Positions 1 to 64,000 of a stretch of DNA of 64,000 nt are shown in pieces. Made by a program: the position numbers and the translations under genes. Positions within the stretch are counted from its first letter, which is position 1. Each line of letters begins with the position of its first letter. The notes below the pieces were generated by a model, which saw only the letters and a list, made by a program, of their open reading frames with translations, made no database searches and had not been told where the DNA came from. Source of the DNA: Lactimicrobium massiliense (GTDB lineage: Bacteria; Bacillota_I; Bacilli_A; Erysipelotrichales; Erysipelotrichaceae); assembly GCF_900343155.1 (NCBI RefSeq), contig NZ_OUNG01000006.1:124001-188000 (forward strand), written 5' to 3'.

Positions 1-1769
1 AGAAGATTGCCATTGTCGGCCGCAATGGCTGCGGTAAAACAACCTTTCTGCGCTGTATGTGCGGAGAGGACCATTTTGACAAAGGAAATATCTCCCGTCC
101 CAACAGCCTGACTATTGGTTATCTGTCCCAGAAGGTTCTTGACCATGATGAAAATACAGTGGAGCAGGAACTGAAAGCTGTCTATGCGCCATTATTTGCT
201 CTGCAGAAGCAGCTGGAAGCACTGGAAGCACAGATGGCAGAAAATCCTGACGAAAAAGTCATGAACCAGTATGCGGATCTGCAGGAGAAATTTGAGCGGA
301 GCGGCGGTTACAACTGGGAAGCCGAAATGAAGACGGTCTTTACGAAATTCGGCTTTCAGCTCGAAGATCTGCACCGCAGAATCGGTGAATTCTCCGGCGG
401 TCAGAAGACCAGAATTGCCTTTGTCCGTCTGCTTCTGTCAAAACCGGATATTCTTCTGCTGGATGAGCCAACCAACCATCTGGATCTGGCTGCTATTGAA
501 TGGCTGGAAGGATATGTCAAAAACTATCCGAGTGCCGTTGTCGTCGTCTCTCATGACCGGATGTTTCTGGATCATGTTGTTTCCGTTGTTTATGATATGG
601 AATTTGGCAGGATGAAGCGGTATGCAGGCAACTACACTTCATATGTGGAACAGAAGAAGAATGATCAGGAACGCCAGCAGGCAGCCTATGTCCGCCAGCA
701 GAAAGATATCCAGCGTCTGGAAGCACTGATTGAAAAATTCCGCTATAAGAAAAACAAAGCTGCTTTTGCCCAGTCCAAAATGAAGTACCTGGACCGCATG
801 GAGAGGGTAGAAGAAGTACAGCACAATGACAAGCAATTCCATGCCGACTTCTCACCGCGCCTGAAGGGTGGGGAAGAGGTGCTGGAAACAGAAAAGCTGG
901 TCATTGGCTATGACCACCCGCTTGCCCAGGTGACAATGAAAATACGGCGCGGTGACAGGGTTGCGATCATTGGTGACAATGGCACCGGCAAATCAACTCT
1001 GGTCAAGACTCTGATGAATCTGGTGCCAAAACTTGGGGGATCATTCCTGTTTGGCCATCAGATCGAGATCGGCTATTTTGACCAGCAGCTTGCCCAGTTC
1101 TCCAGCGGTAAAACCGTGCTGGAAGAAATCTGGGATGAACATCCGGATATGGACCGCACTGCCATACGATCTGTACTGGGCCGCTTCCTGTTTTCGGCAG
1201 ATGATGTTTTCAAGCTGGTGGATGTACTGTCTGGCGGAGAGAAGGTCAGGCTTTCCCTTGCTAAGCTCATGCTACAGCATGCCAATCTGCTCATTCTGGA
1301 TGAACCGACCAACCATCTTGATATTCCCGGTAAAGAAGCACTGGAAGATGCCCTGCGCGGATTTACCGGTACGATTCTGTTTGTTTCCCACGACCGTTAT
1401 TTCATCTCGCAGCTTGCCACCAAGATGCTTGTACTCCATGATGGCAAAGCTGATTTCCTGAATGAAACCTATCAGGAATATATGGAAGGAAAACAGGTTC
1501 AGGAAGAAAAGCCTGTGGAAAATAAGGAAGTTACGCGTCCAAGAACACAGAAAGCCAAGAATCCAGAAGCAATCCGGCGGCAGATTGCCCAGTTGGAAAA
1601 AGCCATTACTGCCAAGGAACAGGAACTGGAAGAAAGCAGGGCACTGCGCTTTGAACCGGAGTATTATCAGGATCAGGCAAAAATGGATGAGCTGGATGCC
1701 CACATTGATGACATCCACAATGAACTTGCCCATATGTATGCGGACTGGGAGGAGCTCTCTGAAGAATGA
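1..1769 (+). CDS. ABC-F family ATPase (5'-truncated)
   Basis: Soluble twin-ATPase protein of the ABC-F type, a family that acts on ribosomes (translation factors or antibiotic protection). The open frame enters at base 3, so the true start lies outside the window; 588 residues are visible. The first Walker A (GRNGCGKTT) is at bases 18-44, and its signature SGGQ and Walker B LLLDEPTNHLD follow near bases 395-485. A second set comprises GDNGTGKST (about 970), LSGGEK and LILDEPTNHLD. There are no membrane segments. The linker and C-terminal tail are charged and coiled-coil-like, as in YdiF-type members rather than short resistance ABC-Fs. A terminator overlaps the stop codon. The family is clear; the specific ribosomal role is not. 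Confidence 0.9.
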   Translation, partial: KIAIVGRNGCGKTTFLRCMCGEDHFDKGNISRPNSLTIGYLSQKVLDHDENTVEQELKAVYAPLFALQKQLEALEAQMAENPDEKVMNQYADLQEKFERSGGYNWEAEMKTVFTKFGFQLEDLHRRIGEFSGGQKTRIAFVRLLLSKPDILLLDEPTNHLDLAAIEWLEGYVKNYPSAVVVVSHDRMFLDHVVSVVYDMEFGRMKRYAGNYTSYVEQKKNDQERQQAAYVRQQKDIQRLEALIEKFRYKKNKAAFAQSKMKYLDRMERVEEVQHNDKQFHADFSPRLKGGEEVLETEKLVIGYDHPLAQVTMKIRRGDRVAIIGDNGTGKSTLVKTLMNLVPKLGGSFLFGHQIEIGYFDQQLAQFSSGKTVLEEIWDEHPDMDRTAIRSVLGRFLFSADDVFKLVDVLSGGEKVRLSLAKLMLQHANLLILDEPTNHLDIPGKEALEDALRGFTGTILFVSHDRYFISQLATKMLVLHDGKADFLNETYQEYMEGKQVQEEKPVENKEVTRPRTQKAKNPEAIRRQIAQLEKAITAKEQELEESRALRFEPEYYQDQAKMDELDAHIDDIHNELAHMYADWEELSEE

Positions 1770-1783
1770 GAGCTTCTTTTTTT
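1753..1783 (+). terminator. Terminator of the ABC-F gene
   Basis: AGCTCTC (1753-1759) pairs perfectly with GAGAGCT (1768-1774), followed by a T-run. The hairpin overlaps the last codons of the ABC-F gene. Confidence 0.8.
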
Positions 1784-1796
1784 ATCGGGATTGCCG

Positions 1797-1803
1797 CTAT
1801 AAT
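1797..1803 (+). promoter_or_regulatory. -10 element before the PPi-PFK gene
   Basis: GCTATAAT lies 27 bp upstream of the chosen ATG. No convincing -35 hexamer is seen, as at several other promoters in this window. Confidence 0.5.
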
Positions 1804-1829
1804 GATGACAGTAAAAAGGAGAATTGCAT

Positions 1830-3047
1830 ATGTCGAATTGCATCATTGCCCAATCAGGCGGACCTAGTTCTGTCATTAATGCCACGGTGGCAGGCATTGT
1901 CAAAGCCAATCAGCTGAATCCGCTGTATGAACATGTTTATGGCGGCCTGAATGGCATTGAGGGCATTCTGCAGGAACGTTTTGTGGATCTGACCAATATG
2001 AGTGATCTGGAAAACAGGCTGCTGCAGCAGACACCTTCCTGTGCCCTTGGCTCCTGCCGCTATAAGCTGAAAAGAGACAATGAGGCAGATTTCCAGAAGA
2101 TTATTTCAATCATGGACCATTACCAGATTGAAACCATGTTTTATATCGGCGGCAATGATTCCATGGATACGGTGGCTGCTCTGAGTGAATACACAGCCAG
2201 TCATCAGATTGCCAATCACCGCTTTGTCGGCTGTCCCAAGACGGTTGACAATGATCTGGTGGAAACAGACCACTGCCCCGGCTTTGGGTCTGCTGCAAAA
2301 TTTATTGCGGCAACTGCGCTGCAGTGCTGGTATGACATCAATGCATATCCTTCCAGCCGCACCGAAGTCTTCATCCTGGAAACAATGGGCAGAGATGCCG
2401 GCTGGCTCGCCGCGTCTGCCTGCCTCAGCAACAAAGTGGATATCCTGATCGTGCCAGAAGAACCGTTTAACAAAGAGCATTTTCTCAGCAGAGTCAAAGA
2501 TGTGATTGCATTGCGGTCCAAATGCTTTGTAGCAGTTTCGGAAGGGGCACGCTACATCGATGGCACGTATCTTTCCTGCGGAGAAGCGCGCAGTGAACTG
2601 TTTGGACATACAGTCTTAGGCGGAGCAGGCAGGGCACTGGAACAGATGATTCTGGATGCAGGGATCGCCAGCCGATGCAAGGTGCAGGATCTGTCTATTG
2701 CCCAGCGCTGCCATGCCACGGAACAGTCATTGACAGATGTAACAGAGAGCTTTCAGCTTGGCATGTCTGCCCACATGCATACGGCAGATCCTTCGTTCAC
2801 AGGCAGAATGGTGGGTCTGAAACGGCTGCCCACAGAGCAGTATGCTGTATCATGCTTTGATGTTGATGCTGAAAAAGTTGCCAATTTCGTAAAGAATTTT
2901 CCATCGCAGTGGCTGCTGCCGGATTATGGCGGGATCAGTGAGGAAGCCAGACAATACATGCTGCCTTTGATCAAAGGAACACCGGAAATCATCTATGATG
3001 AAACCGGTCTGCCTGCCTATATAAAACCGTATTATCTGGTAAGATAG
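1830..3047 (+). CDS. pfp: Pyrophosphate-dependent 6-phosphofructokinase
   Basis: Phosphorylates fructose 6-phosphate, probably with PPi as donor, in glycolysis. The 405-residue protein has an N-terminal SGGPSSVINA loop, a GGNDSM motif in place of the ATP-PFK GGDGS, then PKTVDNDL and MGRDAGW. These are the donor- and substrate-site motifs typical of the PPi-dependent group. The ATG at 1830 is preferred because AAAAAGGAG (1813-1821) sits 8 bp upstream; a TTG two codons earlier is less well placed. It is preceded by its own -10 and followed by a nucleosidase gene only 20 bp away, so the two are probably cotranscribed. PPi use is inferred from motifs. Confidence 0.88.
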   Translation: MSNCIIAQSGGPSSVINATVAGIVKANQLNPLYEHVYGGLNGIEGILQERFVDLTNMSDLENRLLQQTPSCALGSCRYKLKRDNEADFQKIISIMDHYQIETMFYIGGNDSMDTVAALSEYTASHQIANHRFVGCPKTVDNDLVETDHCPGFGSAAKFIAATALQCWYDINAYPSSRTEVFILETMGRDAGWLAASACLSNKVDILIVPEEPFNKEHFLSRVKDVIALRSKCFVAVSEGARYIDGTYLSCGEARSELFGHTVLGGAGRALEQMILDAGIASRCKVQDLSIAQRCHATEQSLTDVTESFQLGMSAHMHTADPSFTGRMVGLKRLPTEQYAVSCFDVDAEKVANFVKNFPSQWLLPDYGGISEEARQYMLPLIKGTPEIIYDETGLPAYIKPYYLVR

Positions 3048-3067
3048 GTGAGCGAGGTAGGAATACA

Positions 3068-3748
3068 ATGAAAAATACAGGCATGATTGCTGCAGTGGAA
3101 ATTGATGCAGTAAAAGAAAAATACGGGGAACCTGCAGAAATGCTGCAGGCAGGAGGATTTCCGGTCTATCATTATGTAACAGACAGCGGGAACCTTTATA
3201 TTCTCCATTCCGGACCAGGTGAAATCTCAGCAGCTGCCGGGACACAGGCACTGATCTCAGAGTTTCATGTCTTTTTGATTACAAATTTCGGTGTCGTCGG
3301 CGGATTGAGTGAGGAAATGAGCAAGGTGCGTCTTTGCATCGTAGACAAGGTTGTACATTATCAGTTTGATACATCCGAAGTAGACCATTGTGAACCGGGT
3401 CTTTATCTCAATGAATACCCGACTATATATATGCCTGCAGACAGAAATCTGCTTGCCAGGGCAAAGCAGATGTATCCGGATCTGAAACCAGTCATCTGCG
3501 CTTCTGGTGATAAGTTTGTCGGCAGTGTGCAGGAGAAAACAAAGATTCATGAGCAGTTCCATGCCGATATCTGTGAAATGGAAAGTGCCGGCATCGTCAA
3601 GACAGCCAACCGCAACAAGGTCCCCTGTGTGCTGATCAAGATGGTCGCAGACAGTATTACCGGCGGAGAAAAAGAATATTTCAGTGCTTTTAATGAAAGC
3701 AGCAGGAAAGCACTGGATGTGCTGGATATACTGATTCAGTCACTGTAA
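3068..3748 (+). CDS. Nucleoside phosphorylase superfamily protein (MTA/SAH nucleosidase-like)
   Basis: A 226-residue cytosolic protein of the PNP/MTAN fold, which cleaves or phosphorolyses N-glycosidic bonds of purine nucleosides. Visible landmarks are the N-terminal HSGPGEISAAAGTQ region, TNFGVVGGL, and the CEMESAGI motif near residue 174, where Glu contacts the ribose. They are followed by IKMVADSITGG, where the family has its catalytic Asp. It starts 20 bp after pfp and ends in a bidirectional terminator. It is more divergent than textbook MTAN, so the substrate (methylthioadenosine, SAH or another nucleoside) cannot be fixed. Confidence 0.72.
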   Translation: MKNTGMIAAVEIDAVKEKYGEPAEMLQAGGFPVYHYVTDSGNLYILHSGPGEISAAAGTQALISEFHVFLITNFGVVGGLSEEMSKVRLCIVDKVVHYQFDTSEVDHCEPGLYLNEYPTIYMPADRNLLARAKQMYPDLKPVICASGDKFVGSVQEKTKIHEQFHADICEMESAGIVKTANRNKVPCVLIKMVADSITGGEKEYFSAFNESSRKALDVLDILIQSL

Positions 3749-3767
3749 CAAAAGGAAACAGGAAAGA

Positions 3768-3804
3768 AAAACAAGACTGCCGGGATCATTGACAGTCTTG
3801 TTTT
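3768..3804. terminator. Bidirectional terminator
   Basis: A 12-bp perfect stem, AAAACAAGACTG (3768-3779) with CAGTCTTGTTTT (3793-3804). It has A-rich and T-rich flanks, so it can end both the nucleosidase transcript and the opposing tRNA-Ser transcript. Confidence 0.85.
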
Positions 3805-3808
3805 ATGA

Positions 3809-3897
3809 TGGCGGAGAATGAGGGATTTGAACCCCCGCACGCTTGCACGCCTAACGGTTTTCGAAACCGTCCCCTTCAGCCTCTTGGGTAATTCTCC
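3809..3897 (-). tRNA. tRNA-Ser (anticodon CGA)
   Basis: Reading the minus strand, the acceptor GGAGAAT pairs with ATTCTCC, then discriminator G and an encoded CCA. The anticodon stem-loop is ACGGT-TTCGAAA-ACCGT, giving CGA. The long variable arm (GCGTGCAAGCGTGC region) is the class II hallmark of tRNA-Ser. It decodes UCG. Confidence 0.95.
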
Positions 3898-3996
3898 AAA
3901 TGCATTCATTAGTATATCATAGGCATTCCATCTGTTGAAAGAAAAAGATTCGTCTGTACGATATGGTATGATGGTAGGCATCAGGGAGAAGACGAT

Positions 3997-5703
3997 ATGA
4001 TAACATTTGATGAAATGAAGTATGAACGTCCTGATCTTGATCAGGTACAGGATGAGCTTTCTGGCTATGTAAAAGACCTGAAGAAGGCTGAGAACTATAG
4101 TCAGGCACGTGATGTTTTTCTCGCCCAGGACAAGGCACTGCGCCATGTGGCGACATTGAGCACGCTTGCGCAGATCCGTCACGATATCAATACCAATGAT
4201 GGGTACTACAAGGCAGAAAACGAGTTCTGGCTTGCAGCAGCTCCGCATCTGCAGGAGCAGGAACAGGCATTTACAGATGCACTGCTTGTCAGTCCGTTCC
4301 GCTCTGACTTTGAAAAGGAATTTGGCAGGATCGTATTTCTGAATGCAGAAATTGCCAGAAAAGCATTCTCTGCTGACAATATTCCGGATATGCAGAAGGA
4401 GAACCAGCTTGCCCAGGACTATGAAAACCTGCTGGCTTCTGCCCAGGTGCCGTTTGAAGGAAAAACATATACGCTTTCACAGATGACACCGTTCAAGAAT
4501 GATCCGGATGATGCCAGACGTCTTGCTGCATGGAAGGCAGAAGGACAGTGGTACAAGGATCATCAGCCGCAGATGGATGAAATCTATGATCAGCTTGTTC
4601 ATCTGCGTGATGCCATGGGCCGCCGTATGGGCTATGAAGGCTATACGACGCTTGGCTATTACCGTATGGACCGCAACTGCTATACAAAAGAGGATCTGGC
4701 AAAGTTCCGCGATGCTGTGGCAAAGTATGTTGTTCCGGTGGCAGAGCGTGTCTACAAGGCACAAGCAGAGCGTCTTGGTGTCAGTTATCCGATGAACTTT
4801 GCGGATGCTGCCCTGGAATTCCGTTCGGGCAATGCAAAGCCCGCTGGCAGTGCGGATGATATTATTGCGGCAGGCACAAAGTTCTATGATGAACTTTCCC
4901 CGGAAACAAGTGAATTCTTCCATGCAATGAAGGATATGAAGCTGATGAACCTGCTTTCTACAGAAGGCAAGGCAGGCGGTGGTTACTGCACAGACCTGGG
5001 TGATTATCATATGCCGTTCATTTTCGCCAACTTCAACGGAACACAGGGAGATGTCGAAGTAATCACGCATGAAGCAGGTCACGCCTTTGAAGCATACCTG
5101 AATCGCAGCAGGGTGCCGATGCGTACCATGTGGCCCACTATGGAAGCATGTGAGTGCCATTCCATGTCCATGGAATTCTTTGGTCAGGAATGGGCAGATG
5201 ATTTCTTTGGCAAAGATGCGCGCAAGTACCGGTATTCTCATGTGGCAGGGGCAATCCGCTTCATTCCCTACGGCACGGCAGTGGATGAATTCCAGCACGA
5301 GATCTATGCACATCCTGAACTGACTCCCCGCCAGCGCCATGACGTCTGGAAGAAACTGTGCGGCAAATACATGCCATGGTACCGTCTGGATGGTGAAATT
5401 CCTTTCTACAGTGACGGCGAGCACTGGCAGCTGAAGCACCATATTTACAGCAGCCCGTTCTACTACATTGATTACTGCCTGGCACAGACGGTTTCACTGC
5501 AATTCTGGGCGATGATCCAGAAAGATGAAAAGACAGCCTGGAACACATATATGGCTTATACAGAGCAGGGCGGCTCTGATACCTGGACGAATATGTTGAA
5601 AAAGGCAGGTCTGGCATCACCGTTTGATGGCAGCACGCTGAAGGATATCTGTGAAAAGGCTGGACAGTATCTGGATGCATATGATCTGAGCGGCATCGAA
5701 TAA
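3997..5703 (+). CDS. M3 family oligoendopeptidase
   Basis: A 568-residue cytosolic zinc metallopeptidase that would degrade short peptides. The zinc motif HEAGH lies near residue 357 in the context VITHEAGHAF. The third ligand is expected from the downstream PTMEACECHSMSMEFF segment. Length and the C-terminal YSSPFYYIDYCLAQ block match the PepF/M3B group. There is no signal peptide. A TATGAT box (3967-3972, preceded by TGG) lies 24 bp before the ATG. The gene stands alone between tRNA-Ser and a convergent LysR gene, separated by a shared terminator. Confidence 0.9.
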   Translation: MITFDEMKYERPDLDQVQDELSGYVKDLKKAENYSQARDVFLAQDKALRHVATLSTLAQIRHDINTNDGYYKAENEFWLAAAPHLQEQEQAFTDALLVSPFRSDFEKEFGRIVFLNAEIARKAFSADNIPDMQKENQLAQDYENLLASAQVPFEGKTYTLSQMTPFKNDPDDARRLAAWKAEGQWYKDHQPQMDEIYDQLVHLRDAMGRRMGYEGYTTLGYYRMDRNCYTKEDLAKFRDAVAKYVVPVAERVYKAQAERLGVSYPMNFADAALEFRSGNAKPAGSADDIIAAGTKFYDELSPETSEFFHAMKDMKLMNLLSTEGKAGGGYCTDLGDYHMPFIFANFNGTQGDVEVITHEAGHAFEAYLNRSRVPMRTMWPTMEACECHSMSMEFFGQEWADDFFGKDARKYRYSHVAGAIRFIPYGTAVDEFQHEIYAHPELTPRQRHDVWKKLCGKYMPWYRLDGEIPFYSDGEHWQLKHHIYSSPFYYIDYCLAQTVSLQFWAMIQKDEKTAWNTYMAYTEQGGSDTWTNMLKKAGLASPFDGSTLKDICEKAGQYLDAYDLSGIE

Positions 5704-5708
5704 GTAAA

Positions 5709-5745
5709 AAACGCATTTGGAAGGAATCTTACCAGATGCGTTTTT
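5709..5745. terminator. Bidirectional terminator between M3 peptidase and LysR gene
   Basis: AAAAAACGCATTTGG pairs with CCAGATGCGTTTTT (one G-T wobble) around a 12-nt loop. It overlaps the 3' end of the LysR gene on the other strand. Confidence 0.75.
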
Positions 5746-6658
5746 CATGCGCGTTATTCTGCTTTGACAGTGCCATCAGCCGGTCCATCAGTCTCCTGGC
5801 GGCCGGACTGATTGGTCTATGGCGGTCATACACAAGGGCAATCTGACGGCGGGGAATTTCTTCCTGCAGATGAAGCTGCACAATGCTGCCATTGGCAAGA
5901 TCTTCTCTTGCCATGATCTCTGGCAGAAAAGCAATGCCAAGTTCATGCTTGACCATCGGCAGAATCTGGTCTGCTGTTGCCACTTCCGTATCAGGATGAT
6001 ACAAAGCGCCATGACTGGCAAACAAATCACTGTGAAACTGATAGCTCAGAGTCTCACGGGACATGGAAATCATGGAGTAGCTCTCAAGGTCATGCAGGGA
6101 CAGACTCTGAAATGACAGGGCTGTAAAAGATTTTCCGCCAACCAGAATTTCCTGATAGGACAGCAGCGGCACACTGACAAAACCCGGATGTTTCCGGTGT
6201 GGTGTCGTCAAAACCGCAAAGTCCGCTTCGCCATCCTCGACGGACCGTAATGCCAGTGGATTGGCATGATTCAGAATGCGCAGGCTGATATGTGGATAGT
6301 CATAATGAAACTGCTTCAGCACATCCAGCAGCAACAGGTTCAGTGCCGTTTCAGAAGCACCGATGGTAATAATGCCCTGTTCCAGCTGCATATCTCCATT
6401 GAGCTCTTTCTGGGCATCATCAAACTGGCGCATGGCACGGTCCACGTGGGCAAACAGTTTACGGCCCTCTGCAGTCAGCACGATGCCGCGGTTAGAGCGG
6501 ATCATCAGCCGGCATGACAGATTCTGTTCCAGCTTGTTCATTGTCCTGGTAACATTTGGCTGATTGGCGTGCAGGGCATTAGCTGCTTTGGTAAGACTGC
6601 CATATTTGGCAACATAATAGAAGGTACGATAATAATCCAGCGGAATGTTCATGGTCAT
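5729..6658 (-). CDS. LysR family transcriptional regulator
   Basis: A 309-residue regulator with an N-terminal winged helix-turn-helix (about residues 5-65, containing YVAKYGSLTKAANALH and QPNVTRTMNKLEQ) and a C-terminal periplasmic-binding-like effector domain. It is transcribed divergently from the YoaK-like gene, with only about 100 bp between the starts, and may regulate that gene and itself. The effector is unknown. Either of two nearby ATGs (6658 or 6652) could be the start. Confidence 0.88.
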   Translation of the reverse strand: MTMNIPLDYYRTFYYVAKYGSLTKAANALHANQPNVTRTMNKLEQNLSCRLMIRSNRGIVLTAEGRKLFAHVDRAMRQFDDAQKELNGDMQLEQGIITIGASETALNLLLLDVLKQFHYDYPHISLRILNHANPLALRSVEDGEADFAVLTTPHRKHPGFVSVPLLSYQEILVGGKSFTALSFQSLSLHDLESYSMISMSRETLSYQFHSDLFASHGALYHPDTEVATADQILPMVKHELGIAFLPEIMAREDLANGSIVQLHLQEEIPRRQIALVYDRHRPISPAARRLMDRLMALSKQNNAHEKRIW

Positions 6659-6703
6659 ATTTTACCATATCATTCTGATATGCCGGCAATCTCAAAAATA
6701 CTT

Positions 6704-6732
6704 TTTACACATTTCCGTAAGGTCCTTATAAT
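6704..6732 (+). promoter_or_regulatory. Promoter of the YoaK-like gene
   Basis: TTTACA (6704-6709), a 17-bp spacer and a consensus TATAAT (6727-6732), 28 bp before the TTG start. It lies in the divergent LysR intergenic region. Confidence 0.75.
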
Positions 6733-6760
6733 AGGCATGTTTTGGGAAAGGAGGAGCATA

Positions 6761-7438
6761 TTGAATAAATCAGGATCACAGATGTCTGAGGCAAAGCGGA
6801 CCATGGTCTTTCTTGCTTTGTCAGGCGGCCTGATGGACGCTTACTCCTATTTTGGCAGGGGCAAGGTCTTTGCCAATGCACAGACTGGCAATATTGTGCT
6901 GATGAGCGCAAAAATTGCAGATGGCGAATTTGCGGCCAGTCTCCGCTACCTGCTGCCATTATGTGCATTTGCGCTTGGCGTCATTGCCGCCCAGGAGATC
7001 CATACCCGCTTTCCAGGTGACCAGGGACTGCACTGGCGGCAGATCGTCATCGCTATGGAAATGGTTATGCTTGGTATCGTAGGCCTGATCCCTGCGGATA
7101 TCAATCCGATTGCCAATGCGCTGCTTTCCTTTGCCTGTGCGATGCAGGTACAGGCATTCCGGACAGTGCGCGGCTCACCATATGCCAGCACGATGTGCAT
7201 CGGCAATCTGCGCTCTGCCATGGACCATCTTGACCGGTCCATCCATGAAAGAAGCAGACGGGAGCTGCATCTGTGCGGAAAGTATCTGCTGGTTGTATTC
7301 GCCTTTGCCTTTGGCGCTGTAACAGGCTATCAGATGATCCGCCTGCTGGGACTGCATACGATCTGGATCAGCTGTGGATTACTGCTGGTCAGCTTCGTGA
7401 TGATGATCCCAAAGGAGGCAGAACATGAAGCTGATTGA
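6761..7438 (+). CDS. YoaK/DUF1275 family membrane protein
   Basis: A 225-residue polytopic membrane protein with about six hydrophobic segments. The family motifs SGGLMDAYSYFGRGKVFANAQTGN (quoted in parts: GGLMDAYSYF, ANAQTGNIVL) and MQVQAFRTVRGS are clear. The TTG at 6761 is chosen because AAAGGAGG lies 6-7 bp upstream; a longer upstream frame would run through the promoter. Its 3' end overlaps the next gene by 14 bp. The transport role suggested for the family is unproven. Confidence 0.82.
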   Translation: MNKSGSQMSEAKRTMVFLALSGGLMDAYSYFGRGKVFANAQTGNIVLMSAKIADGEFAASLRYLLPLCAFALGVIAAQEIHTRFPGDQGLHWRQIVIAMEMVMLGIVGLIPADINPIANALLSFACAMQVQAFRTVRGSPYASTMCIGNLRSAMDHLDRSIHERSRRELHLCGKYLLVVFAFAFGAVTGYQMIRLLGLHTIWISCGLLLVSFVMMIPKEAEHEAD

Positions 7439-7784
7439 TCTGCAGAATCTTCCTGGGGTACAACAGCTTTCCCCTGAAGACAGGGTACTGATGCCATGGG
7501 ATATGGCGTGCATGCAGCTGCGGGGACAGATCGGTGATGACCCGGATTACTTCAGTGTCAAAGACCTGCTGTCCATTGAAAACGCAGATGTGCAGAACAA
7601 GGTGAAGCGGATGACGGAAGCTTACAACGAGATGCTTGAAAAAGAGTATCATCAGGCACCGATGTCATGGCCTGCACTGCTTGCCTATCTGCAGGATAAG
7701 AGCAGGATACTCAATAAGCAGGGAACTATAAACGACATGCATTCAGTCTCCGGTTGCAATTCTGAAAAAGCGGGCATAAGATAA
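7425..7784 (+). CDS. Hypothetical protein coupled to YoaK-like gene
   Basis: A 119-residue protein, not recognised. It starts inside the last codons of the preceding gene with a good AAAGGAGGCAG Shine-Dalgarno, which suggests translational coupling. No signal peptide or membrane segment is visible. The middle (about residues 20-85) is acidic and probably helical; the C-terminal 20 residues look unstructured. It may be a partner of the membrane protein, but nothing in the sequence says how. Confidence 0.6.
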   Translation: MKLIDLQNLPGVQQLSPEDRVLMPWDMACMQLRGQIGDDPDYFSVKDLLSIENADVQNKVKRMTEAYNEMLEKEYHQAPMSWPALLAYLQDKSRILNKQGTINDMHSVSGCNSEKAGIR

Positions 7785-7840
7785 CAGACGTTGTGCATAC
7801 CGGAATGGTATAGAATATTCACGATTAAGGAAGTGATGAG

Positions 7841-8161
7841 ATGGAAATTGATGCGATCCAGAAGTTGATTGATACGGATGAGAAAGTTCGCAAAGAGATC
7901 AAAGATGTGTATGACCGCAGGGCACAGTTGAAACAGGCCATTGTGGATGAAAAGAAGAAAATGTCTGATGATGCCTGGGCAGCTGTCAATGCACAGGTGG
8001 AAAGTACCAAGGCGCAGCTGGAGGCAAAGGTGAAGGCTGACGATGCCCAGAACCAGGCATATTACAGCAAGGCAAGTGCTGACCTGCAGAAACAGTTTGA
8101 TGCCAGCCATGACAAGTGGCGCAAAGAACTGTATGAACGGATTGTGGAGGATCATGCATGA
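7841..8161 (+). CDS. ntpF: V-type ATPase peripheral stalk subunit G/H
   Basis: A 106-residue, almost entirely charged and heptad-like helical protein, rich in Lys, Glu, Ala and Gln. This is as expected for the stator coiled coil that pairs with subunit E. The assignment rests on size, composition and its position as first gene of a V-ATPase operon; the sequence alone is not diagnostic. A TATAGAAT box near 7809-7816 could serve as the operon -10. Its stop overlaps the next start (ATGA at 8158). Confidence 0.72.
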   Translation: MEIDAIQKLIDTDEKVRKEIKDVYDRRAQLKQAIVDEKKKMSDDAWAAVNAQVESTKAQLEAKVKADDAQNQAYYSKASADLQKQFDASHDKWRKELYERIVEDHA

Positions 8162-9195
8162 GTTCTGATGGCGCAATGGCTGCCAAGGCCAGAGCGATGT
8201 TCGGGGAACGTCTGAATGCGGATGCCTATGCGGCTTTGCTGCAGAAGAAATCACTGGCGGAAATCGTTGCCTATCTGAAGACGAATACGCTGTACAGGCA
8301 TGCGCTGGAAGGTGTTAACGAGAAGGCAATTCACCGCGGTCAGCTCGAAGTCCTGCTGCGGCGGAGCATGTATGAACGCCTGCAGAAACTGCTGCGCTAT
8401 GGCAGTGATGCGGACGGCAGATTCCTGGTAGCCGCGGTCATGACCACGGAGATCGAGATGATCCTGCGCTGCATCCGTGTGCTGATGAATCCGGAAAGTG
8501 ATGAAAGGGCAGAGATGATTGCCGAGATGCCGATGTATATCTCGCATTACATGTCATTTGACATCGGCAAGCTTGCTGAGATCACCAGCTATGATGATCT
8601 GCTCGCGTTCCTCAAGAATACCCGCTACTATGACATTCTGCGCAGATACCGGAAGGATAACCTGATGGAAATTGATGCGGTATCGCTGGAACATGATCTG
8701 CGCGATGCGTATTACCAGCATATGATTGTGCTTGCCAACAGTGATACACGCGGTGATGAGCGCCAGCAGGTGCTGAAGCTTGTCTCCATGCGTGCAGAGC
8801 TTGAGGCAGTCTCAATCATCTACCGATTGAAGAAGTACTTCCAGGCTGCACCGGCAGTGATTGAACGCACTGTTGTGATCCGCAGCTGCCTGTTCAAGGA
8901 GGCTGAGATCCGCCGCATGATCAAAGAAGATACAGCGGATGAAGTGCTTGCAGCACTGCAGCGGAAATACCACTTCTATACCAAAGGTGCGAATCCTCAG
9001 AATATAGACCGCTATATCGAGAAGATCGTATACAACATCTACTACACGATGATTGAGACAGACACAAGGTCCAATCTGATTCTGCTGAGTTATATGAATC
9101 TGTCCCAGATCGAGATCCACAATGTGATCAACATCTGCGAAGGTGTCAGATATCATATCTCCAATGACCGGATTCGGGCATTGCTTGTGTACTAG
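8158..9195 (+). CDS. ntpC: V-type ATPase subunit C
   Basis: A 345-residue soluble subunit of the V/A-ATPase central region, which links the rotor shaft to the membrane K ring. Conserved features are the N-terminal GAMAAKARAMFGERL, repeated helical TSYDDLLAFLKNTRYYDIL-like segments and a C-terminal LILLSYMNLSQIEIHNVINICEG-type block (seen in pieces). It overlaps the stalk gene by 4 bp (ATGA). In many clostridial operons C lies after E; here it precedes I. Confidence 0.88.
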   Translation: MSSDGAMAAKARAMFGERLNADAYAALLQKKSLAEIVAYLKTNTLYRHALEGVNEKAIHRGQLEVLLRRSMYERLQKLLRYGSDADGRFLVAAVMTTEIEMILRCIRVLMNPESDERAEMIAEMPMYISHYMSFDIGKLAEITSYDDLLAFLKNTRYYDILRRYRKDNLMEIDAVSLEHDLRDAYYQHMIVLANSDTRGDERQQVLKLVSMRAELEAVSIIYRLKKYFQAAPAVIERTVVIRSCLFKEAEIRRMIKEDTADEVLAALQRKYHFYTKGANPQNIDRYIEKIVYNIYYTMIETDTRSNLILLSYMNLSQIEIHNVINICEGVRYHISNDRIRALLVY

Positions 9196-9210
9196 GAAAG
9201 GAGCCAGCGG

Positions 9211-11028
9211 ATGGCAATTGTAAAAATGAAGTTCGTTGAGGCATCCACGGACCGTGATCATCTGGATTCAATGCTGCTGAAGGGCATTGGATCCGGCATG
9301 CTTGATGTCGAACCGGCCAGCAATATTGTGACCGAAGACAACGGCGGCAAGATGATCAGCGAGGAAAATCCGTATGCCGATTACAGGCAGACACTGCAGA
9401 ACTTCGCCCATGCGGTTGGCTTCTCATTTGATCCTGACCGGAAACCTTCCAGAACATATTCCAAGGAAGAAATCGAAAAGTTTCTGGGCGAACTGAATGA
9501 GAAGTTTGGCATTACCAGTGATGCCGGGGAGGTAATTCTTACTCCTGATGATGAAAAGGCACTGGATGCCCTGAGTGTGTGCGGGTTTGAGAGAATCCAT
9601 GCCTGCAATTATCTGAATTTTGGCTTTGGCAGAATGCCACGGGAGAGTTTCCCCAAGCTTTCAGCCTATCGGGATGTGAACTTTGTTCACCATCGTCTGC
9701 ATGAAAACAAGCAGTACATCTGGATGGTCTATGTCACATCCGATTCCTACGCGGAAGAGGTTGCCAAAATCTTCCAGTCTCTGTATTTTGAACCAATGGA
9801 AATTCCGCCGGTGGATGTACACAGACTGCTGCATCAGTATGAAGACCAGCTGAATGATATCTTTGCCTACTGTTCACAGCGCAATGAAATCATCTCCCAG
9901 TACAAGTATGTTTCAATCTTTGATGAGAAGTACCTGCTGTCTGGCTTTGTACAGGCTTCACAGGTACAGGCATACGAGGATGCATTCAATGGGGAACCGG
10001 TCACTTTCACAGTGAAGGAGCCAGAGGATGTACCGCAGTTCAAGTGCCCGACACTGCTGAAGAACAACTGGTTTGCAAAACCGTTTGAACTGTTTGTGGA
10101 TATGTACTCGACACCTGCCTATGGTGATTTCGATCCAACATTCTTCCTGGCAGTTACTTACTGTATTCTGTTTGGCATCATGTTTGGCGATATGGGCCAG
10201 GGCATCATCCTGATGATCATTGGCTTCCTGTTTGAGAAGAAGGGCAAGCTGTTTGGCATTATCGGCAGAGTCGGCATCACAAGTTCCATCATGGGATTCC
10301 TGTTTGGATCTGTGTTCGGCTATGAAGATCTGCTGAATCCGATTCATCAGAAACTGTTCCATGTACGTGAGAAGCTGTTCGATGTCATGGCAAAGTCCAA
10401 CACGATGACACTGCTGATCGGTGCACTGATCATCGGTGTTGTGCTGATTGTCTGCTCCATGACCATTAATATCGTGAACAACCTCCGCCATAAGAAACCT
10501 GGTGAAGTGCTGTTCTCACAGAATGGCATTGCCGGTCTGGTGTTCTACCTGTATGTCATTATTGCCGCAGGCCTGAAACTGACGGGCGGTGCAAATCTGT
10601 TCCATGTTCAGTTTGTGATTCCATTCATTCTGGTGCCGGTGTTCTGCTTCCTGATGAAGGAGCCGCTGACCAATCTGGTGACAGGCCATGGTTTCAGAGC
10701 TTCCCAGTCATGGGGTGCATACATTCTCCAGAACTTCTTCGAAGTATTTGAAATCCTGCTGTCATTCGTTACCAACTCCATGTCTTATCTGCGTGTCGGA
10801 GGATTCGTTCTCTCCCATGCCGGCATGATGCTGGTAGTCATGACACTGGTCAAGATGACAGGCAATGCCGGACCGCTTGTTCTGGTATTCGGCAACATCT
10901 TCGTTATGGCGCTGGAGGGTCTGGTTGTTGGTATTCAGGCTCTGCGTCTTGAGTATTATGAAATGTTCTCCCGTTACTACACTGGTGGCGGCAGAAAATA
11001 TAAAGCATTAACTGCACAAGCAGAATAA
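9211..11028 (+). CDS. ntpI: V-type ATPase subunit I
   Basis: A 605-residue membrane stator subunit (a-subunit equivalent), which forms the ion half-channels against the K ring. The N-terminal ~310 residues are soluble. The C-terminal half has seven to eight hydrophobic helices, beginning near FFLAVTYCILFGIMFGDMGQG. The conserved tail LEYYEMFSRYYTGGG is present. A strong GGAG Shine-Dalgarno lies 15 bp after the stop of subunit C. Confidence 0.92.
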   Translation: MAIVKMKFVEASTDRDHLDSMLLKGIGSGMLDVEPASNIVTEDNGGKMISEENPYADYRQTLQNFAHAVGFSFDPDRKPSRTYSKEEIEKFLGELNEKFGITSDAGEVILTPDDEKALDALSVCGFERIHACNYLNFGFGRMPRESFPKLSAYRDVNFVHHRLHENKQYIWMVYVTSDSYAEEVAKIFQSLYFEPMEIPPVDVHRLLHQYEDQLNDIFAYCSQRNEIISQYKYVSIFDEKYLLSGFVQASQVQAYEDAFNGEPVTFTVKEPEDVPQFKCPTLLKNNWFAKPFELFVDMYSTPAYGDFDPTFFLAVTYCILFGIMFGDMGQGIILMIIGFLFEKKGKLFGIIGRVGITSSIMGFLFGSVFGYEDLLNPIHQKLFHVREKLFDVMAKSNTMTLLIGALIIGVVLIVCSMTINIVNNLRHKKPGEVLFSQNGIAGLVFYLYVIIAAGLKLTGGANLFHVQFVIPFILVPVFCFLMKEPLTNLVTGHGFRASQSWGAYILQNFFEVFEILLSFVTNSMSYLRVGGFVLSHAGMMLVVMTLVKMTGNAGPLVLVFGNIFVMALEGLVVGIQALRLEYYEMFSRYYTGGGRKYKALTAQAE

Positions 11029-11051
11029 GGACGATTGTCCAGGAGGAAAAA

Positions 11052-11492
11052 ATGATGTTATCTCTTAGTGAAGTATTGGTACCGCTGATTGCTGTTGCTC
11101 TTGTAATTGGTCCGCTGTGGCTCATTGTCAGAGGCGGTCTGAACCGTAAGAATGCCAAGCAGAGACTGCTCGGCCAGGTTGCTCTGTTTGCCGGTGTCTT
11201 TGCCATCTGCCTGATTGTCGGCGGCGCTAAGTTCGCTGCTATGGCTGAAGATGCTACGACAGCTTCTGCTGCTTCCAGCGCTACAGGTCTTGGCTACATC
11301 GCTGCTGCTCTTTCTGTTGGCTGTGCATGTATCGGTGCCGGCTGGGCTGTTGCAAAAGCATCCCCGGCTGCAATCGGTGCCATTTCTGAGAATCCTGATA
11401 ACTTTGGTAAAGCCATCATCTTCGTCGCTCTTGGTGAAGGTATTGCCATTTATGGTCTTCTGATTTCCATTCTCATCATCAACAATCTCTGA
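11052..11492 (+). CDS. ntpK: V-type ATPase subunit K (proteolipid)
   Basis: A 146-residue rotor-ring proteolipid. Four hydrophobic helices are visible. The first pair (residues about 8-28 and 40-62) lacks c-subunit motifs. The second pair is the canonical hairpin GLGYIAAALS...SPAAIGAISENP...LGEGIAIYGLL, with the ion-binding Glu in GEG. The residue after that Glu is Gly, not the Ser/Thr of many sodium-binding rings, so proton coupling is somewhat more likely; this is inference. RBS CAGGAGGAAAAA precedes tandem ATGs. Confidence 0.9.
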   Translation: MMLSLSEVLVPLIAVALVIGPLWLIVRGGLNRKNAKQRLLGQVALFAGVFAICLIVGGAKFAAMAEDATTASAASSATGLGYIAAALSVGCACIGAGWAVAKASPAAIGAISENPDNFGKAIIFVALGEGIAIYGLLISILIINNL

Positions 11493-11508
11493 TCCTGAGG
11501 TGTGAGTT

Positions 11509-11817
11509 TTGAAAGCATACTGCATCAGTGACAATACAGACACAAAGACCGGCATGAGACTTGCCGGGATTGAGGGCGGTGTCTTTCACGACCGTGAAGC
11601 GATTGTCAAGAAACTGGATGAGCTCATCCATGATCCGGAGATTGCCATTATTCTGATGACAACCAAATGCGTGGAGATGGCTGGCGATGTGGTTTCTGAC
11701 TATAAGCTGAACCTGCCCAAGCCGCTGATCGTCGAGATTGCGGACCGGCACGGATCAGGCAATATTGGCGAAACCATTGATGCCTACATCAGTGAAGCCA
11801 TCGGCATTAAACTGTGA
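11509..11817 (+). CDS. ntpG: V-type ATPase subunit F
   Basis: A 102-residue central-shaft subunit with a CheY-like alpha/beta fold. Visible are SDNTDTKTGMRLAGIEGG, a DPEIAIILMTTK strand and the LPKPLIVEIADRHGS segment typical of the family. The start is TTG at 11509 with GAGGTGTGAG just upstream. It is named NtpG in Enterococcus nomenclature. Confidence 0.9.
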   Translation: MKAYCISDNTDTKTGMRLAGIEGGVFHDREAIVKKLDELIHDPEIAIILMTTKCVEMAGDVVSDYKLNLPKPLIVEIADRHGSGNIGETIDAYISEAIGIKL

Positions 11818-11827
11818 GGTGAAGTGA

Positions 11828-12433
11828 GTGGAAAATTATGAAGAGAAAATCCTGAAGACGATTGACGAGGATGTCAGCTCCAACGCCGAACTTGTGCGTA
11901 ATCAGGTTGAGCAGGAGACAGAAGCACTGCGTCAGGATCAGCTCTCTTTTTACAAGGAAGGTCTGAAGAAGGAAACAGATACATACCTGGAAAAGGAACT
12001 GAGCGAGCTGCGTTTCTATGCGGCAACCAAATCGTCCAAGGATAAGATGGATACAAAGAAGAAACTTCTGCAGCTGCGGCAGTCTCTGACCGGCCAGCTG
12101 TTTGATGAAGTCAGCAGCGATCTGCACAGGTTTACTTCTTCTGGCGATTATGAAAAATGGCTGCAGAAACATCTTGAGGAAGTACATATTTCTGAAGATG
12201 GTGTCTTTGCGGCCAGAGAGCAGGATAAAAAGCTGTTGGAAAAACTGCTGGCAGCCAGAGGACTGCATAACAAAATAGAAACTGCCTATCTTGAAATCGG
12301 CGGTTTTCTGTACCGTGACGATGCAGCAGGAATTGAGTACAGCTGCACACTCGATGACAAGCTGAAAGAAGCCAGAGACTGGTTCCGCAACCATTCCGGC
12401 TTCCGGGTAGAGGAAAGTGAGGATGCGGCATGA
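11828..12433 (+). CDS. ntpE: V-type ATPase subunit E
   Basis: A 201-residue peripheral stalk subunit. The N-terminal ~110 residues form a long charged helix, and the C-terminal part has the mixed fold that binds the A3B3 head. The start is GTG at 11828 with GAGGTGAAG upstream, 10 bp after subunit F. It overlaps subunit A by 4 bp (ATGA). Confidence 0.82.
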   Translation: MENYEEKILKTIDEDVSSNAELVRNQVEQETEALRQDQLSFYKEGLKKETDTYLEKELSELRFYAATKSSKDKMDTKKKLLQLRQSLTGQLFDEVSSDLHRFTSSGDYEKWLQKHLEEVHISEDGVFAAREQDKKLLEKLLAARGLHNKIETAYLEIGGFLYRDDAAGIEYSCTLDDKLKEARDWFRNHSGFRVEESEDAA

Positions 12434-14181
12434 GTGATGTCATTTATTCTATAAATGGGTCCGTCATTTCGGTCCGCAATTCTTTGACACTTGCCATGAG
12501 TGAGATGGTCTATGTCGGTGAAAAGAAATTGCTTGGTGAAGTCATCCGTATTGATGATGATCGAGTCATGATTCAGGTATATGAATCCACGACAGGCCTG
12601 AAGCCAGGTGAGGAAGTTGTCGGTACCGGCAATCTGCTGAATGCAGTACTGGGACCTGGCATTCTGCGCAATATCTATGATGGTATTGAGCGTCCGCTGC
12701 AGCAGATCGCTGATGAACAGGGCGCCTTCATTTCCGAAGGCCGCAGCATTCCGTCTCTGGATGCAGACAAGAAATGGGATGTTACCATGAAGATTAAGGT
12801 GGGCGACAAGGTCAAAGAAGGCGAAATCTTTGCGACCTGCCCTGAAACCAGTCTGATTGAACATCGTTCCATGATTCCGATCGGCGTCAATGGCACCGTT
12901 GTCAAAGCTGTTGAAAATGGCAGCTACACCGTCAATGACGTCCTGGCTGTTGTGCAGAATGACAATACCGGCAGACAGACAGAGGTTACGCTGCATCAGC
13001 AGTGGCCGATCCGTAAACCCCGTCCGATTCTCAAGCGTGAACCGATTTCCATGCCGCTGGTTACCGGGCAGCGTGTTGTAGACACAATGTTCCCGATTGC
13101 CAAGGGTGGATCCAGTGCCCTGCCGGGAGGATTCGGTGCCGGCAAGACCATGATGCAGCATCAGATTGCAAAGTGGTGTGATGCCGATATCATCATTTAC
13201 GTAGGCTGTGGTGAACGTGGCAACGAGATGACCCAGGCCCTGGAAGAGTTCAGTGAACTGACCGATCCGAAGAGCGGCAAGCCGCTGCTGGACCGTACCG
13301 TATTGATTGCCAATACATCCAACATGCCGGTGGCTGCCCGTGAGGCAAGTATCTACACTGGGGTTACGATTGCGGAATATTACCGTGATATGGGCTACCA
13401 TGTTGCCCTGATGGCTGACTCGACTTCCCGTTGGGCAGAGGCTCTGCGTGAAATCTCCGGCCGTCTGGAAGAAATGCCGGCAGAAGAGGGCTTCCCGGCC
13501 TATCTGCCAAGCCGTATTGCCCAGTTCTATGAGCGTGCCGGCTATGTGGATACACTGTCCGGATCCAAAGGATCCGTTACACTGATTGGTGCTGTTTCTC
13601 CGCAGGGCGGCGATTTCTCTGAACCGGTTACGGCAAATACCAAGCGTTTTGTCAGATGTTTCTGGGCACTGGACAAATCACTTGCCTATGCAAGACATTT
13701 CCCGGCTATGAACTGGACAGACAGTTATTCCGAATATGTGGATGATCTGTCCCACTGGTACAACCAGAATGTTGCCCATGACTTCCTGGATCTGCGTGCT
13801 GAGATGCAGGAGATTCTGCATGAAGAGTCCAATCTGATGGAAGTCGTCAAGCTGATTGGCTCAGATGTTCTGCCGGAAGATCAGAAACTGACACTTGAGA
13901 TTGCCCGTGTGATCCGTGTCGGCTTCCTGCAGCAGAATGCCTTCCACAAGGATGACACATCTGTTTCTCTGCAGAAGCAGTACAAGATGCTGAAGACGAT
14001 TGATTACCTGAAGCGTGCCTGCAGCCAGTATGTGGCCAAGAAGATTCCGGTATCGCTGATGGTCGAGACAGGTATTTTCGAAAAGGTGATTCAGATCAAG
14101 TACGAAGTACCGAATGACAAAATTGAGATGCTGGATGAATATCCGGCCAAGATTGATGCCGCACTGGCATCGATCGCTTAG
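12430..14181 (+). CDS. ntpA: V-type ATPase catalytic subunit A
   Basis: A 583-residue catalytic subunit. The P-loop is GGFGAGKTM near residue 232; the V-type insertion before it and GERGNEM after it are present. The signature [19 protein letters not shown] and [12 protein letters not shown] confirm a V/A-type A subunit. ATP hydrolysis or synthesis occurs at the A/B interface in the cytosolic head. It sits in the middle of the operon and overlaps ntpE by 4 bp. Confidence 0.97.
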
Positions 14182-14195
14182 AAAGGGGGCTTTGT

Positions 14196-15617
14196 GTGAG
14201 CCTGCAGTTATTAGGACTGAGTGATGTCAGAGGTTCTCTGATTGCCCTCGATCATGTCAAGAATGTTTCCAACGAAGAAATGGTTTCCATTGAGCTCGCT
14301 GATGGCAGCACCCGTATCGGCCGTGTCACAGAGATCGAAGGTGAAAGAGCAGTCATTCAGGTGTTTGAAGGCACTGATGGCATGTCCAAGACCAATGTCA
14401 AGACAAAGCTGCTCGGTCATCCAATGGAACTTGGTCTTTCCAGAGAAATCCTCGGCCGCACCTTCAATGGTGTCGGTGAGCCGATTGACGGCCTGGGAGA
14501 GGTTTATCCGGAAAAGTTTGAGGATGTCAACGGCAAGCCGCTGAACCCGGTTTCCCGTGTGTACCCACGTAACTATATCCAGACTGGTATCTCTGCCATT
14601 GATGGCCTGAATACACTGATCCGCGGCCAGAAACTGCCGATTTTCTCCGGCAGCGGCCTGCCGCATGACCAGCTTGCCATTCAGATTGTCCGTCAGGCAC
14701 ATCTGACTGGTGAAGACAGTGAAAACTTCTGTATTGTGTTCGGTGCCATGGGTGTCAAGAACGATGTCGCCGACATGTTCCGCAGATCCTTCGAAGAGAC
14801 TGGTGTCATGGAGAAGGTTGTCATGTATGTCAACCTGTCTGATGATCCGATCGTCGAAAGAATGTTAACCCCGCGCTGTGCACTGACCGCAGCGGAATAT
14901 CTGGCCTATGAATGCGGCATGAACGTGCTTGTCATTCTGACCGATATGACTTCCTATTGCGAAGCTGTACGTGAAATCTCTTCCAGTAAGGGTGAAATTC
15001 CTTCCCGTAAAGGCTATCCGGGCTATCTGTACTCCGATCTTGCATCGCTGTATGAAAGAGCCGGCATCATCAAAGGCGGCAAGGGCAGTGTGACCCAGAT
15101 TCCGATCCTGACCATGCCGAATGATGATATTACCCATCCGGTACCGGATCTGACCGGTTATATTACCGAAGGCCAGATTGTACTGGACCGTGATCTGTAT
15201 CTCAAGGGAATCAATCCGCCGATCGGTGTTCTGCAGTCATTGTCACGTCTGATGAAAGATGGTATCGGTGAAGGATATACACGCGGCGACCATCAGGATG
15301 TTGCCAATCAGCTGTTTGCGTCTTATGCCAAGGTCCAGGACGCCCGTTCGCTGGCAAGCGTCATCGGTGAGGACGAACTCTCAGATCTGGATAAGAAGTA
15401 CATGGAGTTTGGACGCCGTTTTGAGTCGATCTTTATCGGCCAGGGCACCCATACCAACCGCTCCATTCAGGAGACGCTGAACCTGGGCTGGGCACTTCTT
15501 TCGACACTGCCTGCAAGTGCTCTTGACCGTCTGGATCCGAAGCTGATCAAGCAGAACTATGATCCGGAACATGCTGAGCGCACGATTGCTCTTGCTCTTG
15601 AGCAGGAGGAAAAATAA
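14196..15617 (+). CDS. ntpB: V-type ATPase regulatory subunit B
   Basis: A 473-residue non-catalytic nucleotide-binding subunit. In place of a P-loop it has the V-type B sequence [32 protein letters not shown] and [15 protein letters not shown] follow. The start is GTG at 14196, 7 bp after AAAGGGGG. Its stop directly abuts the ATG of subunit D. Confidence 0.97.
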
Positions 15618-16256
15618 ATGGCGGGCGTACCTGCAACAAAAGGAAATCTGATCAAAGCGAAGAAGTCGCTGGCTCTGGCTGAGAATGGCTATGAGCTGAT
15701 GGACCGCAAGCGCAATATCCTTGTCAAGGAAATGATGAGTGAAGTTGAGAAGGTAAAAGCACTGCGTGAACAGATCAGTGATGCATATGCGACCGGATAT
15801 TTCCTTCTGCAGCAGGCAAATGTCTATTCCGGCGTTATTGACCGGGTTGCCAGGCGCACCAAGGTAGAGGATTCGATCCATGTTACATATCGGAGTGTCA
15901 TGGGTGTTGAAGTCCCCAAGGTGAGCTATCACAAACCGGATTCCTACGATATTCCATATGGTATGGAAGATACCAATGCGACCATCGATGAAGCGTACAT
16001 ACAGTTTCAGAAGGTAAAGGAGATCACGATGGTGCTGGCGGAGGTAGACAATACGGTCTACCGTCTTGCCCACGCTATTTCTACAACGCAGAAACGTGCC
16101 AATGCGCTTCGCAACATTGTGATTCCCCGCTATAAGGAAGAAATTCGCGTCATGAGTGCAGACCTTGAAGAGAAGGAACGTGAGGAATTCTCACGTATGA
16201 AGGTGATCAAGGCAAACAAGGAAAAGAAGGAAAGTACAGCAGATGAATCAAATTGA
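15618..16256 (+). CDS. ntpD: V-type ATPase subunit D
   Basis: A 212-residue central rotor shaft, an antiparallel coiled coil. N-terminal PATKGNLIKAKKSLALAENG and C-terminal TTQKRANALRNIVIPRY are diagnostic. It is the last V-ATPase gene and overlaps the following peptidase gene by 14 bp, so that gene is cotranscribed and probably translationally coupled. Confidence 0.95.
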   Translation: MAGVPATKGNLIKAKKSLALAENGYELMDRKRNILVKEMMSEVEKVKALREQISDAYATGYFLLQQANVYSGVIDRVARRTKVEDSIHVTYRSVMGVEVPKVSYHKPDSYDIPYGMEDTNATIDEAYIQFQKVKEITMVLAEVDNTVYRLAHAISTTQKRANALRNIVIPRYKEEIRVMSADLEEKEREEFSRMKVIKANKEKKESTADESN

Positions 16257-17298
16257 ACGTATTGAGAAGCTTTCTGATGTATTCGGTGCATCCGGTTTTG
16301 AGGATGACGCCGCTGAATTTGTAAGATCCCAGCTGCCTGAGTATGATACCGTACAGGATCATATGCGCAATGTCCGCTGTGAGAAGGATGCACACAGTGA
16401 CAAGCCAAGAGTCATGCTGGATTCCCATCTGGATGAAGTCGGCCTGATTGTACAGGCAATCCGTCCGGATGGCACCATGAAGTTCCTGCGCCTTGGCGGT
16501 ATTTCGCCGTCTTCCCTGCCTGCCAATTCCTTTCTGATCAAGACGGATAAGGGTACCTTTGTTCCTGCAGTTGTTGCTGCCAAGCCGCCTCATTTCATGA
16601 GTGCAGCAGACCGCAATAAGCCGCTGGACCCTGATGATATGATTCTGGACTGCGGCAGTACAAGTGCCCAGGAAACAATGGCACTTGGCATTCATATCGG
16701 CTCTCCGGCTGTACCGGATGTCGTATGCCGCTATGATCAAAAGCGTGATCTGTTCTTTGGCAAGGCATTTGACTGCCGGATCGGCGTCGCTGCTGAAATT
16801 GAAACGCTGAAGAGAATGTATCAGAAGGAACTGCCGTGTGCACTGAGTGCCTGTTTCTCTGCCCAGGAAGAGGTAGGGGAAAGAGGTGTTCGTGCCAATG
16901 CGGCTGCGCTGAAGCCAGATGTCATGATCTGCTTTGAAGGATGTCCTGCAGATGATACCTTCTCACCGGATTACATGATCCAGGCGGCTATTGGCAAAGG
17001 ACCAATGCTGCGGCATATGGATGTCTCCATGATCACCAACTGGAGATTCCAGAAGTTTGCCCTGGATACAGCCAGAAACCTTGGCATTCCGGTGCAGGAA
17101 TCAGTGCGCAGCGGCGGCGGTACCAATGGTGCTGCAGTCAATACACAGTTCGGTGTACCGGCAATTGTCATCGGCATCCCGGTCCGCTACATTCACAGTT
17201 CCAACTGCTTTGTGAAGTACTGTGATTATGAAAATGCAGTCAGACTGGCATGTGCACTGCTGGAAAGACTGGACAAAGCTGCGGTGGAATCGTTCTGA
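16243..17298 (+). CDS. M42 family aminopeptidase
   Basis: A 351-residue cytosolic dimetal aminopeptidase of the M42 (glutamyl aminopeptidase/tetrahedral peptidase) group. Metal-site motifs visible are MLDSHLDEVG near residue 62, FDCRIGVAAEIE (bridging Asp), CFSAQEEVGERG (catalytic Glu-Glu), and the late SRYIHS-like PVRYIHSSN. The start overlaps ntpD. A simple terminator follows. Confidence 0.9.
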   Translation: MNQIERIEKLSDVFGASGFEDDAAEFVRSQLPEYDTVQDHMRNVRCEKDAHSDKPRVMLDSHLDEVGLIVQAIRPDGTMKFLRLGGISPSSLPANSFLIKTDKGTFVPAVVAAKPPHFMSAADRNKPLDPDDMILDCGSTSAQETMALGIHIGSPAVPDVVCRYDQKRDLFFGKAFDCRIGVAAEIETLKRMYQKELPCALSACFSAQEEVGERGVRANAAALKPDVMICFEGCPADDTFSPDYMIQAAIGKGPMLRHMDVSMITNWRFQKFALDTARNLGIPVQESVRSGGGTNGAAVNTQFGVPAIVIGIPVRYIHSSNCFVKYCDYENAVRLACALLERLDKAAVESF

Positions 17299-17323
17299 AA
17301 GAGCCTGAGCAAGGCTCTTTTTC
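17298..17323 (+). terminator. Terminator of the V-ATPase/M42 operon
   Basis: AAAGAGCC (17298-17305) pairs with GGCTCTTT (17313-17320), followed by T residues. Confidence 0.85.
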
Positions 17324-17338
17324 TGTATGATTCGTACG

Positions 17339-17366
17339 TTGAATGAGCAACCTTACATGCTATAAT
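17339..17366 (+). promoter_or_regulatory. Promoter of the sepF cluster
   Basis: TTGAAT (17339-17344), 16-bp spacer and extended -10 TGCTATAAT (17358-17366), 27 bp before the GTG start of sepF. Confidence 0.75.
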
Positions 17367-17392
17367 GATAGACGTGATTGGAGGTACCAGAC

Positions 17393-17809
17393 GTGGCTTT
17401 AGAAAAACTGAAAAATTTTATTGCACCGGTCGAAGATGATGACGACGATGAAGAAGGTGCAGATGAAGAACTGGAATACAGACAGAGTGAGGCAAAGCCG
17501 CTGAGCTCCTATGAAAAGAAACGGACAGAAGTAACCGGTGTGCCGACAAATGCTGCCATGGTTCTGTTTGAGCCGCGTTCTTTTGAAGAGGCTGAGGAAA
17601 TTGCCAGACATCTGAAGGACAGAAGAGCATGTGTTGTCAATCTGCATCGTCTGCAGAGAGACTATGCGCAGCGCACCATTGATTTCCTGACAGGTGTTGT
17701 CTTTGCACTGGATGGCACGATTCAGAAGATCGGCCATAATGTGATTCTGTGCGCACCGCGCAATGTTGCCGTTGATGGGGAAATCAAGCTCGACGGCGAT
17801 GATGACTGA
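17393..17809 (+). CDS. sepF: Cell division protein SepF
   Basis: A 138-residue cytoplasmic protein that anchors and bundles FtsZ at the septum. It has an N-terminal amphipathic MALEKLKNFIAP membrane-targeting helix, a strongly acidic linker, then the SepF core (VLFEPRSFEEAEEIARHL, RACVVNLHRL, DFLTGVVFALDG). The GTG at 17393 is chosen because GGAGG is 8 bp upstream and the amphipathic helix then starts at residue 1. Upstream of ylmH and divIVA, as in many Bacillota. Confidence 0.94.
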   Translation: MALEKLKNFIAPVEDDDDDEEGADEELEYRQSEAKPLSSYEKKRTEVTGVPTNAAMVLFEPRSFEEAEEIARHLKDRRACVVNLHRLQRDYAQRTIDFLTGVVFALDGTIQKIGHNVILCAPRNVAVDGEIKLDGDDD

Positions 17810-18542
17810 GAAGGCTGACTATTCATCTCTGGAAGCACATCTGCATGATCTGCAGGATAAAAGTGAGCGCTGGCATACACATACATGCTCGTCTTTTCTG
17901 AATGAAGAAGAGACAGCGGCTATGCAGAAAATCTTTATGCCATCTGCTCATGTCCGCTGGTTTGGCGGCTATCCGCAGGCAAGAAAGCAAAAAGTCATTT
18001 TTCTCTTTGATGAGGAAGATGACTTTTCTGATATTGTCTGTCTGCAGGCAAAAGCAGATCAGCGCTTCCGGAAGATTTCCCATCGTGATATTCTCGGGGC
18101 ACTCATGTCACTGCAGATCGATCGGCATGCCTTCGGTGATTTCTGGATCAGTGATGACTGCATCTATCTGTATACATCCACTTCCATGGCACCGTTTTTG
18201 ATTGACAATCTGACCAGGATCAACCAGCTCAGTGTCCAGTTTGAACAGATTGATGATTATCCTGCTCAGGTGTTTCAGATGCGCAGCTTTACAGCCGTGG
18301 CTGCCAGTGAAAGGGCTGATGCCATCATTGCGGCAATTACGCATGTTTCCCGCTCAAAAGCGAAGGAAATGATTCATGCTGGAATGGTGCAGTTCGATCA
18401 TGTTGCGCTTGATGTACCTGATGAAGTGTGCCATAATAACGTTACGATTTCGATCCGAGGGTTCGGTCGTTTTCTGTATGAAGGATACGACCGTAAGACA
18501 CATTCGGACCGGATCGTGGCAAAGTTTCAGCAGTATATCTGA
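17802..18542 (+). CDS. ylmH: YlmH-like S4-domain RNA-binding protein
   Basis: A cytosolic protein of about 246 residues. The N-terminal domain (about 1-160) has the family segment VRWFGGYPQARKQ, and the C-terminal S4 RNA-binding domain has SRSKAKEMIHAGMVQF. It overlaps the sepF stop. ATG at 17802 (or 17799) is preferred; an ATG at 17763 would lengthen it by 13 residues. Recent work on YlmH relatives links them to rescue of obstructed ribosomes, but that role here is by homology only. Confidence 0.88.
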   Translation: MTEKADYSSLEAHLHDLQDKSERWHTHTCSSFLNEEETAAMQKIFMPSAHVRWFGGYPQARKQKVIFLFDEEDDFSDIVCLQAKADQRFRKISHRDILGALMSLQIDRHAFGDFWISDDCIYLYTSTSMAPFLIDNLTRINQLSVQFEQIDDYPAQVFQMRSFTAVAASERADAIIAAITHVSRSKAKEMIHAGMVQFDHVALDVPDEVCHNNVTISIRGFGRFLYEGYDRKTHSDRIVAKFQQYI

Positions 18543-18554
18543 GAGGTGACGATT

Positions 18555-19037
18555 TTGACAGCAAAAAGGCCGACATTCCGTGTGATGAAGAATGGATATG
18601 ATCGTTTTGCGGTGGATGATGCTGTCGAGAAGTATGCTGCCCAGGTAGATGAGCTGGAAAAAAGAATTGCTTTGTACCAGCAGCAGGCAGCTGAGGATGC
18701 TGCCCGTCTGGATGACATGCAGAAAAAGTACAACGCAGTGCTGCAGAATATGCAGGCAAAACAGGCAGCGGCGGATGATATCGCCAGACTGTCCCTGCGG
18801 GAAGCCAATGAGATTATCTCAACTGCACAGAACAATGCGGATGAGATCATCCGTGAAGCACTTGGCACCGCCCGTCTGATTCTGATGGACCTGTCAAGAC
18901 TGTACAATTCTGCCGGTGATGTCAAGACGGACATGAAGAAGGAGCTCAGTGATCTGCAGGCAGAGCTGGATAAATTCCAGCTGCCAAAGATGCCGGATCT
19001 GCGCTGGCTGGATGAAGCAGAGAAGAAAATGCGTTGA
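18555..19037 (+). CDS. divIVA: DivIVA-domain protein
   Basis: A 160-residue coiled-coil protein that recognises curved membrane at poles and septa. The N-terminal motif RVMKNGYDRFAVDDAVEKY matches the DivIVA membrane-binding segment, followed by long heptad repeats. TTG at 18555 is favoured, with GAGAGGTGA just upstream; a GTG at 18546 lies inside that Shine-Dalgarno. Last gene of the sepF cluster, just before the ileS T-box. Confidence 0.85.
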   Translation: MTAKRPTFRVMKNGYDRFAVDDAVEKYAAQVDELEKRIALYQQQAAEDAARLDDMQKKYNAVLQNMQAKQAAADDIARLSLREANEIISTAQNNADEIIREALGTARLILMDLSRLYNSAGDVKTDMKKELSDLQAELDKFQLPKMPDLRWLDEAEKKMR

Positions 19038-19038
19038 T

Positions 19039-19231
19039 CAGGACGCGCTTGCCTTTAGCAGCACTCTAGAGAGTCTGTGGATGGTGGAAACAGACATGTG
19101 GAAAAGAGCAAGACATCACCTGTGAGCAATCGTGCATTCCGCGTTAAGGAATAAGTGAGGGCATGGCATTCTGCCATGAACTAAGGTGGTACCGCGCTGA
19201 CAGCGTCCTTAGAGAATGGGACGCTTTTTTT
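19039..19231 (+). promoter_or_regulatory. T-box riboswitch controlling ileS
   Basis: The leader binds uncharged tRNA-Ile and antiterminates. The T-box sequence AAGGTGGTACCGCG is at 19183-19196. The Stem I distal hairpin is GTCTGT...ACAGAC (about 19073-19095) with the AGAGAG bulge. The candidate specifier is ATC (19115-19117), just before ACCTGTGAGC and matching an Ile codon. A terminator follows at 19202-19231. Identity of the specifier is by position only. Confidence 0.92.
19202..19231 (+). terminator. T-box-controlled terminator
   Basis: AGCGTCC (19202-19208) pairs with GGACGCT (19219-19225), followed by TTTTTT. Its 5' side is downstream of the T-box bulge, so it competes with the antiterminator. 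Confidence 0.9.
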
Positions 19232-19262
19232 ATTGGCGTCCTCTGGAAAGGAAAGGCAAAGA

Positions 19263-21977
19263 ATGGATTACAAAAGCACATTGAACATGCCGAACACCGA
19301 CTTTGAGATGAGAGGCAATCTGGCCAGGAAAGAGCCGGTTATTCTGAAACAGTGGGAGGAAAATAACTATTACCAGGATCTGCTTGCTCATCATAAAGGG
19401 CAGAAAGCATTTGTTCTGCATGATGGTCCGCCATATGCCAATGGCAACCTGCATGCCGGTACAGCCATGAACCGTGTCATCAAGGACTTCATCAACCGCT
19501 CCCATGCGATGAGCGGCTACTATACACCGTATTTCCCAGGCTGGGATACACATGGACTGCCGATCGAGAATGCCATTCAGAAGCTTGGTGTTGACCGCAA
19601 GAAGCTTTCTCCGGCAGAATTCCGCTCCAAGTGTGAGGAATATGCTCATCAGCAGATTGCCCAGCAGATGGCAACCGAAAAGCGTCTGGGTCAGATTGCT
19701 GACTATGAGCATCGTTACATCACTCTGAAGAAGGGATTTGAAGCCAGACAGATCCGCTGCTTCGAAAAGATGGCACTGGATGGCCTGATTTTCCAGGGAC
19801 TCAAACCTGTTTACTGGTCACCATTTAATGAGACTGCTGTTGCGGATTCTGAAATCGTGTACCGTGATGTCAAGGACGCCACCATTTATCTGGCTTTCCA
19901 GATTGCGGATGGCAAGGGTGTTCTCGATCAGGATGACTACTATGTCATCTGGACAACCACACCGTGGACCATTCCTTCCAACGAAGCAGTCTGCTTAAAT
20001 GCCGATCTGGTCTATGCCGAGGTAAAGACAGAAAAGGGCAAGCTGATCATGCTGGCAGACTTCGTTGATAAGCTGCTGGCCAAGTTCCAGTTGGAAAACC
20101 AGGGTATTCTGCGTACCTTCAAGGGGAGAGAACTGGAAGGCATTACGTATCATCACGTTGTCTTTGACAAGGAATGTCCGACACTGCTTGGTGCCCATGT
20201 CACAGCTGATGATGGTACCGGTGTTGTCCATACCGCCGGCGGCCATGGCCTGGATGACTTCAATGTATGCATGAAATACGGCATCGGCCCGATCAATACG
20301 GTCGATTCTGTCGGTAAGATGAATGAGAATGCCGGCAAGTACCAGGGCATGTTCTTCGAGGACTGCTCCAAAGCTGTCATCCATGATATGAATGAGAAGG
20401 GCTGCCTGCTGGCTATTGAAAACATTGTCCATGCGTATCCGCATGATGACCGTCTCAAGAAGAAGGTCATCTTCAGAGCTGTGAAGCAGTGGTTCTGCTC
20501 CATTGACAAGATCAAGCCGCAGCTGCTCGACCAGATTGACAACCATGTTGTCTGGCACAATTCCTTTGGTCAGAAGAGAATGCATAATATGATCCATGAC
20601 CGCGGCGACTGGTGCATTTCCCGTCAGCGCCTGTGGGGTGTGCCGATTCCGATCTTCTATTGCGAAGACGGCTCTCCGATCATGGAAAAGGAAGTCTTCG
20701 AACACGTTGCAGATTTGTTCGGCCAGTATGGATCCAATGTCTGGTTTGAGCGTGAGCCAAAGGATCTTCTGCCGGAAGGCTATACAAATCCGAAGTCTCC
20801 TAATGGTATCTTCACCAAGGAAAAAGATATCATGGATGTCTGGTTTGACTCCGGATCGTCCTGGACAGAACTGGAAGACAGGGGACTGGAATTCCCTTGC
20901 GACATGTATTTTGAGGGATCAGATCAGTACCGCGGCTGGTTCAACTCTTCACTGATTGTGGCAACAGCAGTAAAGGGACGGGCACCTTACCGTGAAGTGC
21001 TCTCTCATGGCTATGTTGTTGACTCCAAGGGTGAAAAGATGTCCAAGTCTCAGGGCAATGTCGTGAATCCGATGGACATCATCAATAAGAACGGTGCTGA
21101 TGTCTTCCGTCTGTGGGCAATGGTTTCCGACTTCAAGCAGGACCTTAAGCTTGGTCCAAGCAACATCAAGCAGGTATCTGAGCAGTACCGCAAGATCAGA
21201 AATACATTCCGTTTCCTGCTCGGCAATGTGAATCCGGCTGACTTTGATCCAAAGAAGGATATGGTCGCATACCAGGATCTGGAACCTGTTGACAAGTATA
21301 TCCTCGTTCTGCTGGATGATGTTGTCAGCACTGTCAGAAAAGATGTCATGGAATACGACTATGTCGCATGTTCCAAGGCACTGACCAATTTCATGGTCAA
21401 TGAACTGTCCTCTTACTACTGTGACTTTACAAAGGATATCCTGTACTGTGAGGCTAAGGACAGCAAACGCAGAAGACAGGTACAGTCTGTATACTGGCTC
21501 TGTGTTGACAAGCTTGTCCGCCTGTGGGCACCATTCCTTGTCTATACAGCTGAGGAAGTATGGCAGCACTTCAACGATGACAGTGAGAAGTCTGTGCACA
21601 ACACAGAGTTCCCGGCTGTTGAAAACTACGCAGATGCTGAACAGGTGAAGGCTGATGGTGCCAGAATCATGGAGCTGCGTTCCGTTGTTCTCAAGGCGCT
21701 GGAAGATGCCCGCAATGAGAAGCTGATCAAGTCCAGCCAGGAAGCAGACATTTCTTTGACAGCACCGGAAGATCTGTGCAGCCTGCTGAACCAGCAGCTG
21801 CCAGATCAGGTATCGCAGTGGCTGATTGTTTCGGCAGCTGATGTCAAGCCTGCAGATCAGGTGAGTGCAAAGGTGCAGAAAGCACAGGGTACAAAGTGCC
21901 CGCGCTGCTGGAATTACAGTCTGAATCCGGATGAAGACGGACTGTGCCCGCGCTGCCATAAGGTATTGAAGGGTTAA
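19263..21977 (+). CDS. ileS: Isoleucyl-tRNA synthetase
   Basis: A 904-residue class I synthetase. The HIGH region is DGPPYANGNLHAGTA, the KMSKS loop is GEKMSKSQGN and the editing-domain WTTTPWTIPSN segment is present. A C-terminal zinc finger, CPRCWNY...CPRCHK, closes the protein. ATG at 19263 follows GGAAAGGCAAAG; the upstream extension of the frame lies in the leader. Regulated by the T-box immediately upstream and ended by the hairpin at 21984-22012. Confidence 0.97.
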   Translation: MDYKSTLNMPNTDFEMRGNLARKEPVILKQWEENNYYQDLLAHHKGQKAFVLHDGPPYANGNLHAGTAMNRVIKDFINRSHAMSGYYTPYFPGWDTHGLPIENAIQKLGVDRKKLSPAEFRSKCEEYAHQQIAQQMATEKRLGQIADYEHRYITLKKGFEARQIRCFEKMALDGLIFQGLKPVYWSPFNETAVADSEIVYRDVKDATIYLAFQIADGKGVLDQDDYYVIWTTTPWTIPSNEAVCLNADLVYAEVKTEKGKLIMLADFVDKLLAKFQLENQGILRTFKGRELEGITYHHVVFDKECPTLLGAHVTADDGTGVVHTAGGHGLDDFNVCMKYGIGPINTVDSVGKMNENAGKYQGMFFEDCSKAVIHDMNEKGCLLAIENIVHAYPHDDRLKKKVIFRAVKQWFCSIDKIKPQLLDQIDNHVVWHNSFGQKRMHNMIHDRGDWCISRQRLWGVPIPIFYCEDGSPIMEKEVFEHVADLFGQYGSNVWFEREPKDLLPEGYTNPKSPNGIFTKEKDIMDVWFDSGSSWTELEDRGLEFPCDMYFEGSDQYRGWFNSSLIVATAVKGRAPYREVLSHGYVVDSKGEKMSKSQGNVVNPMDIINKNGADVFRLWAMVSDFKQDLKLGPSNIKQVSEQYRKIRNTFRFLLGNVNPADFDPKKDMVAYQDLEPVDKYILVLLDDVVSTVRKDVMEYDYVACSKALTNFMVNELSSYYCDFTKDILYCEAKDSKRRRQVQSVYWLCVDKLVRLWAPFLVYTAEEVWQHFNDDSEKSVHNTEFPAVENYADAEQVKADGARIMELRSVVLKALEDARNEKLIKSSQEADISLTAPEDLCSLLNQQLPDQVSQWLIVSAADVKPADQVSAKVQKAQGTKCPRCWNYSLNPDEDGLCPRCHKVLKG

Positions 21978-21983
21978 TGAACA

Positions 21984-22012
21984 GGGGATGGCTGAACAAC
22001 CATCCTCTTTTT
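21984..22012 (+). terminator. Terminator of ileS
   Basis: GGATGG (21986-21991) pairs with CCATCC (22000-22005), followed by TCTTTTT. The ATG at 21988 lies inside this stem. Confidence 0.75.
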
Positions 22013-22017
22013 CAACT

Positions 22018-22770
22018 ATGGAAATGAATGCACAGATGTATCTGAAGAGGGCACTTGATCTGTTGAAATCATCACTGGAACATCCTGCCTCATGGTATAT
22101 GGATCTGTATGAAAAAGATCCTTCTCTGTATTCCTTTGAGACAGATGACAGGTATGCCTATATCCTGTTTGCCATTCCGGAAGAAAACTGGAAGAATCTG
22201 ATCCTGCTTGTCTTTGATGGCGCACAGGTCATTGCGGATGCCAGCGGGTATCTGACAGGTTTGGATGTATTGATGCAGGATGAAGGCTTTCTGGATGCAT
22301 GCAGCAAGGAAAGTGACTGGATGTACCTGGAAAGGCAGATCGCTGCACAAATGCTGCAGGAAAACGGCATGGAACACAGACAAGGCATGGCCTTTCTGAC
22401 GGGCAGCACCTATGTCACCAGAGCATACCGGCATAAAAATATCTTTGTACAGATGCTGGATATGATTCATGCATATGCCATGGATGATCAAACAGGCAAT
22501 GCATGCTATCTCCATATCCTTTCTCTGGACCCGGATATCCCATGCTATGGGCCCGATGCACTGGACCACCCATATTACTATCAATATGACAGAGATGAGC
22601 CTGTACGCAGGCAGAACGGGGCAGTTATGAGACATCTTGGCTATGAGGTGCTGCAGCTTGAAACAGAACACCCGGAAGAAAATACGGATGGTACCAAGAT
22701 CTGGTTTGCCATCCGCATGGAAGAAGATCATATTGAAGATCTGCCGGCAGGAAAACAGGCTCTTGCCTGA
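22018..22770 (+). CDS. Hypothetical protein, weakly GNAT-like
   Basis: A cytosolic protein of about 250 residues, not recognised. The stretch FLTGSTYVTRAYRHKNIF, followed by a long helix, resembles the acetyl-CoA loop of GNAT acetyltransferases, and the LHILSLDPDIPCYGP segment could be a following strand. The resemblance is weak. The start at 22018 (or 22024) is chosen because an earlier ATG (21988) sits in the ileS terminator stem. No clear Shine-Dalgarno is visible for any of them. Confidence 0.55.
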   Translation: MEMNAQMYLKRALDLLKSSLEHPASWYMDLYEKDPSLYSFETDDRYAYILFAIPEENWKNLILLVFDGAQVIADASGYLTGLDVLMQDEGFLDACSKESDWMYLERQIAAQMLQENGMEHRQGMAFLTGSTYVTRAYRHKNIFVQMLDMIHAYAMDDQTGNACYLHILSLDPDIPCYGPDALDHPYYYQYDRDEPVRRQNGAVMRHLGYEVLQLETEHPEENTDGTKIWFAIRMEEDHIEDLPAGKQALA

Positions 22771-22774
22771 GTAC

Positions 22775-22803
22775 AAAAAAGGACTTCGACGGAAGTCCTT
22801 TTT
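22775..22803. terminator. Bidirectional terminator
   Basis: AAAAAGGACTTC (22776-22787) pairs with GAAGTCCTTTTT (22792-22803), loop of 4. It separates the convergent hypothetical gene and metK. Confidence 0.88.
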
Positions 22804-22812
22804 CAAATTGTC

Positions 22813-23904
22813 TTAGAAATCCAGCTTCTTGTATGCTTCCCAAGGCAGGCCCTTTCTTCCGAAGTGGCCATAGTTGGTTGTGGAAGCGTAGATCGGACGG
22901 CGCAGATTCAGTTCAGAAATGATGTTTGCAACAGAGAAGTCGAAGTTCTTGTTGATGATGTCAAGCAGCTGCTCATCTGTGTACTTGGAAGTACCAAATG
23001 TATCAACTGTAACAGACAGCGGCTTCGGCTCGCCGATTGCATAGGAGAGCTCAAGCTGGCACTTGTGAGCCAGACCGTTGGCAACAACGTTGCGGCAGAC
23101 ATAACGTGCATAGTATGCAGCAGAACGGTCAACCTTGGTAGGATCCTTGGAAGAGAAGCAGCCGCCGCCAATTGGCGCATATCCGCCATATGTATCAACG
23201 ACAATCTTACGGCCGGTTGTGCCGGAGTCACCCCAGGAACCACCGACAATGAAGGATCCGGAAGGGTTGATCAGATACTTGGTATTTTCATCAACCAGCT
23301 TCGGATCAACAACCGGCTTGATGACCTTCTCAATGATCAGATCACGGAGCTCAGCCTGTGTAATCTTTTCTGTATGCTGGGTGGAAACCAGAATCGTATC
23401 AACTCTCTTCAGTTTGCCATCATCATACTCAGCTGTGACCTGCGTCTTTCCATCCGGTCTCAGTCTGTCATCCTGACGGCGTACTTCCTCAAGCTTTGCT
23501 GCAAGCTTATGCGCACAGTCAATTGCAAACGGCATCAGGTCTTCGGTTTCATCATCCGCATAACCGAACATGATACCCTGGTCACCTGCAGAAATTTCAT
23601 CATGTGCAACAGCATTGTTGATCTCAGGAGACTGCTTGTTGACCTTGGTCAGCACATGGTACTCTTCGTTATAGCCAATCTTCTTCATGACGCCAAGAGC
23701 AATCTTTTCATAATCGATCTTGGCAGTTGTGCCGGCTTCACCATAGACCAGAATCAGGTCATCCTTGATGGTAGCCTCAACAGCCATGTGCGCATACGGA
23801 TCCTGACGAATTGCCTCATCAAGAATCGAATCTGCAATCAGATCGCAGACTTTGTCAGGATGTCCGCTTGTAACGGACTCAGAAGTAAAATAACGTTTTG
23901 CCAT
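22813..23904 (-). CDS. metK: S-adenosylmethionine synthetase (divergent)
   Basis: A 363-residue cytosolic enzyme making SAM from ATP and methionine. The start TSESVTSGHPDKVCDLIAD keeps the ATP-binding His and Asp; GAGDQGIMFGYA appears as SAGDQGIMFGYA. The late GRK, the Lys of SSKD and the PTKVD triad of phosphate ligands are all kept. Neighbouring residues differ from the usual form: GDSGTTGRK for GDAGLTGRK, and PIGGGCFSSKD for xHGGGAFSGKD. It is also about 20-35 residues shorter than typical MetK. A SAM-responsive leader precedes it. Confidence 0.9.
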   Translation of the reverse strand: MAKRYFTSESVTSGHPDKVCDLIADSILDEAIRQDPYAHMAVEATIKDDLILVYGEAGTTAKIDYEKIALGVMKKIGYNEEYHVLTKVNKQSPEINNAVAHDEISAGDQGIMFGYADDETEDLMPFAIDCAHKLAAKLEEVRRQDDRLRPDGKTQVTAEYDDGKLKRVDTILVSTQHTEKITQAELRDLIIEKVIKPVVDPKLVDENTKYLINPSGSFIVGGSWGDSGTTGRKIVVDTYGGYAPIGGGCFSSKDPTKVDRSAAYYARYVCRNVVANGLAHKCQLELSYAIGEPKPLSVTVDTFGTSKYTDEQLLDIINKNFDFSVANIISELNLRRPIYASTTNYGHFGRKGLPWEAYKKLDF

Positions 23905-23969
23905 AAAAAAACTCCCTTTCTTTTGTTTGTCTTTTCAACGAGCTGCGGAAAGAGGATTCAGTTCTCTCT

Positions 23970-24066
23970 TTCTTTATCGCTGTCAGCTTTACCACCTTAC
24001 CGGTGTGTCACGGCAGGCTGGTATGGGATCACAGAGCTGACTCTCTCACCCATTCTTGATAAAAGA
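23970..24066 (-). promoter_or_regulatory. SAM-I-clan riboswitch upstream of metK, lacking P4
   Basis: On the minus strand the leader reads TTTATCAAGA (SAM-I start consensus), a P2 with TGGG/CCCA and kink-turn-like GA/TGTGA, a P3 closed by ACC/GGT, then GTAAGGTGGTAAAGCTGAC. P1 pairs CTTTTATC with GATAAAG (one bulge). L2 GTCAGCT is perfectly complementary to AGCTGAC (23982-23988), the expected pseudoknot. P1 follows that strand after three bases, so no P4 helix can be drawn. Downstream, GAAAGAG/CTCTTTC forms a hairpin without a T-run, suggesting control of the Shine-Dalgarno rather than termination (inference). Confidence 0.8.
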
Positions 24067-24242
24067 CGAGTATATTAAAGCATTCAGACTTTTGGATTTC
24101 AATGAATCTTCGTCCATATGCCTATACACATTGCCCGCTCTGTAAATCTTATGCAATAAAAACGTTCTTTTTTACGGTGAACAAATCTTAACAATAGGTT
24201 TTTCATCTGGATGGTATAATGCCATATTGACAGGAGAGTATT
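24067..24242. other. Divergent metK/permease promoter region
   Basis: Together with the riboswitch this fills the 338 bp between metK and the permease. On the minus strand TATACT (24069-24074) can be the metK -10, with no clear -35. On the plus strand TGGTATAAT (24212-24220) precedes the permease by 23 bp. Nothing else is recognised. Confidence 0.5.
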
Positions 24243-25391
24243 ATGAGCTGGAAGAAACTGGATCCCAATCTCAAGGCAAATATATCTGCATTTACGATCT
24301 CGGGTATTTTGATCGTTCTGTTTTATCTGATTATCAAGAATCTGCCTGCCATCGGCAATGGCATTGGCGTCATGCTCAAAGCACTGATGCCATTCCTTAT
24401 TGGCATGCTGCTGGCATTGATTATGACACCTCTGCGGCGATGGATTGAAAAGAAAGTGATGAAGAATGTGCACTGGCGGGCACGCACAAAACGCAGGGCG
24501 GCAACACTTTTGTGCCTCATTGTTGTTCTGCTTGTACTGGCCGCATTCTTTGCCATCATCATGCCGCAGCTCATCAGCAGCCTGAAGTCCTTTGCAGAGA
24601 ACCTGCAGAGCTATATCGACTCGATTGAAAAAGCACTGGCTAAGCTCTCCGTATCCGATCCGGAACTGCTGGATAATATCCAGAAAATGATCCGCACTGG
24701 TTCTGATCAGCTGACATCATGGCTGACCGGGGCACAGGGCGGCCTTACCAAGATCATTTCGTTCTCTGTATCAGTCGTGAAAAACATCATCAACTTCTTC
24801 ATCGGCCTGATCATCATGTTCTACCTTCTGCTGGATGAAGAAAAGTTCAAGCACCAGGTTAAGAAGCTGGCATATGGGGCATTCCCTGAAAAGGCAGGAG
24901 ATGAAATCATGTATGTCGGCCGTCTGAGCGTCAGAATGTTCAACAGCTTCATTGCCGGCAAAGCCGTGGATTCACTGATCATCGGCATTGTCTGCTGGCT
25001 GGTTGTCACAATCCTGCAGATGCCATATGCACCAATGATCGGCTTTATCGTCGGTATTACTAATATGATCCCGGTATTCGGTCCTTTCATCGGTGCCATT
25101 CCATGCCTGATCATCCTGCTGATCATCAACCCATGGCAGAGCCTGGAATTCTTGATCTTCATCATCATTCTGCAGCAGGTCGATGGCAATATCATTGGAC
25201 CCCATATCCTGGGAGATTCGATGGGCCTGCCAACTCTGTGGGTCATGTTTGCGATCATCGTCGGCGGCGCGCTGTTCGGTGTGGTGGGCATGTTCCTGGG
25301 CGTCCCGATCTTCTCAGTCATCTATACACTTGTGGCCAATGCCCTCAACCGCCGCATGATGGAGAATCAGATCGATCTGAATACAAAGTAA
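24243..25391 (+). CDS. AI-2E family transporter (UPF0118-type permease)
   Basis: A 382-residue membrane protein with about seven to eight hydrophobic helices, a large central region after residue ~90 and the family C-terminal block GFIVGITNMIPVFGPFIGAIP, followed by GNIIGPHILGDSMGLP. Family members export small molecules or exchange Na+/H+; substrate is not readable here. It starts at ATG with CAGGAGAG upstream and is monocistronic, ended by a strong hairpin. Confidence 0.88.
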   Translation: MSWKKLDPNLKANISAFTISGILIVLFYLIIKNLPAIGNGIGVMLKALMPFLIGMLLALIMTPLRRWIEKKVMKNVHWRARTKRRAATLLCLIVVLLVLAAFFAIIMPQLISSLKSFAENLQSYIDSIEKALAKLSVSDPELLDNIQKMIRTGSDQLTSWLTGAQGGLTKIISFSVSVVKNIINFFIGLIIMFYLLLDEEKFKHQVKKLAYGAFPEKAGDEIMYVGRLSVRMFNSFIAGKAVDSLIIGIVCWLVVTILQMPYAPMIGFIVGITNMIPVFGPFIGAIPCLIILLIINPWQSLEFLIFIIILQQVDGNIIGPHILGDSMGLPTLWVMFAIIVGGALFGVVGMFLGVPIFSVIYTLVANALNRRMMENQIDLNTK

Positions 25392-25403
25392 CGAAAATAA
25401 ATG

Positions 25404-25447
25404 CTCTGCGGCATCTGAAGACTTCTTCGGATACCGCAGAGTTTTTT
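25404..25447 (+). terminator. Terminator of the AI-2E permease gene
   Basis: CTCTGCGG (25404-25411) pairs with CCGCAGAG (25434-25441), followed by TTTTTT. Confidence 0.85.
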
Positions 25448-25462
25448 GTGCGATTTGCGCAA

Positions 25463-25492
25463 TCAAAAAGACCGTCGGACAGGACGGTCTTG
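25463..25492 (-). terminator. Terminator of glnN
   Basis: On the minus strand AAGACCGTC pairs with GACGGTCTT, followed by a T-run (plus-strand AAAAAG at 25465-25470). Confidence 0.8.
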
Positions 25493-25507
25493 TTTGAATG
25501 CAATTGC

Positions 25508-27601
25508 TCAGAGTGAGAACAGCATGTCCTGATACAGCGGCAGTTTGTAGTAGCGCGGAGAAGCAATCTTCTCATATGTATCAATAGACTTGCGCAGGTC
25601 AATCATCATCGGATTGACTTCATAATACAGTGCATAGCCGATATCGTAGGTAGAACCTTTCTTCGATACCTCATCATACTTTGCCTCAAGTGCCTTGAGC
25701 TTGCCATAGACATCATCAATCAGGCCGCCAATGGTTTCAACTCTTGTTGTAAGGTACTTCGGAGCAGCTTTGCCGCAGGCATTCAGACCTTCGGCATAAG
25801 CCTTAATCTCTTCTGCCATTGCCGGCAGAACATCTTTTCTGGTCATTTCCATCAATGTTCTGACCTCAATGCCTTCGATCTGAACATACTGCTCTTCCAT
25901 GATGTTGCGGTTGGCATCAATTTCCTTCTCTGTGAAGACACCGGTCTTTGTAAACAGATCAACAACGTTCGGATCATCCAGTACTCTGGTGGATTCAATG
26001 TAGGATCTGACATTCGGCAGACCGCGTCTTGCGGCTTCCTTGATCCACTCAGCGGAATAGCCGTCGCCAGAGAACAGAATACGCTTATGATCGTGAATGA
26101 TCTGACGGCAGATACCAAGTGCCTTGTCACGGATATCCTGCACATACTTCAGGCCTTCCAGCTGATCCGCAATCTCATTGATGGCCTGGGCATTGATCGT
26201 GTTGAGCACAATGTTCGGCAGAGATGCACTCATGGAAGAACCAAGCATTCTGAATTCGAACTTATTGCCAGTGAAGGCAACAGGGGAAGTACGGTTGCGG
26301 TCGGTGTTGTCATGCGGTACATAGGCAAGGCCGTTGACCGGGTTGAAATCCGGCCTGGCTTCGTTCTTGCCTTTCTGAGAAGGATGTTCCTGATAAATGC
26401 TGTACAGGATGTCCTCAATGTAGCTGCCCAGATAAATGGAAATGATTGCAGGAGGAGCCTCGTTGGCACCCAGACGGAAGTCGTTGCCAGCCGAGGATGC
26501 ACTCATGCGCAGCAGCACCGGATACGTATCAACTGCCTTGATGAAGGCACAGATGAAGGTCAAAAAGCGGATGTTCTCAGCAGGCTTGTCACCTGGAGAA
26601 TACAGGTTCTGGCCATTGTCAGTCACAATAGAATAGTTGTTATGCTTGCCGGAACCATTGATGCCATCAAACGGCTTTTCATGCAGCAGGCAGGCAAGAC
26701 CGTGCTTCTTGGCGGTGCGGCGCAGGATATCCATGGTCAGCAGGTTCTGATCAATGGCAATGTTGCACTCGGAGAAAACCGGGGCCAGCTCGAACTGTGA
26801 CGGAGCAACTTCGTTATGTTCTGTCTTGGCATAAATACCAAGCTTCCAGAGCTCCTGGTTGACGTCCTTCATGAAGGCTGCCACACGGTCCGGAATGGCA
26901 CCGAAATAGTGATCGGAAAGTTCCTGACGCTTCGGTGCAGCAATGCCAAACAGCGTACGGCCGGTCAGCTTGAGATCAAGACGCTTCTCAAAGTATTCAC
27001 GGTCAATCAGGAAATATTCCTGCTCAAGACCAATAGAAGGCTTGCAGAACTTGACTTCCTTGTCACCAAAGATATTAACAAGTCTTGTTGCGGCATCAGA
27101 AACTGCCTTGACTGACTTCAGCAGCGGCTCCTTGCGGTCCAGTGCCTCGCCTGTGTAAGATACAAACACAGTCGGAATACACAGTACCTTGTCGCGGATA
27201 AATACCGGAGAGGAAACATCCCAGTAGGTGTAGCCTCTTGCTTCAAAGGTGGCACGCAGGCCGCCGGAAGGGAAGGAGGACGCATCAGGTTCTCCCTTGA
27301 TCAGCATCTTGCCGGAGAATCTTGCAATCGGAAGATTATCCTTGCCTGGCTCCACAAAAGCATCATGCTTTTCAGCGGTGCCGCCGGTCAGCGGCTGAAA
27401 CCAGTGGGTGAAATGCGTGCAGCCTTTTTCCATTGCCCAGCGCTTCATCGCATGAGCAATTGCATCAGCGGTTGCTCTGTCCAGAACACCTTCTGAAGCA
27501 ACTGTCTTCTTCCATGCCTCATAGACAGGACGCGGCAGACGCTCTTCCATCTGCGTTTCGCCAAATACCATTGAACCAAATTCTTCGAATGGATGTTCCA
27601 T
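25508..27601 (-). CDS. glnN: Glutamine synthetase type III
   Basis: A 697-residue ammonia-assimilating enzyme of the large GSIII class. Diagnostic pieces are FGSMVFGETQMEERLP at the start, FTHWFQPLTGGTAEKHD, GLRATFEARGYTYWD, the GLEQEYFLID active-site block and NGSGKHNNYS. GSIII is common in Bacteroides, cyanobacteria and some Bacillota. It stands alone with an AGGAGAGAGA Shine-Dalgarno and an A/T-rich upstream region containing the palindrome CTTGTACAAG at 27621-27630. Confidence 0.96.
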   Translation of the reverse strand: MEHPFEEFGSMVFGETQMEERLPRPVYEAWKKTVASEGVLDRATADAIAHAMKRWAMEKGCTHFTHWFQPLTGGTAEKHDAFVEPGKDNLPIARFSGKMLIKGEPDASSFPSGGLRATFEARGYTYWDVSSPVFIRDKVLCIPTVFVSYTGEALDRKEPLLKSVKAVSDAATRLVNIFGDKEVKFCKPSIGLEQEYFLIDREYFEKRLDLKLTGRTLFGIAAPKRQELSDHYFGAIPDRVAAFMKDVNQELWKLGIYAKTEHNEVAPSQFELAPVFSECNIAIDQNLLTMDILRRTAKKHGLACLLHEKPFDGINGSGKHNNYSIVTDNGQNLYSPGDKPAENIRFLTFICAFIKAVDTYPVLLRMSASSAGNDFRLGANEAPPAIISIYLGSYIEDILYSIYQEHPSQKGKNEARPDFNPVNGLAYVPHDNTDRNRTSPVAFTGNKFEFRMLGSSMSASLPNIVLNTINAQAINEIADQLEGLKYVQDIRDKALGICRQIIHDHKRILFSGDGYSAEWIKEAARRGLPNVRSYIESTRVLDDPNVVDLFTKTGVFTEKEIDANRNIMEEQYVQIEGIEVRTLMEMTRKDVLPAMAEEIKAYAEGLNACGKAAPKYLTTRVETIGGLIDDVYGKLKALEAKYDEVSKKGSTYDIGYALYYEVNPMMIDLRKSIDTYEKIASPRYYKLPLYQDMLFSL

Positions 27602-27790
27602 AATCTCTCTCTCCTTTTTACTTGTACAAGCTTAATCCATAGAAAAAAGACAGACAAGAAAAAATCAGAGAAAATGGCATATAAAATTGAAAACAATCAA
27701 GAAAAAATGAAAAAATATTGCAGAACAGCAAAAAAATTCAAACATTTCGCAAAAATATCAGAATTTATATCTTGCAATTCTGCAAATACT
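27602..27790 (-). promoter_or_regulatory. AT-rich glnN upstream region
   Basis: About 190 bp, far more A/T-rich than its surroundings. It holds a perfect 10-bp palindrome CTTGTACAAG (27621-27630), about 20 bp from the glnN start, and an inverted repeat CAGAATT...AATTCTG. On the minus strand TTGTCT-17-TAAGCT is a possible weak promoter overlapping the palindrome. No riboswitch was recognised. Confidence 0.4.
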
Positions 27791-27812
27791 AAAAAAGAGC
27801 ACTTCTGTGCTC
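27791..27812 (-). terminator. Terminator of the NifU-domain gene
   Basis: On the minus strand GAGCAC and GTGCTC pair around a 4-nt loop, followed by TTTTTT. Confidence 0.85.
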
Positions 27813-27822
27813 CCATCCTGTA

Positions 27823-28176
27823 TCAATAATAAGAAGTCGGTGCAAGTTTGACAGCCTGTACTTCCGGCACTTCATCAACCACAAGTGCCTGTACACCCTG
27901 TGAGATATCAACCGTGGCCATCATGCAGCCGGCACATGCACCAATCATGGATACATAAGCAATACCATTGCTGTAATCCAGCAGACGCAGATCGCCGCCT
28001 TCAGCCTGAATGTATGGACGGATCTTGTTCAGTGTATGCTCGATGCGTCCCATGACATCCTTCTTCTTAGCTTCTTCTTCCGGAGTCAGCGGACTGACTT
28101 CACCATTCTCAGCGCGGACATAAGCAGCCTGCTTTTCTTCCTCGCTCATTTGTTCTTCCTTTTTCTCCTCACTCAT
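27823..28176 (-). CDS. NifU C-terminal-domain Fe-S scaffold protein
   Basis: A 117-residue cytosolic protein: a highly charged N-terminal extension (about 45 residues of Glu/Lys) followed by a NifU-type domain with IRPYIQAEGGDLRL and the CxxC motif in GACAGCMMA. Such stand-alone domains carry or deliver Fe-S clusters. ATG at 28176 with GAAAGGA upstream is chosen over an in-frame TTG five codons earlier. It follows the PAP2-like gene immediately, so the two form an operon. Confidence 0.85.
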   Translation of the reverse strand: MSEEKKEEQMSEEEKQAAYVRAENGEVSPLTPEEEAKKKDVMGRIEHTLNKIRPYIQAEGGDLRLLDYSNGIAYVSMIGACAGCMMATVDISQGVQALVVDEVPEVQAVKLAPTSYY

Positions 28177-28191
28177 ATTGCATCCTTTCAA

Positions 28192-28668
28192 TCAGCTGAT
28201 CGCCACCAGATGGAAGATCAACGCTGTCAGACAGCCCAGCAGTACGCCGCCAAAGCATTCAACCCATTTGTGGCCAAGCACTTCCTTGACCTTTGTCTGG
28301 TAGATCGGATCAATGAACCGGACATGCAGGTTATCCTGAACGTCCTTTACTAATTGTTGCGTAATCCGGATGTTTTGTCCACTGTAATACCTCACGTTGG
28401 CTGCATCATAGACAACGATGCAGGCAAAGGACAGTGTGACGGCAAAAATCGTAGAGCTGAAGTGCTCACGGATACCAACTGCCAGGGCAAGTGCCGAAAC
28501 AAGTGCACTGTGTGAAGAAGGAAAGCCGCCGGAATCCTTGCAGAGTCCCCAGCGCCATTCATGATGAATGAGCCAGTAGAACAGTGGCTTTAACAATTGT
28601 GCAAGCAGTGCCGCAACGATAGCGGACCAGAAGGGATACAGCGCCGTTACTCCATATGGTTTATACAT
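28192..28668 (-). CDS. Divergent PAP2 (DUF212) family membrane protein
   Basis: A 158-residue membrane protein with four hydrophobic helices. The motifs GGFPSSHSALVSALAL and YDAANVRYYSGQ are those of the DUF212/YuiD group, a reduced acid-phosphatase-like family. The ATG at 28668 (MYKPYG...) has GGGTGATG upstream; a longer frame would cross the divergent promoter. Function in lipid phosphate metabolism is only suggested by the fold. Confidence 0.82.
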   Translation of the reverse strand: MYKPYGVTALYPFWSAIVAALLAQLLKPLFYWLIHHEWRWGLCKDSGGFPSSHSALVSALALAVGIREHFSSTIFAVTLSFACIVVYDAANVRYYSGQNIRITQQLVKDVQDNLHVRFIDPIYQTKVKEVLGHKWVECFGGVLLGCLTALIFHLVAIS

Positions 28669-28732
28669 AACATCACCCGGTCTTAAGTATATCATATCTG
28701 CCCATGGTGTATAATCACTGCTGGAGAATGAT

Positions 28733-29113
28733 ATGACAGTATACAGAACAGGACAGATCGTGGAAGGCAGAGTGACCGGCATACAGCCGTATGGTGCCTT
28801 TGTAGCACTTGATTCCCATACCAGCGGTTTGATCCATATTTCCGAAATCTCAGAAGGATATGTCAGAGATGTTGAACAGTACGTTCATGTTGGTGAGACA
28901 GTGCGGGTGAAAATCATTGATTTTGATCCCCGTCAGAACCAGGCAAGATTGTCTCTGAAGGCACTTCATAAAGGAAGAGTGCGCAACCGGAAAAAGCCTG
29001 GCCTGCCCAAGGCACAGCTGCCTGTGGCCAGACTTGGCTTTACAACGATTGAGGCAAATATGCCGCGCTGGATCAAAGAAGCACAGGAATTCCACCAGGA
29101 AGAACACTCTTAA
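28733..29113 (+). CDS. S1-domain RNA-binding protein
   Basis: A 126-residue cytosolic protein: one S1 domain (residues 5-75: GQIVEGRVTGIQPYGAFVAL, SGLIHISEIS, VHVGETVRVKIIDFD) and a basic tail. Similar in size and layout to YugI/CvfD, ribosome-associated regulators in Bacillota. TATAAT at 28710-28715 lies 18 bp before the ATG, with TGGAGAATG as Shine-Dalgarno. Divergent from the PAP2-like gene. Confidence 0.85.
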   Translation: MTVYRTGQIVEGRVTGIQPYGAFVALDSHTSGLIHISEISEGYVRDVEQYVHVGETVRVKIIDFDPRQNQARLSLKALHKGRVRNRKKPGLPKAQLPVARLGFTTIEANMPRWIKEAQEFHQEEHS

Positions 29114-29128
29114 GATTTTCGCCAGGCA

Positions 29129-29157
29129 TTGACCGCCGGTCAGGCAAGTGCTATAAA
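29129..29157 (+). promoter_or_regulatory. Promoter of the GlsB-like gene
   Basis: TTGACC (29129-29134), 17-bp spacer, TGCTATAAA (-10 at 29152-29157). The short dyad GACCG-C-CGGTC overlaps the -35 and spacer and could be an operator. Confidence 0.7.
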
Positions 29158-29187
29158 TAGTTGCGTAAACAAAGGAGGCAGCAGAAA

Positions 29188-29430
29188 ATGATTGGCTGGC
29201 TGATTCGAACAGTTATTGTAGGTATTCTGGCAGGTTATCTTGCCAATAGGATTATGCAGAAGGACAGCTCTGATGCGGGCAAGAATCTGGTTCTTGGCCT
29301 GATTGGCTCGTTTGTAGGTGCCTTGATCGGCTGGCTGATCGGACTGCGTGATACAAACATCATCGGTTCCATTATTATGGCAGTGGTTGGTGCGTGTGTG
29401 GCAACCTGGGCTGCCAGCAAGATTTCCTGA
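29188..29430 (+). CDS. GlsB/YeaQ/YmgE family membrane protein
   Basis: An 80-residue protein with three hydrophobic, Gly-rich helices and the family segments GYLANRIMQ, NLVLGLIGSFVGALIG and GSIIMAVVGACV. Family members are small stress-induced envelope proteins of unknown mechanism. ATG at 29188 lies after AAAGGAGG; its promoter is a good sigma-A match. Confidence 0.85.
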   Translation: MIGWLIRTVIVGILAGYLANRIMQKDSSDAGKNLVLGLIGSFVGALIGWLIGLRDTNIIGSIIMAVVGACVATWAASKIS

Positions 29431-29455
29431 TATTCAGGAAACAGGAATTGCCGCA

Positions 29456-29464
29456 TGCTATAAT
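29456..29464 (+). promoter_or_regulatory. Extended -10 before the FakA-like small gene
   Basis: TGCTATAAT, 20 bp before the ATG at 29485. A perfect inverted repeat TTTCCTG-ATAT-CAGGAAA-like (29423-29441) precedes it without a T-run. Confidence 0.55.
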
Positions 29465-29484
29465 ATCGATGACAAGGAGGAAAT

Positions 29485-29745
29485 ATGGAAAAACTGGAGT
29501 TTAAGTTTGATACCCAGCTTCTCATCGATGGTGAAGATCTTGATGAAGATGAAATCCATGATTATATTCTGAATCACTTCAAAGGAGACTGCCTGTTGGC
29601 TGTTGGCGGCGATGGCGATCCCGTCAAGATTCACTTTCATACTAATGAGCCCTGGAAAATCCTGGAATATGGACAGTCCATCGGTGACATCTATGATGTT
29701 GTCGTTGAAAACATGCAGCGCCAGGAAGAAGGCCTCAAGGGCTGA
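29485..29745 (+). CDS. Stand-alone FakA/YloV middle-domain-like protein
   Basis: An 86-residue acidic protein. GDCLLAVGGDGDPVKIHFHTNEP, read in parts, matches the segment of FakA (YloV, the fatty-acid kinase that works with DegV/FakB) that contains GDSLVVVGDxxxVKVHxHTxxP, and EYGQSIGDIYDVVVENMQ matches the following helix. The DhaL kinase domain is missing, so it cannot phosphorylate by itself. It has its own promoter, RBS (CAAGGAGG) and terminator, which argues against a decayed fragment. A DegV protein is encoded at 42.6 kb. Confidence 0.7.
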   Translation: MEKLEFKFDTQLLIDGEDLDEDEIHDYILNHFKGDCLLAVGGDGDPVKIHFHTNEPWKILEYGQSIGDIYDVVVENMQRQEEGLKG

Positions 29746-29757
29746 TTTCCATCACAT

Positions 29758-29787
29758 GAAAAGACCACTCCAAAGTGGCCTTTTTTG
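29758..29787 (+). terminator. Terminator of the FakA-like small gene
   Basis: CCACT (29765-29769) and AGTGG (29774-29778), extended by AAG/CTT past one mismatch, then TTTTTT. Confidence 0.7.
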
Positions 29788-29792
29788 AATGC

Positions 29793-29975
29793 TTAATGAT
29801 GTTGGTCAAAATCATCAATGTCATCCATCAGAAACAGAAAATCTTCTTCCTTCTTCTGTTCATCTGTCAAACGATCATATCCTGAAAGCTCTTCAGCCTT
29901 CACTTTGCATGCAGCTGCTTTTCTCTGCAGCTCTTTTTCTCTGTCTGCACGCGTTTTTCTCTTCTTCCCAAACAT
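29793..29975 (-). CDS. Small charged hypothetical protein
   Basis: A 60-residue protein with a basic N-terminal half (MFGKKRKTRADREKELQRK) and an acidic C-terminus (DDIDDFDQHH). No membrane segment. It starts 23 bp after the NAD(P)HX repair gene with AGGAAGAAGG upstream, so probably cotranscribed. The clear charge polarity and RBS support a real gene; its function is unknown. Confidence 0.55.
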   Translation of the reverse strand: MFGKKRKTRADREKELQRKAAACKVKAEELSGYDRLTDEQKKEEDFLFLMDDIDDFDQHH

Positions 29976-29998
29976 GTCAGTGCCTTCTTCCTATCAGA

Positions 29999-31465
29999 TC
30001 AGAAACCATGGCGGAAATACAGACTGTCAGCCAAAGCAGGGAAGCGGCTGAGATCCAGCATGTTGGCAGCGTGGTCCTTTGTGCCTTCTTCCGCCAGATA
30101 ACCATGGAGCCAGACAGCCATGCATACAGCCTGAAATACATCATTGTTCATCGTCAGTAAACCAGCAATCATGCCAGTCAGAAGATCACCGCTGCCAGCC
30201 TGGGCAAGACCGCTGCAGCCGGACTGGTTGATATAAAGATCACCAGTTGGCGAAGCTACAATCGTGTGCGGGCCCTTTAACACAAGGAACACCTTATAGT
30301 CTTTTGCAAACTGCAGGGCAAGATGAATCCGGTCATGCTGGATCACATCCACAGGCCGGTTGATCAGGGAAGATAATTCACCAATATGCGGTGTCAGAAT
30401 AACAGGCTCATGTACAAAGCGCAGAATGTAATAATTATGGTTCAGCAGGCGGATTGCTTCGGCATCCAGCACCACCGGACAATCAGCCGCCTGCAAAACA
30501 AGATCCAGAATTTCTTCCTTTTTCGGCATATTGACAGCGCCGGACCCAAAGGCAATTGCCCTTGTATCGTAAAGCAGCGGTTCAATGACCCTGTACATAT
30601 CCTGATCGCCAAAAGGATGAAAGACCGGTGTCAGAAAACGGGAAGCCACAACAGGGTAGATCTCATGCGGACATACGGCATTCAGATAGGAAACACCAAC
30701 CGTCTTTGCCCCAATGATATTCATGCCCAGAGCGCCGGCCATGCCATAACTGCCGCCAATGACTGTCGTCTTGCCAAAGGTCCCTTTATAGGCATTCTCT
30801 TTTTTCCGGGGATACCCAGCGAAGAAGCTGTCCTCGTTCATTTCCAGAAAAGCAGAATGGTCAGGATGAGGAATGCCAAGTGACACCATGTATGCATGCT
30901 TGAACAGCTGATGATCCTTGCGCAGCATATGAAAAGGTTTATAGCAGTCAAGGGCAATGGTCACATCAGAACGGATCGCATCCGGATCATAACGGCCGCT
31001 GTCACTCTCAGCACCGCTGTTGATGTCAATGCTGCATACATGCAGGTGCATATTGTTAATCGATGAGAACAGCTTTTTCATGCGAGCGGAAAGGGCGCCA
31101 TGGAACCCAACGCCATACACACAGTCTACCAGCAGATCCGTGTGCTGTGCCGCCTGCAGGATGGCATCCGGATCCTGAAGAACATCACATGATAACAAGG
31201 TGAAGGCATCCTGCGCTTCTTTGGTGGCAGGGGCACCATCCACGCAGGCAGCCGTGACATGGAAGGCAGACCCCAGTATGCGTCCGATGACAAAACCATC
31301 ACCGCCATTATTGCCTTTGCCGCATAGAAGCAGAATATTCCGGCAGGCGGAAAAATGGCTGCTGATCCAGTCTGCACATGCTTTTCCAGCTGTTTCCATC
31401 AATTGTGCATTGGTAAAGCCAGATGAAGCTTCCAGCTGCCGCATTCCCTTGCTGTCGATGATCAT
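29999..31465 (-). CDS. nnr: Bifunctional NAD(P)HX epimerase / ADP-dependent dehydratase
   Basis: A 488-residue metabolite-repair enzyme that restores hydrated NADH/NADPH. The N-terminal epimerase domain (about 1-210) has ALMETAGKA-like QLMETAGKACADW and the CGKGNNGGDGFVIGR loop. The C-terminal dehydratase (about 230-488) has PVVLDAEAI, LTPHIGE, LKGPHTIV and AGSGDLLTGMIAGL. ATG at 31465, after GGCAGGGG, gives MIIDSKGMRQLE, the usual family start; an upstream ATG adds nine residues. Confidence 0.93.
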   Translation of the reverse strand: MIIDSKGMRQLEASSGFTNAQLMETAGKACADWISSHFSACRNILLLCGKGNNGGDGFVIGRILGSAFHVTAACVDGAPATKEAQDAFTLLSCDVLQDPDAILQAAQHTDLLVDCVYGVGFHGALSARMKKLFSSINNMHLHVCSIDINSGAESDSGRYDPDAIRSDVTIALDCYKPFHMLRKDHQLFKHAYMVSLGIPHPDHSAFLEMNEDSFFAGYPRKKENAYKGTFGKTTVIGGSYGMAGALGMNIIGAKTVGVSYLNAVCPHEIYPVVASRFLTPVFHPFGDQDMYRVIEPLLYDTRAIAFGSGAVNMPKKEEILDLVLQAADCPVVLDAEAIRLLNHNYYILRFVHEPVILTPHIGELSSLINRPVDVIQHDRIHLALQFAKDYKVFLVLKGPHTIVASPTGDLYINQSGCSGLAQAGSGDLLTGMIAGLLTMNNDVFQAVCMAVWLHGYLAEEGTKDHAANMLDLSRFPALADSLYFRHGF

Positions 31466-31600
31466 AAATACCCCTGCCTTTTCTGCACTCATGGTAGCAC
31501 GAAAAAGTAATGTTTGGCTGTATTATGTGTGATATGACCGCCTGCATGCGCGTAAAAGGGCATAAATAGTGGTAGAAAAGGGATTGCATGCAAAAAATTA

Positions 31601-31609
31601 TGCTATAAT
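31601..31609 (+). promoter_or_regulatory. Extended -10 before the H1-like gene
   Basis: TGCTATAAT with TTGCAT only 14 bp upstream as a poor -35. The ATG is 35 bp downstream with GGGAGGTG as Shine-Dalgarno. Confidence 0.6.
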
Positions 31610-31643
31610 GCAAATGGCAAGTAGTCCATAGGGAGGTGCTCAT

Positions 31644-32189
31644 ATGCCAGCGAAGAAAACAGGAGTAAAAGAAGCATCAGCAGCCGCAAAAGTTGCAGTG
31701 AAAGAACCTGCTAAAGCTGAAACGAAGACTGAAACTAAAGCTGCTGCAAAGAAGACTGCCGTGAAGAAGACTGCTGCGAAGAAGCCAGCTGCCAGAAAAA
31801 CAACTGCTAAGAAGACAGTGAAGAAGGAAACGGCCGTCCGCAAGGAAGAGGTTAAGAAGGAAGAAGTCAAGAAGACAGAACCAGTCAAGGAAGCTAAGCC
31901 TGCTGTTAACATGAAGTCTGTAAAAGATTATGAAGACATCATTAACTGGAAGAAGGGCGAAGCCAATGGTATGGACTGGCTTTATATCGAGATCAAGGCT
32001 GATGATCTTCTGACTGAAGTGGAAGCAGGACTTGATAACCTTGCTACAGTATGCCAGGCAATCCGCAACTGCATGCTGGAGGGCGATACATTCATTGTTG
32101 AGCCGAAGGGTGATACAGACGCAAACATGACAGTGCGTTATTATTGCGATAACCTGAGCCCTGAGCGTAAAAAGTATTTCCAGAACTAA
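31644..32189 (+). CDS. Histone-H1-like Lys/Ala-rich protein with conserved C-terminal domain
   Basis: A 181-residue cytosolic protein of unknown function. Residues 1-85 are low-complexity Lys/Ala/Thr/Val with AAKKT, VKKT and AAKKPAARKT units, like chlamydial Hc1 or eukaryotic H1 tails and so a likely nucleic-acid binder. Residues 88-181 are a compact non-repetitive domain: VKDYEDIINWKKGEANG, WLYIEIKADDLL, MLEGDTFIVEPKGD and TVRYYCDNLSPERK. I do not recognise this domain. It has its own promoter and terminator. A tail of this kind joined to such a domain suggests a nucleoid or ribosome-associated factor (inference). Confidence 0.75.
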   Translation: MPAKKTGVKEASAAAKVAVKEPAKAETKTETKAAAKKTAVKKTAAKKPAARKTTAKKTVKKETAVRKEEVKKEEVKKTEPVKEAKPAVNMKSVKDYEDIINWKKGEANGMDWLYIEIKADDLLTEVEAGLDNLATVCQAIRNCMLEGDTFIVEPKGDTDANMTVRYYCDNLSPERKKYFQN

Positions 32190-32200
32190 GACGAACCTAT

Positions 32201-32226
32201 GCTGGCTGTGATCAGTCAGCTTTTTT
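32201..32226. terminator. Terminator of the H1-like gene
   Basis: GCTGGCTG (32201-32208) pairs with CAGTCAGC (32213-32220) with one G-T wobble, then TTTTTT. It reaches the 3' end of the opposing membrane-protein gene. Confidence 0.8.
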
Positions 32227-32770
32227 ATTTTGCAAAGCAGATGGCAAAGAAGCCGCATACGCCAAAACATAAGCATAGCTCTGCCAGACCCGTGATGGCA
32301 TCATATGTCACGATCAGCAGTACTGCTGCAAACAGGCAGGCAAGATACCACATCCATGCATTCCTGTTGAGATCACGCAATGCATACAGAAAATACTGCA
32401 GCAGGATAAATGCAGCCAGAGCGAGCAGAATATGCATCTGTGCTGAAAGAGACGCAGAATGCGAATATGGCATGCAGATGGCACTGACCATCAGCACTGC
32501 CAATAGGATGATCAGAAACCTTTCGTGTTTTATGACACTGTTCTTCTGCAGCATATGGATTGCATGCAGGCACAGCAGCCCGTCAAGACAGGTAATCATC
32601 AGGATTGCCGGACGCCAGGAAGGCATCTGCAGCAGTCCGGTCCAGTTGTATCTGATGGGATTGCTGAGCAGCAGAGGAAGAGCAGTGATCACAGGGGCGA
32701 TGATCCCGCAGAGAATCATATTTGCTTTTTTTGGTGCTGGCAGAAACAGTTTTGTCATACTATCATTCAT
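32225..32770 (-). CDS. Hypothetical multi-pass membrane protein
   Basis: About 181 residues with five to six hydrophobic segments (LCGIIAPVITALPLLL, AILMITCLDGLLCL, FLIILLAVLMVSAI, a long ILLALAAFILLQYF, MWYLACLFAAVLLIV, CLCFGVCGFFAI). The general layout resembles DUF998-type proteins, but I do not recognise it firmly. It is divergent from pheA; starts at 32779, 32770 or 32758 are possible and none has a good Shine-Dalgarno. Confidence 0.6.
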   Translation of the reverse strand: MNDSMTKLFLPAPKKANMILCGIIAPVITALPLLLSNPIRYNWTGLLQMPSWRPAILMITCLDGLLCLHAIHMLQKNSVIKHERFLIILLAVLMVSAICMPYSHSASLSAQMHILLALAAFILLQYFLYALRDLNRNAWMWYLACLFAAVLLIVTYDAITGLAELCLCFGVCGFFAICFAK

Positions 32771-32793
32771 TATATCCATTCAAAGGAGACATT

Positions 32794-33618
32794 ATGAAGA
32801 CAGTTGGCATGCAGGGAGCACATGGTACTTTCAGTGAAATGGCCGTGTATCAGTACTTTGGCAAAGACGGCATTGCGGCAAAGGGATATCGAAACTTCGT
32901 GGAAATCATGCAGGATCTGGAAAACCATGCGATTGATGATGCTGTTCTGCCGGTAGAAAATACAACGACCGGCATCATTGCGCGCACCTATGATCTGTTC
33001 AAGTACTATCACGTCCATGCCGTTGGCGAAGTACTTGTCCCGATTGTGCAGGATCTGATCACATTACCAGGTGCCTCTTTGTCTGATATCAAAGAAGTCT
33101 ATTCTCATCCGGAGGCACTCTCTCAATGCCAGGGGTTCTTTGAGGCACATCCTGACATTCGCTCTGTTCCTTACCAGGATACGGCAAAATCCGTGGAATA
33201 TATTAAAGCCTGCAAAGATATCTCCAAGGCCGCAATCGGCTCTTCTGCTGCTTCTGCGTATTACCATCTGCCGGCATTATGCCATGCTATTCAGGATTCC
33301 AAAACAAATACGACCCGCTTTCTTGTTGTGACATGGAAGGACGATATCCCGGCAGATGCCAACAAGACGAGCCTGATGCTTGTTATCAATCATGAACCAG
33401 GCTCTTTGTACCGTGCACTTGCCTCACTGGCAGATAAACAGATCAACATGGTAAAGCTGGAAAGCAGACCGATCCCAGGCAAGATGTTCGAATATCTGTT
33501 TTATGTCGATATCATGGGGACACCGGCGGATCCTGTGGTCAAAGAGGCACTGGCGCAGATGAAGAAGTACTGCGTGGAACTCCGCAGTTTTGGCTCTTAC
33601 CGTGCCGCATCTTTGTAA
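32794..33618 (+). CDS. pheA: Prephenate dehydratase
   Basis: A 275-residue monofunctional enzyme converting prephenate to phenylpyruvate. The dehydratase domain starts GMQGAHGTFSEMAV and includes PVENTTTGII, HPEALSQCQGFF and the catalytic TTRFLVV. A C-terminal ACT domain (ALASLADKQINMVKLESRP) is the expected Phe-binding regulator. There is no chorismate mutase domain. The ATG at 32794 follows AAAGGAGAC at normal spacing. It lies just upstream of the aro operon but is separated from it by a promoter and an attenuator. Confidence 0.95.
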   Translation: MKTVGMQGAHGTFSEMAVYQYFGKDGIAAKGYRNFVEIMQDLENHAIDDAVLPVENTTTGIIARTYDLFKYYHVHAVGEVLVPIVQDLITLPGASLSDIKEVYSHPEALSQCQGFFEAHPDIRSVPYQDTAKSVEYIKACKDISKAAIGSSAASAYYHLPALCHAIQDSKTNTTRFLVVTWKDDIPADANKTSLMLVINHEPGSLYRALASLADKQINMVKLESRPIPGKMFEYLFYVDIMGTPADPVVKEALAQMKKYCVELRSFGSYRAASL

Positions 33619-33639
33619 CATTCTTTCAGAAATATCTGA

Positions 33640-33668
33640 TTGCCTTTTCAGAAAGCCGGACTTATAAT
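33640..33668 (+). promoter_or_regulatory. Promoter of the aro operon leader
   Basis: TTGCCT (33640-33645), 17-bp spacer, consensus TATAAT (33663-33668). A start 7 bp downstream falls on the A of the leader ATG at 33675. Confidence 0.7.
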
Positions 33669-33674
33669 TGGCCC

Positions 33675-33716
33675 ATGAGCAAAACATACAGAACTTGCTT
33701 TTATTACTTTAGATAG
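33675..33716 (+). CDS. Aromatic leader peptide of the aro operon
   Basis: A 13-codon frame, MSKTYRTCFYYFR-stop, too short for ordinary ORF calling. Five of 13 residues are Tyr or Phe, four of them consecutive near the end. It lies between a consensus promoter and an attenuator terminator before aroB. No Shine-Dalgarno is seen; the predicted transcription start coincides with the ATG, so initiation would be leaderless. Codons 9-12 (33699-33710) are where a ribosome short of Phe- or Tyr-tRNA would stall. Confidence 0.7.
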   Translation: MSKTYRTCFYYFR

Positions 33717-33810
33717 CCCGGGCGATTGAAAGATATTGCCCGTTTCGTGATGAATCCGGCATTATCTGATGGAAAGCAAGATCTTACGAGCCATACGGAT
33801 GATGCCGTAT
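33709..33810 (+). promoter_or_regulatory. Alternative helices of the aro attenuator
   Basis: Segment ATCCGGCATTAT (33754-33765) pairs with ATGATGCCGTAT (33799-33810): 11 of 12 positions pair, one as G-U. This uses the loop and 3' arm of the terminator, so the two cannot coexist. Segment TTAGATAG (33709-33716, the leader's last codons) can pair with TTATCTGA (33762-33769), competing with the antiterminator. CGGGC (33719-33723) can also pair with GCCCG (33738-33742). Confidence 0.65.
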
Positions 33811-33820
33811 GGCTTTTTTT
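33789..33820 (+). terminator. Attenuator terminator before aroB
   Basis: AGCCATACGG (33789-33798) pairs perfectly with CCGTATGGCT (33805-33814), loop ATGATG, then seven T. It ends 15 bp before aroB and lies inside the leader, downstream of the aro promoter. Confidence 0.9.
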
Positions 33821-33835
33821 GTTCAAGGAGGAACA

Positions 33836-34843
33836 ATGGAAATCGAGGTAAAGACAAAACAGAAACAGTATACTGTCATGCTGGAACGCGGTCTGCTGCA
33901 GAAGGCATCCACCCTGATCGGCCGTCATGGCCATGTCTATCTTGTTTCAGAAGACGGTGTGCCTGCTGCCTTCCGCAATACGCTGCAGCAGCAGTACCCG
34001 GAGGCTGCCATGTATGTGTTTCCGCATGGTGAACAATCCAAGAATCTGACAACCTGGCAGCAGATTCTCAAAGATATGTTGGAGCATGATCTCGGCCGAA
34101 AAGATACCGTGATTGCATTAGGAGGCGGCGTCACCGGCGATATGGCAGGTTTTGCGGCCGCAGCCTACATGCGCGGGATTCCGTATATCAATATCCCGAC
34201 GACCTCACTTGCCATGATTGATTCTTCCATCGGCGGCAAGACTGCCGTTGACTTCAATGGCGTCAAAAACAGCATCGGTGCGTTCTGGCAGCCTGATCTG
34301 GTTCTGGTAGATCCCGATCTGCTTGCCCCACTGCCTGTGCGTCATCTGCACAATGGCCTGGTGGAAGCAGTCAAAGAAGGACTGACCTTTGATCCACAGC
34401 TGTTTGCCATCTTTGAACACGATGACTATCTGGATCATATTGATGAAATCATTGCACGCTGTCTGCAGATCAAAAGAGATGTCGTGGAGCAGGATGAACG
34501 GGAAGGCGGCATCCGCAAACTGCTGAATTTCGGTCATACATACGGCCATGCCCTGGAATCCTACTTTGGCCTGAACGGTTATTACCATGGAGAATGTGTC
34601 GGCATGGGCATGATGATGATCATGAATAACCCAGAGCTGAAAATACGCTTGCAGGCAGTGCTGGAACGGATGAACTGCCCGGTTTCCTGCACATATGATC
34701 CTGAAGCTGTCTATCAGCTGTTATGCCATGACAAGAAGGCAGACCATGATCATGTCACAATTGTGCAGGTAGATGAGATTGGCAAAGGCCATCTGGAAGA
34801 CTGGCCGCTGCCAAAACTGAAAGAGAGGCTGTACCATGAGTAA
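33836..34843 (+). CDS. aroB: 3-dehydroquinate synthase
   Basis: A 335-residue NAD- and zinc-dependent enzyme turning DAHP into 3-dehydroquinate. Motifs are GGGVTGDMAGF (NAD site), IPTTSLAMIDSSIGGKTAVDF in two halves, the metal-ligand EAVKEGL and FGHTYGHALE. The ATG at 33836 follows CAAGGAGGAACA; a longer in-frame reading extends into the terminator. First enzyme gene of the operon, overlapping aroC by 8 bp. Confidence 0.96.
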   Translation: MEIEVKTKQKQYTVMLERGLLQKASTLIGRHGHVYLVSEDGVPAAFRNTLQQQYPEAAMYVFPHGEQSKNLTTWQQILKDMLEHDLGRKDTVIALGGGVTGDMAGFAAAAYMRGIPYINIPTTSLAMIDSSIGGKTAVDFNGVKNSIGAFWQPDLVLVDPDLLAPLPVRHLHNGLVEAVKEGLTFDPQLFAIFEHDDYLDHIDEIIARCLQIKRDVVEQDEREGGIRKLLNFGHTYGHALESYFGLNGYYHGECVGMGMMMIMNNPELKIRLQAVLERMNCPVSCTYDPEAVYQLLCHDKKADHDHVTIVQVDEIGKGHLEDWPLPKLKERLYHE

Positions 34844-35933
34844 TACTTTCGGCAGACATTTGAAAATCACGTTGTTTGGAGAAAGCCACGGACCATCCAT
34901 TGGCGCCATACTGGATGGCCTGCCAGGCGGTGTGAAGATTGATGAGGAATACATTGCCTCACGCATGCAGCTGCGCAGGGCAGTCGGTACAATCTCCACC
35001 GCACGGCAGGAAGCCGATCAGGTTCATATTCTGTCCGGTGTCAAAGACGGATACAGCGAGGGAACACCCATTGCCCTTGTGATCGACAACAGCAATGTAC
35101 ATTCCAAAGACTATTCATCCCTGGCAGATCTTGCCCGTCCAGGCCATGCGGACTATACCGGCCACATCAAGTACGATGGCTTCGAAGATCCCCGCGGCGG
35201 CGGTCATTTCTCCGGCCGTCTCACCGCACCGATCACAGCCTGCGGAGCAATTGTCCAGCATATGCTTGCTGAAAAAGGAATTCTCTGCGGCAGCCATATC
35301 AGACAGCTTCATGGCATTGATGATCTGCCATTTGACAGCGAACATCTCAAAGAGCAGATCAGCCAGCTGAACCAGAAACAGTTTGCCGTGCTGGATGATA
35401 TGGCTGCCAAAGCCATGCAGGCAGAGATTGAAGCAGCCAGAAAACAGCTGGATTCTGTCGGCGGCATCCTGGAAACAGCCGTCATCGGGCTGCCGGCAGG
35501 ACTTGGCGAGCCGGAGTTTGACTCTATTGAAAGTCAGCTTGCCCATGGTATTTTCTCCATTCCGGCTGTCAAAGGCATCAGCTTTGGTGAAGGCTTTGGC
35601 TTTGCAGGCATGAAAGGCTCGCAGGCAAATGATGCCTTCTGCATCAGAAACGGAAAGATTGAAACGGTGACCAATCACAATGGCGGCATCAATGGCGGTA
35701 TCACCAACGGCATGCCTGTTCTGTTTCAGACTGTCATCAAGCCAACACCGTCCATTGCGCAGATTCAGGATACCGTTAACTTTGTAACGAAAGAAGAAAC
35801 GAAGATTGCCATTCATGGCCGCCACGATCCAGCCATCATCCACCGGGCAAGAGTGGTTGTCGACAGTGTAGCCTGTCTTGTCATGGCAGACTTCATGATG
35901 GAACGATTTGGCAGGGAGTATTTTCACGGATGA
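34836..35933 (+). CDS. aroC: Chorismate synthase
   Basis: A 365-residue FMN-dependent enzyme making chorismate from EPSP. It has GESHGPSIGAILDGLPGG at the start, RPGHADYTG, the GGGHFSGRLTAP motif (with Arg) and GRHDPAIIHRA. Coupled by overlap with aroB upstream and with aroEK downstream (ATGA at 35930). Confidence 0.97.
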   Translation: MSNTFGRHLKITLFGESHGPSIGAILDGLPGGVKIDEEYIASRMQLRRAVGTISTARQEADQVHILSGVKDGYSEGTPIALVIDNSNVHSKDYSSLADLARPGHADYTGHIKYDGFEDPRGGGHFSGRLTAPITACGAIVQHMLAEKGILCGSHIRQLHGIDDLPFDSEHLKEQISQLNQKQFAVLDDMAAKAMQAEIEAARKQLDSVGGILETAVIGLPAGLGEPEFDSIESQLAHGIFSIPAVKGISFGEGFGFAGMKGSQANDAFCIRNGKIETVTNHNGGINGGITNGMPVLFQTVIKPTPSIAQIQDTVNFVTKEETKIAIHGRHDPAIIHRARVVVDSVACLVMADFMMERFGREYFHG

Positions 35934-37165
35934 AACTGGGACTGATTGGTAAAACGCTTGGCCATTCATGGTCATGGCAGATTCATGATATGCTGATCCA
36001 TGAACACTACCAGAACTGGGAACTGTCAGAAGATGAAGTGATTCCGTTTCTGGAAAAGAAAGATTTTACGGGTATCAATGTCACGATTCCATATAAAGAA
36101 AAAGTGATGACGGTGCTGGATGAAATCAGCCCCACGGCCGAAAAGATCGGTGCCGTCAACTGCATCATCAACCGTGATGGCAGGCTGTATGGCTATAACA
36201 CAGACTGTGATGGATTTATGGAACTCGTTAAAACAGCCGGCATGCATATGGAAGGAAAGCATGCGGCGGTGCTTGGCAGCGGCGGTGCTGCCAAGGCCGT
36301 CATGACCGGTGTATCACAGCTTGGCGGCATACCGGTGATGGTATCCAGGCATCCCCATGATGACATGATCAGCTACCAGCAGATGTATGCCATGCAGAAC
36401 CGTTTTTCCTTCCTGGTCAATGCAACACCGGTTGGCATGTTTCCGCATATGGATGAAACACCGGCGGATCTGGATGTCTTTGAACATCTGGAAGGGGTTG
36501 TGGATGTCGTTGCCAACCCGCTGCGTACAAAGCTCTGCTTTCAGGCATCCTGCAAAGGCATTCCCTCGACGGGCGGGCTTGGCATGCTAGTATATCAGGC
36601 AGCCGCAGCTGATGCCCTGTTTACCGGGCAGAAAGTCCCGCAGGAGCGTATCGATGCCTGCCTTGGCACACTGCTGAAAGAGCGCCGCAATATCGTGCTG
36701 ATCGGCATGCCGACATCTGGCAAAAGCAGCGTGGCACAGATGCTTGGCAAGCAGAGCGGCCAGCAGGTATACGACATGGATACACTGCTGGAACAGCAGC
36801 TTGGCACCAGTATCCGCACATGTTTTGAAACCCATGGTGAAGCATATTTCCGTGCAAAGGAAACCAGACTTGCCAGAGAACTTGCAAACAAAGAAGGCGT
36901 GATCATCTCCTGCGGCGGCGGCATTATCAAAAATCCGGAAAATATGCAGGTGTTATCACAGCATGGCGTGGTTGTGTGGCTGCAGAGAAACAGTTTGTTT
37001 CCAAGCAGTGACCGGCCGTTAAGTGCTGATGAGGCTTCGCTGAAAAAGCTTTATGAACAGCGCAGAGGGCTGTACGAAATGTACAGTGATATCCAGGTGG
37101 AAAACAATGGCACTCTGGAAGATACAGCAGAACAGATACTGAAGAAGATTGGAGAACGAAAATGA
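35930..37165 (+). CDS. aroEK: Shikimate dehydrogenase - shikimate kinase fusion
   Basis: A 411-residue bifunctional protein covering two shikimate steps. Residues 1-250 are Aro[10 protein letters not shown] (shikimate site, Trp where Pro is usual), NVTIPYKE with the catalytic Lys, YNTDCDG with the catalytic Asp, GSGGAAKAV nucleotide loop and [11 protein letters not shown]. Residues ~254-411 are Aro[12 protein letters not shown]-loop, [27 protein letters not shown] and the RPL lid. The frame is continuous through the junction without a stop. It overlaps aroC and aroF by 4 bp each. Confidence 0.93.
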
Positions 37166-38181
37166 TCATCACATTAAAGAAAGATGCACCTGAACAGGAA
37201 GTTGCGAAGATCCGCGCCAATTTCGAGAGTAAAGGCCTGCGGGTCAATATGATTCTTGGCGAAGACTTCAACGTCTTCGGCCTGGTAGGTGATACCGCCC
37301 ACCTGGATGAACGTGACATTCTGGCCAATGAATGGGTTGAGAATGTCCAGAGAGTTTCCGCACCGTATAAGCTGGCCAACCGCATGTTCCATCCCCAGGA
37401 TACAATTGTCAATGTTGCCGGCATTCCAATCGGCGGCAAAGAACCGGTTGTGATTATGGGCGGCCCGTGTTCTGTAGAAGGAGAAGAGCAGGTTGTCCGT
37501 ATTGCAAAGGAAGTCAGGGATGCCGGCGGATGCATCCTGCGCGGCGGTGCATACAAGCCTCGTACTTCACCATACTCTTTCCAGGGACTTGGCTATGAAG
37601 GCATCCTGGACATGGTCAAGGCACGTGAAAAGACAGGCATGCCGATCGTTTCTGAACTGATGAGCGCTGAGCACATTCCGGAATTCGAAGAAAATGTCGA
37701 TCTTGTCCAGATCGGGGCCAGAAACATGCAGAACTTTGATCTGCTTAAGGCTGTGGGCAGAATGAAGAAACCGGTGCTGTTAAAGCGAGGGATGTCCGCA
37801 ACAATTGAAGACTGGATCATGAGCGCTGAATATATCATGGCTTCCGGTAATCCCAATGTCATACTGTGTGAAAGAGGTATCCGCACATTTGAGAAATATA
37901 CCCGCAACACCATGGATCTTGCCGTCATTCCAATCATCAAGGAAAAGACACATCTGCCGATTGTCATCGATCCTTCCCATTCCACCGGCGACTGGAAGTA
38001 TGTGGAAGCCGTATCACTGGCTGCGGTGGCAGCCGGTGCAGATGGCCTGATCATTGAAGTACATGATCATCCTGAATGTGCATGGAGCGATGGTGCCCAG
38101 TCACTCAAGCCGGAAAAGTTTGCCCATCTTGTGAAGCGCTGCCGCAGAGTGGCAGAAGCGGTTGACCGTGAAGTCAGATGA
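37162..38181 (+). CDS. aroF: DAHP synthase (type I-beta)
   Basis: A 339-residue first enzyme of the pathway (PEP + erythrose 4-phosphate). The N-terminal ~70 residues form the ferredoxin-like regulatory domain found in Thermotoga-type enzymes. The barrel follows with [46 protein letters not shown] and IDPSHSTGD. Tyr/Phe feedback through the N-terminal domain is known for relatives. ATGA overlaps on both sides. Confidence 0.95.
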
Positions 38182-39446
38182 ACGTCACTGTCTCAAAAGG
38201 AAACCTGCATGACTTTTCTGTCTGTCTTCCTGCCAGCAAGTCCCTGTCCCACCGGGCACTGATTGCGGCTGGATTAAGCAGCACGGCATGCCGCCTTCAT
38301 CATGTGGCCGACAACAACGATACTTCGGCAACCATGCACGCACTAAAGATGCGCGGCGCCTCCTTTGCAAAAGATGGAGAAGACTGGCTTGTACATGGCT
38401 GCAGTCATGGTGCAATTCCTGCGCAGCCCATTGACTGCGGTGAGTCCGGCAGCACACTTCGTTTTCTGATTCCTCTGTTTGCTGCCCAGCCCGGTACCGC
38501 AGCGTTTACAGGACATGGCCGGCTGATGCAGCGGCCTCAGTCTGTTTATGCAGATCTTTTTGCAAAACAGGGTCTGCGCTTTGAAAAACAAGGTGACATT
38601 CTATATGCAGAAGGACCATTGTCCTGCGGTACGTATCAGGCGGCAGGAGATGTTTCCAGCCAGTTTATCAGCGGCCTGCTGTTTGCACTGCCGCTGCTGC
38701 CTGGTGAAAGCCGGATTATCGTTTCAGAACCCTTTGAATCAGAAAGCTATGTCGGTCTGACACTGGATATCCTGCATAAAGCAGGCATCCGTGTGAACCG
38801 GCAGGGCAATACCTTTACAGTCCCGGGGAATCAGGCCTATCACATGCCCGCGTATACGGTGCCGGGTGATGACAGCCAGGCAGCGTTCTTTGCGGCTCTG
38901 GCTTTGATCAGCGGCAAAGACGGTGACATCCTCAACATGGACCATGACTCTCACCAGGGTGATCATGTCATACTGGATCATATGCGTGCCTTTGGCGCCG
39001 AAGTGAGCGAAATTCCCAATGGCTACCATATCCATGCCGCTGATCCACATGGGGCTGTGATTGATCTGGGGGATTGTCCGGATCTAGGCCCGATGGAATT
39101 TGCCATGGCCGCCTGTGTCAAGGGTGACAGTACATTTCTGCATGCAGGCAGACTGCGCATCAAGGAAAGTGATCGGATTGCCTGTATGAAGGAAGAAATG
39201 GCAAAGCTTGGCTGTATGCTGGAAGACGATGGTGATACAGTATACGTACACGGCGGGAAGGGCGCCCTGCGGCCATCAGCAGTGCTTGGCCATAACGATC
39301 ATCGCATTGTCATGGCATTAAGCATTCTGGCAGCCTGCAGTGAGCAGCCCATCACGATTGAAGATGCCCAGGCAGTAAACAAAAGCTACCCGGACTTCTA
39401 TCAGGACCTCGCCCGTACAGGAGCGAAGATTTCATATGATCACTGA
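38178..39446 (+). CDS. aroA: 5-enolpyruvylshikimate-3-phosphate synthase
   Basis: A 422-residue enzyme joining shikimate 3-phosphate and PEP. Landmarks are [17 protein letters not shown] with the catalytic Lys, [16 protein letters not shown], the [15 protein letters not shown] helix, KESDRI and [11 protein letters not shown]. The PEP loop reads GESGSTLRF, unlike the GNAGTAMR of class I and GNSGTT of class II. It overlaps aroF (4 bp) and tyrA (11 bp). Confidence 0.94.
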
Positions 39447-40308
39447 CACAACCGTATTTGGCATCATCGGTTTAGGTGTTCTTGGCGGCAGCTATGCCAA
39501 GGCACTTTCCGCAAAACACTACAAAGTGCTTGCTGTTGATATTAATACATCCGCTCTGCAGGAAGCTGAAAAAAACGGCTGGATTACGGAAGGCAGCACG
39601 GATCCATCTCTTCTGTCTGCCTGCGATATTGTCGTTTCCTGTCTGTATCCACATACATTCATCAACTGGCTCAAAGAGCATCAGGATGTATTGAAATCCG
39701 GGTGTCTGCTCAGTGATGTGACAGGCGTCAAGCGTGAGGTCATGCAGGCAGTCAATCAGCAGCTGCGCAAAGACGTTGAGTATATTGCCTGCCATCCTAT
39801 GGCGGGAAGGGAAAGCCGCGGTCTTGCCTATGCAGATGAAAAGCGATTCCTTGGTGCCAACTTCATCATCGTTCCTGGCGAAAACAATACGGCTGCTGCG
39901 ATTGCCACAGCCCATCAGCTGGCAGAAATTCTTGGCTTTTCACGCATCGCAGAACTCAGCCCGGAAGAACATGACCGCATGATCGGCTTTCTGTCACAGT
40001 TAACACATGTCATTGCTGTTTCCCTTATGAATGTGGCAGACAATACACATCTGGCTGCCTATACAGGTGATTCCTTCCGTGATCTGACCCGTATCGCCAA
40101 CATCAATGAAGAACTGTGGCCGGAGCTGTTTGTGCTGAACAAGGATAATCTGAGCCGTGAAATTGATGCCTTTGTGGCAGAGATGAAGTCGTTTGAAAAG
40201 CTGATTCAGGATGAGGATTATGACCGCATGAAACAGAAGCTCATACTGGCAACAAAGCGGCGTAAAGCTTTTAACAAGGATCAGGAAAAAGGAGAAGAAA
40301 AGAAATGA
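39436..40308 (+). CDS. tyrA: Prephenate dehydrogenase
   Basis: A 290-residue NAD(P)-dependent enzyme toward tyrosine. The Rossmann motif GLGVLGGSYA is at the start. CHPMAGRESRG and LSQLTHVIAVSLMN, with the catalytic His, follow. No ACT domain follows, so feedback by Tyr would have to come from the catalytic domain or from transcription. Overlaps aroA by 11 bp and aroQ by 4 bp. Confidence 0.94.
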   Translation: MITDTTVFGIIGLGVLGGSYAKALSAKHYKVLAVDINTSALQEAEKNGWITEGSTDPSLLSACDIVVSCLYPHTFINWLKEHQDVLKSGCLLSDVTGVKREVMQAVNQQLRKDVEYIACHPMAGRESRGLAYADEKRFLGANFIIVPGENNTAAAIATAHQLAEILGFSRIAELSPEEHDRMIGFLSQLTHVIAVSLMNVADNTHLAAYTGDSFRDLTRIANINEELWPELFVLNKDNLSREIDAFVAEMKSFEKLIQDEDYDRMKQKLILATKRRKAFNKDQEKGEEKK

Positions 40309-40748
40309 AGCTGATGGTGCTGAACGGACCGAATCTGAATATGGTCGGCATCCGTGAAAAGGGTATTTATGGGACGGTGTCTTATCAGTGCATGATCGAG
40401 ATGATCAAGCAGGAAGCAGAGAAGAGAAAGATTGAAGTAGACTGCCGCCAGTCCAACCATGAGGGAGATCTGGTAGACTGGATTCAGGAAGCGTACTTCA
40501 ATGGCTATGACGGCGTGGTCATGAATCCGGGTGCTTATACGCATACAAGCATTGCCATTGCCGATGCCGTAAAAGCCATTGCACCGATTCCGGTTGTGGA
40601 GGTTCATATCAGTGATATCAACAGCCGCGAAGAATTCCGCCATCACAGTTATGCTGCTCCATACTGTCTTACCCAGATTAAGGGCCATGGCCTTGCAGGT
40701 TATGTAGACGCAATGGATGCGATTGCAGCAGCCAAAGCAGGGAAGTAA
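40305..40748 (+). CDS. aroQ: Type II 3-dehydroquinate dehydratase
   Basis: A 147-residue dodecameric-type dehydroquinase. LNGPNLNMVGIRE, the catalytic Tyr in GIYG, CRQSNHEGDLVDWIQ, MNPGAYTHTSIAI and EVHISDINSREEFRHHS with the catalytic His are all present. Last gene of the operon, which therefore holds all seven shikimate steps plus tyrA. No obvious strong terminator follows. Confidence 0.97.
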   Translation: MKLMVLNGPNLNMVGIREKGIYGTVSYQCMIEMIKQEAEKRKIEVDCRQSNHEGDLVDWIQEAYFNGYDGVVMNPGAYTHTSIAIADAVKAIAPIPVVEVHISDINSREEFRHHSYAAPYCLTQIKGHGLAGYVDAMDAIAAAKAGK

Positions 40749-40810
40749 GATTCTCTGTTTTTTTTCGGGCGGTAAAAGGTACAATAAACACGAGAGGCAA
40801 GTGAAGAAGA

Positions 40811-41557
40811 ATGAAATACAAAGTCTGCAGAGGGTGCGGCACCCGTGTTCCTATGTCCAAAGAGAAATGCCCGGTTTGCGGCACCACAGATTTTACGATT
40901 GTCGATGAGCCGGAGGAAGAAACCCAGACACTGGACTGGGCACCGGATGGCAGTGACAATACAACCAAGCTGTTTCCCTTGACAGGAAACCATCATACTG
41001 TGCAGCGTGATCCAGAAGATGATGCAGCGCAAAAACCATCAAAGAAACAGATGCCGAAGAAGAAAAAGACACCGAAAAAGAAAGCGGAAACAAGGAAAGC
41101 ATCTGAAAAGGGGGAACATACCGGTGTGAACTTCGAACATCTGCTGAAGCGTTTTCCGCCTGTCACGCGGGTGCTGATCATGATCCTGAGCGCACTTGTC
41201 GTGATTGTGCTGGTTGTCGGTATCGTGGCAGCTGTATCCAGAAAACCGGCAAAGACGGCTGTTGCTTCAGCTTCTCCAACTGCAGGTGCTACGGCATCCG
41301 CAAGTGCCCAGGCTGCCGGAGAAACTGCCAGAGCCGATGGCCAGCCGATTGGTAAAGCTGTCATTACTGCGGATACGATCAAGATCAGAACCGAGCCCAA
41401 TACGGATGCCGGTGTGCTTGGCATTGTGCAGAAGGATGATCAGTATGATGTTTATGAGATTGAAACAGATGGCAGCTATACATGGTACTGTATCGGCAGT
41501 GAGAAATGGATTGCGGATGATGGCGGTGAATGGGTGACATATACAGCTGGTGAATAA
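40811..41557 (+). CDS. Zinc-ribbon, single-pass membrane protein with extracellular SH3b domain
   Basis: A 248-residue protein. The N-terminal cytosolic zinc ribbon is CRGCGTRVP...CPVCGTTD. A Lys/Pro-rich linker (PKKKKTPKKK) and one membrane helix near residues 117-138 (VLIMILSALVVIVLVVGIVAA) come next. A Ser/Ala/Thr-rich spacer leads to a C-terminal SH3-like domain (ITADTIKIRTEPNTDAGVLG) of the kind that binds cell wall. TACAAT (40780-40785) may be its -10. Specific role unknown. Confidence 0.72.
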   Translation: MKYKVCRGCGTRVPMSKEKCPVCGTTDFTIVDEPEEETQTLDWAPDGSDNTTKLFPLTGNHHTVQRDPEDDAAQKPSKKQMPKKKKTPKKKAETRKASEKGEHTGVNFEHLLKRFPPVTRVLIMILSALVVIVLVVGIVAAVSRKPAKTAVASASPTAGATASASAQAAGETARADGQPIGKAVITADTIKIRTEPNTDAGVLGIVQKDDQYDVYEIETDGSYTWYCIGSEKWIADDGGEWVTYTAGE

Positions 41558-41643
41558 GCTGGAAATTTGGAAAGACTGACTGAAAATGCTAGAATATGGT
41601 CCATGTCGGGCTGTATGTCTGATGTTGGGATATTTAGCAGAAT

Positions 41644-42000
41644 ATGAAGAAGAAAGAAATTAAGATTTTAATTGTGCTGGTGGTGGCGGCTGTGGCTGCC
41701 CTGGGCATCATCAAACTGATACAGAAGAAAAATGCTGGATCTGGGGTGACGGTTGCGATCTATTACCGCGATCAGATTGTGAAAGAGTTTGATCCTGCCA
41801 AGGATGCGGTTTATACCGTTAAAGGTGACTATGGGACCCTGGATGTAGAGGTAAAGGATGACAAGTGGCATGTGACCAATGAAGAGTGCCCGAATCATAT
41901 CTGCCATCAGATGGGCTGGGTTGGACCTGGCGAATATCTGCCGATCACCTGCCTGCCAAACAACATTGTGGTTGTGCAGGAGGGTTCATCCAGCAAATGA
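41644..42000 (+). CDS. NusG domain II (NusG_II) membrane-anchored protein
   Basis: A 118-residue protein with an N-terminal membrane anchor (ILIVLVVAAVAALGIIKLI) and an extracytoplasmic NusG_II-type domain containing VTNEECPNHICHQMGWV with two Cys. TAGAAT preceded by TGC, about 50 bp upstream, may be its -10. It overlaps the next gene by 4 bp (ATGA). The pair NusG_II plus Gx transporter is common in Bacillota. Confidence 0.82.
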   Translation: MKKKEIKILIVLVVAAVAALGIIKLIQKKNAGSGVTVAIYYRDQIVKEFDPAKDAVYTVKGDYGTLDVEVKDDKWHVTNEECPNHICHQMGWVGPGEYLPITCLPNNIVVVQEGSSSK

Positions 42001-42515
42001 GAAATAACAAGACAAAACACTTTGTCTGGCTGGCACTGCTTTCCGCCATGGCAATCACACTTTCTCTGGTAGAGTCCATCTTCATCGGACCGCTGCTGTT
42101 TGGCATTCTGCGCATCGGCCTTGCCAATATCATTGCTCTGATTACCATCAAGCTGCTTGGCGTCAGGGATATGATTATCGTCAATACCATGCGGGTTGTC
42201 ATATCCACACTGATGCAGGGCACGATCTTTGGCTCGGTATTCTGGATCTCGCTGGGAGGCGTTGTCTTATCCAGCATTGTCCTGATCATCCTGGATCATT
42301 TCCATGCGTCTCTGCTGTTTACATCGATTCTGTGTGCCGTTGCCCATTCCTGTGGGCAGGTGATTATTGTGGCTCTGTTCTACATGCAGCCTGGTATTGC
42401 CGTTTTACTGCCATATCTGCTGCTGGCATCCATTCCAATGGGAATCATCACCGGCATCATTGCAAAAATGGTACTGGCGAGAATTCATCCCCTGCGCAAA
42501 GAAACACTGGCATGA
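41997..42515 (+). CDS. Gx transporter family (Hpre_diP_synt_I) membrane protein
   Basis: A 172-residue membrane protein with five to six helices and the family motif GILRIGLANIIALITIKLLG. Related proteins were once annotated as heptaprenyl diphosphate synthase component I, but the architecture is that of an ECF-type S component or permease. Translationally coupled to the NusG_II gene. GGAGGG just upstream serves as Shine-Dalgarno. Confidence 0.82.
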   Translation: MRNNKTKHFVWLALLSAMAITLSLVESIFIGPLLFGILRIGLANIIALITIKLLGVRDMIIVNTMRVVISTLMQGTIFGSVFWISLGGVVLSSIVLIILDHFHASLLFTSILCAVAHSCGQVIIVALFYMQPGIAVLLPYLLLASIPMGIITGIIAKMVLARIHPLRKETLA

Positions 42516-42545
42516 ACAGGTGCTTTGACAGCCCTGTTTTTTCTT
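42515..42545 (+). terminator. Terminator of the NusG_II/Gx pair
   Basis: AACAGG (42515-42520) pairs with CCTGTT (42533-42538), followed by T residues. Confidence 0.7.
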
Positions 42546-42593
42546 TTGCAGCCATGGTAAAATACCATCGGCTTGCAAGAAGGGGAGTTAACC

Positions 42594-43478
42594 ATGCGTG
42601 ATTATGTGATTGCAACTGCATCAACCTGTGATCTGGACCGCACCTGGCTTGATGAACATCAGGTTCCATTTATTTCATATACATTTATTATCGATGATCA
42701 TTCCTACAATGATGACTGCACAGAGAAAACAAAGGAATTTATTCTGGATCAGATGAAACAGGATAAGCCGGTTTCTACAGCTGCCATTTCTGTATATGCC
42801 TATGAGCAGTTCTTTGAGAAGATCCTGCAGCAGGGCAGGGATATTATTTTTCTTGATATGACAAAAGCACTGTCTTCTTCTTTTTCCAATGCTGTCATGG
42901 CATCCCGTGATCTGCAGGAAAAATATCCGGACAGAAAGATTGCCGTGATTGATACAAACGCAGTGACACTGATTCTTGGTTTACTTCTGAAAGAGGCAGT
43001 TGCCATGCATGAAAGCGGCAGTGATTTTGATGAAGTTGTCAGTTGGATTGAAACAAACAAGAACAACTTTGTCGGCCGTTTCATGGTCAATGATCTCAAG
43101 TGGCTGCGCCACGGCGGCAGGCTTTCCAATGCGTCTGCCATTGTTGGATCTCTGCTTTCCATCAAGCCGCTGATCATCGTGGATGATGATGGTAAACTTG
43201 TTGCTTATAACAAGATCAGAGGCAGACAGAAATGCCTGCACACCCTGATTGAGGATGTCGCAAAATCTATGACAGATGAGACGCCAAAGCATGAAACGGC
43301 ATTGATCTTCTCTGGTGAAAAGGAAGACGGTGAGGCATTCCGTCAGGAATTCATGGCTGCTTATCCGGATCTGCACAATGTTGGACTGTACAGACTTGGC
43401 CCGGTGATCATGGGACATATCGGACCTGGCTTTCTGGCTGTTGTCATCTATGGAAAGGGCAGAGAACCGAAAGCCTGA
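42594..43478 (+). CDS. DegV family fatty-acid-binding protein
   Basis: A 294-residue cytosolic lipid-binding protein (FakB-type). ATASTCDL matches the N-terminal (S/T)DS(T/S)xDL-type motif; SAISVYAYEQF-like TAAISVYAYEQF is the TSQPS-position segment, and GGRLSNASAIVGSLLSIKP is the family core. It would present fatty acids to FakA; a separate FakA-like small domain is encoded at 29.5 kb. ATG at 42594 after AAGGGGAG. Confidence 0.88.
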   Translation: MRDYVIATASTCDLDRTWLDEHQVPFISYTFIIDDHSYNDDCTEKTKEFILDQMKQDKPVSTAAISVYAYEQFFEKILQQGRDIIFLDMTKALSSSFSNAVMASRDLQEKYPDRKIAVIDTNAVTLILGLLLKEAVAMHESGSDFDEVVSWIETNKNNFVGRFMVNDLKWLRHGGRLSNASAIVGSLLSIKPLIIVDDDGKLVAYNKIRGRQKCLHTLIEDVAKSMTDETPKHETALIFSGEKEDGEAFRQEFMAAYPDLHNVGLYRLGPVIMGHIGPGFLAVVIYGKGREPKA

Positions 43479-43505
43479 GCTGTGGCTGCACAGCTTTTTA
43501 TTTTT
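43478..43505 (+). terminator. Terminator of the DegV gene
   Basis: AGCTGTG (43478-43484) pairs with CACAGCT (43489-43495), loop GCTG, then TTTTATTTTT. Confidence 0.85.
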
Positions 43506-43606
43506 GTATATGATGCAGACATTTGCACATAGATGGCTGATTGAAAACAATACGTCTGCCCGCTATGATTATTTCGAAGACAGATGTCTTGAAGGAGGAC
43601 GCAAAG

Positions 43607-43777
43607 GTGAAGATTATTATTGATGCAGTCAGCGAACTGGCCAAGATCAGCTGGAACAAACTGAAGCCTACCGAAAAGGCACTGTTGGCCGCAACTTCTG
43701 CAACACTGGTTCTGGCGATGGTCAGCTATGGGATGTCATCCCGCCAGCAGAAAAAACAACGGCTGATGCATCCATGA
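43607..43777 (+). CDS. Small single-pass membrane protein
   Basis: A 56-residue protein: a short helix (KIIIDAVSELAKISWNK), a membrane segment (ALLAATSATLVLAMVSYGM) and a basic tail (SSRQQKKQRLMHP). GTG at 43607 is chosen because GGAGG lies 8 bp upstream. Its own terminator follows. No family recognised; the IS insertion lies just past its terminator. Confidence 0.6.
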   Translation: MKIIIDAVSELAKISWNKLKPTEKALLAATSATLVLAMVSYGMSSRQQKKQRLMHP

Positions 43778-43781
43778 AGAG

Positions 43782-43802
43782 AAACCGCAGATGCGGTTTT
43801 TT
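43782..43802 (+). terminator. Terminator next to the IS insertion
   Basis: AAACCGC (43782-43788) pairs with GCGGTTT (43793-43799), followed by T. The IS target duplication begins one base further on. Confidence 0.8.
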
Positions 43803-43810
43803 AAGTTGAA
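43803..43810. repeat. Left target-site duplication of the IS
   Basis: AAGTTGAA, repeated exactly at 44999-45006. Confidence 0.9.
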
Positions 43811-43856
43811 CGCTATTTTCAAAGATTTAGTTGATGAGGCTGTAAACACCAAAATA

Positions 43857-44909
43857 TCATGAGCTATATGCCTCATAGAGGTTAATTGGCATTTTAAGCT
43901 TTGGGATCTCCGCACAGGTAAATGGAATCTGTTCAAACATTGTTTCCATGTATGCTTCTGATTTCCATTTGCGCATGTCCAGCCTGTACTTTAAATATTT
44001 CTTCATGACGATCCAATTCAAATAACCCTGGAGATGTCTTGTGCTGATACCATGTTTCTGCCTGATCATGTTTTTTAGCTCAGAGTGAAGCTCGTTTACT
44101 TCAGATACTGTATTGCCCTTTGGTGTTAAATAACCGTTAGATGGAATAATGTCACTGTTGAAGTGATTATCGCCCACGAAAGTTTGAATGCTATGGCTGT
44201 CATCACTGATAATTGTTGAATGCGCTGCGAAGTGAGAGCTGTATTGATTCAGAATTTCTGCACTCTCTCTGCCTAATCCTCCAATTTTAAAGAGAATATT
44301 GTCATGCTCATCAATAGCTGTTACCAGGCAGATCTTGTGATGGCTGGTGCCAGGTAAAGCACGCTTGGTTGAATGACGGCGATGCTTTCCACGCTGTTTG
44401 CTGAATCTTGGCATTTTATCCTTCCTGGTCCCTTTCAGGTTGATTTTGGTATAAGTAGGATCCAATTCAACATTTCCACTTAAGACCACATTATTCTGAA
44501 TCTTTGCTGCAGCCTGATATAACTTGTGACGCATGTTGAAGCAGGTAGTAACTGATAAGCCTGTAGCTACACTCTGCTGAGTCAGAGTCATTCCGTTAAG
44601 CTCGCCAGAGATAAAAGTAGTCCAGATATCAAAGCTTGTTCTGGAATGAGTAAACATCGTACCTGTTGTTGCCATAAAAACAGATTTGCATTTTTTACAT
44701 CTGTATTTCTGACGATTATGTGGGTTAAAGCCATTCTTAACAAAGTGAGTTGAACCACAATGAGGACATTTCTCAACATGCAAAGAGAGATTCTCGTAAT
44801 TTGTTGTCGTACAGTTTACTTTCTCTCTGAATAGCTTTTCTAAACCAACACGAATGAATTCAATTTCGACAGGAGATAAAGAATTCAGGAAATTCTGATT
44901 AACGAGCAT
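43857..44909 (-). CDS. IS1595-family (ISXO2-like) transposase
   Basis: A 350-residue transposase. The N-terminal zinc ribbon is CPHCGSTHF...YRCKKCKSVF; a helix-turn-helix-like region follows (LTQQSVATGLSVTTCFNMRHK). The ISXO2-like DDE domain includes VELDPTYTKINLKG, IISDDSHSI and the NELHSELKNMIRQKHG block with His-Ser-x-Leu-Lys. Full length, no frameshift. GAGGTGATG upstream of the ATG serves as RBS. Confidence 0.92.
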   Translation of the reverse strand: MLVNQNFLNSLSPVEIEFIRVGLEKLFREKVNCTTTNYENLSLHVEKCPHCGSTHFVKNGFNPHNRQKYRCKKCKSVFMATTGTMFTHSRTSFDIWTTFISGELNGMTLTQQSVATGLSVTTCFNMRHKLYQAAAKIQNNVVLSGNVELDPTYTKINLKGTRKDKMPRFSKQRGKHRRHSTKRALPGTSHHKICLVTAIDEHDNILFKIGGLGRESAEILNQYSSHFAAHSTIISDDSHSIQTFVGDNHFNSDIIPSNGYLTPKGNTVSEVNELHSELKNMIRQKHGISTRHLQGYLNWIVMKKYLKYRLDMRKWKSEAYMETMFEQIPFTCAEIPKLKMPINLYEAYSS

Positions 44910-44952
44910 ATCATCACCTCAACTGAAGTCATGATAAGTTATAGATATTAAC

Positions 44953-44978
44953 TTGATGTACTTGTTCGGGTACATCAA
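44953..44978. repeat. Hairpin at the transposase-upstream end of the IS
   Basis: TTGATGTAC (44953-44961) and GTACATCAA (44970-44978) form a perfect 9-bp inverted repeat that shares bases with the terminal repeat. It could block read-in transcription or regulate the transposase. Confidence 0.6.
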
Positions 44979-44998
44979 CTATTTATTTGAAAATAGCG

Positions 44999-45006
44999 AA
45001 GTTGAA
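44999..45006. repeat. Right target-site duplication of the IS
   Basis: AAGTTGAA, identical to 43803-43810. Confidence 0.9.
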
Positions 45007-45047
45007 AAAAAAGAAAAACCGGATCATGAGATCTGTCACCATCCGGT
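45007..45047 (-). terminator. Terminator of tRNA-Gly
   Basis: On the minus strand ACCGGAT and ATCCGGT pair (plus 45018-45024 and 45041-45047), followed by a long T-rich run (plus-strand A-run at 45005-45018) that reaches the IS target site. Confidence 0.8.
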
Positions 45048-45053
45048 ATTCTA

Positions 45054-45127
45054 TGGAGCAGACGACGGGAATCGGACCCGCGTATTCAGCTTGGGAAGCT
45101 GACATTCTACCATTGAATTACGTCTGC
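45054..45127 (-). tRNA. tRNA-Gly (anticodon CCC)
   Basis: Acceptor GCAGACG/CGTCTGC, encoded CCA, anticodon stem-loop TCAGC-TTCCCAA-GCTGA giving CCC. It decodes GGG. A dedicated CCC glycine tRNA is often absent when the UCC species wobbles. Confidence 0.95.
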
Positions 45128-45187
45128 GTATATATTGATTATAGCGAAAAGCACCGTACTTGGAAACATGAAGTTTTCTGACGGGAT

Positions 45188-45197
45188 TTGCTACAAT
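45188..45197 (+). promoter_or_regulatory. Extended -10 of mutY
   Basis: TTGCTACAAT, with the box ending 6 bp before the chosen ATG at 45204. The predicted transcript would begin at or next to the start codon. Confidence 0.5.
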
Positions 45198-45203
45198 AGA
45201 GCC

Positions 45204-46274
45204 ATGTTTGAAATGAAACTAACAGATGCCGTCAATCTGGCAGACTGGTATCAGACACATAAGCGGAATCTGCCATGGCGTGATACAGGAAATCCTTATC
45301 ATGTATGGGTAAGTGAGATCATGCTGCAGCAGACCCGCATTGAAGCAGTAAAGCCAAAGTATGAGCACTTCATGCAGGAACTGCCGGATATTGCTTCGCT
45401 GGCTGCATGTCCTGAAGACAGACTGATGAAACTGTGGGAAGGACTTGGCTATTATGCCAGAGCCAGAAATCTGCAGAAATGCGCGATTGTATTGATGAGG
45501 GATTTTCATGGCGAACTTCCTGCGGATGAGGATGCTTTGAAGCATCTGCCTGGCATCGGCCCCTATACAGCAGGGGCCATTGCTTCGATCAGCTTTGGCA
45601 TTGGTGTTCCCGCGGTGGATGGCAACGTGCTGCGTGTTTTATCGCGCTATGTTGAAAACGAAGAAGATGTCCGCCTGCCATCTGTCCGCCAGGAAGCTGA
45701 AAAAGCCATCAGGACGGTCTTTGAACAGGATCATGATCCATCCTTTGTCAAAGCATTCAATCAGGGATTGATGGAGCTTGGTGAAACGATATGCACACCC
45801 AATGGCACACCATCCTGTTCCCATTGCCCGCTTTGTATGTCCTGCCTTGCCAGCAGCCATGGCAGCTGGGATCGTATTCCGTACCGTTCTTCATTAAAAG
45901 ACAGAAGGATTGTGGAACGGACACTGTATATCATCAAAGACGGCCAGCGCTTTCTGCTGCATAAGCGCCCCAAAAGAGGACTGCTGGCAGGTCTGTATGA
46001 GTTCCCGGCCATGGATGGCTTTGCGGATGAAAAGAAGATCCTGCACCAGGTGGAGACACTTGGCTTTGCGCCCGTCCATATCCGTGCACTGCCTGAGGCC
46101 AGGCATGTCTTTACCCATCTGGAATGGCATATGCATGCCTGGGAAATTCAATGCGCACAGGCGGATCTTGCTTTGCCATCTGACTGGATTCTGGTTACAA
46201 AAAAGGAACTGGCAAACTGTGCCGTTCCTTCCGCATTCAAAACATATCTTGACTGGTATTCACTGCACGGCTAG
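45204..46274 (+). CDS. mutY: A/G-specific adenine glycosylase
   Basis: A 356-residue base-excision repair enzyme that removes A opposite 8-oxoG. SEIMLQQTRIEAV holds the catalytic Glu, LPGIGPYTAGAIASI is the helix-hairpin-helix, and VPAVDGNVLRVL has the catalytic Asp. Four cysteines for the 4Fe-4S cluster follow (C-x7-C-x2-C-x5-C; the first gap is usually six). A C-terminal Nudix-like domain reads 8-oxoG. ATG at 45204 or 45213; neither has a Shine-Dalgarno. An upstream extension would read into tRNA-Gly. Confidence 0.93.
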   Translation: MFEMKLTDAVNLADWYQTHKRNLPWRDTGNPYHVWVSEIMLQQTRIEAVKPKYEHFMQELPDIASLAACPEDRLMKLWEGLGYYARARNLQKCAIVLMRDFHGELPADEDALKHLPGIGPYTAGAIASISFGIGVPAVDGNVLRVLSRYVENEEDVRLPSVRQEAEKAIRTVFEQDHDPSFVKAFNQGLMELGETICTPNGTPSCSHCPLCMSCLASSHGSWDRIPYRSSLKDRRIVERTLYIIKDGQRFLLHKRPKRGLLAGLYEFPAMDGFADEKKILHQVETLGFAPVHIRALPEARHVFTHLEWHMHAWEIQCAQADLALPSDWILVTKKELANCAVPSAFKTYLDWYSLHG

Positions 46275-48782
46275 TCAGCTGCCCTGACCGGCAAACCGGG
46301 TGATCGCAACTGTCTGCTTTTCACTGAGAGAATGTGCAGACTGCGGGGCAAAGCCGCGGTTGTTCCGGCGGCGGGAAGAAGAACGATTCCCAGCTTTTCC
46401 TGAAACCCGATGGTTTGCCTGTGCACCTGGCTTTTTAGAAGAAGCTGCTTTCACAGATGCAGATCTGTGCTTTGTGTTCCCTGCATGGGTGCCGGTCTTT
46501 GCCTTTGTGTTTGTATGGGCATGTCCAGACGCATTTTGATGTGCGGCTTTCTTTACCGGCTTTGCATCTGCAGGCCGGCTTTTCTTTTCACCATGTGCAT
46601 GTTTACCGTGTGCATCCGCTGTATGTGTACTGCGGTGATGCACCGGTTTTCTGTTCTGTTTGTGTTCCTGTTTTTCAGGATTTGTTTTCTTCTGTATATC
46701 TTCCGTATTAAATGCCTCCTTTTTTCGTTTGACTGCTTCGGCAAGCTCCTTGCTTGTGCCGCCGATCCTTCTGCCATCCTCATAGGTCCATGCGGATGTA
46801 TTTTCGCCGCCTCGATGCATCAGAAACTGCGCTGCTTCATTCAGGCTGGCAAATTCTGCATTCTGTACAAAGTGCGCCATACCGCTGTCATCTTCACTGA
46901 CGATGCCTCTTGCCAGGAAATCATCATACATTCTGTGCATGCGGCGCATATCCCGCTGGCCATAGGCTTTGAACACAGTACCAGGCAGCACTTCAATATT
47001 CATGCTGTGATGAAAGATTGCCCGGGCATTGGCACTGGGTGAGGAGAGCACCAGGACATCATCCTCGGTACGCTCATCCTGACGTACATTTTCCTCCTCA
47101 TACGGATAAATCGCAATGATGCGTTCAGCCAGTTCATCACACCGTTTCAGAATCGTATCCTTATTCCAGACAGGAGACTGCAGGATCTCCGTATTCATAC
47201 GGATATGCATTGTCTTTCCAAGAATTTTCTTCTTGTAGGCAAAGTCTTCATTGCCCATGCGGGTATTGTCATCCTGGGCACACAGAGTCAGATTGCCGAT
47301 CAGATTGGCATAGAACGCATATTCATCCTCATTTGCCGTACCCGCATGTTTTTTCCACCAGGCATTAGGATGCTGCGGCATGATATGCTCAATATTCAGG
47401 CTGGATGTATCGACCTTCACACTGGCACCATCCTGTTCAATGCGTTCAAGCACCGGCCGCAGGACCATCAGAGAATAGGCATTGATTTCTCTCAACTGTA
47501 CCCTGAGCTGTTCGTCAGTAGGCATCACATTGGCATTGGAACGGTTATAAGTCACAAGATCATTGACCGTAATAGCATGGAAGTCACCATGTGTTTTTGT
47601 AAATGTGCGCATCACACTGCGCAGCAGGATCGGAAAATAGCGGCCAAGCTGTGAGTTGTCCATGCCGCATAATGCTCTTCTGGTCAGATAAGAGTCTATC
47701 AGGCGTACCGTTCTGGCAAAAGCAGATTCCGGAATCTGATTCTGCAGATACAGGCGTGCTGCTTCCATCAGAAAGGGAGCAGGCAGACGGGAGGCAGAAA
47801 CGCGGAATGCAGCACAGGCCGCCTCTGCTTCCTTTCCTTCCATTTCGCCGTGATAAATCCGATCATAGTAGCCTGCATAGCGGTTGATCTCCTGCAGCAG
47901 ATTTTCTGTGGATTCCTTTCTGCTGTGCCAGTACTGCTTGAACCCTTCATAGACATCTTTCCTGGACAGCAGGCTGTATGTCTTGATGGCAAGATAATAG
48001 CGGAAGAACTCTTCCAGACGTCTGGAATCCGTAAACTGCTGCTCCAGCGGCTGCCAGTACATCCTGTACAGCCGTTCCTGCAGGTCATCCGGATGATTCA
48101 TCAGAATATAATTGCGGATCAGATCGGCAGATGTCAGCGGGGCACCAGCCGCATTGATGGACTCAAAGATCTGCTGGGCATTGTCTCCGGCAGAAAGGGG
48201 AAACTCCAGAATGTCGACACGGGACAGCGTATCCAGAATCTGCTGCAGAGAATATATCTCGGCAAGTTTTCTGATCCGCCGGCAGATATATTCATAGTTG
48301 CGGTATACATACGTGTCTTTATCGTGCTGGCTGAAAGAGTCCACATTGCCATAGACAAGCCTGGCATACACATCATCACTTGATACTGCCGGCTTCAGCC
48401 GCAGTGCTGCATTCTGCGGTGCATGCTTGTTAAACAGATAGTAGTCATCAATGATGCCGGCTGTCTCTTCATCGTTCTTTTCCAGAGCGGTTTTCTTTAG
48501 AGCCAGCAGAAAGATAAACGCAGTTGTCAGACGCTGCTGGCCGTCCACAATCTGCAATTGCCGGAATACACCGGAAAGACTTGTTTCCATGTAGATGATG
48601 ATGCCAAGAAAATGGGATGCATTTGTCTGCACCAGAAGATCCTGGATATCATCCATAAAGCGTGCTGTTTCCTTTTCAGGATTCCACGCATAATTGCGCT
48701 GATACACAGGAATCACAAACTGTGAACCCATGTTCGCTTTAATAAAGTCAGAGAGATTGCCTCTGACAGGCTGTTTTTGCAT
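46275..48782 (-). CDS. DUF262/DUF1524 GmrSD-like nuclease with basic C-terminal tail
   Basis: An 835-residue protein resembling modification-dependent (type IV) restriction enzymes such as GmrSD and SspE. The N-terminal DUF262 has IPVYQRNYAW and the VDGQQRLTT nucleotide-hydrolysis motif at residues 79-87. A DUF1524 HNH-like nuclease region contains LNIEHIMPQHPNAWW near residue 462. Residues ~590-695 (VLPGTVFKAYGQRDM, FASLNEAAQFLM) resemble DUF4357. The last ~140 residues are a disordered Lys/His/Ala/Ser/Arg tail. It stands alone between mutY and tRNA genes. GAGGTAAT precedes the ATG. Confidence 0.85.
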   Translation of the reverse strand: MQKQPVRGNLSDFIKANMGSQFVIPVYQRNYAWNPEKETARFMDDIQDLLVQTNASHFLGIIIYMETSLSGVFRQLQIVDGQQRLTTAFIFLLALKKTALEKNDEETAGIIDDYYLFNKHAPQNAALRLKPAVSSDDVYARLVYGNVDSFSQHDKDTYVYRNYEYICRRIRKLAEIYSLQQILDTLSRVDILEFPLSAGDNAQQIFESINAAGAPLTSADLIRNYILMNHPDDLQERLYRMYWQPLEQQFTDSRRLEEFFRYYLAIKTYSLLSRKDVYEGFKQYWHSRKESTENLLQEINRYAGYYDRIYHGEMEGKEAEAACAAFRVSASRLPAPFLMEAARLYLQNQIPESAFARTVRLIDSYLTRRALCGMDNSQLGRYFPILLRSVMRTFTKTHGDFHAITVNDLVTYNRSNANVMPTDEQLRVQLREINAYSLMVLRPVLERIEQDGASVKVDTSSLNIEHIMPQHPNAWWKKHAGTANEDEYAFYANLIGNLTLCAQDDNTRMGNEDFAYKKKILGKTMHIRMNTEILQSPVWNKDTILKRCDELAERIIAIYPYEEENVRQDERTEDDVLVLSSPSANARAIFHHSMNIEVLPGTVFKAYGQRDMRRMHRMYDDFLARGIVSEDDSGMAHFVQNAEFASLNEAAQFLMHRGGENTSAWTYEDGRRIGGTSKELAEAVKRKKEAFNTEDIQKKTNPEKQEHKQNRKPVHHRSTHTADAHGKHAHGEKKSRPADAKPVKKAAHQNASGHAHTNTKAKTGTHAGNTKHRSASVKAASSKKPGAQANHRVSGKAGNRSSSRRRNNRGFAPQSAHSLSEKQTVAITRFAGQGS

Positions 48783-48910
48783 TGTTGAAATTACCTCGCG
48801 ATCAGAGTATTCAAATGGCAGTATAGCGAAGTGAATCTCTGTCTTTTCTTATTTATCAAACAGATTGCATGATGCCGTGGTACATCTGCAATCGTATCTT
48901 ACATACTAAA

Positions 48911-48941
48911 ATGAGAAGGCACCACTACAATGCCTTCTCAT
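48911..48941 (-). terminator. Terminator of the tRNA-Glu/tRNA-Trp transcript
   Basis: ATGAGAAGGCA (48911-48921) and TGCCTTCTCAT (48931-48941) form an 11-bp perfect stem; the minus strand continues TTTTAG. Confidence 0.8.
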
Positions 48942-48944
48942 TAG

Positions 48945-49015
48945 CAGGGGTAGAGAGAATCGAACTCCCATCAACGGTTTTGGAGACCGATGTACTACCA
49001 TTGTACGATACCCCT
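48945..49015 (-). tRNA. tRNA-Trp (anticodon CCA)
   Basis: Acceptor AGGGGTA/TACCCCT, discriminator G, anticodon loop CTCCAAA giving CCA. The 3' CCA is not encoded exactly (the DNA reads GCTA after the acceptor). One T-T opposition sits at the base of the anticodon stem. Confidence 0.93.
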
Positions 49016-49023
49016 ATTAAAAA

Positions 49024-49100
49024 TGGTGACGAGTACGGGATTCGGACCCGTGAATGCCGCCGTGAAAGGGCGGTGTGTTAAGCCGCTTCACCAACTCGCC
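49024..49100 (-). tRNA. tRNA-Glu (anticodon TTC)
   Basis: Acceptor GGCGAGT/ACTCGTC (one G-T), encoded CCA, anticodon stem-loop CCGCC-CTTTCAC-GGCGG giving TTC. It is transcribed ahead of tRNA-Trp, 8 bp apart. Confidence 0.95.
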
Positions 49101-49168
49101 ACACAAATGGTGCTCATTGATAGTAACATACGCTCCGATCAGATGCAAGATTTATTTTTTCATCCCGA

Positions 49169-50350
49169 TCACGGATTGCACAGCGCACATGGCGTATAGC
49201 CCATCTGGATCAATTCATCCCGGCTCTGCCTGCTTTCCTGCCTGTTCTTCTCTTTCATCTTTTTGACAGCAGAACAGCCCGGACGGTGAAACTCCTTTGT
49301 GGAAGTGTTCAGGATATAGTAAGTCTCAGCATTTGTGGACGTATCAGTCTGCGCAGCCTGTGTACTCTGTGTTTGCTGTTCTTCGGTCTGACCTGGTGTC
49401 CAGTTGGTATCCGGATCACATGAGAACCAATAGTTTGTACCATTGCTGTAAACCGTTACTTCACCCTGATCATCTGTACGGAAGATCTGGGCACCGTGAT
49501 CTTTGAATACCTGCAGTGCCTGGGCAGAAGGGTGGCCATAGCTGTTGCCCTTGCCGCAGCTGATCCAGACATAGGAAGGAGAAACCGCACTGACAAAGGC
49601 ATCAGAGCTGGAAGTGGAGGAGCCATGGTGGCCTGCTGCATACACATCCGATTTCAGGGTATAGCCAGATGAAACCATATCTGCTTCCTCTTCTGCTTCG
49701 GCATCACCGGTGATGATCATGGAAAAGCCGCCATAGGCAATGCGGATGGCAATGGATTTGTTGTTGTCCGATGGCAGGGACATGTCGATCGGGCCAACGA
49801 CTTGAAAGCTTGCATTGCCAAGTGCATAGGCCTGCCCGGGTTCCGGATGAACGGTGTTGATGCCCTGGGATGCCTGCACAAAGGAATTGTAGATTTTGGA
49901 ATCCGAGGTTGTATCCGGACACAGAATCGTATTCACGGAAGCGGTATGAAGAACGCCTACCAGGCCGGCAATATGATCCTCATCGTAGTGTGAAGCAATC
50001 ATATAATCCAGCGAAGTGATATTGTGCTGTTTCAGCCAGGCGACCACATAGGATGAGCGGCTGCGCGGGCCGCCGTCAAACAGCATGGTATGTCCATCAG
50101 CCTGAATCAGGATGGACAAGCCCTGATGTACATCCAGCATCACTGCTTCAAACCCGGCATCATCCGTACTTTCCAAGGCAATAGCCGCAGAGGCTTGTGC
50201 AGATGATGAAGAAACAGGGACAGATGCGGAAGGAACTGCTGAGGAAGCAGATGGTGCAGAAACAGCTGATGTACCTGCGGCAGTACAGCCGAACAAGAAA
50301 AGAGAAAGTGTACAGAAGACACCGACAAGTTTCTGATATAGATTACGCAT
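49169..50350 (-). CDS. Secreted metallo-beta-lactamase-fold lipoprotein (ComEC-like hydrolase)
   Basis: A 393-residue lipoprotein. The signal peptide ends in the lipobox LFGC, and a Ser/Ala/Pro linker follows. The metallo-beta-lactamase domain has MLDVHQGLSILI, FDGGPRSR, SHYDEDHIAGL, ITGDAEAEEE and AAGHHGSSTSSS. This is the stand-alone form of the ComEC nuclease domain. The C-terminal ~50 residues (YILNTSTKEFHRPGC, GYTPCALCNP) form a small four-Cys/His-like module found on related secreted nucleases. ATG at 50350 gives a normal signal peptide. Confidence 0.85.
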   Translation of the reverse strand: MRNLYQKLVGVFCTLSLFLFGCTAAGTSAVSAPSASSAVPSASVPVSSSSAQASAAIALESTDDAGFEAVMLDVHQGLSILIQADGHTMLFDGGPRSRSSYVVAWLKQHNITSLDYMIASHYDEDHIAGLVGVLHTASVNTILCPDTTSDSKIYNSFVQASQGINTVHPEPGQAYALGNASFQVVGPIDMSLPSDNNKSIAIRIAYGGFSMIITGDAEAEEEADMVSSGYTLKSDVYAAGHHGSSTSSSDAFVSAVSPSYVWISCGKGNSYGHPSAQALQVFKDHGAQIFRTDDQGEVTVYSNGTNYWFSCDPDTNWTPGQTEEQQTQSTQAAQTDTSTNAETYYILNTSTKEFHRPGCSAVKKMKEKNRQESRQSRDELIQMGYTPCALCNP

Positions 50351-50481
50351 GACGTGACAGAATCCTCTCTTGACACTGCCATGATAACATTGCTGGTTTC
50401 CAACTTCAGGCAATCTTCACTTGTCCAACAGACAGTTAACAAAAACTTTACGTATATTTTCTTTGTCCAGGAGGAAGAAAG

Positions 50482-51237
50482 ATGATGAAAGAAACAGAAA
50501 CATTCCTGCGTACAGAAGAAAAATTTGATCTGACAGAGGAGCAGGCCGCAATATTTCTTGATGAAATCAAGTCACACATCGTGCCGGATGTCTATCCCAG
50601 CTATACACTGCATTCTCTGTATTATGACACGGAAAATTATGCGATGATTTCCCACTGCCTGAATCATCCCCTGTACCGCGAGAAGCTGCGCCTGCGCAGC
50701 TATGGCGATCCCACAGAAGGAGGGGCTGTCTATGTGGAAATCAAGAAGAAGTACCATGGTCTTGGCCAGAAACGGCGGATTGCCGTTCCGTATCACAAAG
50801 GCATGGAACATGAGAATCTCTTTGAACATCTGCCATCTTCACAGATTTCCAGAGAAATTGCCAGCACGGCATCAAGATATGATCTTTCTCCAGCTGTCTT
50901 TGTTGCCTATGACCGACAGGCCTTTGCGGACCAGACCGGCATGATCCGACTGACCCTTGACCGCAATCTGACTTTCCGTACAAACCAGCTTTCTCTGTAT
51001 AACGAAGGCACATCACACCATCTGCTGCATGCTCCGGAAGTGCTGATGGAAATCAAGCTGGCATGCAGCTATCCGATCTGGCTTGTCGAAGCCCTGACGT
51101 CTATGCACATCTACCCATCCAGCTTTTCAAAATATGGTGAAATCTTTACCCAGCTCAATCAGTACCATACACCGCTGCATGCCCAGAAAGGCAGCTATCA
51201 CAGCAAGGAGGAAACCGTATGTTCAGTTCAGTATTGA
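50482..51237 (+). CDS. VTC-domain polyphosphate polymerase-like protein
   Basis: A 251-residue cytosolic protein of the VTC/CYTH tunnel fold, whose eukaryotic relatives polymerise polyphosphate from ATP. Lining residues are visible: the N-terminal RTEEKFDL, SLYYDTENY, KLRLRSYG, VYVEIKKKYHGLGQKRR and the late LMEIKLACSYPIWL. The ATG is preceded by AGGAGGAAG. It overlaps the following DUF4956 gene by 19 bp. Confidence 0.87.
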   Translation: MMKETETFLRTEEKFDLTEEQAAIFLDEIKSHIVPDVYPSYTLHSLYYDTENYAMISHCLNHPLYREKLRLRSYGDPTEGGAVYVEIKKKYHGLGQKRRIAVPYHKGMEHENLFEHLPSSQISREIASTASRYDLSPAVFVAYDRQAFADQTGMIRLTLDRNLTFRTNQLSLYNEGTSHHLLHAPEVLMEIKLACSYPIWLVEALTSMHIYPSSFSKYGEIFTQLNQYHTPLHAQKGSYHSKEETVCSVQY

Positions 51238-51893
51238 TCGGTGCCGTATCCGGCATGACATTTGCCCAGATTGCCATGTGTGCCTCTGGTGCACTTGCCT
51301 GCGGATTACTGATTGGTATTCTCTATCATCACTATGCCAGAGTTACCCGTGCCTTTACCACTACCGTGATTCTGATGCCGCTATTGGTCATGGCTGTCAT
51401 CATCCTGGTCAATGGAAACCTCGGTGTCGGCGTTGCCGTCGCGGGCAGCTTCTCGCTGGTGCGTTTCCGTTCTGTACCCGGCAAGGCAAGCGATATTGGT
51501 GTGATCTTTCTGACCGTGGCGGCAGGACTTGCCTGCGGCATGGGTTACATCACCTTTGCATTCATGATCACAGCAATTGCCTGTACAGCAGGTATGATTG
51601 CCATTCACTTCCCATTCCTGCAGCCGGATGCCCAGATGCGCTATATCACAATTCAGATTCCGGAAGATCTTAACTATGGATCTGCTTTTCAGGATATCTT
51701 TGACACCTATACATCCTCTGCCACTTTGCAGGATGTCAGAACTGTCCGCATGGGCATGCTGTATGAGCTGCATTACACCGCCATTCTGAAAGATCCAGCC
51801 AAGGAGCAGGAAATGATCAATGCCATCCGCACCCGCAATGGCAATCTGACCGTGCGTGTCAGCCTGCAGTCTGACAATGCCAATGAGCTGTGA
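51219..51893 (+). CDS. DUF4956 membrane protein
   Basis: A 224-residue protein: four membrane helices in the first ~130 residues, with the conserved GVAVAGSFSLVRFRSVPGKASDIG block between helices, then a soluble ferredoxin-like domain of ~90 residues. It occurs next to VTC-domain proteins in many Bacillota. Overlap with the VTC gene suggests a joint membrane-associated complex. Confidence 0.85.
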   Translation: MFSSVLIGAVSGMTFAQIAMCASGALACGLLIGILYHHYARVTRAFTTTVILMPLLVMAVIILVNGNLGVGVAVAGSFSLVRFRSVPGKASDIGVIFLTVAAGLACGMGYITFAFMITAIACTAGMIAIHFPFLQPDAQMRYITIQIPEDLNYGSAFQDIFDTYTSSATLQDVRTVRMGMLYELHYTAILKDPAKEQEMINAIRTRNGNLTVRVSLQSDNANEL

Positions 51894-51894
51894 T

Positions 51895-53553
51895 ATGAAG
51901 AAAGAGAAAATCTGGATGATTGGTGCAGCCGGCATTCTGGCGGGCTGCTCTGCTTCTTCTGCTGTTTCTGCATCTTCGGCATCTGCCGGCATCCAGGCAG
52001 AAATAGTTCTGTCAGATGACGGCTGCACCACCACGGCATCTGCCGGTGTATCTATTGCCGGATCCACCATTACGATCTCTGTGCCGGGAACGTACACAGT
52101 CTCAGGCTCTTTGCAAGATGGCCAGATCGTTGTCAATACAGTTTCCAAAGGTGAAGTTGTGCTGGTGCTGGAAGGTATTTCTCTGACATCATCTGATGGC
52201 CCTGCCATCATTGTGACCCAGGCAGATGAGACCGTGATTACGGCAAGCGAAGGCAGTGAGAATATGATTGCGTCTACCGGAACTGACAGTGAGGACCATG
52301 ATGCCGCAATCTATGCCAAAGATGACCTGGTGCTTGACGGCAGTGGCTCGTTGAATATCAGTGCTGACGGAGATGCCATTCACGGCAATGATACGGTGAC
52401 TGTTTCTGATGTGACCTTGAATCTTCATGTCGGAGATGATGGCATTCAGGGACATGAGCTGGTGGAGGCTGACAATGCCGTGATAACAGTAGATGCGGGA
52501 TCAGATGGCATCAAGGCTGGCAATGATGAAGGTGAAGGCGATATTGTCCTGACAGATGATACCGTATCGATCACTGCCGATGATGATGGTATGCAGGCTG
52601 AAAAGGATATCACGCTCAGCGGCGGGACACTGACTGTATCTGCCGGCAGTACGCTGTCTTTGACAGCATCTTCCGATGATGCGTCATCCTCAAACCATGG
52701 CATGAATGCAAATGGAGATATAACCGTATCTTCGGCATCAGTGAATCTGAATGCAAAAGATGACGCGATTCATGCCGCTGGCAGTATCACGCTGGACAGT
52801 GAGATACAGATATCCTGTCAGGATGATGGTGTTCACAGTGACAGTGATCTGACCATCAATGGCGGTGCGATCAATATCACATCCAGCTATGAGGGTCTTG
52901 AAGCAAAGAATCTGGTGATTACAGACGGTACGATTCAGATTGTGTCATCAGATGATGGAATCAATACATCTGCAGGTACATCCGATGGCATGCAGGCAGA
53001 TGACAGCTGGCTCTCGATCCAGGGCGGCACGACAACCATCGATGCCGGAGGTGATGGCATCGATCTCAATGGCAGCGGTGAAATGACAGGCGGCACAGTG
53101 ACCGTCTATGGACCGCAGGATGATGGCAATGGCGCTCTGGATTATGCAGGCACTTTTGAAGTCAGCAGCGGCAATCTGATCGCTGGCGGCTCATCAGGCA
53201 TGATGCAGATACCTTCGGATGATTCAAGCCTTGCCACACTGGTGGCAGGCGCTTCCTCAAACGGCGAAGACATCATTGTCAAAGATGCATCCGGCAATGA
53301 GATCCTGCGCTATTCATCTACAAAGACTTATGCCGCTGTCAGCTTCACAAGCGATCAGTTGACAGTTGGCAATACATACAGCGTCTATCAGGGTGATGAG
53401 CTGCTTGGCAGTGTCACGCTGGCATCTGGAGAAAACATGGTCGGCACGATCAACAGCCGCGGTATGGGCGGCGGCAATCCAAGCGGTGGTGGCGGCATGA
53501 TGCCGGGAAACCGTCCTGATCAGAATCAGTCTTCAGATTCCTCTGGAGTTTAA
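51895..53553 (+). CDS. DUF4353 (carbohydrate-binding-like) beta-helix lipoprotein
   Basis: A 552-residue lipoprotein. The signal peptide ends with lipobox LAGC at residues ~14-17; a Ser/Ala linker follows. Residues ~100-420 carry repeating units of the type D-D-G-(I/M)-x-(A/G) with beta strands (DGDAIHGND, GDDGIQGHE, GSDGIKAGND, DDDGMQAEKD, DDAIHAAG, QDDGVHSDSD), typical of right-handed parallel beta-helices. The C-terminus is Gly/Pro/Met-rich. DUF4353 proteins commonly accompany VTC, DUF4956 and CotH kinases; no CotH is seen here. It starts 1 bp after the DUF4956 stop. Confidence 0.82.
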   Translation: MKKEKIWMIGAAGILAGCSASSAVSASSASAGIQAEIVLSDDGCTTTASAGVSIAGSTITISVPGTYTVSGSLQDGQIVVNTVSKGEVVLVLEGISLTSSDGPAIIVTQADETVITASEGSENMIASTGTDSEDHDAAIYAKDDLVLDGSGSLNISADGDAIHGNDTVTVSDVTLNLHVGDDGIQGHELVEADNAVITVDAGSDGIKAGNDEGEGDIVLTDDTVSITADDDGMQAEKDITLSGGTLTVSAGSTLSLTASSDDASSSNHGMNANGDITVSSASVNLNAKDDAIHAAGSITLDSEIQISCQDDGVHSDSDLTINGGAINITSSYEGLEAKNLVITDGTIQIVSSDDGINTSAGTSDGMQADDSWLSIQGGTTTIDAGGDGIDLNGSGEMTGGTVTVYGPQDDGNGALDYAGTFEVSSGNLIAGGSSGMMQIPSDDSSLATLVAGASSNGEDIIVKDASGNEILRYSSTKTYAAVSFTSDQLTVGNTYSVYQGDELLGSVTLASGENMVGTINSRGMGGGNPSGGGGMMPGNRPDQNQSSDSSGV

Positions 53554-54135
53554 CAGAGCATGTTCTGCACATGCTCTTTTTTCGATGGAGACATGCAGGC
53601 AGATGGTGGAAACAATCCATGCTGCAAGACTGACCAGAATTCCCGGCAGCAGTTTCGCGAGGCTTTCAGTGTTGGCGCACATGATGATGGTATCCATGCC
53701 ATACATGATCATGGTTGGGGAATGTCCGGTTTTTCTCCAGACGATGGTGCCAAGTACATCAAAGCCGCAGGAGCTTGCGTTGGCCGCAAGGATCATTGCT
53801 GAGCCAAGGCCCAGCAGGATACCGCCATTGATGGCGTTCAGCCAGTCTGAAAGAACAATCGGAAAATAAGAGAACAGAGTCAGAAATGGCGTGAAGCAGA
53901 TGACGGACAGAAGGGTGCGCATGGCAAAAGATCTGCCCAGGACAATTCTGCCGATCAGAAAGAATGTCACATTGACGATCAGCACCAGCGTGTGCAGGGG
54001 CAGTGATGTCAGGTTTGCTATTACCAGAGCAAGACCGGTCATGCCACCGCATGCAATACCGGCAGGCAGAATAAACATTCCGAATGCCATTGCTGTCAAA
54101 GCTGTTCCTGTTACTGTCATTACAATCCGTTTCAT
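53533..54135 (-). CDS. YitT/YczE-type membrane protein
   Basis: A 200-residue protein with five to six hydrophobic helices and the motifs GMFILPAGIACGGMTGLAL and NGGILLGLGSAMIL. It lacks the C-terminal DUF2179 domain of longer YitT proteins. ATG at 54135 after AAGGAGGAAG. Divergent from the Crp/Fnr regulator, with 78 bp between the starts, so a possible target of it. Confidence 0.8.
   Translation of the reverse strand: MKRIVMTVTGTALTAMAFGMFILPAGIACGGMTGLALVIANLTSLPLHTLVLIVNVTFFLIGRIVLGRSFAMRTLLSVICFTPFLTLFSYFPIVLSDWLNAINGGILLGLGSAMILAANASSCGFDVLGTIVWRKTGHSPTMIMYGMDTIIMCANTESLAKLLPGILVSLAAWIVSTICLHVSIEKRACAEHALLNSRGI
53555..53582. terminator. Terminator after the DUF4353 gene
   Basis: AGAGCATGT (53555-53563) pairs with ACATGCTCT (53569-53577), then TTTTTT. 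It overlaps the 3' end of the convergent YitT gene. Confidence 0.85.
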
Positions 54136-54189
54136 GTCGTCTTCCTCCTTTTGACAGGATGCATTGTGACAAAAAGATTAGATGTTAAC

Positions 54190-54205
54190 TGTAGCCTGTG
54201 CTACA
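54190..54205. promoter_or_regulatory. Candidate Crp/Fnr operator
   Basis: Perfect inverted repeat TGTAGC-CTGT-GCTACA, between the divergent YitT and regulator genes. It overlaps the regulator's likely -10 (TACATT, 54202-54207). Spacing is suitable for a dimeric helix-turn-helix protein, but its binding is unproven. Confidence 0.5.
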
Positions 54206-54213
54206 TTTTAAGC

Positions 54214-54846
54214 ATGGATACTTTGATCGATGAAGATTACTTTGATGATCTGCGCAGATGCGGAAATGTTCGATTGTTTCATGAGAATGAGCCAGTCTAT
54301 CTGCAGCAGGAAAAAGCAGATCATATCTATGTCATCATTTCAGGCAGAGTCAGAATCTATGCAGTCTCGGCAAATGGCAGTGAAGTGAATCTGGAAGTGC
54401 TGCGCAAAGGAAGGATCTTCACAGATGCCTCCTTTATGACCAATGCGGTATACATGGTGTCTGCCCGGGCAGTGGTGCCAAGTGAGATTCTGGTGACAAA
54501 TGCCGCAGAGATGGTGCCGGCACTGATGCAGAATGCAAAGCTGCTGCAGCAGGTGCTTTCTTATCTCAGCAGTACCTGCAAAGTACTGACCAGAAAGATT
54601 CTGCGTTCCACATTCCTGGATGCACCGCACAGCCTTGCGGATCTTCTGCTGGAACTGTCTGAAAACAGTCTTTCTATCCCGTATACCCATGAACATCTGG
54701 CGGCTGAATCCGGCATGAACCGGGTGACCATCAGCCGGATTCTTGCTGATTTCCGGAGCCGGGGCTGGATCAATTACAGCTATGGCGTGATCACGATAAA
54801 ACAAAGAAAGATCCTGCAGGACTATGTGGATGCCGTTACAAAATAA
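54214..54846 (+). CDS. Crp/Fnr family transcriptional regulator
   Basis: A 210-residue regulator: N-terminal cyclic-nucleotide-binding-like barrel (VYLQQEKADHIYVIISGRVRIY) and C-terminal winged helix (THEHLAAESGMNRVTISRILADFRSRGWI). Cys are few and not arranged as in Fnr Fe-S proteins. ATG at 54214 has no Shine-Dalgarno, and a TACATT box lies 6 bp upstream, so the mRNA may be leaderless. A perfect dyad just upstream may be its autoregulatory operator. Confidence 0.85.
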   Translation: MDTLIDEDYFDDLRRCGNVRLFHENEPVYLQQEKADHIYVIISGRVRIYAVSANGSEVNLEVLRKGRIFTDASFMTNAVYMVSARAVVPSEILVTNAAEMVPALMQNAKLLQQVLSYLSSTCKVLTRKILRSTFLDAPHSLADLLLELSENSLSIPYTHEHLAAESGMNRVTISRILADFRSRGWINYSYGVITIKQRKILQDYVDAVTK

Positions 54847-54847
54847 G

Positions 54848-54875
54848 TGGACAAGCCGGGCTAAAATACTATGAT
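54848..54875 (+). promoter_or_regulatory. Promoter of pgi
   Basis: TGGACA (54848-54853), 16-bp spacer, TATGAT (54870-54875), 31 bp before the ATG. Confidence 0.55.
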
Positions 54876-54906
54876 TATATAGGTAATCCTAAAGGAGGAG
54901 CATAAG

Positions 54907-56487
54907 ATGGTTAACTGGAAAAATCTCGATGAGCTGGCATCTTTCAAAGCACTGAAAGAGCTGCCGGCTGTTGATCTGAAGACAGAAATGACAGGTGAAA
55001 AGGGCGCCGAAAGAGTCAAGGCATACACAGTGCCGATGGCAGAAGGACTGTCCTATAATTTTGCTGCAAAGGCTGTCAATGATGATGTTCTTGCTGCACT
55101 GCAGAAGCTTGCGGATGAGGCACAGCTGGAAGACAAGTTTGCCGAACTTTACAATGGCGGCATGGTTAATACCGGTGAAAAGAGATATGTTCTGCATCAT
55201 CTGTGCAGAGGCCAGCTTGGCAATGATGTCATTGCGGATGGTCAGAACAAGAGAGAGTTCTATGTAGAACAGCAGAACCGTATCGCTGCTTTTGCAAAGA
55301 AGGTATACAGCGGCGAGATTGCCAATGAGAAGGGTGAGAAGTTCACAACCGTTGTGCAGATCGGCATCGGCGGATCTGACCTTGGTCCAAGAGCCATGTA
55401 TCTGGCATTGGAGAACTGGGCAAAGGCAAATGGAAAGCTCAAGATGAATGCAAAGTTCATCTCCAATGTTGACCCGGATGATGCAGCAGCTGTTTTGAAC
55501 AGCACCGATGTTGCCCATGCTCTGTTCATCCTTGTTTCCAAGAGCGGCACAACGCTTGAGACACTGACAAACGAGACCTTTGTCAAGAATGCGCTCAAAA
55601 AAGAGGGACTGGATCCTTCCAAGCATATGATTGCCGTCACTTCCGAGGCTTCTCCGCTTGCCCATAACGAAGGCTATCTGGATGCATTCTATATGGATAA
55701 TTATATTGGCGGCAGATATTCTTCTTCCAGTGCCGTCGGCGGTGCTGTTCTTTCCCTCGCCTTTGGCCCGGAAACCTTCGCTGAATTCCTGGAAGGTATG
55801 GCAGCAGAAGACAAGACCGCAAAGGAAACAGATATCCGCAAGAACCCGGCAATGCTCGATGCTTTGATCGGTGTCTATGAAAGAAATGTGCTGAACTATG
55901 AATGCACAGCTGTTCTGCCGTATTCACAGGCACTGAGCAGATTCCCGGCTCATCTGCAGCAGCTTGACATGGAATCCAATGGCAAGTCTGTCAACCGTTT
56001 TGGTGAACCGATGAATTACAAGACCGGCCCGATCCTCTTTGGTGAGCCAGGCACAAACGGCCAGCATTCTTTCTACCAGCTGCTTCATCAGGGAACCAAC
56101 ATCGTTCCGCTGCAGTTTGTCGGCTTCCGCAAGAACCAGTGCGGTATGGATGATGTTATTGAGGGCTCCACTTCCCAGGCAAAGCTGTGCGCCAATGTGG
56201 CTGCTCAGATCGTTGCCTTCGCAACCGGCAAGGATGATGAAAATCCGAACAAGAGATTTGCCGGCAACAGACCTTCTTCCATCATTATCGGCGATCAGCT
56301 GACACCAAGAACACTTGGCGCTCTGCTTGCCCACTTTGAAAACAAGGTCATGTTCCAGGGATTTGCCTGGAATGTCAATTCCTTCGATCAGGAAGGCGTC
56401 CAGCTTGGCAAAGTGCTTGCCAAGAAGGTGCTTGCCCACCAGACAGATGGTGCGCTTGCTGCCTACAGCGATCTGCTGAACATCTAA
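54907..56487 (+). CDS. pgi: Glucose-6-phosphate isomerase
   Basis: A 526-residue glycolytic isomerase. The sugar-phosphate SIS motifs are VQIGIGGSDLGPRAMYLA (about residue 157), VSKSGTTLETLTNE, GGRYSSSSAVGG and the active-site HQGTNIVPLQF with catalytic His. The ATG at 54907 follows AAAGGAGGAGC. Monocistronic with a perfect terminator. Together with PPi-PFK it supports a full glycolytic route. Confidence 0.96.
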   Translation: MVNWKNLDELASFKALKELPAVDLKTEMTGEKGAERVKAYTVPMAEGLSYNFAAKAVNDDVLAALQKLADEAQLEDKFAELYNGGMVNTGEKRYVLHHLCRGQLGNDVIADGQNKREFYVEQQNRIAAFAKKVYSGEIANEKGEKFTTVVQIGIGGSDLGPRAMYLALENWAKANGKLKMNAKFISNVDPDDAAAVLNSTDVAHALFILVSKSGTTLETLTNETFVKNALKKEGLDPSKHMIAVTSEASPLAHNEGYLDAFYMDNYIGGRYSSSSAVGGAVLSLAFGPETFAEFLEGMAAEDKTAKETDIRKNPAMLDALIGVYERNVLNYECTAVLPYSQALSRFPAHLQQLDMESNGKSVNRFGEPMNYKTGPILFGEPGTNGQHSFYQLLHQGTNIVPLQFVGFRKNQCGMDDVIEGSTSQAKLCANVAAQIVAFATGKDDENPNKRFAGNRPSSIIIGDQLTPRTLGALLAHFENKVMFQGFAWNVNSFDQEGVQLGKVLAKKVLAHQTDGALAAYSDLLNI

Positions 56488-56494
56488 CGAAATC

Positions 56495-56517
56495 AGCCCG
56501 GAATTCCGGGCTTTTTT
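56495..56517 (+). terminator. Terminator of pgi
   Basis: The palindrome AGCCCGGAATTCCGGGCT (56495-56512), followed by TTTTT. Confidence 0.88.
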
Positions 56518-56548
56518 GTTGGAAACCAAATGTATAAAAGGACAGTTT

Positions 56549-56557
56549 TGCTATAAT
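56549..56557 (+). promoter_or_regulatory. Extended -10 before the NSS transporter
   Basis: TTGCTATAAT-type box (TATAAT at 56552-56557). It leaves a leader of about 90 nt, in which GTTCA...TGAAC can pair; no known riboswitch was recognised. Confidence 0.5.
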
Positions 56558-56653
56558 ATTATACTATCGTATAAAAAGCTGTTTTCATGTTCATTCAGGA
56601 CACTGATGGTGAACACAGGCCTTTTTATGCGGTTTGATTTGGGAAAATTGAAG

Positions 56654-58027
56654 ATGGAAGAAAAGAAGAGAAGTTCATTTACAGGAAAACTTGGCTATGT
56701 CCTGTCAGCGGCAGGTGCTTCGGTGGGACTTGGTAATATCTGGCGTTTTCCTTACCTTGCAGCAAAATATGGCGGCGGCATCTTCCTGCTGGTCTATATC
56801 TGTCTGGCATTAACATTTGGCTATACCATGATTATTTCGGAAACAGCCATCGGCAGAATCAGCGGCAAGAGTCCGGTGTCCGCTTTCCAGCATTTTGGAA
56901 AAAGCCTTGCCATTAAATTCGGCGGCTGGATCAATGCCATTATTCCGATGCTGATTGTGCCGTATTACAGCGTTATTGGCGGCTGGGTATGCAAGTACCT
57001 GTTCAACTATCTCATCGGCAAAGATGCTGTGCTGGCAGATTCAGGCTATTTCAGCAGTTTCATCACCAATGGCACGGAAGTCACATTCTGGTTTGTACTG
57101 TTCTCTGCCATGACACTGCTTGTGATCTTTATGGGTGTACAGAACGGCATCGAGAAAGTATCCAAGATCATGATGCCGGTATTGGTCATCCTGGCCGTGC
57201 TTGTTGCCATCTATTCGATGACAAGACCAGGTGCACTTGCAGGTGTGAAGTATCTTCTGGTACCGGATTTTTCACGCTTTTCATGGATGACTGTTGTCGC
57301 TGCTCTTGGCCAGATGTTCTACTCACTTTCCATTGCTATGGGCATTCTGATCACCTTTGGCTCTTATATGAAGAAAGATACAGATATGGAAGTTTCCTCT
57401 TTACAGGTGGAACTGACAGATACCGTTGTTGCCGTATTGGCAGGTCTGATGGTTATTCCGGCTGTGTTTGCCTTCTCCGGCGGCAATACAAAGGAAATTC
57501 TGCAGTCCGGTCCATCACTCATGTTTGTGACACTGCCGCAGGTGTTTGCCAGCATGAAGGCTGGACGCCTGATCGGTTTCATGTTCTTTCTGCTTGTATT
57601 GTTTGCGGCACTGACAAGTTCCATTGCTCTGACAGAATCTGTTGTGTCAACTTTTGAGGATGAAGCAGGCTGGAGCCGCAAAAAGGGCACCGTTATCATG
57701 GCATTCATTCAGTTTGGACTTGGCATTCTGTCATGTCTTGGCTTTGGGCCGCTGGCAAACATTCAGATTCTGCATATGGACCTCCTCGATTTCTTTGATT
57801 TCCTGACAAATTCCATCATGATGCCGGTAGCCGCGATCTGCACATGCGTACTTGTGCTGCGCCATGTCGGCCTGAAAGCAATTGAACAGGAAGTCATATA
57901 CATTGGATCATCCAGATTCAGACTGCGCAGAATCTATGCATTCGTCCTGAAATATCTTTCTATCATCTTTGTCGTGATTATTCTGCTGTCCTCGATTCTG
58001 AGTGCACTTGGTGTCATCAGGATCTGA
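56654..58027 (+). CDS. Neurotransmitter:sodium symporter (NSS/SNF) family transporter
   Basis: A 457-residue sodium-coupled amino-acid transporter with about eleven to twelve helices (LeuT fold). The first helix has GLGNIWRFPYLAAKYGGG with the unwound substrate/Na+ site; LGQMFYSLSIAMG matches helix 6 and FAALTSSIALTESVVS helix 8. ATG at 56654 (MEEKKRSSF) is preferred as the normal family start, though its Shine-Dalgarno is weak; longer readings extend into the leader. Confidence 0.88.
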   Translation: MEEKKRSSFTGKLGYVLSAAGASVGLGNIWRFPYLAAKYGGGIFLLVYICLALTFGYTMIISETAIGRISGKSPVSAFQHFGKSLAIKFGGWINAIIPMLIVPYYSVIGGWVCKYLFNYLIGKDAVLADSGYFSSFITNGTEVTFWFVLFSAMTLLVIFMGVQNGIEKVSKIMMPVLVILAVLVAIYSMTRPGALAGVKYLLVPDFSRFSWMTVVAALGQMFYSLSIAMGILITFGSYMKKDTDMEVSSLQVELTDTVVAVLAGLMVIPAVFAFSGGNTKEILQSGPSLMFVTLPQVFASMKAGRLIGFMFFLLVLFAALTSSIALTESVVSTFEDEAGWSRKKGTVIMAFIQFGLGILSCLGFGPLANIQILHMDLLDFFDFLTNSIMMPVAAICTCVLVLRHVGLKAIEQEVIYIGSSRFRLRRIYAFVLKYLSIIFVVIILLSSILSALGVIRI

Positions 58028-58193
58028 TTGTTTTAATACATAAGTTAGCATTATATTGCTAATCATCATCAAAAAACAGTATTAATCGATATAAATAGCA
58101 GGGTACTTAGCACCTATAAGCATAAGGTATGCGCTTACATAGCCGGATTTTTCTTTTTCTTTTCTTTTTCTTGATGCTTTATGGTAAAACCTT
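58028..58193. other. Intergenic region with small hairpins and a pyrimidine tract
   Basis: TTAGCA/TGCTAA (58045-58062) is a short stem without a T-run. TAAGCATA and TATGCGCTTA (about 58118-58137) pair with a 2-nt bulge and are followed by a long T-rich tract (about 58149-58173), a plausible terminator of the NSS gene. Nothing else is recognised. Confidence 0.45.
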
Positions 58194-58214
58194 GTGGCGG
58201 AGGAACTAAAGAAG

Positions 58215-58625
58215 ATGAAGTATACAGAAACATATTGCGGACCGATGTGCTATGTGAAGTTTGATGATGCCATTGTGTCTGGAGATTCACTGGAAGAGAA
58301 GGCAGCGGCTGCAGCTTCCTGGCTGAGCAGCCTGATTGCCAATGAAGATATTGGTGCCAAGAGTGTTCATGTTTATACCGGCAGCAAACGTTCAGATGTA
58401 CGTATGGTTGTCCCTGGATCCACGGTGTCCCTGCAGGATATGAAGGGCATGGATGATCCCGAATTGTCCATGATTGTGATGATCGCAGCACCGGAAGTGC
58501 TGAATGGAGAAGAGATCTGCGTCTCTGTCAGTATGGATGATATGCGTCCGGAGATTATCTTGAACCAGGAAGCCTGCGGTAAATATGCCAAGCAGCGCTT
58601 TGTGCAGGAAGTTCTGGAGGACTGA
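58215..58625 (+). CDS. Hypothetical protein
   Basis: A 136-residue acidic cytosolic protein, not recognised. It has CGPMCYVKFDDAIV near the N-terminus, a helix (EEKAAAAASWLSSLI), and alternating strand-like segments (KSVHVYTGS, DVRMVVPGSTVSL, LSMIVMIAAPEVL, EICVSVSMDD). ATG at 58215 is favoured by GGCGGAGGAA about 10 bp upstream over an in-frame GTG at 58194. It precedes the DAACS gene but a promoter and attenuator lie between. Confidence 0.6.
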   Translation: MKYTETYCGPMCYVKFDDAIVSGDSLEEKAAAAASWLSSLIANEDIGAKSVHVYTGSKRSDVRMVVPGSTVSLQDMKGMDDPELSMIVMIAAPEVLNGEEICVSVSMDDMRPEIILNQEACGKYAKQRFVQEVLED

Positions 58626-58642
58626 AAAAATTAAATTTGTGG

Positions 58643-58681
58643 TTGACCAGATAACGTACCGGGAGTAGGATAAATCCCGGT
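58643..58681 (+). promoter_or_regulatory. Candidate promoter and dyad of the DAACS gene
   Basis: TTGACC (58643-58648), 17-bp spacer, TAGGAT (58666-58671). A perfect inverted repeat ACCGGGA (58658-58664) and TCCCGGT (58675-58681) brackets the -10, a good place for a repressor site. If transcription starts further upstream, the same repeat would be an RNA hairpin. Confidence 0.45.
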
Positions 58682-58719
58682 AAAGAAAAGACATGCTTTT
58701 AAGATAGTACAGAGAGACT

Positions 58720-58764
58720 ATGAAGGCTTGTTGTGATCCTGGACGGGATTGTATGCATGGGTGA
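58720..58764 (+). CDS. Possible Cys-containing leader peptide
   Basis: A 14-codon frame, MKACCDPGRDCMHG-stop, with adjacent Cys codons 4 and 5 and a third at 11. It ends 4 bp before a strong terminator stem that precedes the DAACS symporter. AGAGAGA (58711-58717) directly upstream is a weak, close Shine-Dalgarno. That same CAGAGAG (58710-58716) is perfectly complementary to CTCTCTG in the terminator loop (58782-58788), which may link translation to termination. Less certain than the aro leader. Confidence 0.4.
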   Translation: MKACCDPGRDCMHG

Positions 58765-58768
58765 CCTG

Positions 58769-58806
58769 CAGCTGACATGTGCTCTCTGACATGTCAGCTG
58801 TTTTTT
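58769..58806 (+). terminator. Attenuator-type terminator before the DAACS gene
   Basis: CAGCTGACATGT (58769-58780) pairs perfectly with ACATGTCAGCTG (58789-58800), loop GCTCTCTG, then TTTTTT. It lies 25 bp before the symporter ATG and over 140 bp after the previous stop. Confidence 0.88.
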
Positions 58807-58831
58807 CTTCCGGTAAGGAGACAGAAGGAAA

Positions 58832-60208
58832 ATGAAAAAGGGAACTGAGAAGCTTACGAAACGTATGATGGCTGCCCTGGCAGCCGGCCTGCTCTTCGGC
58901 ATTGCGATGATTGCCCTGCGTGAAACACTGAAGGGAAATGGCCACGAAGCCATCTGGAATGTTCTGAACAAAGTTCTGTTTGCGGATATTTCAGCAGAAG
59001 GCAACGAACATGCCATTGGTCTGTTATACATCATTGGACAGTTGTTTGTCAGATCACTGCAGCTGGTCATCGTACCGATGGTATTCACAAGCATCGTGCT
59101 GGCCATGATCCGCATCAAGGATGCCAGCAAGCTTGGCCGCATATCCCGCCGTACCATTGGCTACTTCCTGTTAACAACTGTCATTGCCATTCTGCTTGCG
59201 TCCACAGTCGGCATGGGGGCATACAATGCCGGCCTGTTCAACCAGAGCGCCGCAGCGGCTATAGACAGTACGCAGGGTACAGAGGCTGCTAATCCGCTGA
59301 TGATCATCATCAATGCTGTGCCGAACAACCTCGCATCTGCCTTCACCAATAACGGCGGCGTGCTTGCCATCGTTGTAGTAGCCGTCATGTGCGGCCTTGC
59401 TGTCAACAAGCTGCGTGACAAAGTCACAGCACTGCCCAAGCTCTGTGAAGAAGTCAGTGACATCATCACAGTTGTACTGACCTTCATCGTGAACCGCCTC
59501 GGTCCGGTTGCCATCTTCTGCCTGATTTCCAGAACATGCGCATCCTACGGCATTTCCTACCTCAAACCGGCTATGGCCTATGTCCTGCTCACCGTCGCGC
59601 TCCTGCTGATTGTGCTGCTGTTTGGCTACGGACTGTTTGTACGCATCACAACCGGCGTCAAAGCATCCGTCTTCCAGAAACGCATTGCCAAGGTTGCACT
59701 GTTCGGCTTCTCCACATCTTCCTCAGCCGCAACACTGCCGCTGAACATGAAGACAGCCACGGAAGAGCTTGGCGTACCGTCTGAAATCGCAAGCTTCGTA
59801 CTGCCGCTTGGCATGACCGTCAATATGGACGGCACCGCGGTCATGCAGGTTATTGCCACACTGTTCATCGCCGGTGTCAGCGGCTACCACATCACGATGC
59901 CGACTCTGATTCTGATCGGCCTGTTGGCCATTGTTGCAAGCGTCGGCACACCGGCTGCCCCGGGTGCTGGTGCCGTGATCCTGTTCACCATCCTCTCCGG
60001 TGTCGGCATCAACAACGACATGGCGCTGATGACATACTCCCTCATCCTGGCAATCAACAGACCGATTGAAATGCTGGTTACATCACTGAATGTCGTCAGT
60101 GATACAGCCTGCGCAATGGCAGTAGCCAAGAATGAAAATTGCCTGGATACAGAATCTCTGATGGATACAGAAGAGATGCCTGCTGCCCAGACACATGAGC
60201 CGAAGTAA
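58832..60208 (+). CDS. Dicarboxylate/amino acid:cation symporter (DAACS) family
   Basis: A 458-residue sodium- or proton-coupled amino-acid transporter of the glutamate-transporter fold. HP1 is STSSSAATLPLN, helix 7 has the NMDGTA Na+ motif, and HP2 has GTPAAPGAGAV. Helix 8 reads RPIEMLVTSLNVVSDTA: aligned to GltPh, the Asn and last Asp are kept, but the Arg that binds acidic side chains (R397) is Val. That points to neutral substrates. The gene lies behind a leader with terminator and a small Cys-containing frame. RBS AAGGAGACAG. Confidence 0.88.
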   Translation: MKKGTEKLTKRMMAALAAGLLFGIAMIALRETLKGNGHEAIWNVLNKVLFADISAEGNEHAIGLLYIIGQLFVRSLQLVIVPMVFTSIVLAMIRIKDASKLGRISRRTIGYFLLTTVIAILLASTVGMGAYNAGLFNQSAAAAIDSTQGTEAANPLMIIINAVPNNLASAFTNNGGVLAIVVVAVMCGLAVNKLRDKVTALPKLCEEVSDIITVVLTFIVNRLGPVAIFCLISRTCASYGISYLKPAMAYVLLTVALLLIVLLFGYGLFVRITTGVKASVFQKRIAKVALFGFSTSSSAATLPLNMKTATEELGVPSEIASFVLPLGMTVNMDGTAVMQVIATLFIAGVSGYHITMPTLILIGLLAIVASVGTPAAPGAGAVILFTILSGVGINNDMALMTYSLILAINRPIEMLVTSLNVVSDTACAMAVAKNENCLDTESLMDTEEMPAAQTHEPK

Positions 60209-60249
60209 TAGAAAAAAGCTATTGCTGAAAACAAAATAATCATATTAGA

Positions 60250-60298
60250 TGCCTCATCAACACTTCGCTACAATGGCTGAGAAAGATGAGGCGTTTTT
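60250..60298 (+). promoter_or_regulatory. Hairpin masking the Shine-Dalgarno of the MetE-like gene
   Basis: GCCTCATC (60251-60258) and GATGAGGC (60285-60292) form an 8-bp stem, followed by TTTTTAT. GATGAGG is also the only Shine-Dalgarno candidate of the next gene (ATG 60301). A TACAAT box (60269-60274) lies in the loop, so a transcript started there would escape the stem. Confidence 0.5.
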
Positions 60299-60300
60299 AT

Positions 60301-61428
60301 ATGACAAATACGATTCGGGCACCATGGCGGTACGATTTTGTCGGCAGTTTTCTAAGACCGGCATATCTCAAGGAAGCCAGAGAACAGAAAGCAAAAGGGC
60401 AGATCAGTGAAGAACAACTGACAGAAGCAGAAAACAAAGCAATTGAGGATCTGATTGCCAAAGAAAAGAAAGCAGGATTCCACATTCTGACGGATGGTGA
60501 ATTCCGCCGTTCGGCATGGCATCTTGACTTCATGTGGGGGTTTGACGGCATCACGCATGCGCCAACCAAGACCGGTCTTCCTTTTGCCGGCGAGGCAGCG
60601 ATGATTGATGATACCTGGGTAACGGGGAAGATTGCTTACAAGGGACATCATCCATTTCTGGATCATTTCCGTTTTGTGGATGAGCGCACTGATGAAAATA
60701 CAGCAGCCAAGCTGACCATTCCGGCACCGGCACAGTTTCTGGAACAGTTTGATATGCCTTTTGCAAAGAAAACAACAAGCCGTGTTTATCCGGATGAGAA
60801 AGATCTGATCCATGATATCGTGGAAGCATATGCAGCATTCATTGGAGATCTGTACAAAGAAGGCTGCCGCAATCTGCAGCTGGATGACTGTTCATGGGGA
60901 CTGCTGGCAGATCCAAGACGTTATCAGTTCTTTGATACGGATGATGCAGGCATTGAAGAAATCAAGGAGCGCTATCTGGATATTAATAATGCTGTCATTG
61001 CCAGAGCACCAGAGGATCTGACCATTAATACTCATGTATGCCGCGGCAACTTCCATTCCACATATGCTGCCGCCGGAGGCTATGACAGCATCGCATCCTT
61101 CCTGTTTGCCCGTGAGAACGTCAATGCCTTCTATCTGGAATATGATACAGAAAGAGCAGGCGGTTTTGAGCCATTGCGCCAGGTACCGAAAGATAAAAAG
61201 GTCGTGCTTGGCCTGATCACAACAAAGTCCGGTGAACTGGAAGATCCGGATCTGATCAAGCGCAGAATCCGCCAGGCCTCAGCCTTCATTGATCTGGACC
61301 GTCTGTGCCTGTCTCCACAGTGCGGCTTTGCGTCCTGTGAGATTGGCAACAAACTTTCTGAACAGCAGGAGTGGGACAAGCTTGCTCTGGTGAAAAAGAT
61401 TGCTGAGGATGTCTGGAAGGACGCCTGA
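60301..61428 (+). CDS. MetE C-terminal-domain methyltransferase family protein (YxjG/YxjH-like)
   Basis: A 375-residue single-barrel protein related to the catalytic half of cobalamin-independent methionine synthase. It starts RYDFVGSFLRPAYLKEA and has the FHILTDGEFRRSAWHLDF segment. Zinc-ligand motifs are THVCRGNF (His, Cys) and LSPQCGFASC (Cys). Without the N-terminal folate domain it probably uses a small methyl donor rather than methyltetrahydrofolate triglutamate. ATG at 60301; an upstream ATG at 60286 lies inside a hairpin stem. Confidence 0.88.
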   Translation: MTNTIRAPWRYDFVGSFLRPAYLKEAREQKAKGQISEEQLTEAENKAIEDLIAKEKKAGFHILTDGEFRRSAWHLDFMWGFDGITHAPTKTGLPFAGEAAMIDDTWVTGKIAYKGHHPFLDHFRFVDERTDENTAAKLTIPAPAQFLEQFDMPFAKKTTSRVYPDEKDLIHDIVEAYAAFIGDLYKEGCRNLQLDDCSWGLLADPRRYQFFDTDDAGIEEIKERYLDINNAVIARAPEDLTINTHVCRGNFHSTYAAAGGYDSIASFLFARENVNAFYLEYDTERAGGFEPLRQVPKDKKVVLGLITTKSGELEDPDLIKRRIRQASAFIDLDRLCLSPQCGFASCEIGNKLSEQQEWDKLALVKKIAEDVWKDA

Positions 61429-61441
61429 AGATAAAATAAAA

Positions 61442-61498
61442 CGATCTGGCACAGATGGTTTGCATCAATTGACCGCTGTGCAACAGATCGCTTTTTTT
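61442..61498. terminator. Long terminator between MetE-like and HAD genes
   Basis: CGATCTG plus GCACAG pair with CTGTGC plus CAGATCG (one 2-nt bulge) around a 21-nt loop, then TTTTTTT. Suited to both convergent genes. Confidence 0.8.
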
Positions 61499-61501
61499 CT
61501 T

Positions 61502-62350
61502 TTACTTCCAGCCTTTTTCCTTGATGTAATGATCGAACATATAGTGACCGACACCGCCGTCTTCACAGTCATATTCCGTCACTGCATCCGCACATGCCTT
61601 GGTGCCATCGGAGCCATTCTTTAAGCAGACACCCCAGCCGGCATCCTTCAGCATGGCATCATCATTCTCATTGTCACCAAACGCAATGATTTCACCCATG
61701 TCGAAATTGTTCCAGCTGGCATAGCGCTGCAGGCCTTTGCCTTTATCAATACCCTTGTGCATGATCTCCACCGTTCCTGGATAGGTGCCGAAGATCTGAT
61801 AATTATCACCAAACTTTTCCAGAAAGCGGCTGCGGATGAGATGGTCATAGGCAGGTTCAGCACGGAACAGGAACTTGAATGTCGGCTTTTCACAGAAGCC
61901 ATCAATATCATCGGTCTTATCAATGAAGTGGAAGCCGTGGCGCTGGGCAGATTCCATCAGCTCACCGCCGATGTACATGGCATTGTGATTGCCGCCGCCT
62001 TCCGCATTGACGGCAATCTTGTACTTGTCAATCAGCGGCAGCATCCAGTGCAGGATGGCCTTCATCTCATCGATGCTGAGATAATCTGTCTGCCAGCTCT
62101 TGTTCTGCAGGCGGTCAAATACCATGCCGCCATTCATGCCGACAATATAATCAAACTCAAAGCCAAGTCCCCAGTTTCTGCCGGTGTTTTTCAGCTTTTC
62201 ATCAATTTCTCTTCCTGTTGCCAGGCCAAGCTTTACACCATGCTTGTGGAGAATCTGAAATGCTTCAATAGTAACTTCCGGAAGATCACCGCCCTTGGCA
62301 GTCAGGGTCATATCAATGTCTGCTGCCAGTGCCTTGATATTGTTAATCAT
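61502..62350 (-). CDS. HAD-superfamily Cof-type phosphatase
   Basis: A 282-residue cytosolic sugar-phosphate or nucleotide phosphatase of HAD subclass IIB. Motif I is DIDMTLT (nucleophile and acid/base Asp), the helical GLATGRE segment is motif II, a Lys is in KGIDKGKGL, and motif III/IV is IAFGDNENDDAML. The start at 62350 (MINNIKALAADI) has AGAGGTGG upstream; a longer reading adds 14 residues. Substrate unknown. Confidence 0.88.
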   Translation of the reverse strand: MINNIKALAADIDMTLTAKGGDLPEVTIEAFQILHKHGVKLGLATGREIDEKLKNTGRNWGLGFEFDYIVGMNGGMVFDRLQNKSWQTDYLSIDEMKAILHWMLPLIDKYKIAVNAEGGGNHNAMYIGGELMESAQRHGFHFIDKTDDIDGFCEKPTFKFLFRAEPAYDHLIRSRFLEKFGDNYQIFGTYPGTVEIMHKGIDKGKGLQRYASWNNFDMGEIIAFGDNENDDAMLKDAGWGVCLKNGSDGTKACADAVTEYDCEDGGVGHYMFDHYIKEKGWK

Positions 62351-62478
62351 ACTCTCAATCCACCTCTTTTTAACTATATTAACTGCCATCAATCATATCA
62401 TTTTTCCCATTGCTTTGCGGGGAAAAGCATGGACACTTATACGCTTCTGTAATGTTCAATCCAACTCTTTTCAACGTC

Positions 62479-62543
62479 TTAATGCAATCTTAATGCCGTC
62501 GGTGTGATCATTAATCCCGTCTTAATTCCATCCAGACGATAAT
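62479..62543 (+). promoter_or_regulatory. Four TTAAT boxes upstream of the potassium transporter
   Basis: TTAATG at 62479 and 62490, TTAATC at 62511, TTAATT at 62522: two pairs at exactly 11 bp, the pairs 21 bp apart, all on one face of the helix. A GATAAT -10 candidate (62538-62543) follows with no -35. The layout is that of OmpR/PhoB-family response-regulator sites, activating from the -35 position. Confidence 0.6.
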
Positions 62544-62567
62544 ACAAGTGCAAAGAGGGGGGATTGT

Positions 62568-63905
62568 ATGAAACAACTGCGTGAAAGGCTGGAACATTTC
62601 TCCACCTTCCAGGTGATTCTTGCCGGCTTTGCCATTGTGATTCTGATCGGCAGCTTTCTTCTCTGCCTGCCGGTATCCAGCATCCAGCATGTCTGGACAC
62701 CCTATATCGATTCTCTGTTCACATCGACTTCAGCAGTCTGTGTCACCGGCCTGATCGTCCATGATACCGCAACGTACTGGTCGCTGTTTGGCCGTATCGT
62801 TATTCTGTGTCTGATTCAGATCGGCGGTCTTGGCGTTGTGACCATCGCCGTTACGCTGGCGATCATGTCAGGACGCCGGATCGGTCTGATGCAGCGCAGC
62901 CTGATGCAGAGTTCTATCTCTGCACCAAGCATCGGCGGTATTGTCAGACTGACCAAGTTCATCGTCAGAAGCACACTTAGCATTGAGCTGATCGGTGCTG
63001 CCATGATGAGTCCGGTCTTCATCAGGGACTTTGGCGTGATGCGCGGCATCGGCTATGCGGTATTCCATTCTGTATCTGCATTCTGCAATGCCGGGTTTGA
63101 TCTGATGGGTGTGCGCCAACCATATTCTTCCCTGACCAGCTACAGTGACAACTCTGTCATCTGCATCACGATCATGGCACTGATCATTGTCGGCGGCCTT
63201 GGTTTCCTGACCTGGTCAGACATTGTCCATAACGGCATCCATTTCCGCCGCATGCACCTGCAGACAAAGGTGATACTTGTCACCACACTGTGTCTGATCC
63301 TGATCCCGTTCCTGTATTTCTTCTTCGTGGAATACAGGGATGGATCAATTGGCAGCCGCATCCTGCTGGCACTGTTTCAGAGTGTGACACCGCGTACTGC
63401 CGGCTTTAATACAGCGGATTACAGCAAGATGAGTGATACTGGCTTAATGATCACGACGATCCTGATGCTGATCGGCGGCGCACCTGGTTCTACTGCCGGC
63501 GGCATGAAAGTCACAACGGCAGCCGTGCTGCTTGTGTTTGTGGCCGGTGCATTGCGCAGACATGATCAGGCGACAATGTTCAAGCGCGGCATTGATACCA
63601 GCGTCATCCATGATGCCGCTGCGCTGTGCGGCACATATCTGCTGCTGTTTCTGATCGGATCCATGATCCTGTCCGCAACAGAAAATATTGGGATCATGAA
63701 GTGCATGTTCGAGTGTGCATCCGCACTTGGCACGGTTGGTCTGACAACCGGCATCACACCGACACTGCATGTGTGGTCGCATCTGATTCTGATTGCATTT
63801 ATGTATTTTGGCCGGGTAGGTGCACTGACGATGGCATATGCCACAGTGACCAGAAAGCCAAAGAAAAAAGGCACTTTGCCTTGTGAAAGGTTGATGGTGG
63901 GTTGA
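62568..63905 (+). CDS. ktrB: Trk/Ktr-type potassium uptake membrane subunit
   Basis: A 445-residue membrane channel-like subunit with four pore modules. The four selectivity-filter segments are visible: TSAVCVTGL, FCNAGFDLMG, TPRTAGFNT and ALGTVGLTTG. The third module is followed by GGAPGSTAGGMK, the gating-loop region. RBS GAGGGGGGA. One bp separates its stop from the regulatory subunit gene. Size fits KtrB better than the longer TrkH. Confidence 0.92.
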   Translation: MKQLRERLEHFSTFQVILAGFAIVILIGSFLLCLPVSSIQHVWTPYIDSLFTSTSAVCVTGLIVHDTATYWSLFGRIVILCLIQIGGLGVVTIAVTLAIMSGRRIGLMQRSLMQSSISAPSIGGIVRLTKFIVRSTLSIELIGAAMMSPVFIRDFGVMRGIGYAVFHSVSAFCNAGFDLMGVRQPYSSLTSYSDNSVICITIMALIIVGGLGFLTWSDIVHNGIHFRRMHLQTKVILVTTLCLILIPFLYFFFVEYRDGSIGSRILLALFQSVTPRTAGFNTADYSKMSDTGLMITTILMLIGGAPGSTAGGMKVTTAAVLLVFVAGALRRHDQATMFKRGIDTSVIHDAAALCGTYLLLFLIGSMILSATENIGIMKCMFECASALGTVGLTTGITPTLHVWSHLILIAFMYFGRVGALTMAYATVTRKPKKKGTLPCERLMVG

Positions 63906-63906
63906 T

Positions 63907-64000
63907 ATGAAAAATGTTTTGTTGATTGGTCTTGGCAGATTCGGCCGTTATACGGCAAGCAAACTGTATGATCTTGGCCATCAGGTGATGGCAGTAGATA
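63907..64000 (+). CDS. ktrA: Ktr/Trk regulatory subunit, RCK domain (3'-truncated)
   Basis: Only the first 31 residues are inside the window. They show the Rossmann start KNVLLIGLGRFGRYTASKL, then HQVMAVD, as in cytosolic nucleotide-binding RCK subunits that gate KtrB. Cotranscribed with ktrB. Confidence 0.85.
   Translation, partial: MKNVLLIGLGRFGRYTASKLYDLGHQVMAVD

Follow-up and report, generated by a model that had tools for sequence, protein, structure and literature searches.

A putative Phe/Tyr leader-peptide attenuator in front of the shikimate operon of Lactimicrobium massiliense and its relatives

The shikimate operon of Lactimicrobium massiliense is preceded by an RNA element that is almost certainly real and that is kept across the family in front of aromatic-biosynthesis genes and related transporter genes. 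From the sequence, we consider it very probable that this element is a ribosome-mediated transcription attenuator, which would sense the charging of Phe- and Tyr-tRNA and control the shikimate/Phe-Tyr operon. The gene order is pheA, then the leader, then aroB-aroC-aroE/K fusion-aroF-aroA-tyrA-aroQ. All coordinates refer to the window, the whole stretch of 64,000 nucleotides that was analysed. The leader and its operon are composed as follows.

33640-33668, + strand: promoter, with -35 TTGCCT (33640-33645), a 17-nt spacer and -10 TATAAT (33663-33668); predicted +1 at about 33675
33675-33716, + strand: leader ORF MSKTYRTCFYYFR-stop, ATG to TAG, 13 residues
33709-33716, + strand: segment A, TTAGATAG, leader end and stop codon; pairs with segment C at 33762-33769, blocking the antiterminator
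33719-33726/33735-33742, + strand: hairpin H, 8 bp, between segments A and C
33731-33740, + strand: H3, the 3' arm of hairpin H; alternative partner of C with 9/10 pairs in the window and one U-U mismatch
33758-33767, + strand: segment C, GGCATTATCT, the switching strand, which can pair with A, with H3 or with the terminator loop
33758-33766/33798-33806, + strand: antiterminator, GGCATTATC/GATGATGCC, which excludes the terminator
33789-33820, + strand: intrinsic terminator, 10-bp stem AGCCATACGG (33789-33798)/CCGTATGGCT (33805-33814), seven T at 33814-33820
33826-33833, + strand: aroB Shine-Dalgarno site AGGAGGAA, immediately 3' of the terminator; predicted anti-SD pairing -11.2 kcal/mol
33836-40748, + strand: aroB-aroC-aroE/aroK fusion-aroF (DAHP synthase)-aroA-tyrA-aroQ, with an NCBIfam match for each gene

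The promoter matches the consensus at 10 of 12 positions and is the top-scoring + strand site within 32500-41800 (9.3 kb). A -35/-10 pair is found upstream of nearly all homologous leaders. The leader ORF begins 56 nt after the end of pheA. Its regulatory codons are TTT TAT TAC TTT, with a further TAC at codon 5, and it is the sole + strand ORF of 8-25 codons in the 64 kb that carries at least five Phe/Tyr among its last nine residues. The competing helix A:C (33709-33716 with 33762-33769) has eight pairs, two of them G-U. The terminator is strong and is the only long one in the 9.3 kb scanned. The minimum free energy of 33675-33820 is -50.0 kcal/mol compared with -29.6 +/- 3.7 kcal/mol in shuffles (z -5.6, 0/200), and the conservation of the element in genus and family, described below, decides that it is real. 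Downstream, the seven operon genes overlap or are tightly spaced, and all belong to the pathway towards Phe and Tyr. The AroE-AroK fusion of shikimate dehydrogenase and shikimate kinase (35930-37165) also occurs in the family member L139. Among the operon genes, none was recognised as a chorismate mutase.

The initial annotation had already described much of this arrangement. The TATAAT promoter was found at its place base by base, and the 13-codon aromatic frame, the 10-bp terminator with its seven-T run and the eight-pair competition of the leader end for 33762-33769 were all recovered. The antiterminator proposed there, 33754-33765 with 33799-33810, holds with its core at 33758-33766/33798-33806, and the complete shikimate operon is borne out by the NCBIfam matches for every gene. 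Hairpin H, the missing leader Shine-Dalgarno site and the position of the AUG at the predicted +1 had gone unmentioned.

The aromatic run is a property of the reading frame. Codons -7 to -2 of 47 distinct leader ORFs are 84% Phe/Tyr in frame, compared with 18% for the same codon window in the two other frames and 41% expected from the same bases shuffled. Aromatic counts in these 47 leaders are 122 Phe, 142 Tyr and 0 Trp. Differences between close pairs of leaders are mixed, with 34 synonymous codons, 22 Phe/Tyr exchanges and 48 other changes. Arg (AGA) predominates at position -1, which the AGATA strand of the RNA explains. A chance U-rich ORF is ruled out by the frame, shuffle and homolog tests.

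The helices are conserved as structures as well. Across 52 distinct sequences, the three modelled helices are paired in 94.8% of cells with 128 double-change cells vs 26 shuffled, in an alignment that was fitted to these helices themselves. The unfitted genus alignment gives 92.9% paired and 21 double-change cells vs 6.6 shuffled. The A:C core AGATA:TATCT is paired in 94.6% of cells (52 distinct sequences), hairpin H shows double changes at 7/8 pairs and the terminator stem covaries at all 10 pairs. Outside the model, the antiterminator helix of C with the terminator loop is paired in 89.3% of cells with 11 double-change cells vs 2.8 shuffled, and H3:C covaries across the family (17 cells vs 5.2 shuffled); both values lie above nearly all shuffles. 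The antiterminator helix shows no double changes within the genus alone. Locus L074 retains a perfect GGTGTTATC/GATAACACC antiterminator pair. Segment C covaries with A, with H3 and with the terminator loop, and therefore appears to choose among three partners.

The comparison of relatives suggested in the initial annotation has thus been made: the aromatic run and both mutually exclusive helices are kept, with compensatory changes, and a terminator kept after loss of the aromatic frame, which was named there as the outcome speaking against attenuation, is seen at no strong match. The in-frame Phe/Tyr run together with the covarying exclusive helices in relatives strongly supports the Phe/Tyr attenuator reading made there.

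In the mechanism that we propose, the polymerase would start at the leader AUG or very close to it, with ribosomes translating MSKTYRTCFYYFR in its wake. When charged Phe- or Tyr-tRNA runs short, the ribosome would stall in the F-Y-Y-F run and cover segment A, C would then pair with the terminator loop and the operon would be transcribed. With ample charged tRNA, the ribosome would reach the stop codon and leave, A (H3 in most relatives) would capture C, and with C captured by either partner the terminator would form ahead of aroB. Without translation A:C would form too, and transcription would end. We infer the stalling, the kinetics of the choice, the leaderless initiation and the response to amino acids alike.

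Folding with a masked ribosome, which treats equilibrium only and assumes free RNA from 12 nt after the first base of the A-site codon, predicts changes in the direction of this scheme. For the full-length window RNA, the terminator probability is 0.98 with no ribosome and 0.96 with a ribosome at the stop codon. A stall in the middle of the run lowers it to 0.31, with the antiterminator at 0.67; a stall at the first aromatic codon gives 0.38, and one at the last aromatic codon 0.88. Mean terminator probabilities in the congeners are 0.87 with no ribosome, 0.95 at the stop, 0.60 mid-run and 0.83 at the first aromatic codon. Other genera show a smaller predicted swing (0.77 stalled mid-run vs 0.92-0.94). 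In window RNA of intermediate length the antiterminator forms with or without the ribosome, giving no discrimination. H3:C is negligible in the window RNA and is not predicted to form in this masked folding. The direction of the predicted changes supports classical attenuation.

The leader AUG in the window has no Shine-Dalgarno site, and most leaders of the genus lack one too. In the window, 6 nt separate the -10 box from the AUG, which lies at the predicted +1, and the transcript is therefore expected to begin at the AUG. Judged by this predicted promoter position, the window leader is probably leaderless. Within the genus, anti-SD pairing of the leaders has a median of -2.8 kcal/mol (5/31 at or below -4), compared with -10.0 for the downstream gene. 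In other genera the median is -6.5 kcal/mol (18/21 at or below -4), and most have a Shine-Dalgarno site. The gap from -10 box to AUG is 6-9 nt in about 15 of the 52 leaders and 12-25 nt in most others. A transcript starting at the AUG of its leader ORF, and hence leaderless, has been described for trpL of S. meliloti (PMC7298713).

Relatives were fetched by an AroB search, and a covariance model was built from 16 congeneric leaders. Counting the locus of the window itself, the leader lies just upstream of aroB in 17 of the first 24 congeneric loci, with peptides such as MKTIRNTYFYFTFR, MNTKASLFYFYFR, MKTFRSYYYYYVG and MKTQMFFFYYFR. Six congeners have pheA immediately next to aroB and lack both the leader frame and the terminator. 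The model finds 31 strong matches in 70 genomes of the genus. Outside the genus, 18 genomes from 10 genera of the same family (Erysipelotrichaceae-type) have strong matches, and weaker matches with fitting leaders add about five further genera, giving about 15 other genera of the family in all. The sister family gave no match to the model, and neither did any genome beyond the family in a sample of 395 from the class; the faster filters run on large genome sets lose some weak matches. The strong matches all precede aroB-aroC except L072, which stands before aroF-tyrA. A weaker match, L139, lies upstream of an aroE-aroK gene with the leader MKQTSSKFYFYFR. Other weaker matches lie upstream of PF04392 ABC substrate-binding proteins, assigned by Pfam for L082, L133 and L137 and by likeness for others. 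Phe or Phe/Tyr leaders precede such genes at L082, L084, L090 and L133-L138, and in genus g39 some leaders before PF04392 genes carry the pure Phe run SFFFFFR. The leaders on PF04392 genes suggest a role in aromatic amino-acid uptake.

Weak matches without a fitting leader were not counted as members (L085, L086, L087, L088, L089, L091-L093, L132, L140). L086 and L087 stand before SBP_bac_3-type amino-acid binding proteins, with a conserved GAGGCGTTATCT and a terminator. They have no aromatic run at the expected place; MPKEIKWQFCFLGL is a candidate in L086. These elements may be a different attenuator. In two congeners (L091, L092), aroC lies 3' of a weak match with E of about 0.005-0.02, and no aromatic leader is recognisable upstream.

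The leader could also be one that binds a metabolite or a tRNA in the manner of a riboswitch or T-box, with an incidental or vestigial ORF. We hold this to be very improbable. The window ORF does lack a Shine-Dalgarno site, T-boxes stand on pheS, tyrS and trpS in the same genome, and a T-box precedes the aro operon of the sister family in the two genomes read. But a Shine-Dalgarno site precedes the ORF in most other genera, and conservation tracks the reading frame, with Phe and Tyr interchanging and their codons varying synonymously. There is no large aptamer, the conserved RNA being the switching strands, and neither this leader nor six relatives yield an Rfam match at threshold. At gathering and at relaxed thresholds, Rfam searches in the same sequences gave chance-level matches only, such as Qrr with 22.6 bits against a cut-off of 50, on which grounds a riboswitch or other known RNA family is rejected. 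Among Rfam leader families (for example Phe, Trp and His leaders), no covariance-model match exceeds the gathering score. A T-box (RF00230) in the aro leader is rejected as well, since the search that has no match there does detect T-boxes at other places in the window and genome.

The 20 T-box matches of the L. massiliense genome lie before transporters and before synthetase genes, among them tyrS, pheS and trpS, but not before the aro operon; these downstream genes were named by eye from their proteins, except L122. The latter, a PF04392 homolog, carries a T-box instead of a leader peptide. In the two sister-family genomes read, the T-box lies before the aro operon aroF-aroB-aroA-aroC (L025:153-403 and L027:178-420). 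With a T-box there and a putative attenuator here, the same pathway would therefore be under different charging sensors in neighbouring families.

Still less credible is a translated leader that responds to general ribosome traffic or to a drug-stalled ribosome of the macrolide type, and not to the supply of Phe and Tyr. Any stall ahead of the stop codon would free segment C likewise, yet the six-codon stretch is 84% Phe/Tyr family-wide, and the targets are aromatic-biosynthesis and PF04392 transporter genes, not resistance genes. That the terminator merely ends the pheA transcript, with constitutive readthrough into the aro operon and coincidental helices and ORF, would fit a strong terminator and a pheA gene ending 56 nt before the leader ORF, but is the least probable of all given the promoter between pheA and the leader ORF, the homologous elements before aroF-tyrA, aroEK and PF04392 genes and the covarying antiterminator.

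In 21 of 31 congeneric leaders, a near-palindrome, CTGAAAA-N1-3-TTTTCAGAAAA, immediately precedes the -35 box. In the window it lies at 33619-33655, with TTTCAGAAA at 33624 and 33646 and nowhere else in the 64 kb. It is also present at homologous positions in L002, L004, L013, L095, L097 and others, and further copies lie before a PF04392-like gene (L151), a transporter-like gene (L161) and a regulator-like gene (L152). The conserved TTTTCAGAAAA motif resembles the CodY box. Control by CodY through this motif was rejected: CodY is absent from 16/16 genomes examined, and the window has no excess of CodY-like boxes. The near-palindrome possibly marks a second, protein-mediated control. Three other features of the window are listed below.

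19025-19213, + strand: T-box leader before an ileS-like gene
23971-24065, - strand: SAM riboswitch (RF00162)
43857-44909, - strand: transposase-like ORF with a zinc-ribbon-like N-terminus, near a tRNA gene (45057-45127)

A wider reading can be offered tentatively, at somewhat less than even chances: the family may have an aromatic attenuation regulon, comprising biosynthesis and PF04392 uptake, that replaces the T-boxes of related bacteria, and one genus of it may have shifted from Shine-Dalgarno to leaderless initiation. If so, a leaderless start would mean that the leader is read only on transcripts from its own promoter, and transcripts reading through from pheA would be terminated by default. 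Leaders that have a Shine-Dalgarno site and leaders that lack one together form a test set for how leaderless translation keeps up with the timing of attenuation. The element adds a well-conserved RNA with a predictable input, the charging of Phe- and Tyr-tRNA, to a group in which T-boxes are normally credited with amino-acid control, and the two tRNA-charging sensors on the same pathway in sister families invite a natural comparison.

The type of mechanism is classical and known from trp, phe and his, while the particular RNA element is apparently undescribed; no description was found in the open-access literature, to which the search was confined. The initial annotation knew of no described Phe/Tyr leader-peptide attenuator on a whole aro operon in this group. 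Leader-peptide attenuators have already been reported for Erysipelotrichales his operons (PMC9413887) and a Phe uORF for Acholeplasma aroF (PMC8632094), so that what looks undescribed is the particular element. The latter, uORFC-13-1, is the nearest report: it too has a Phe-codon uORF followed by a terminator, on a shikimate gene of a low-GC Gram-positive lineage. Its description (PMC8632094) is confined to Acholeplasma and environmental sequences, where it occurs solely on aroF and has an RBS and one or more Phe codons. Compared with that description, the present element lies on aroB operons and has typically 4-6 Phe/Tyr codons and a switching strand with three partners. The his-leader attenuators of Erysipelotrichales, the B. 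cereus group and Peptostreptococcaceae (PMC9413887) are likewise classical leader peptides on biosynthetic operons without T-boxes, partly in the same order; they differ in their His codons and his operons, and no aromatic case was found there. Leader peptides replacing T-boxes in Firmicutes are also known for hisS/hisZ (PMC2965389). The trpL attenuator of S. meliloti (PMC7298713) shares the leader peptide and the leaderless start, which is predicted here, and differs as a Trp leader of Alphaproteobacteria with trpE(G) as target. T-boxes likewise sense tRNA charging but bind the tRNA directly and have no ORF. With the enterobacterial pheA (PheL), trp and his attenuators, the element has in common a leader peptide of product codons followed, ahead of a biosynthetic operon, by an antiterminator and a terminator that exclude each other. 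In contrast to them, its sequence is unrelated, Phe and Tyr codons are mixed, a whole shikimate operon is the target and a leaderless start is predicted. With its extra hairpin and chain of strand exchanges, it is closer to the his leader than to the simpler trp scheme.
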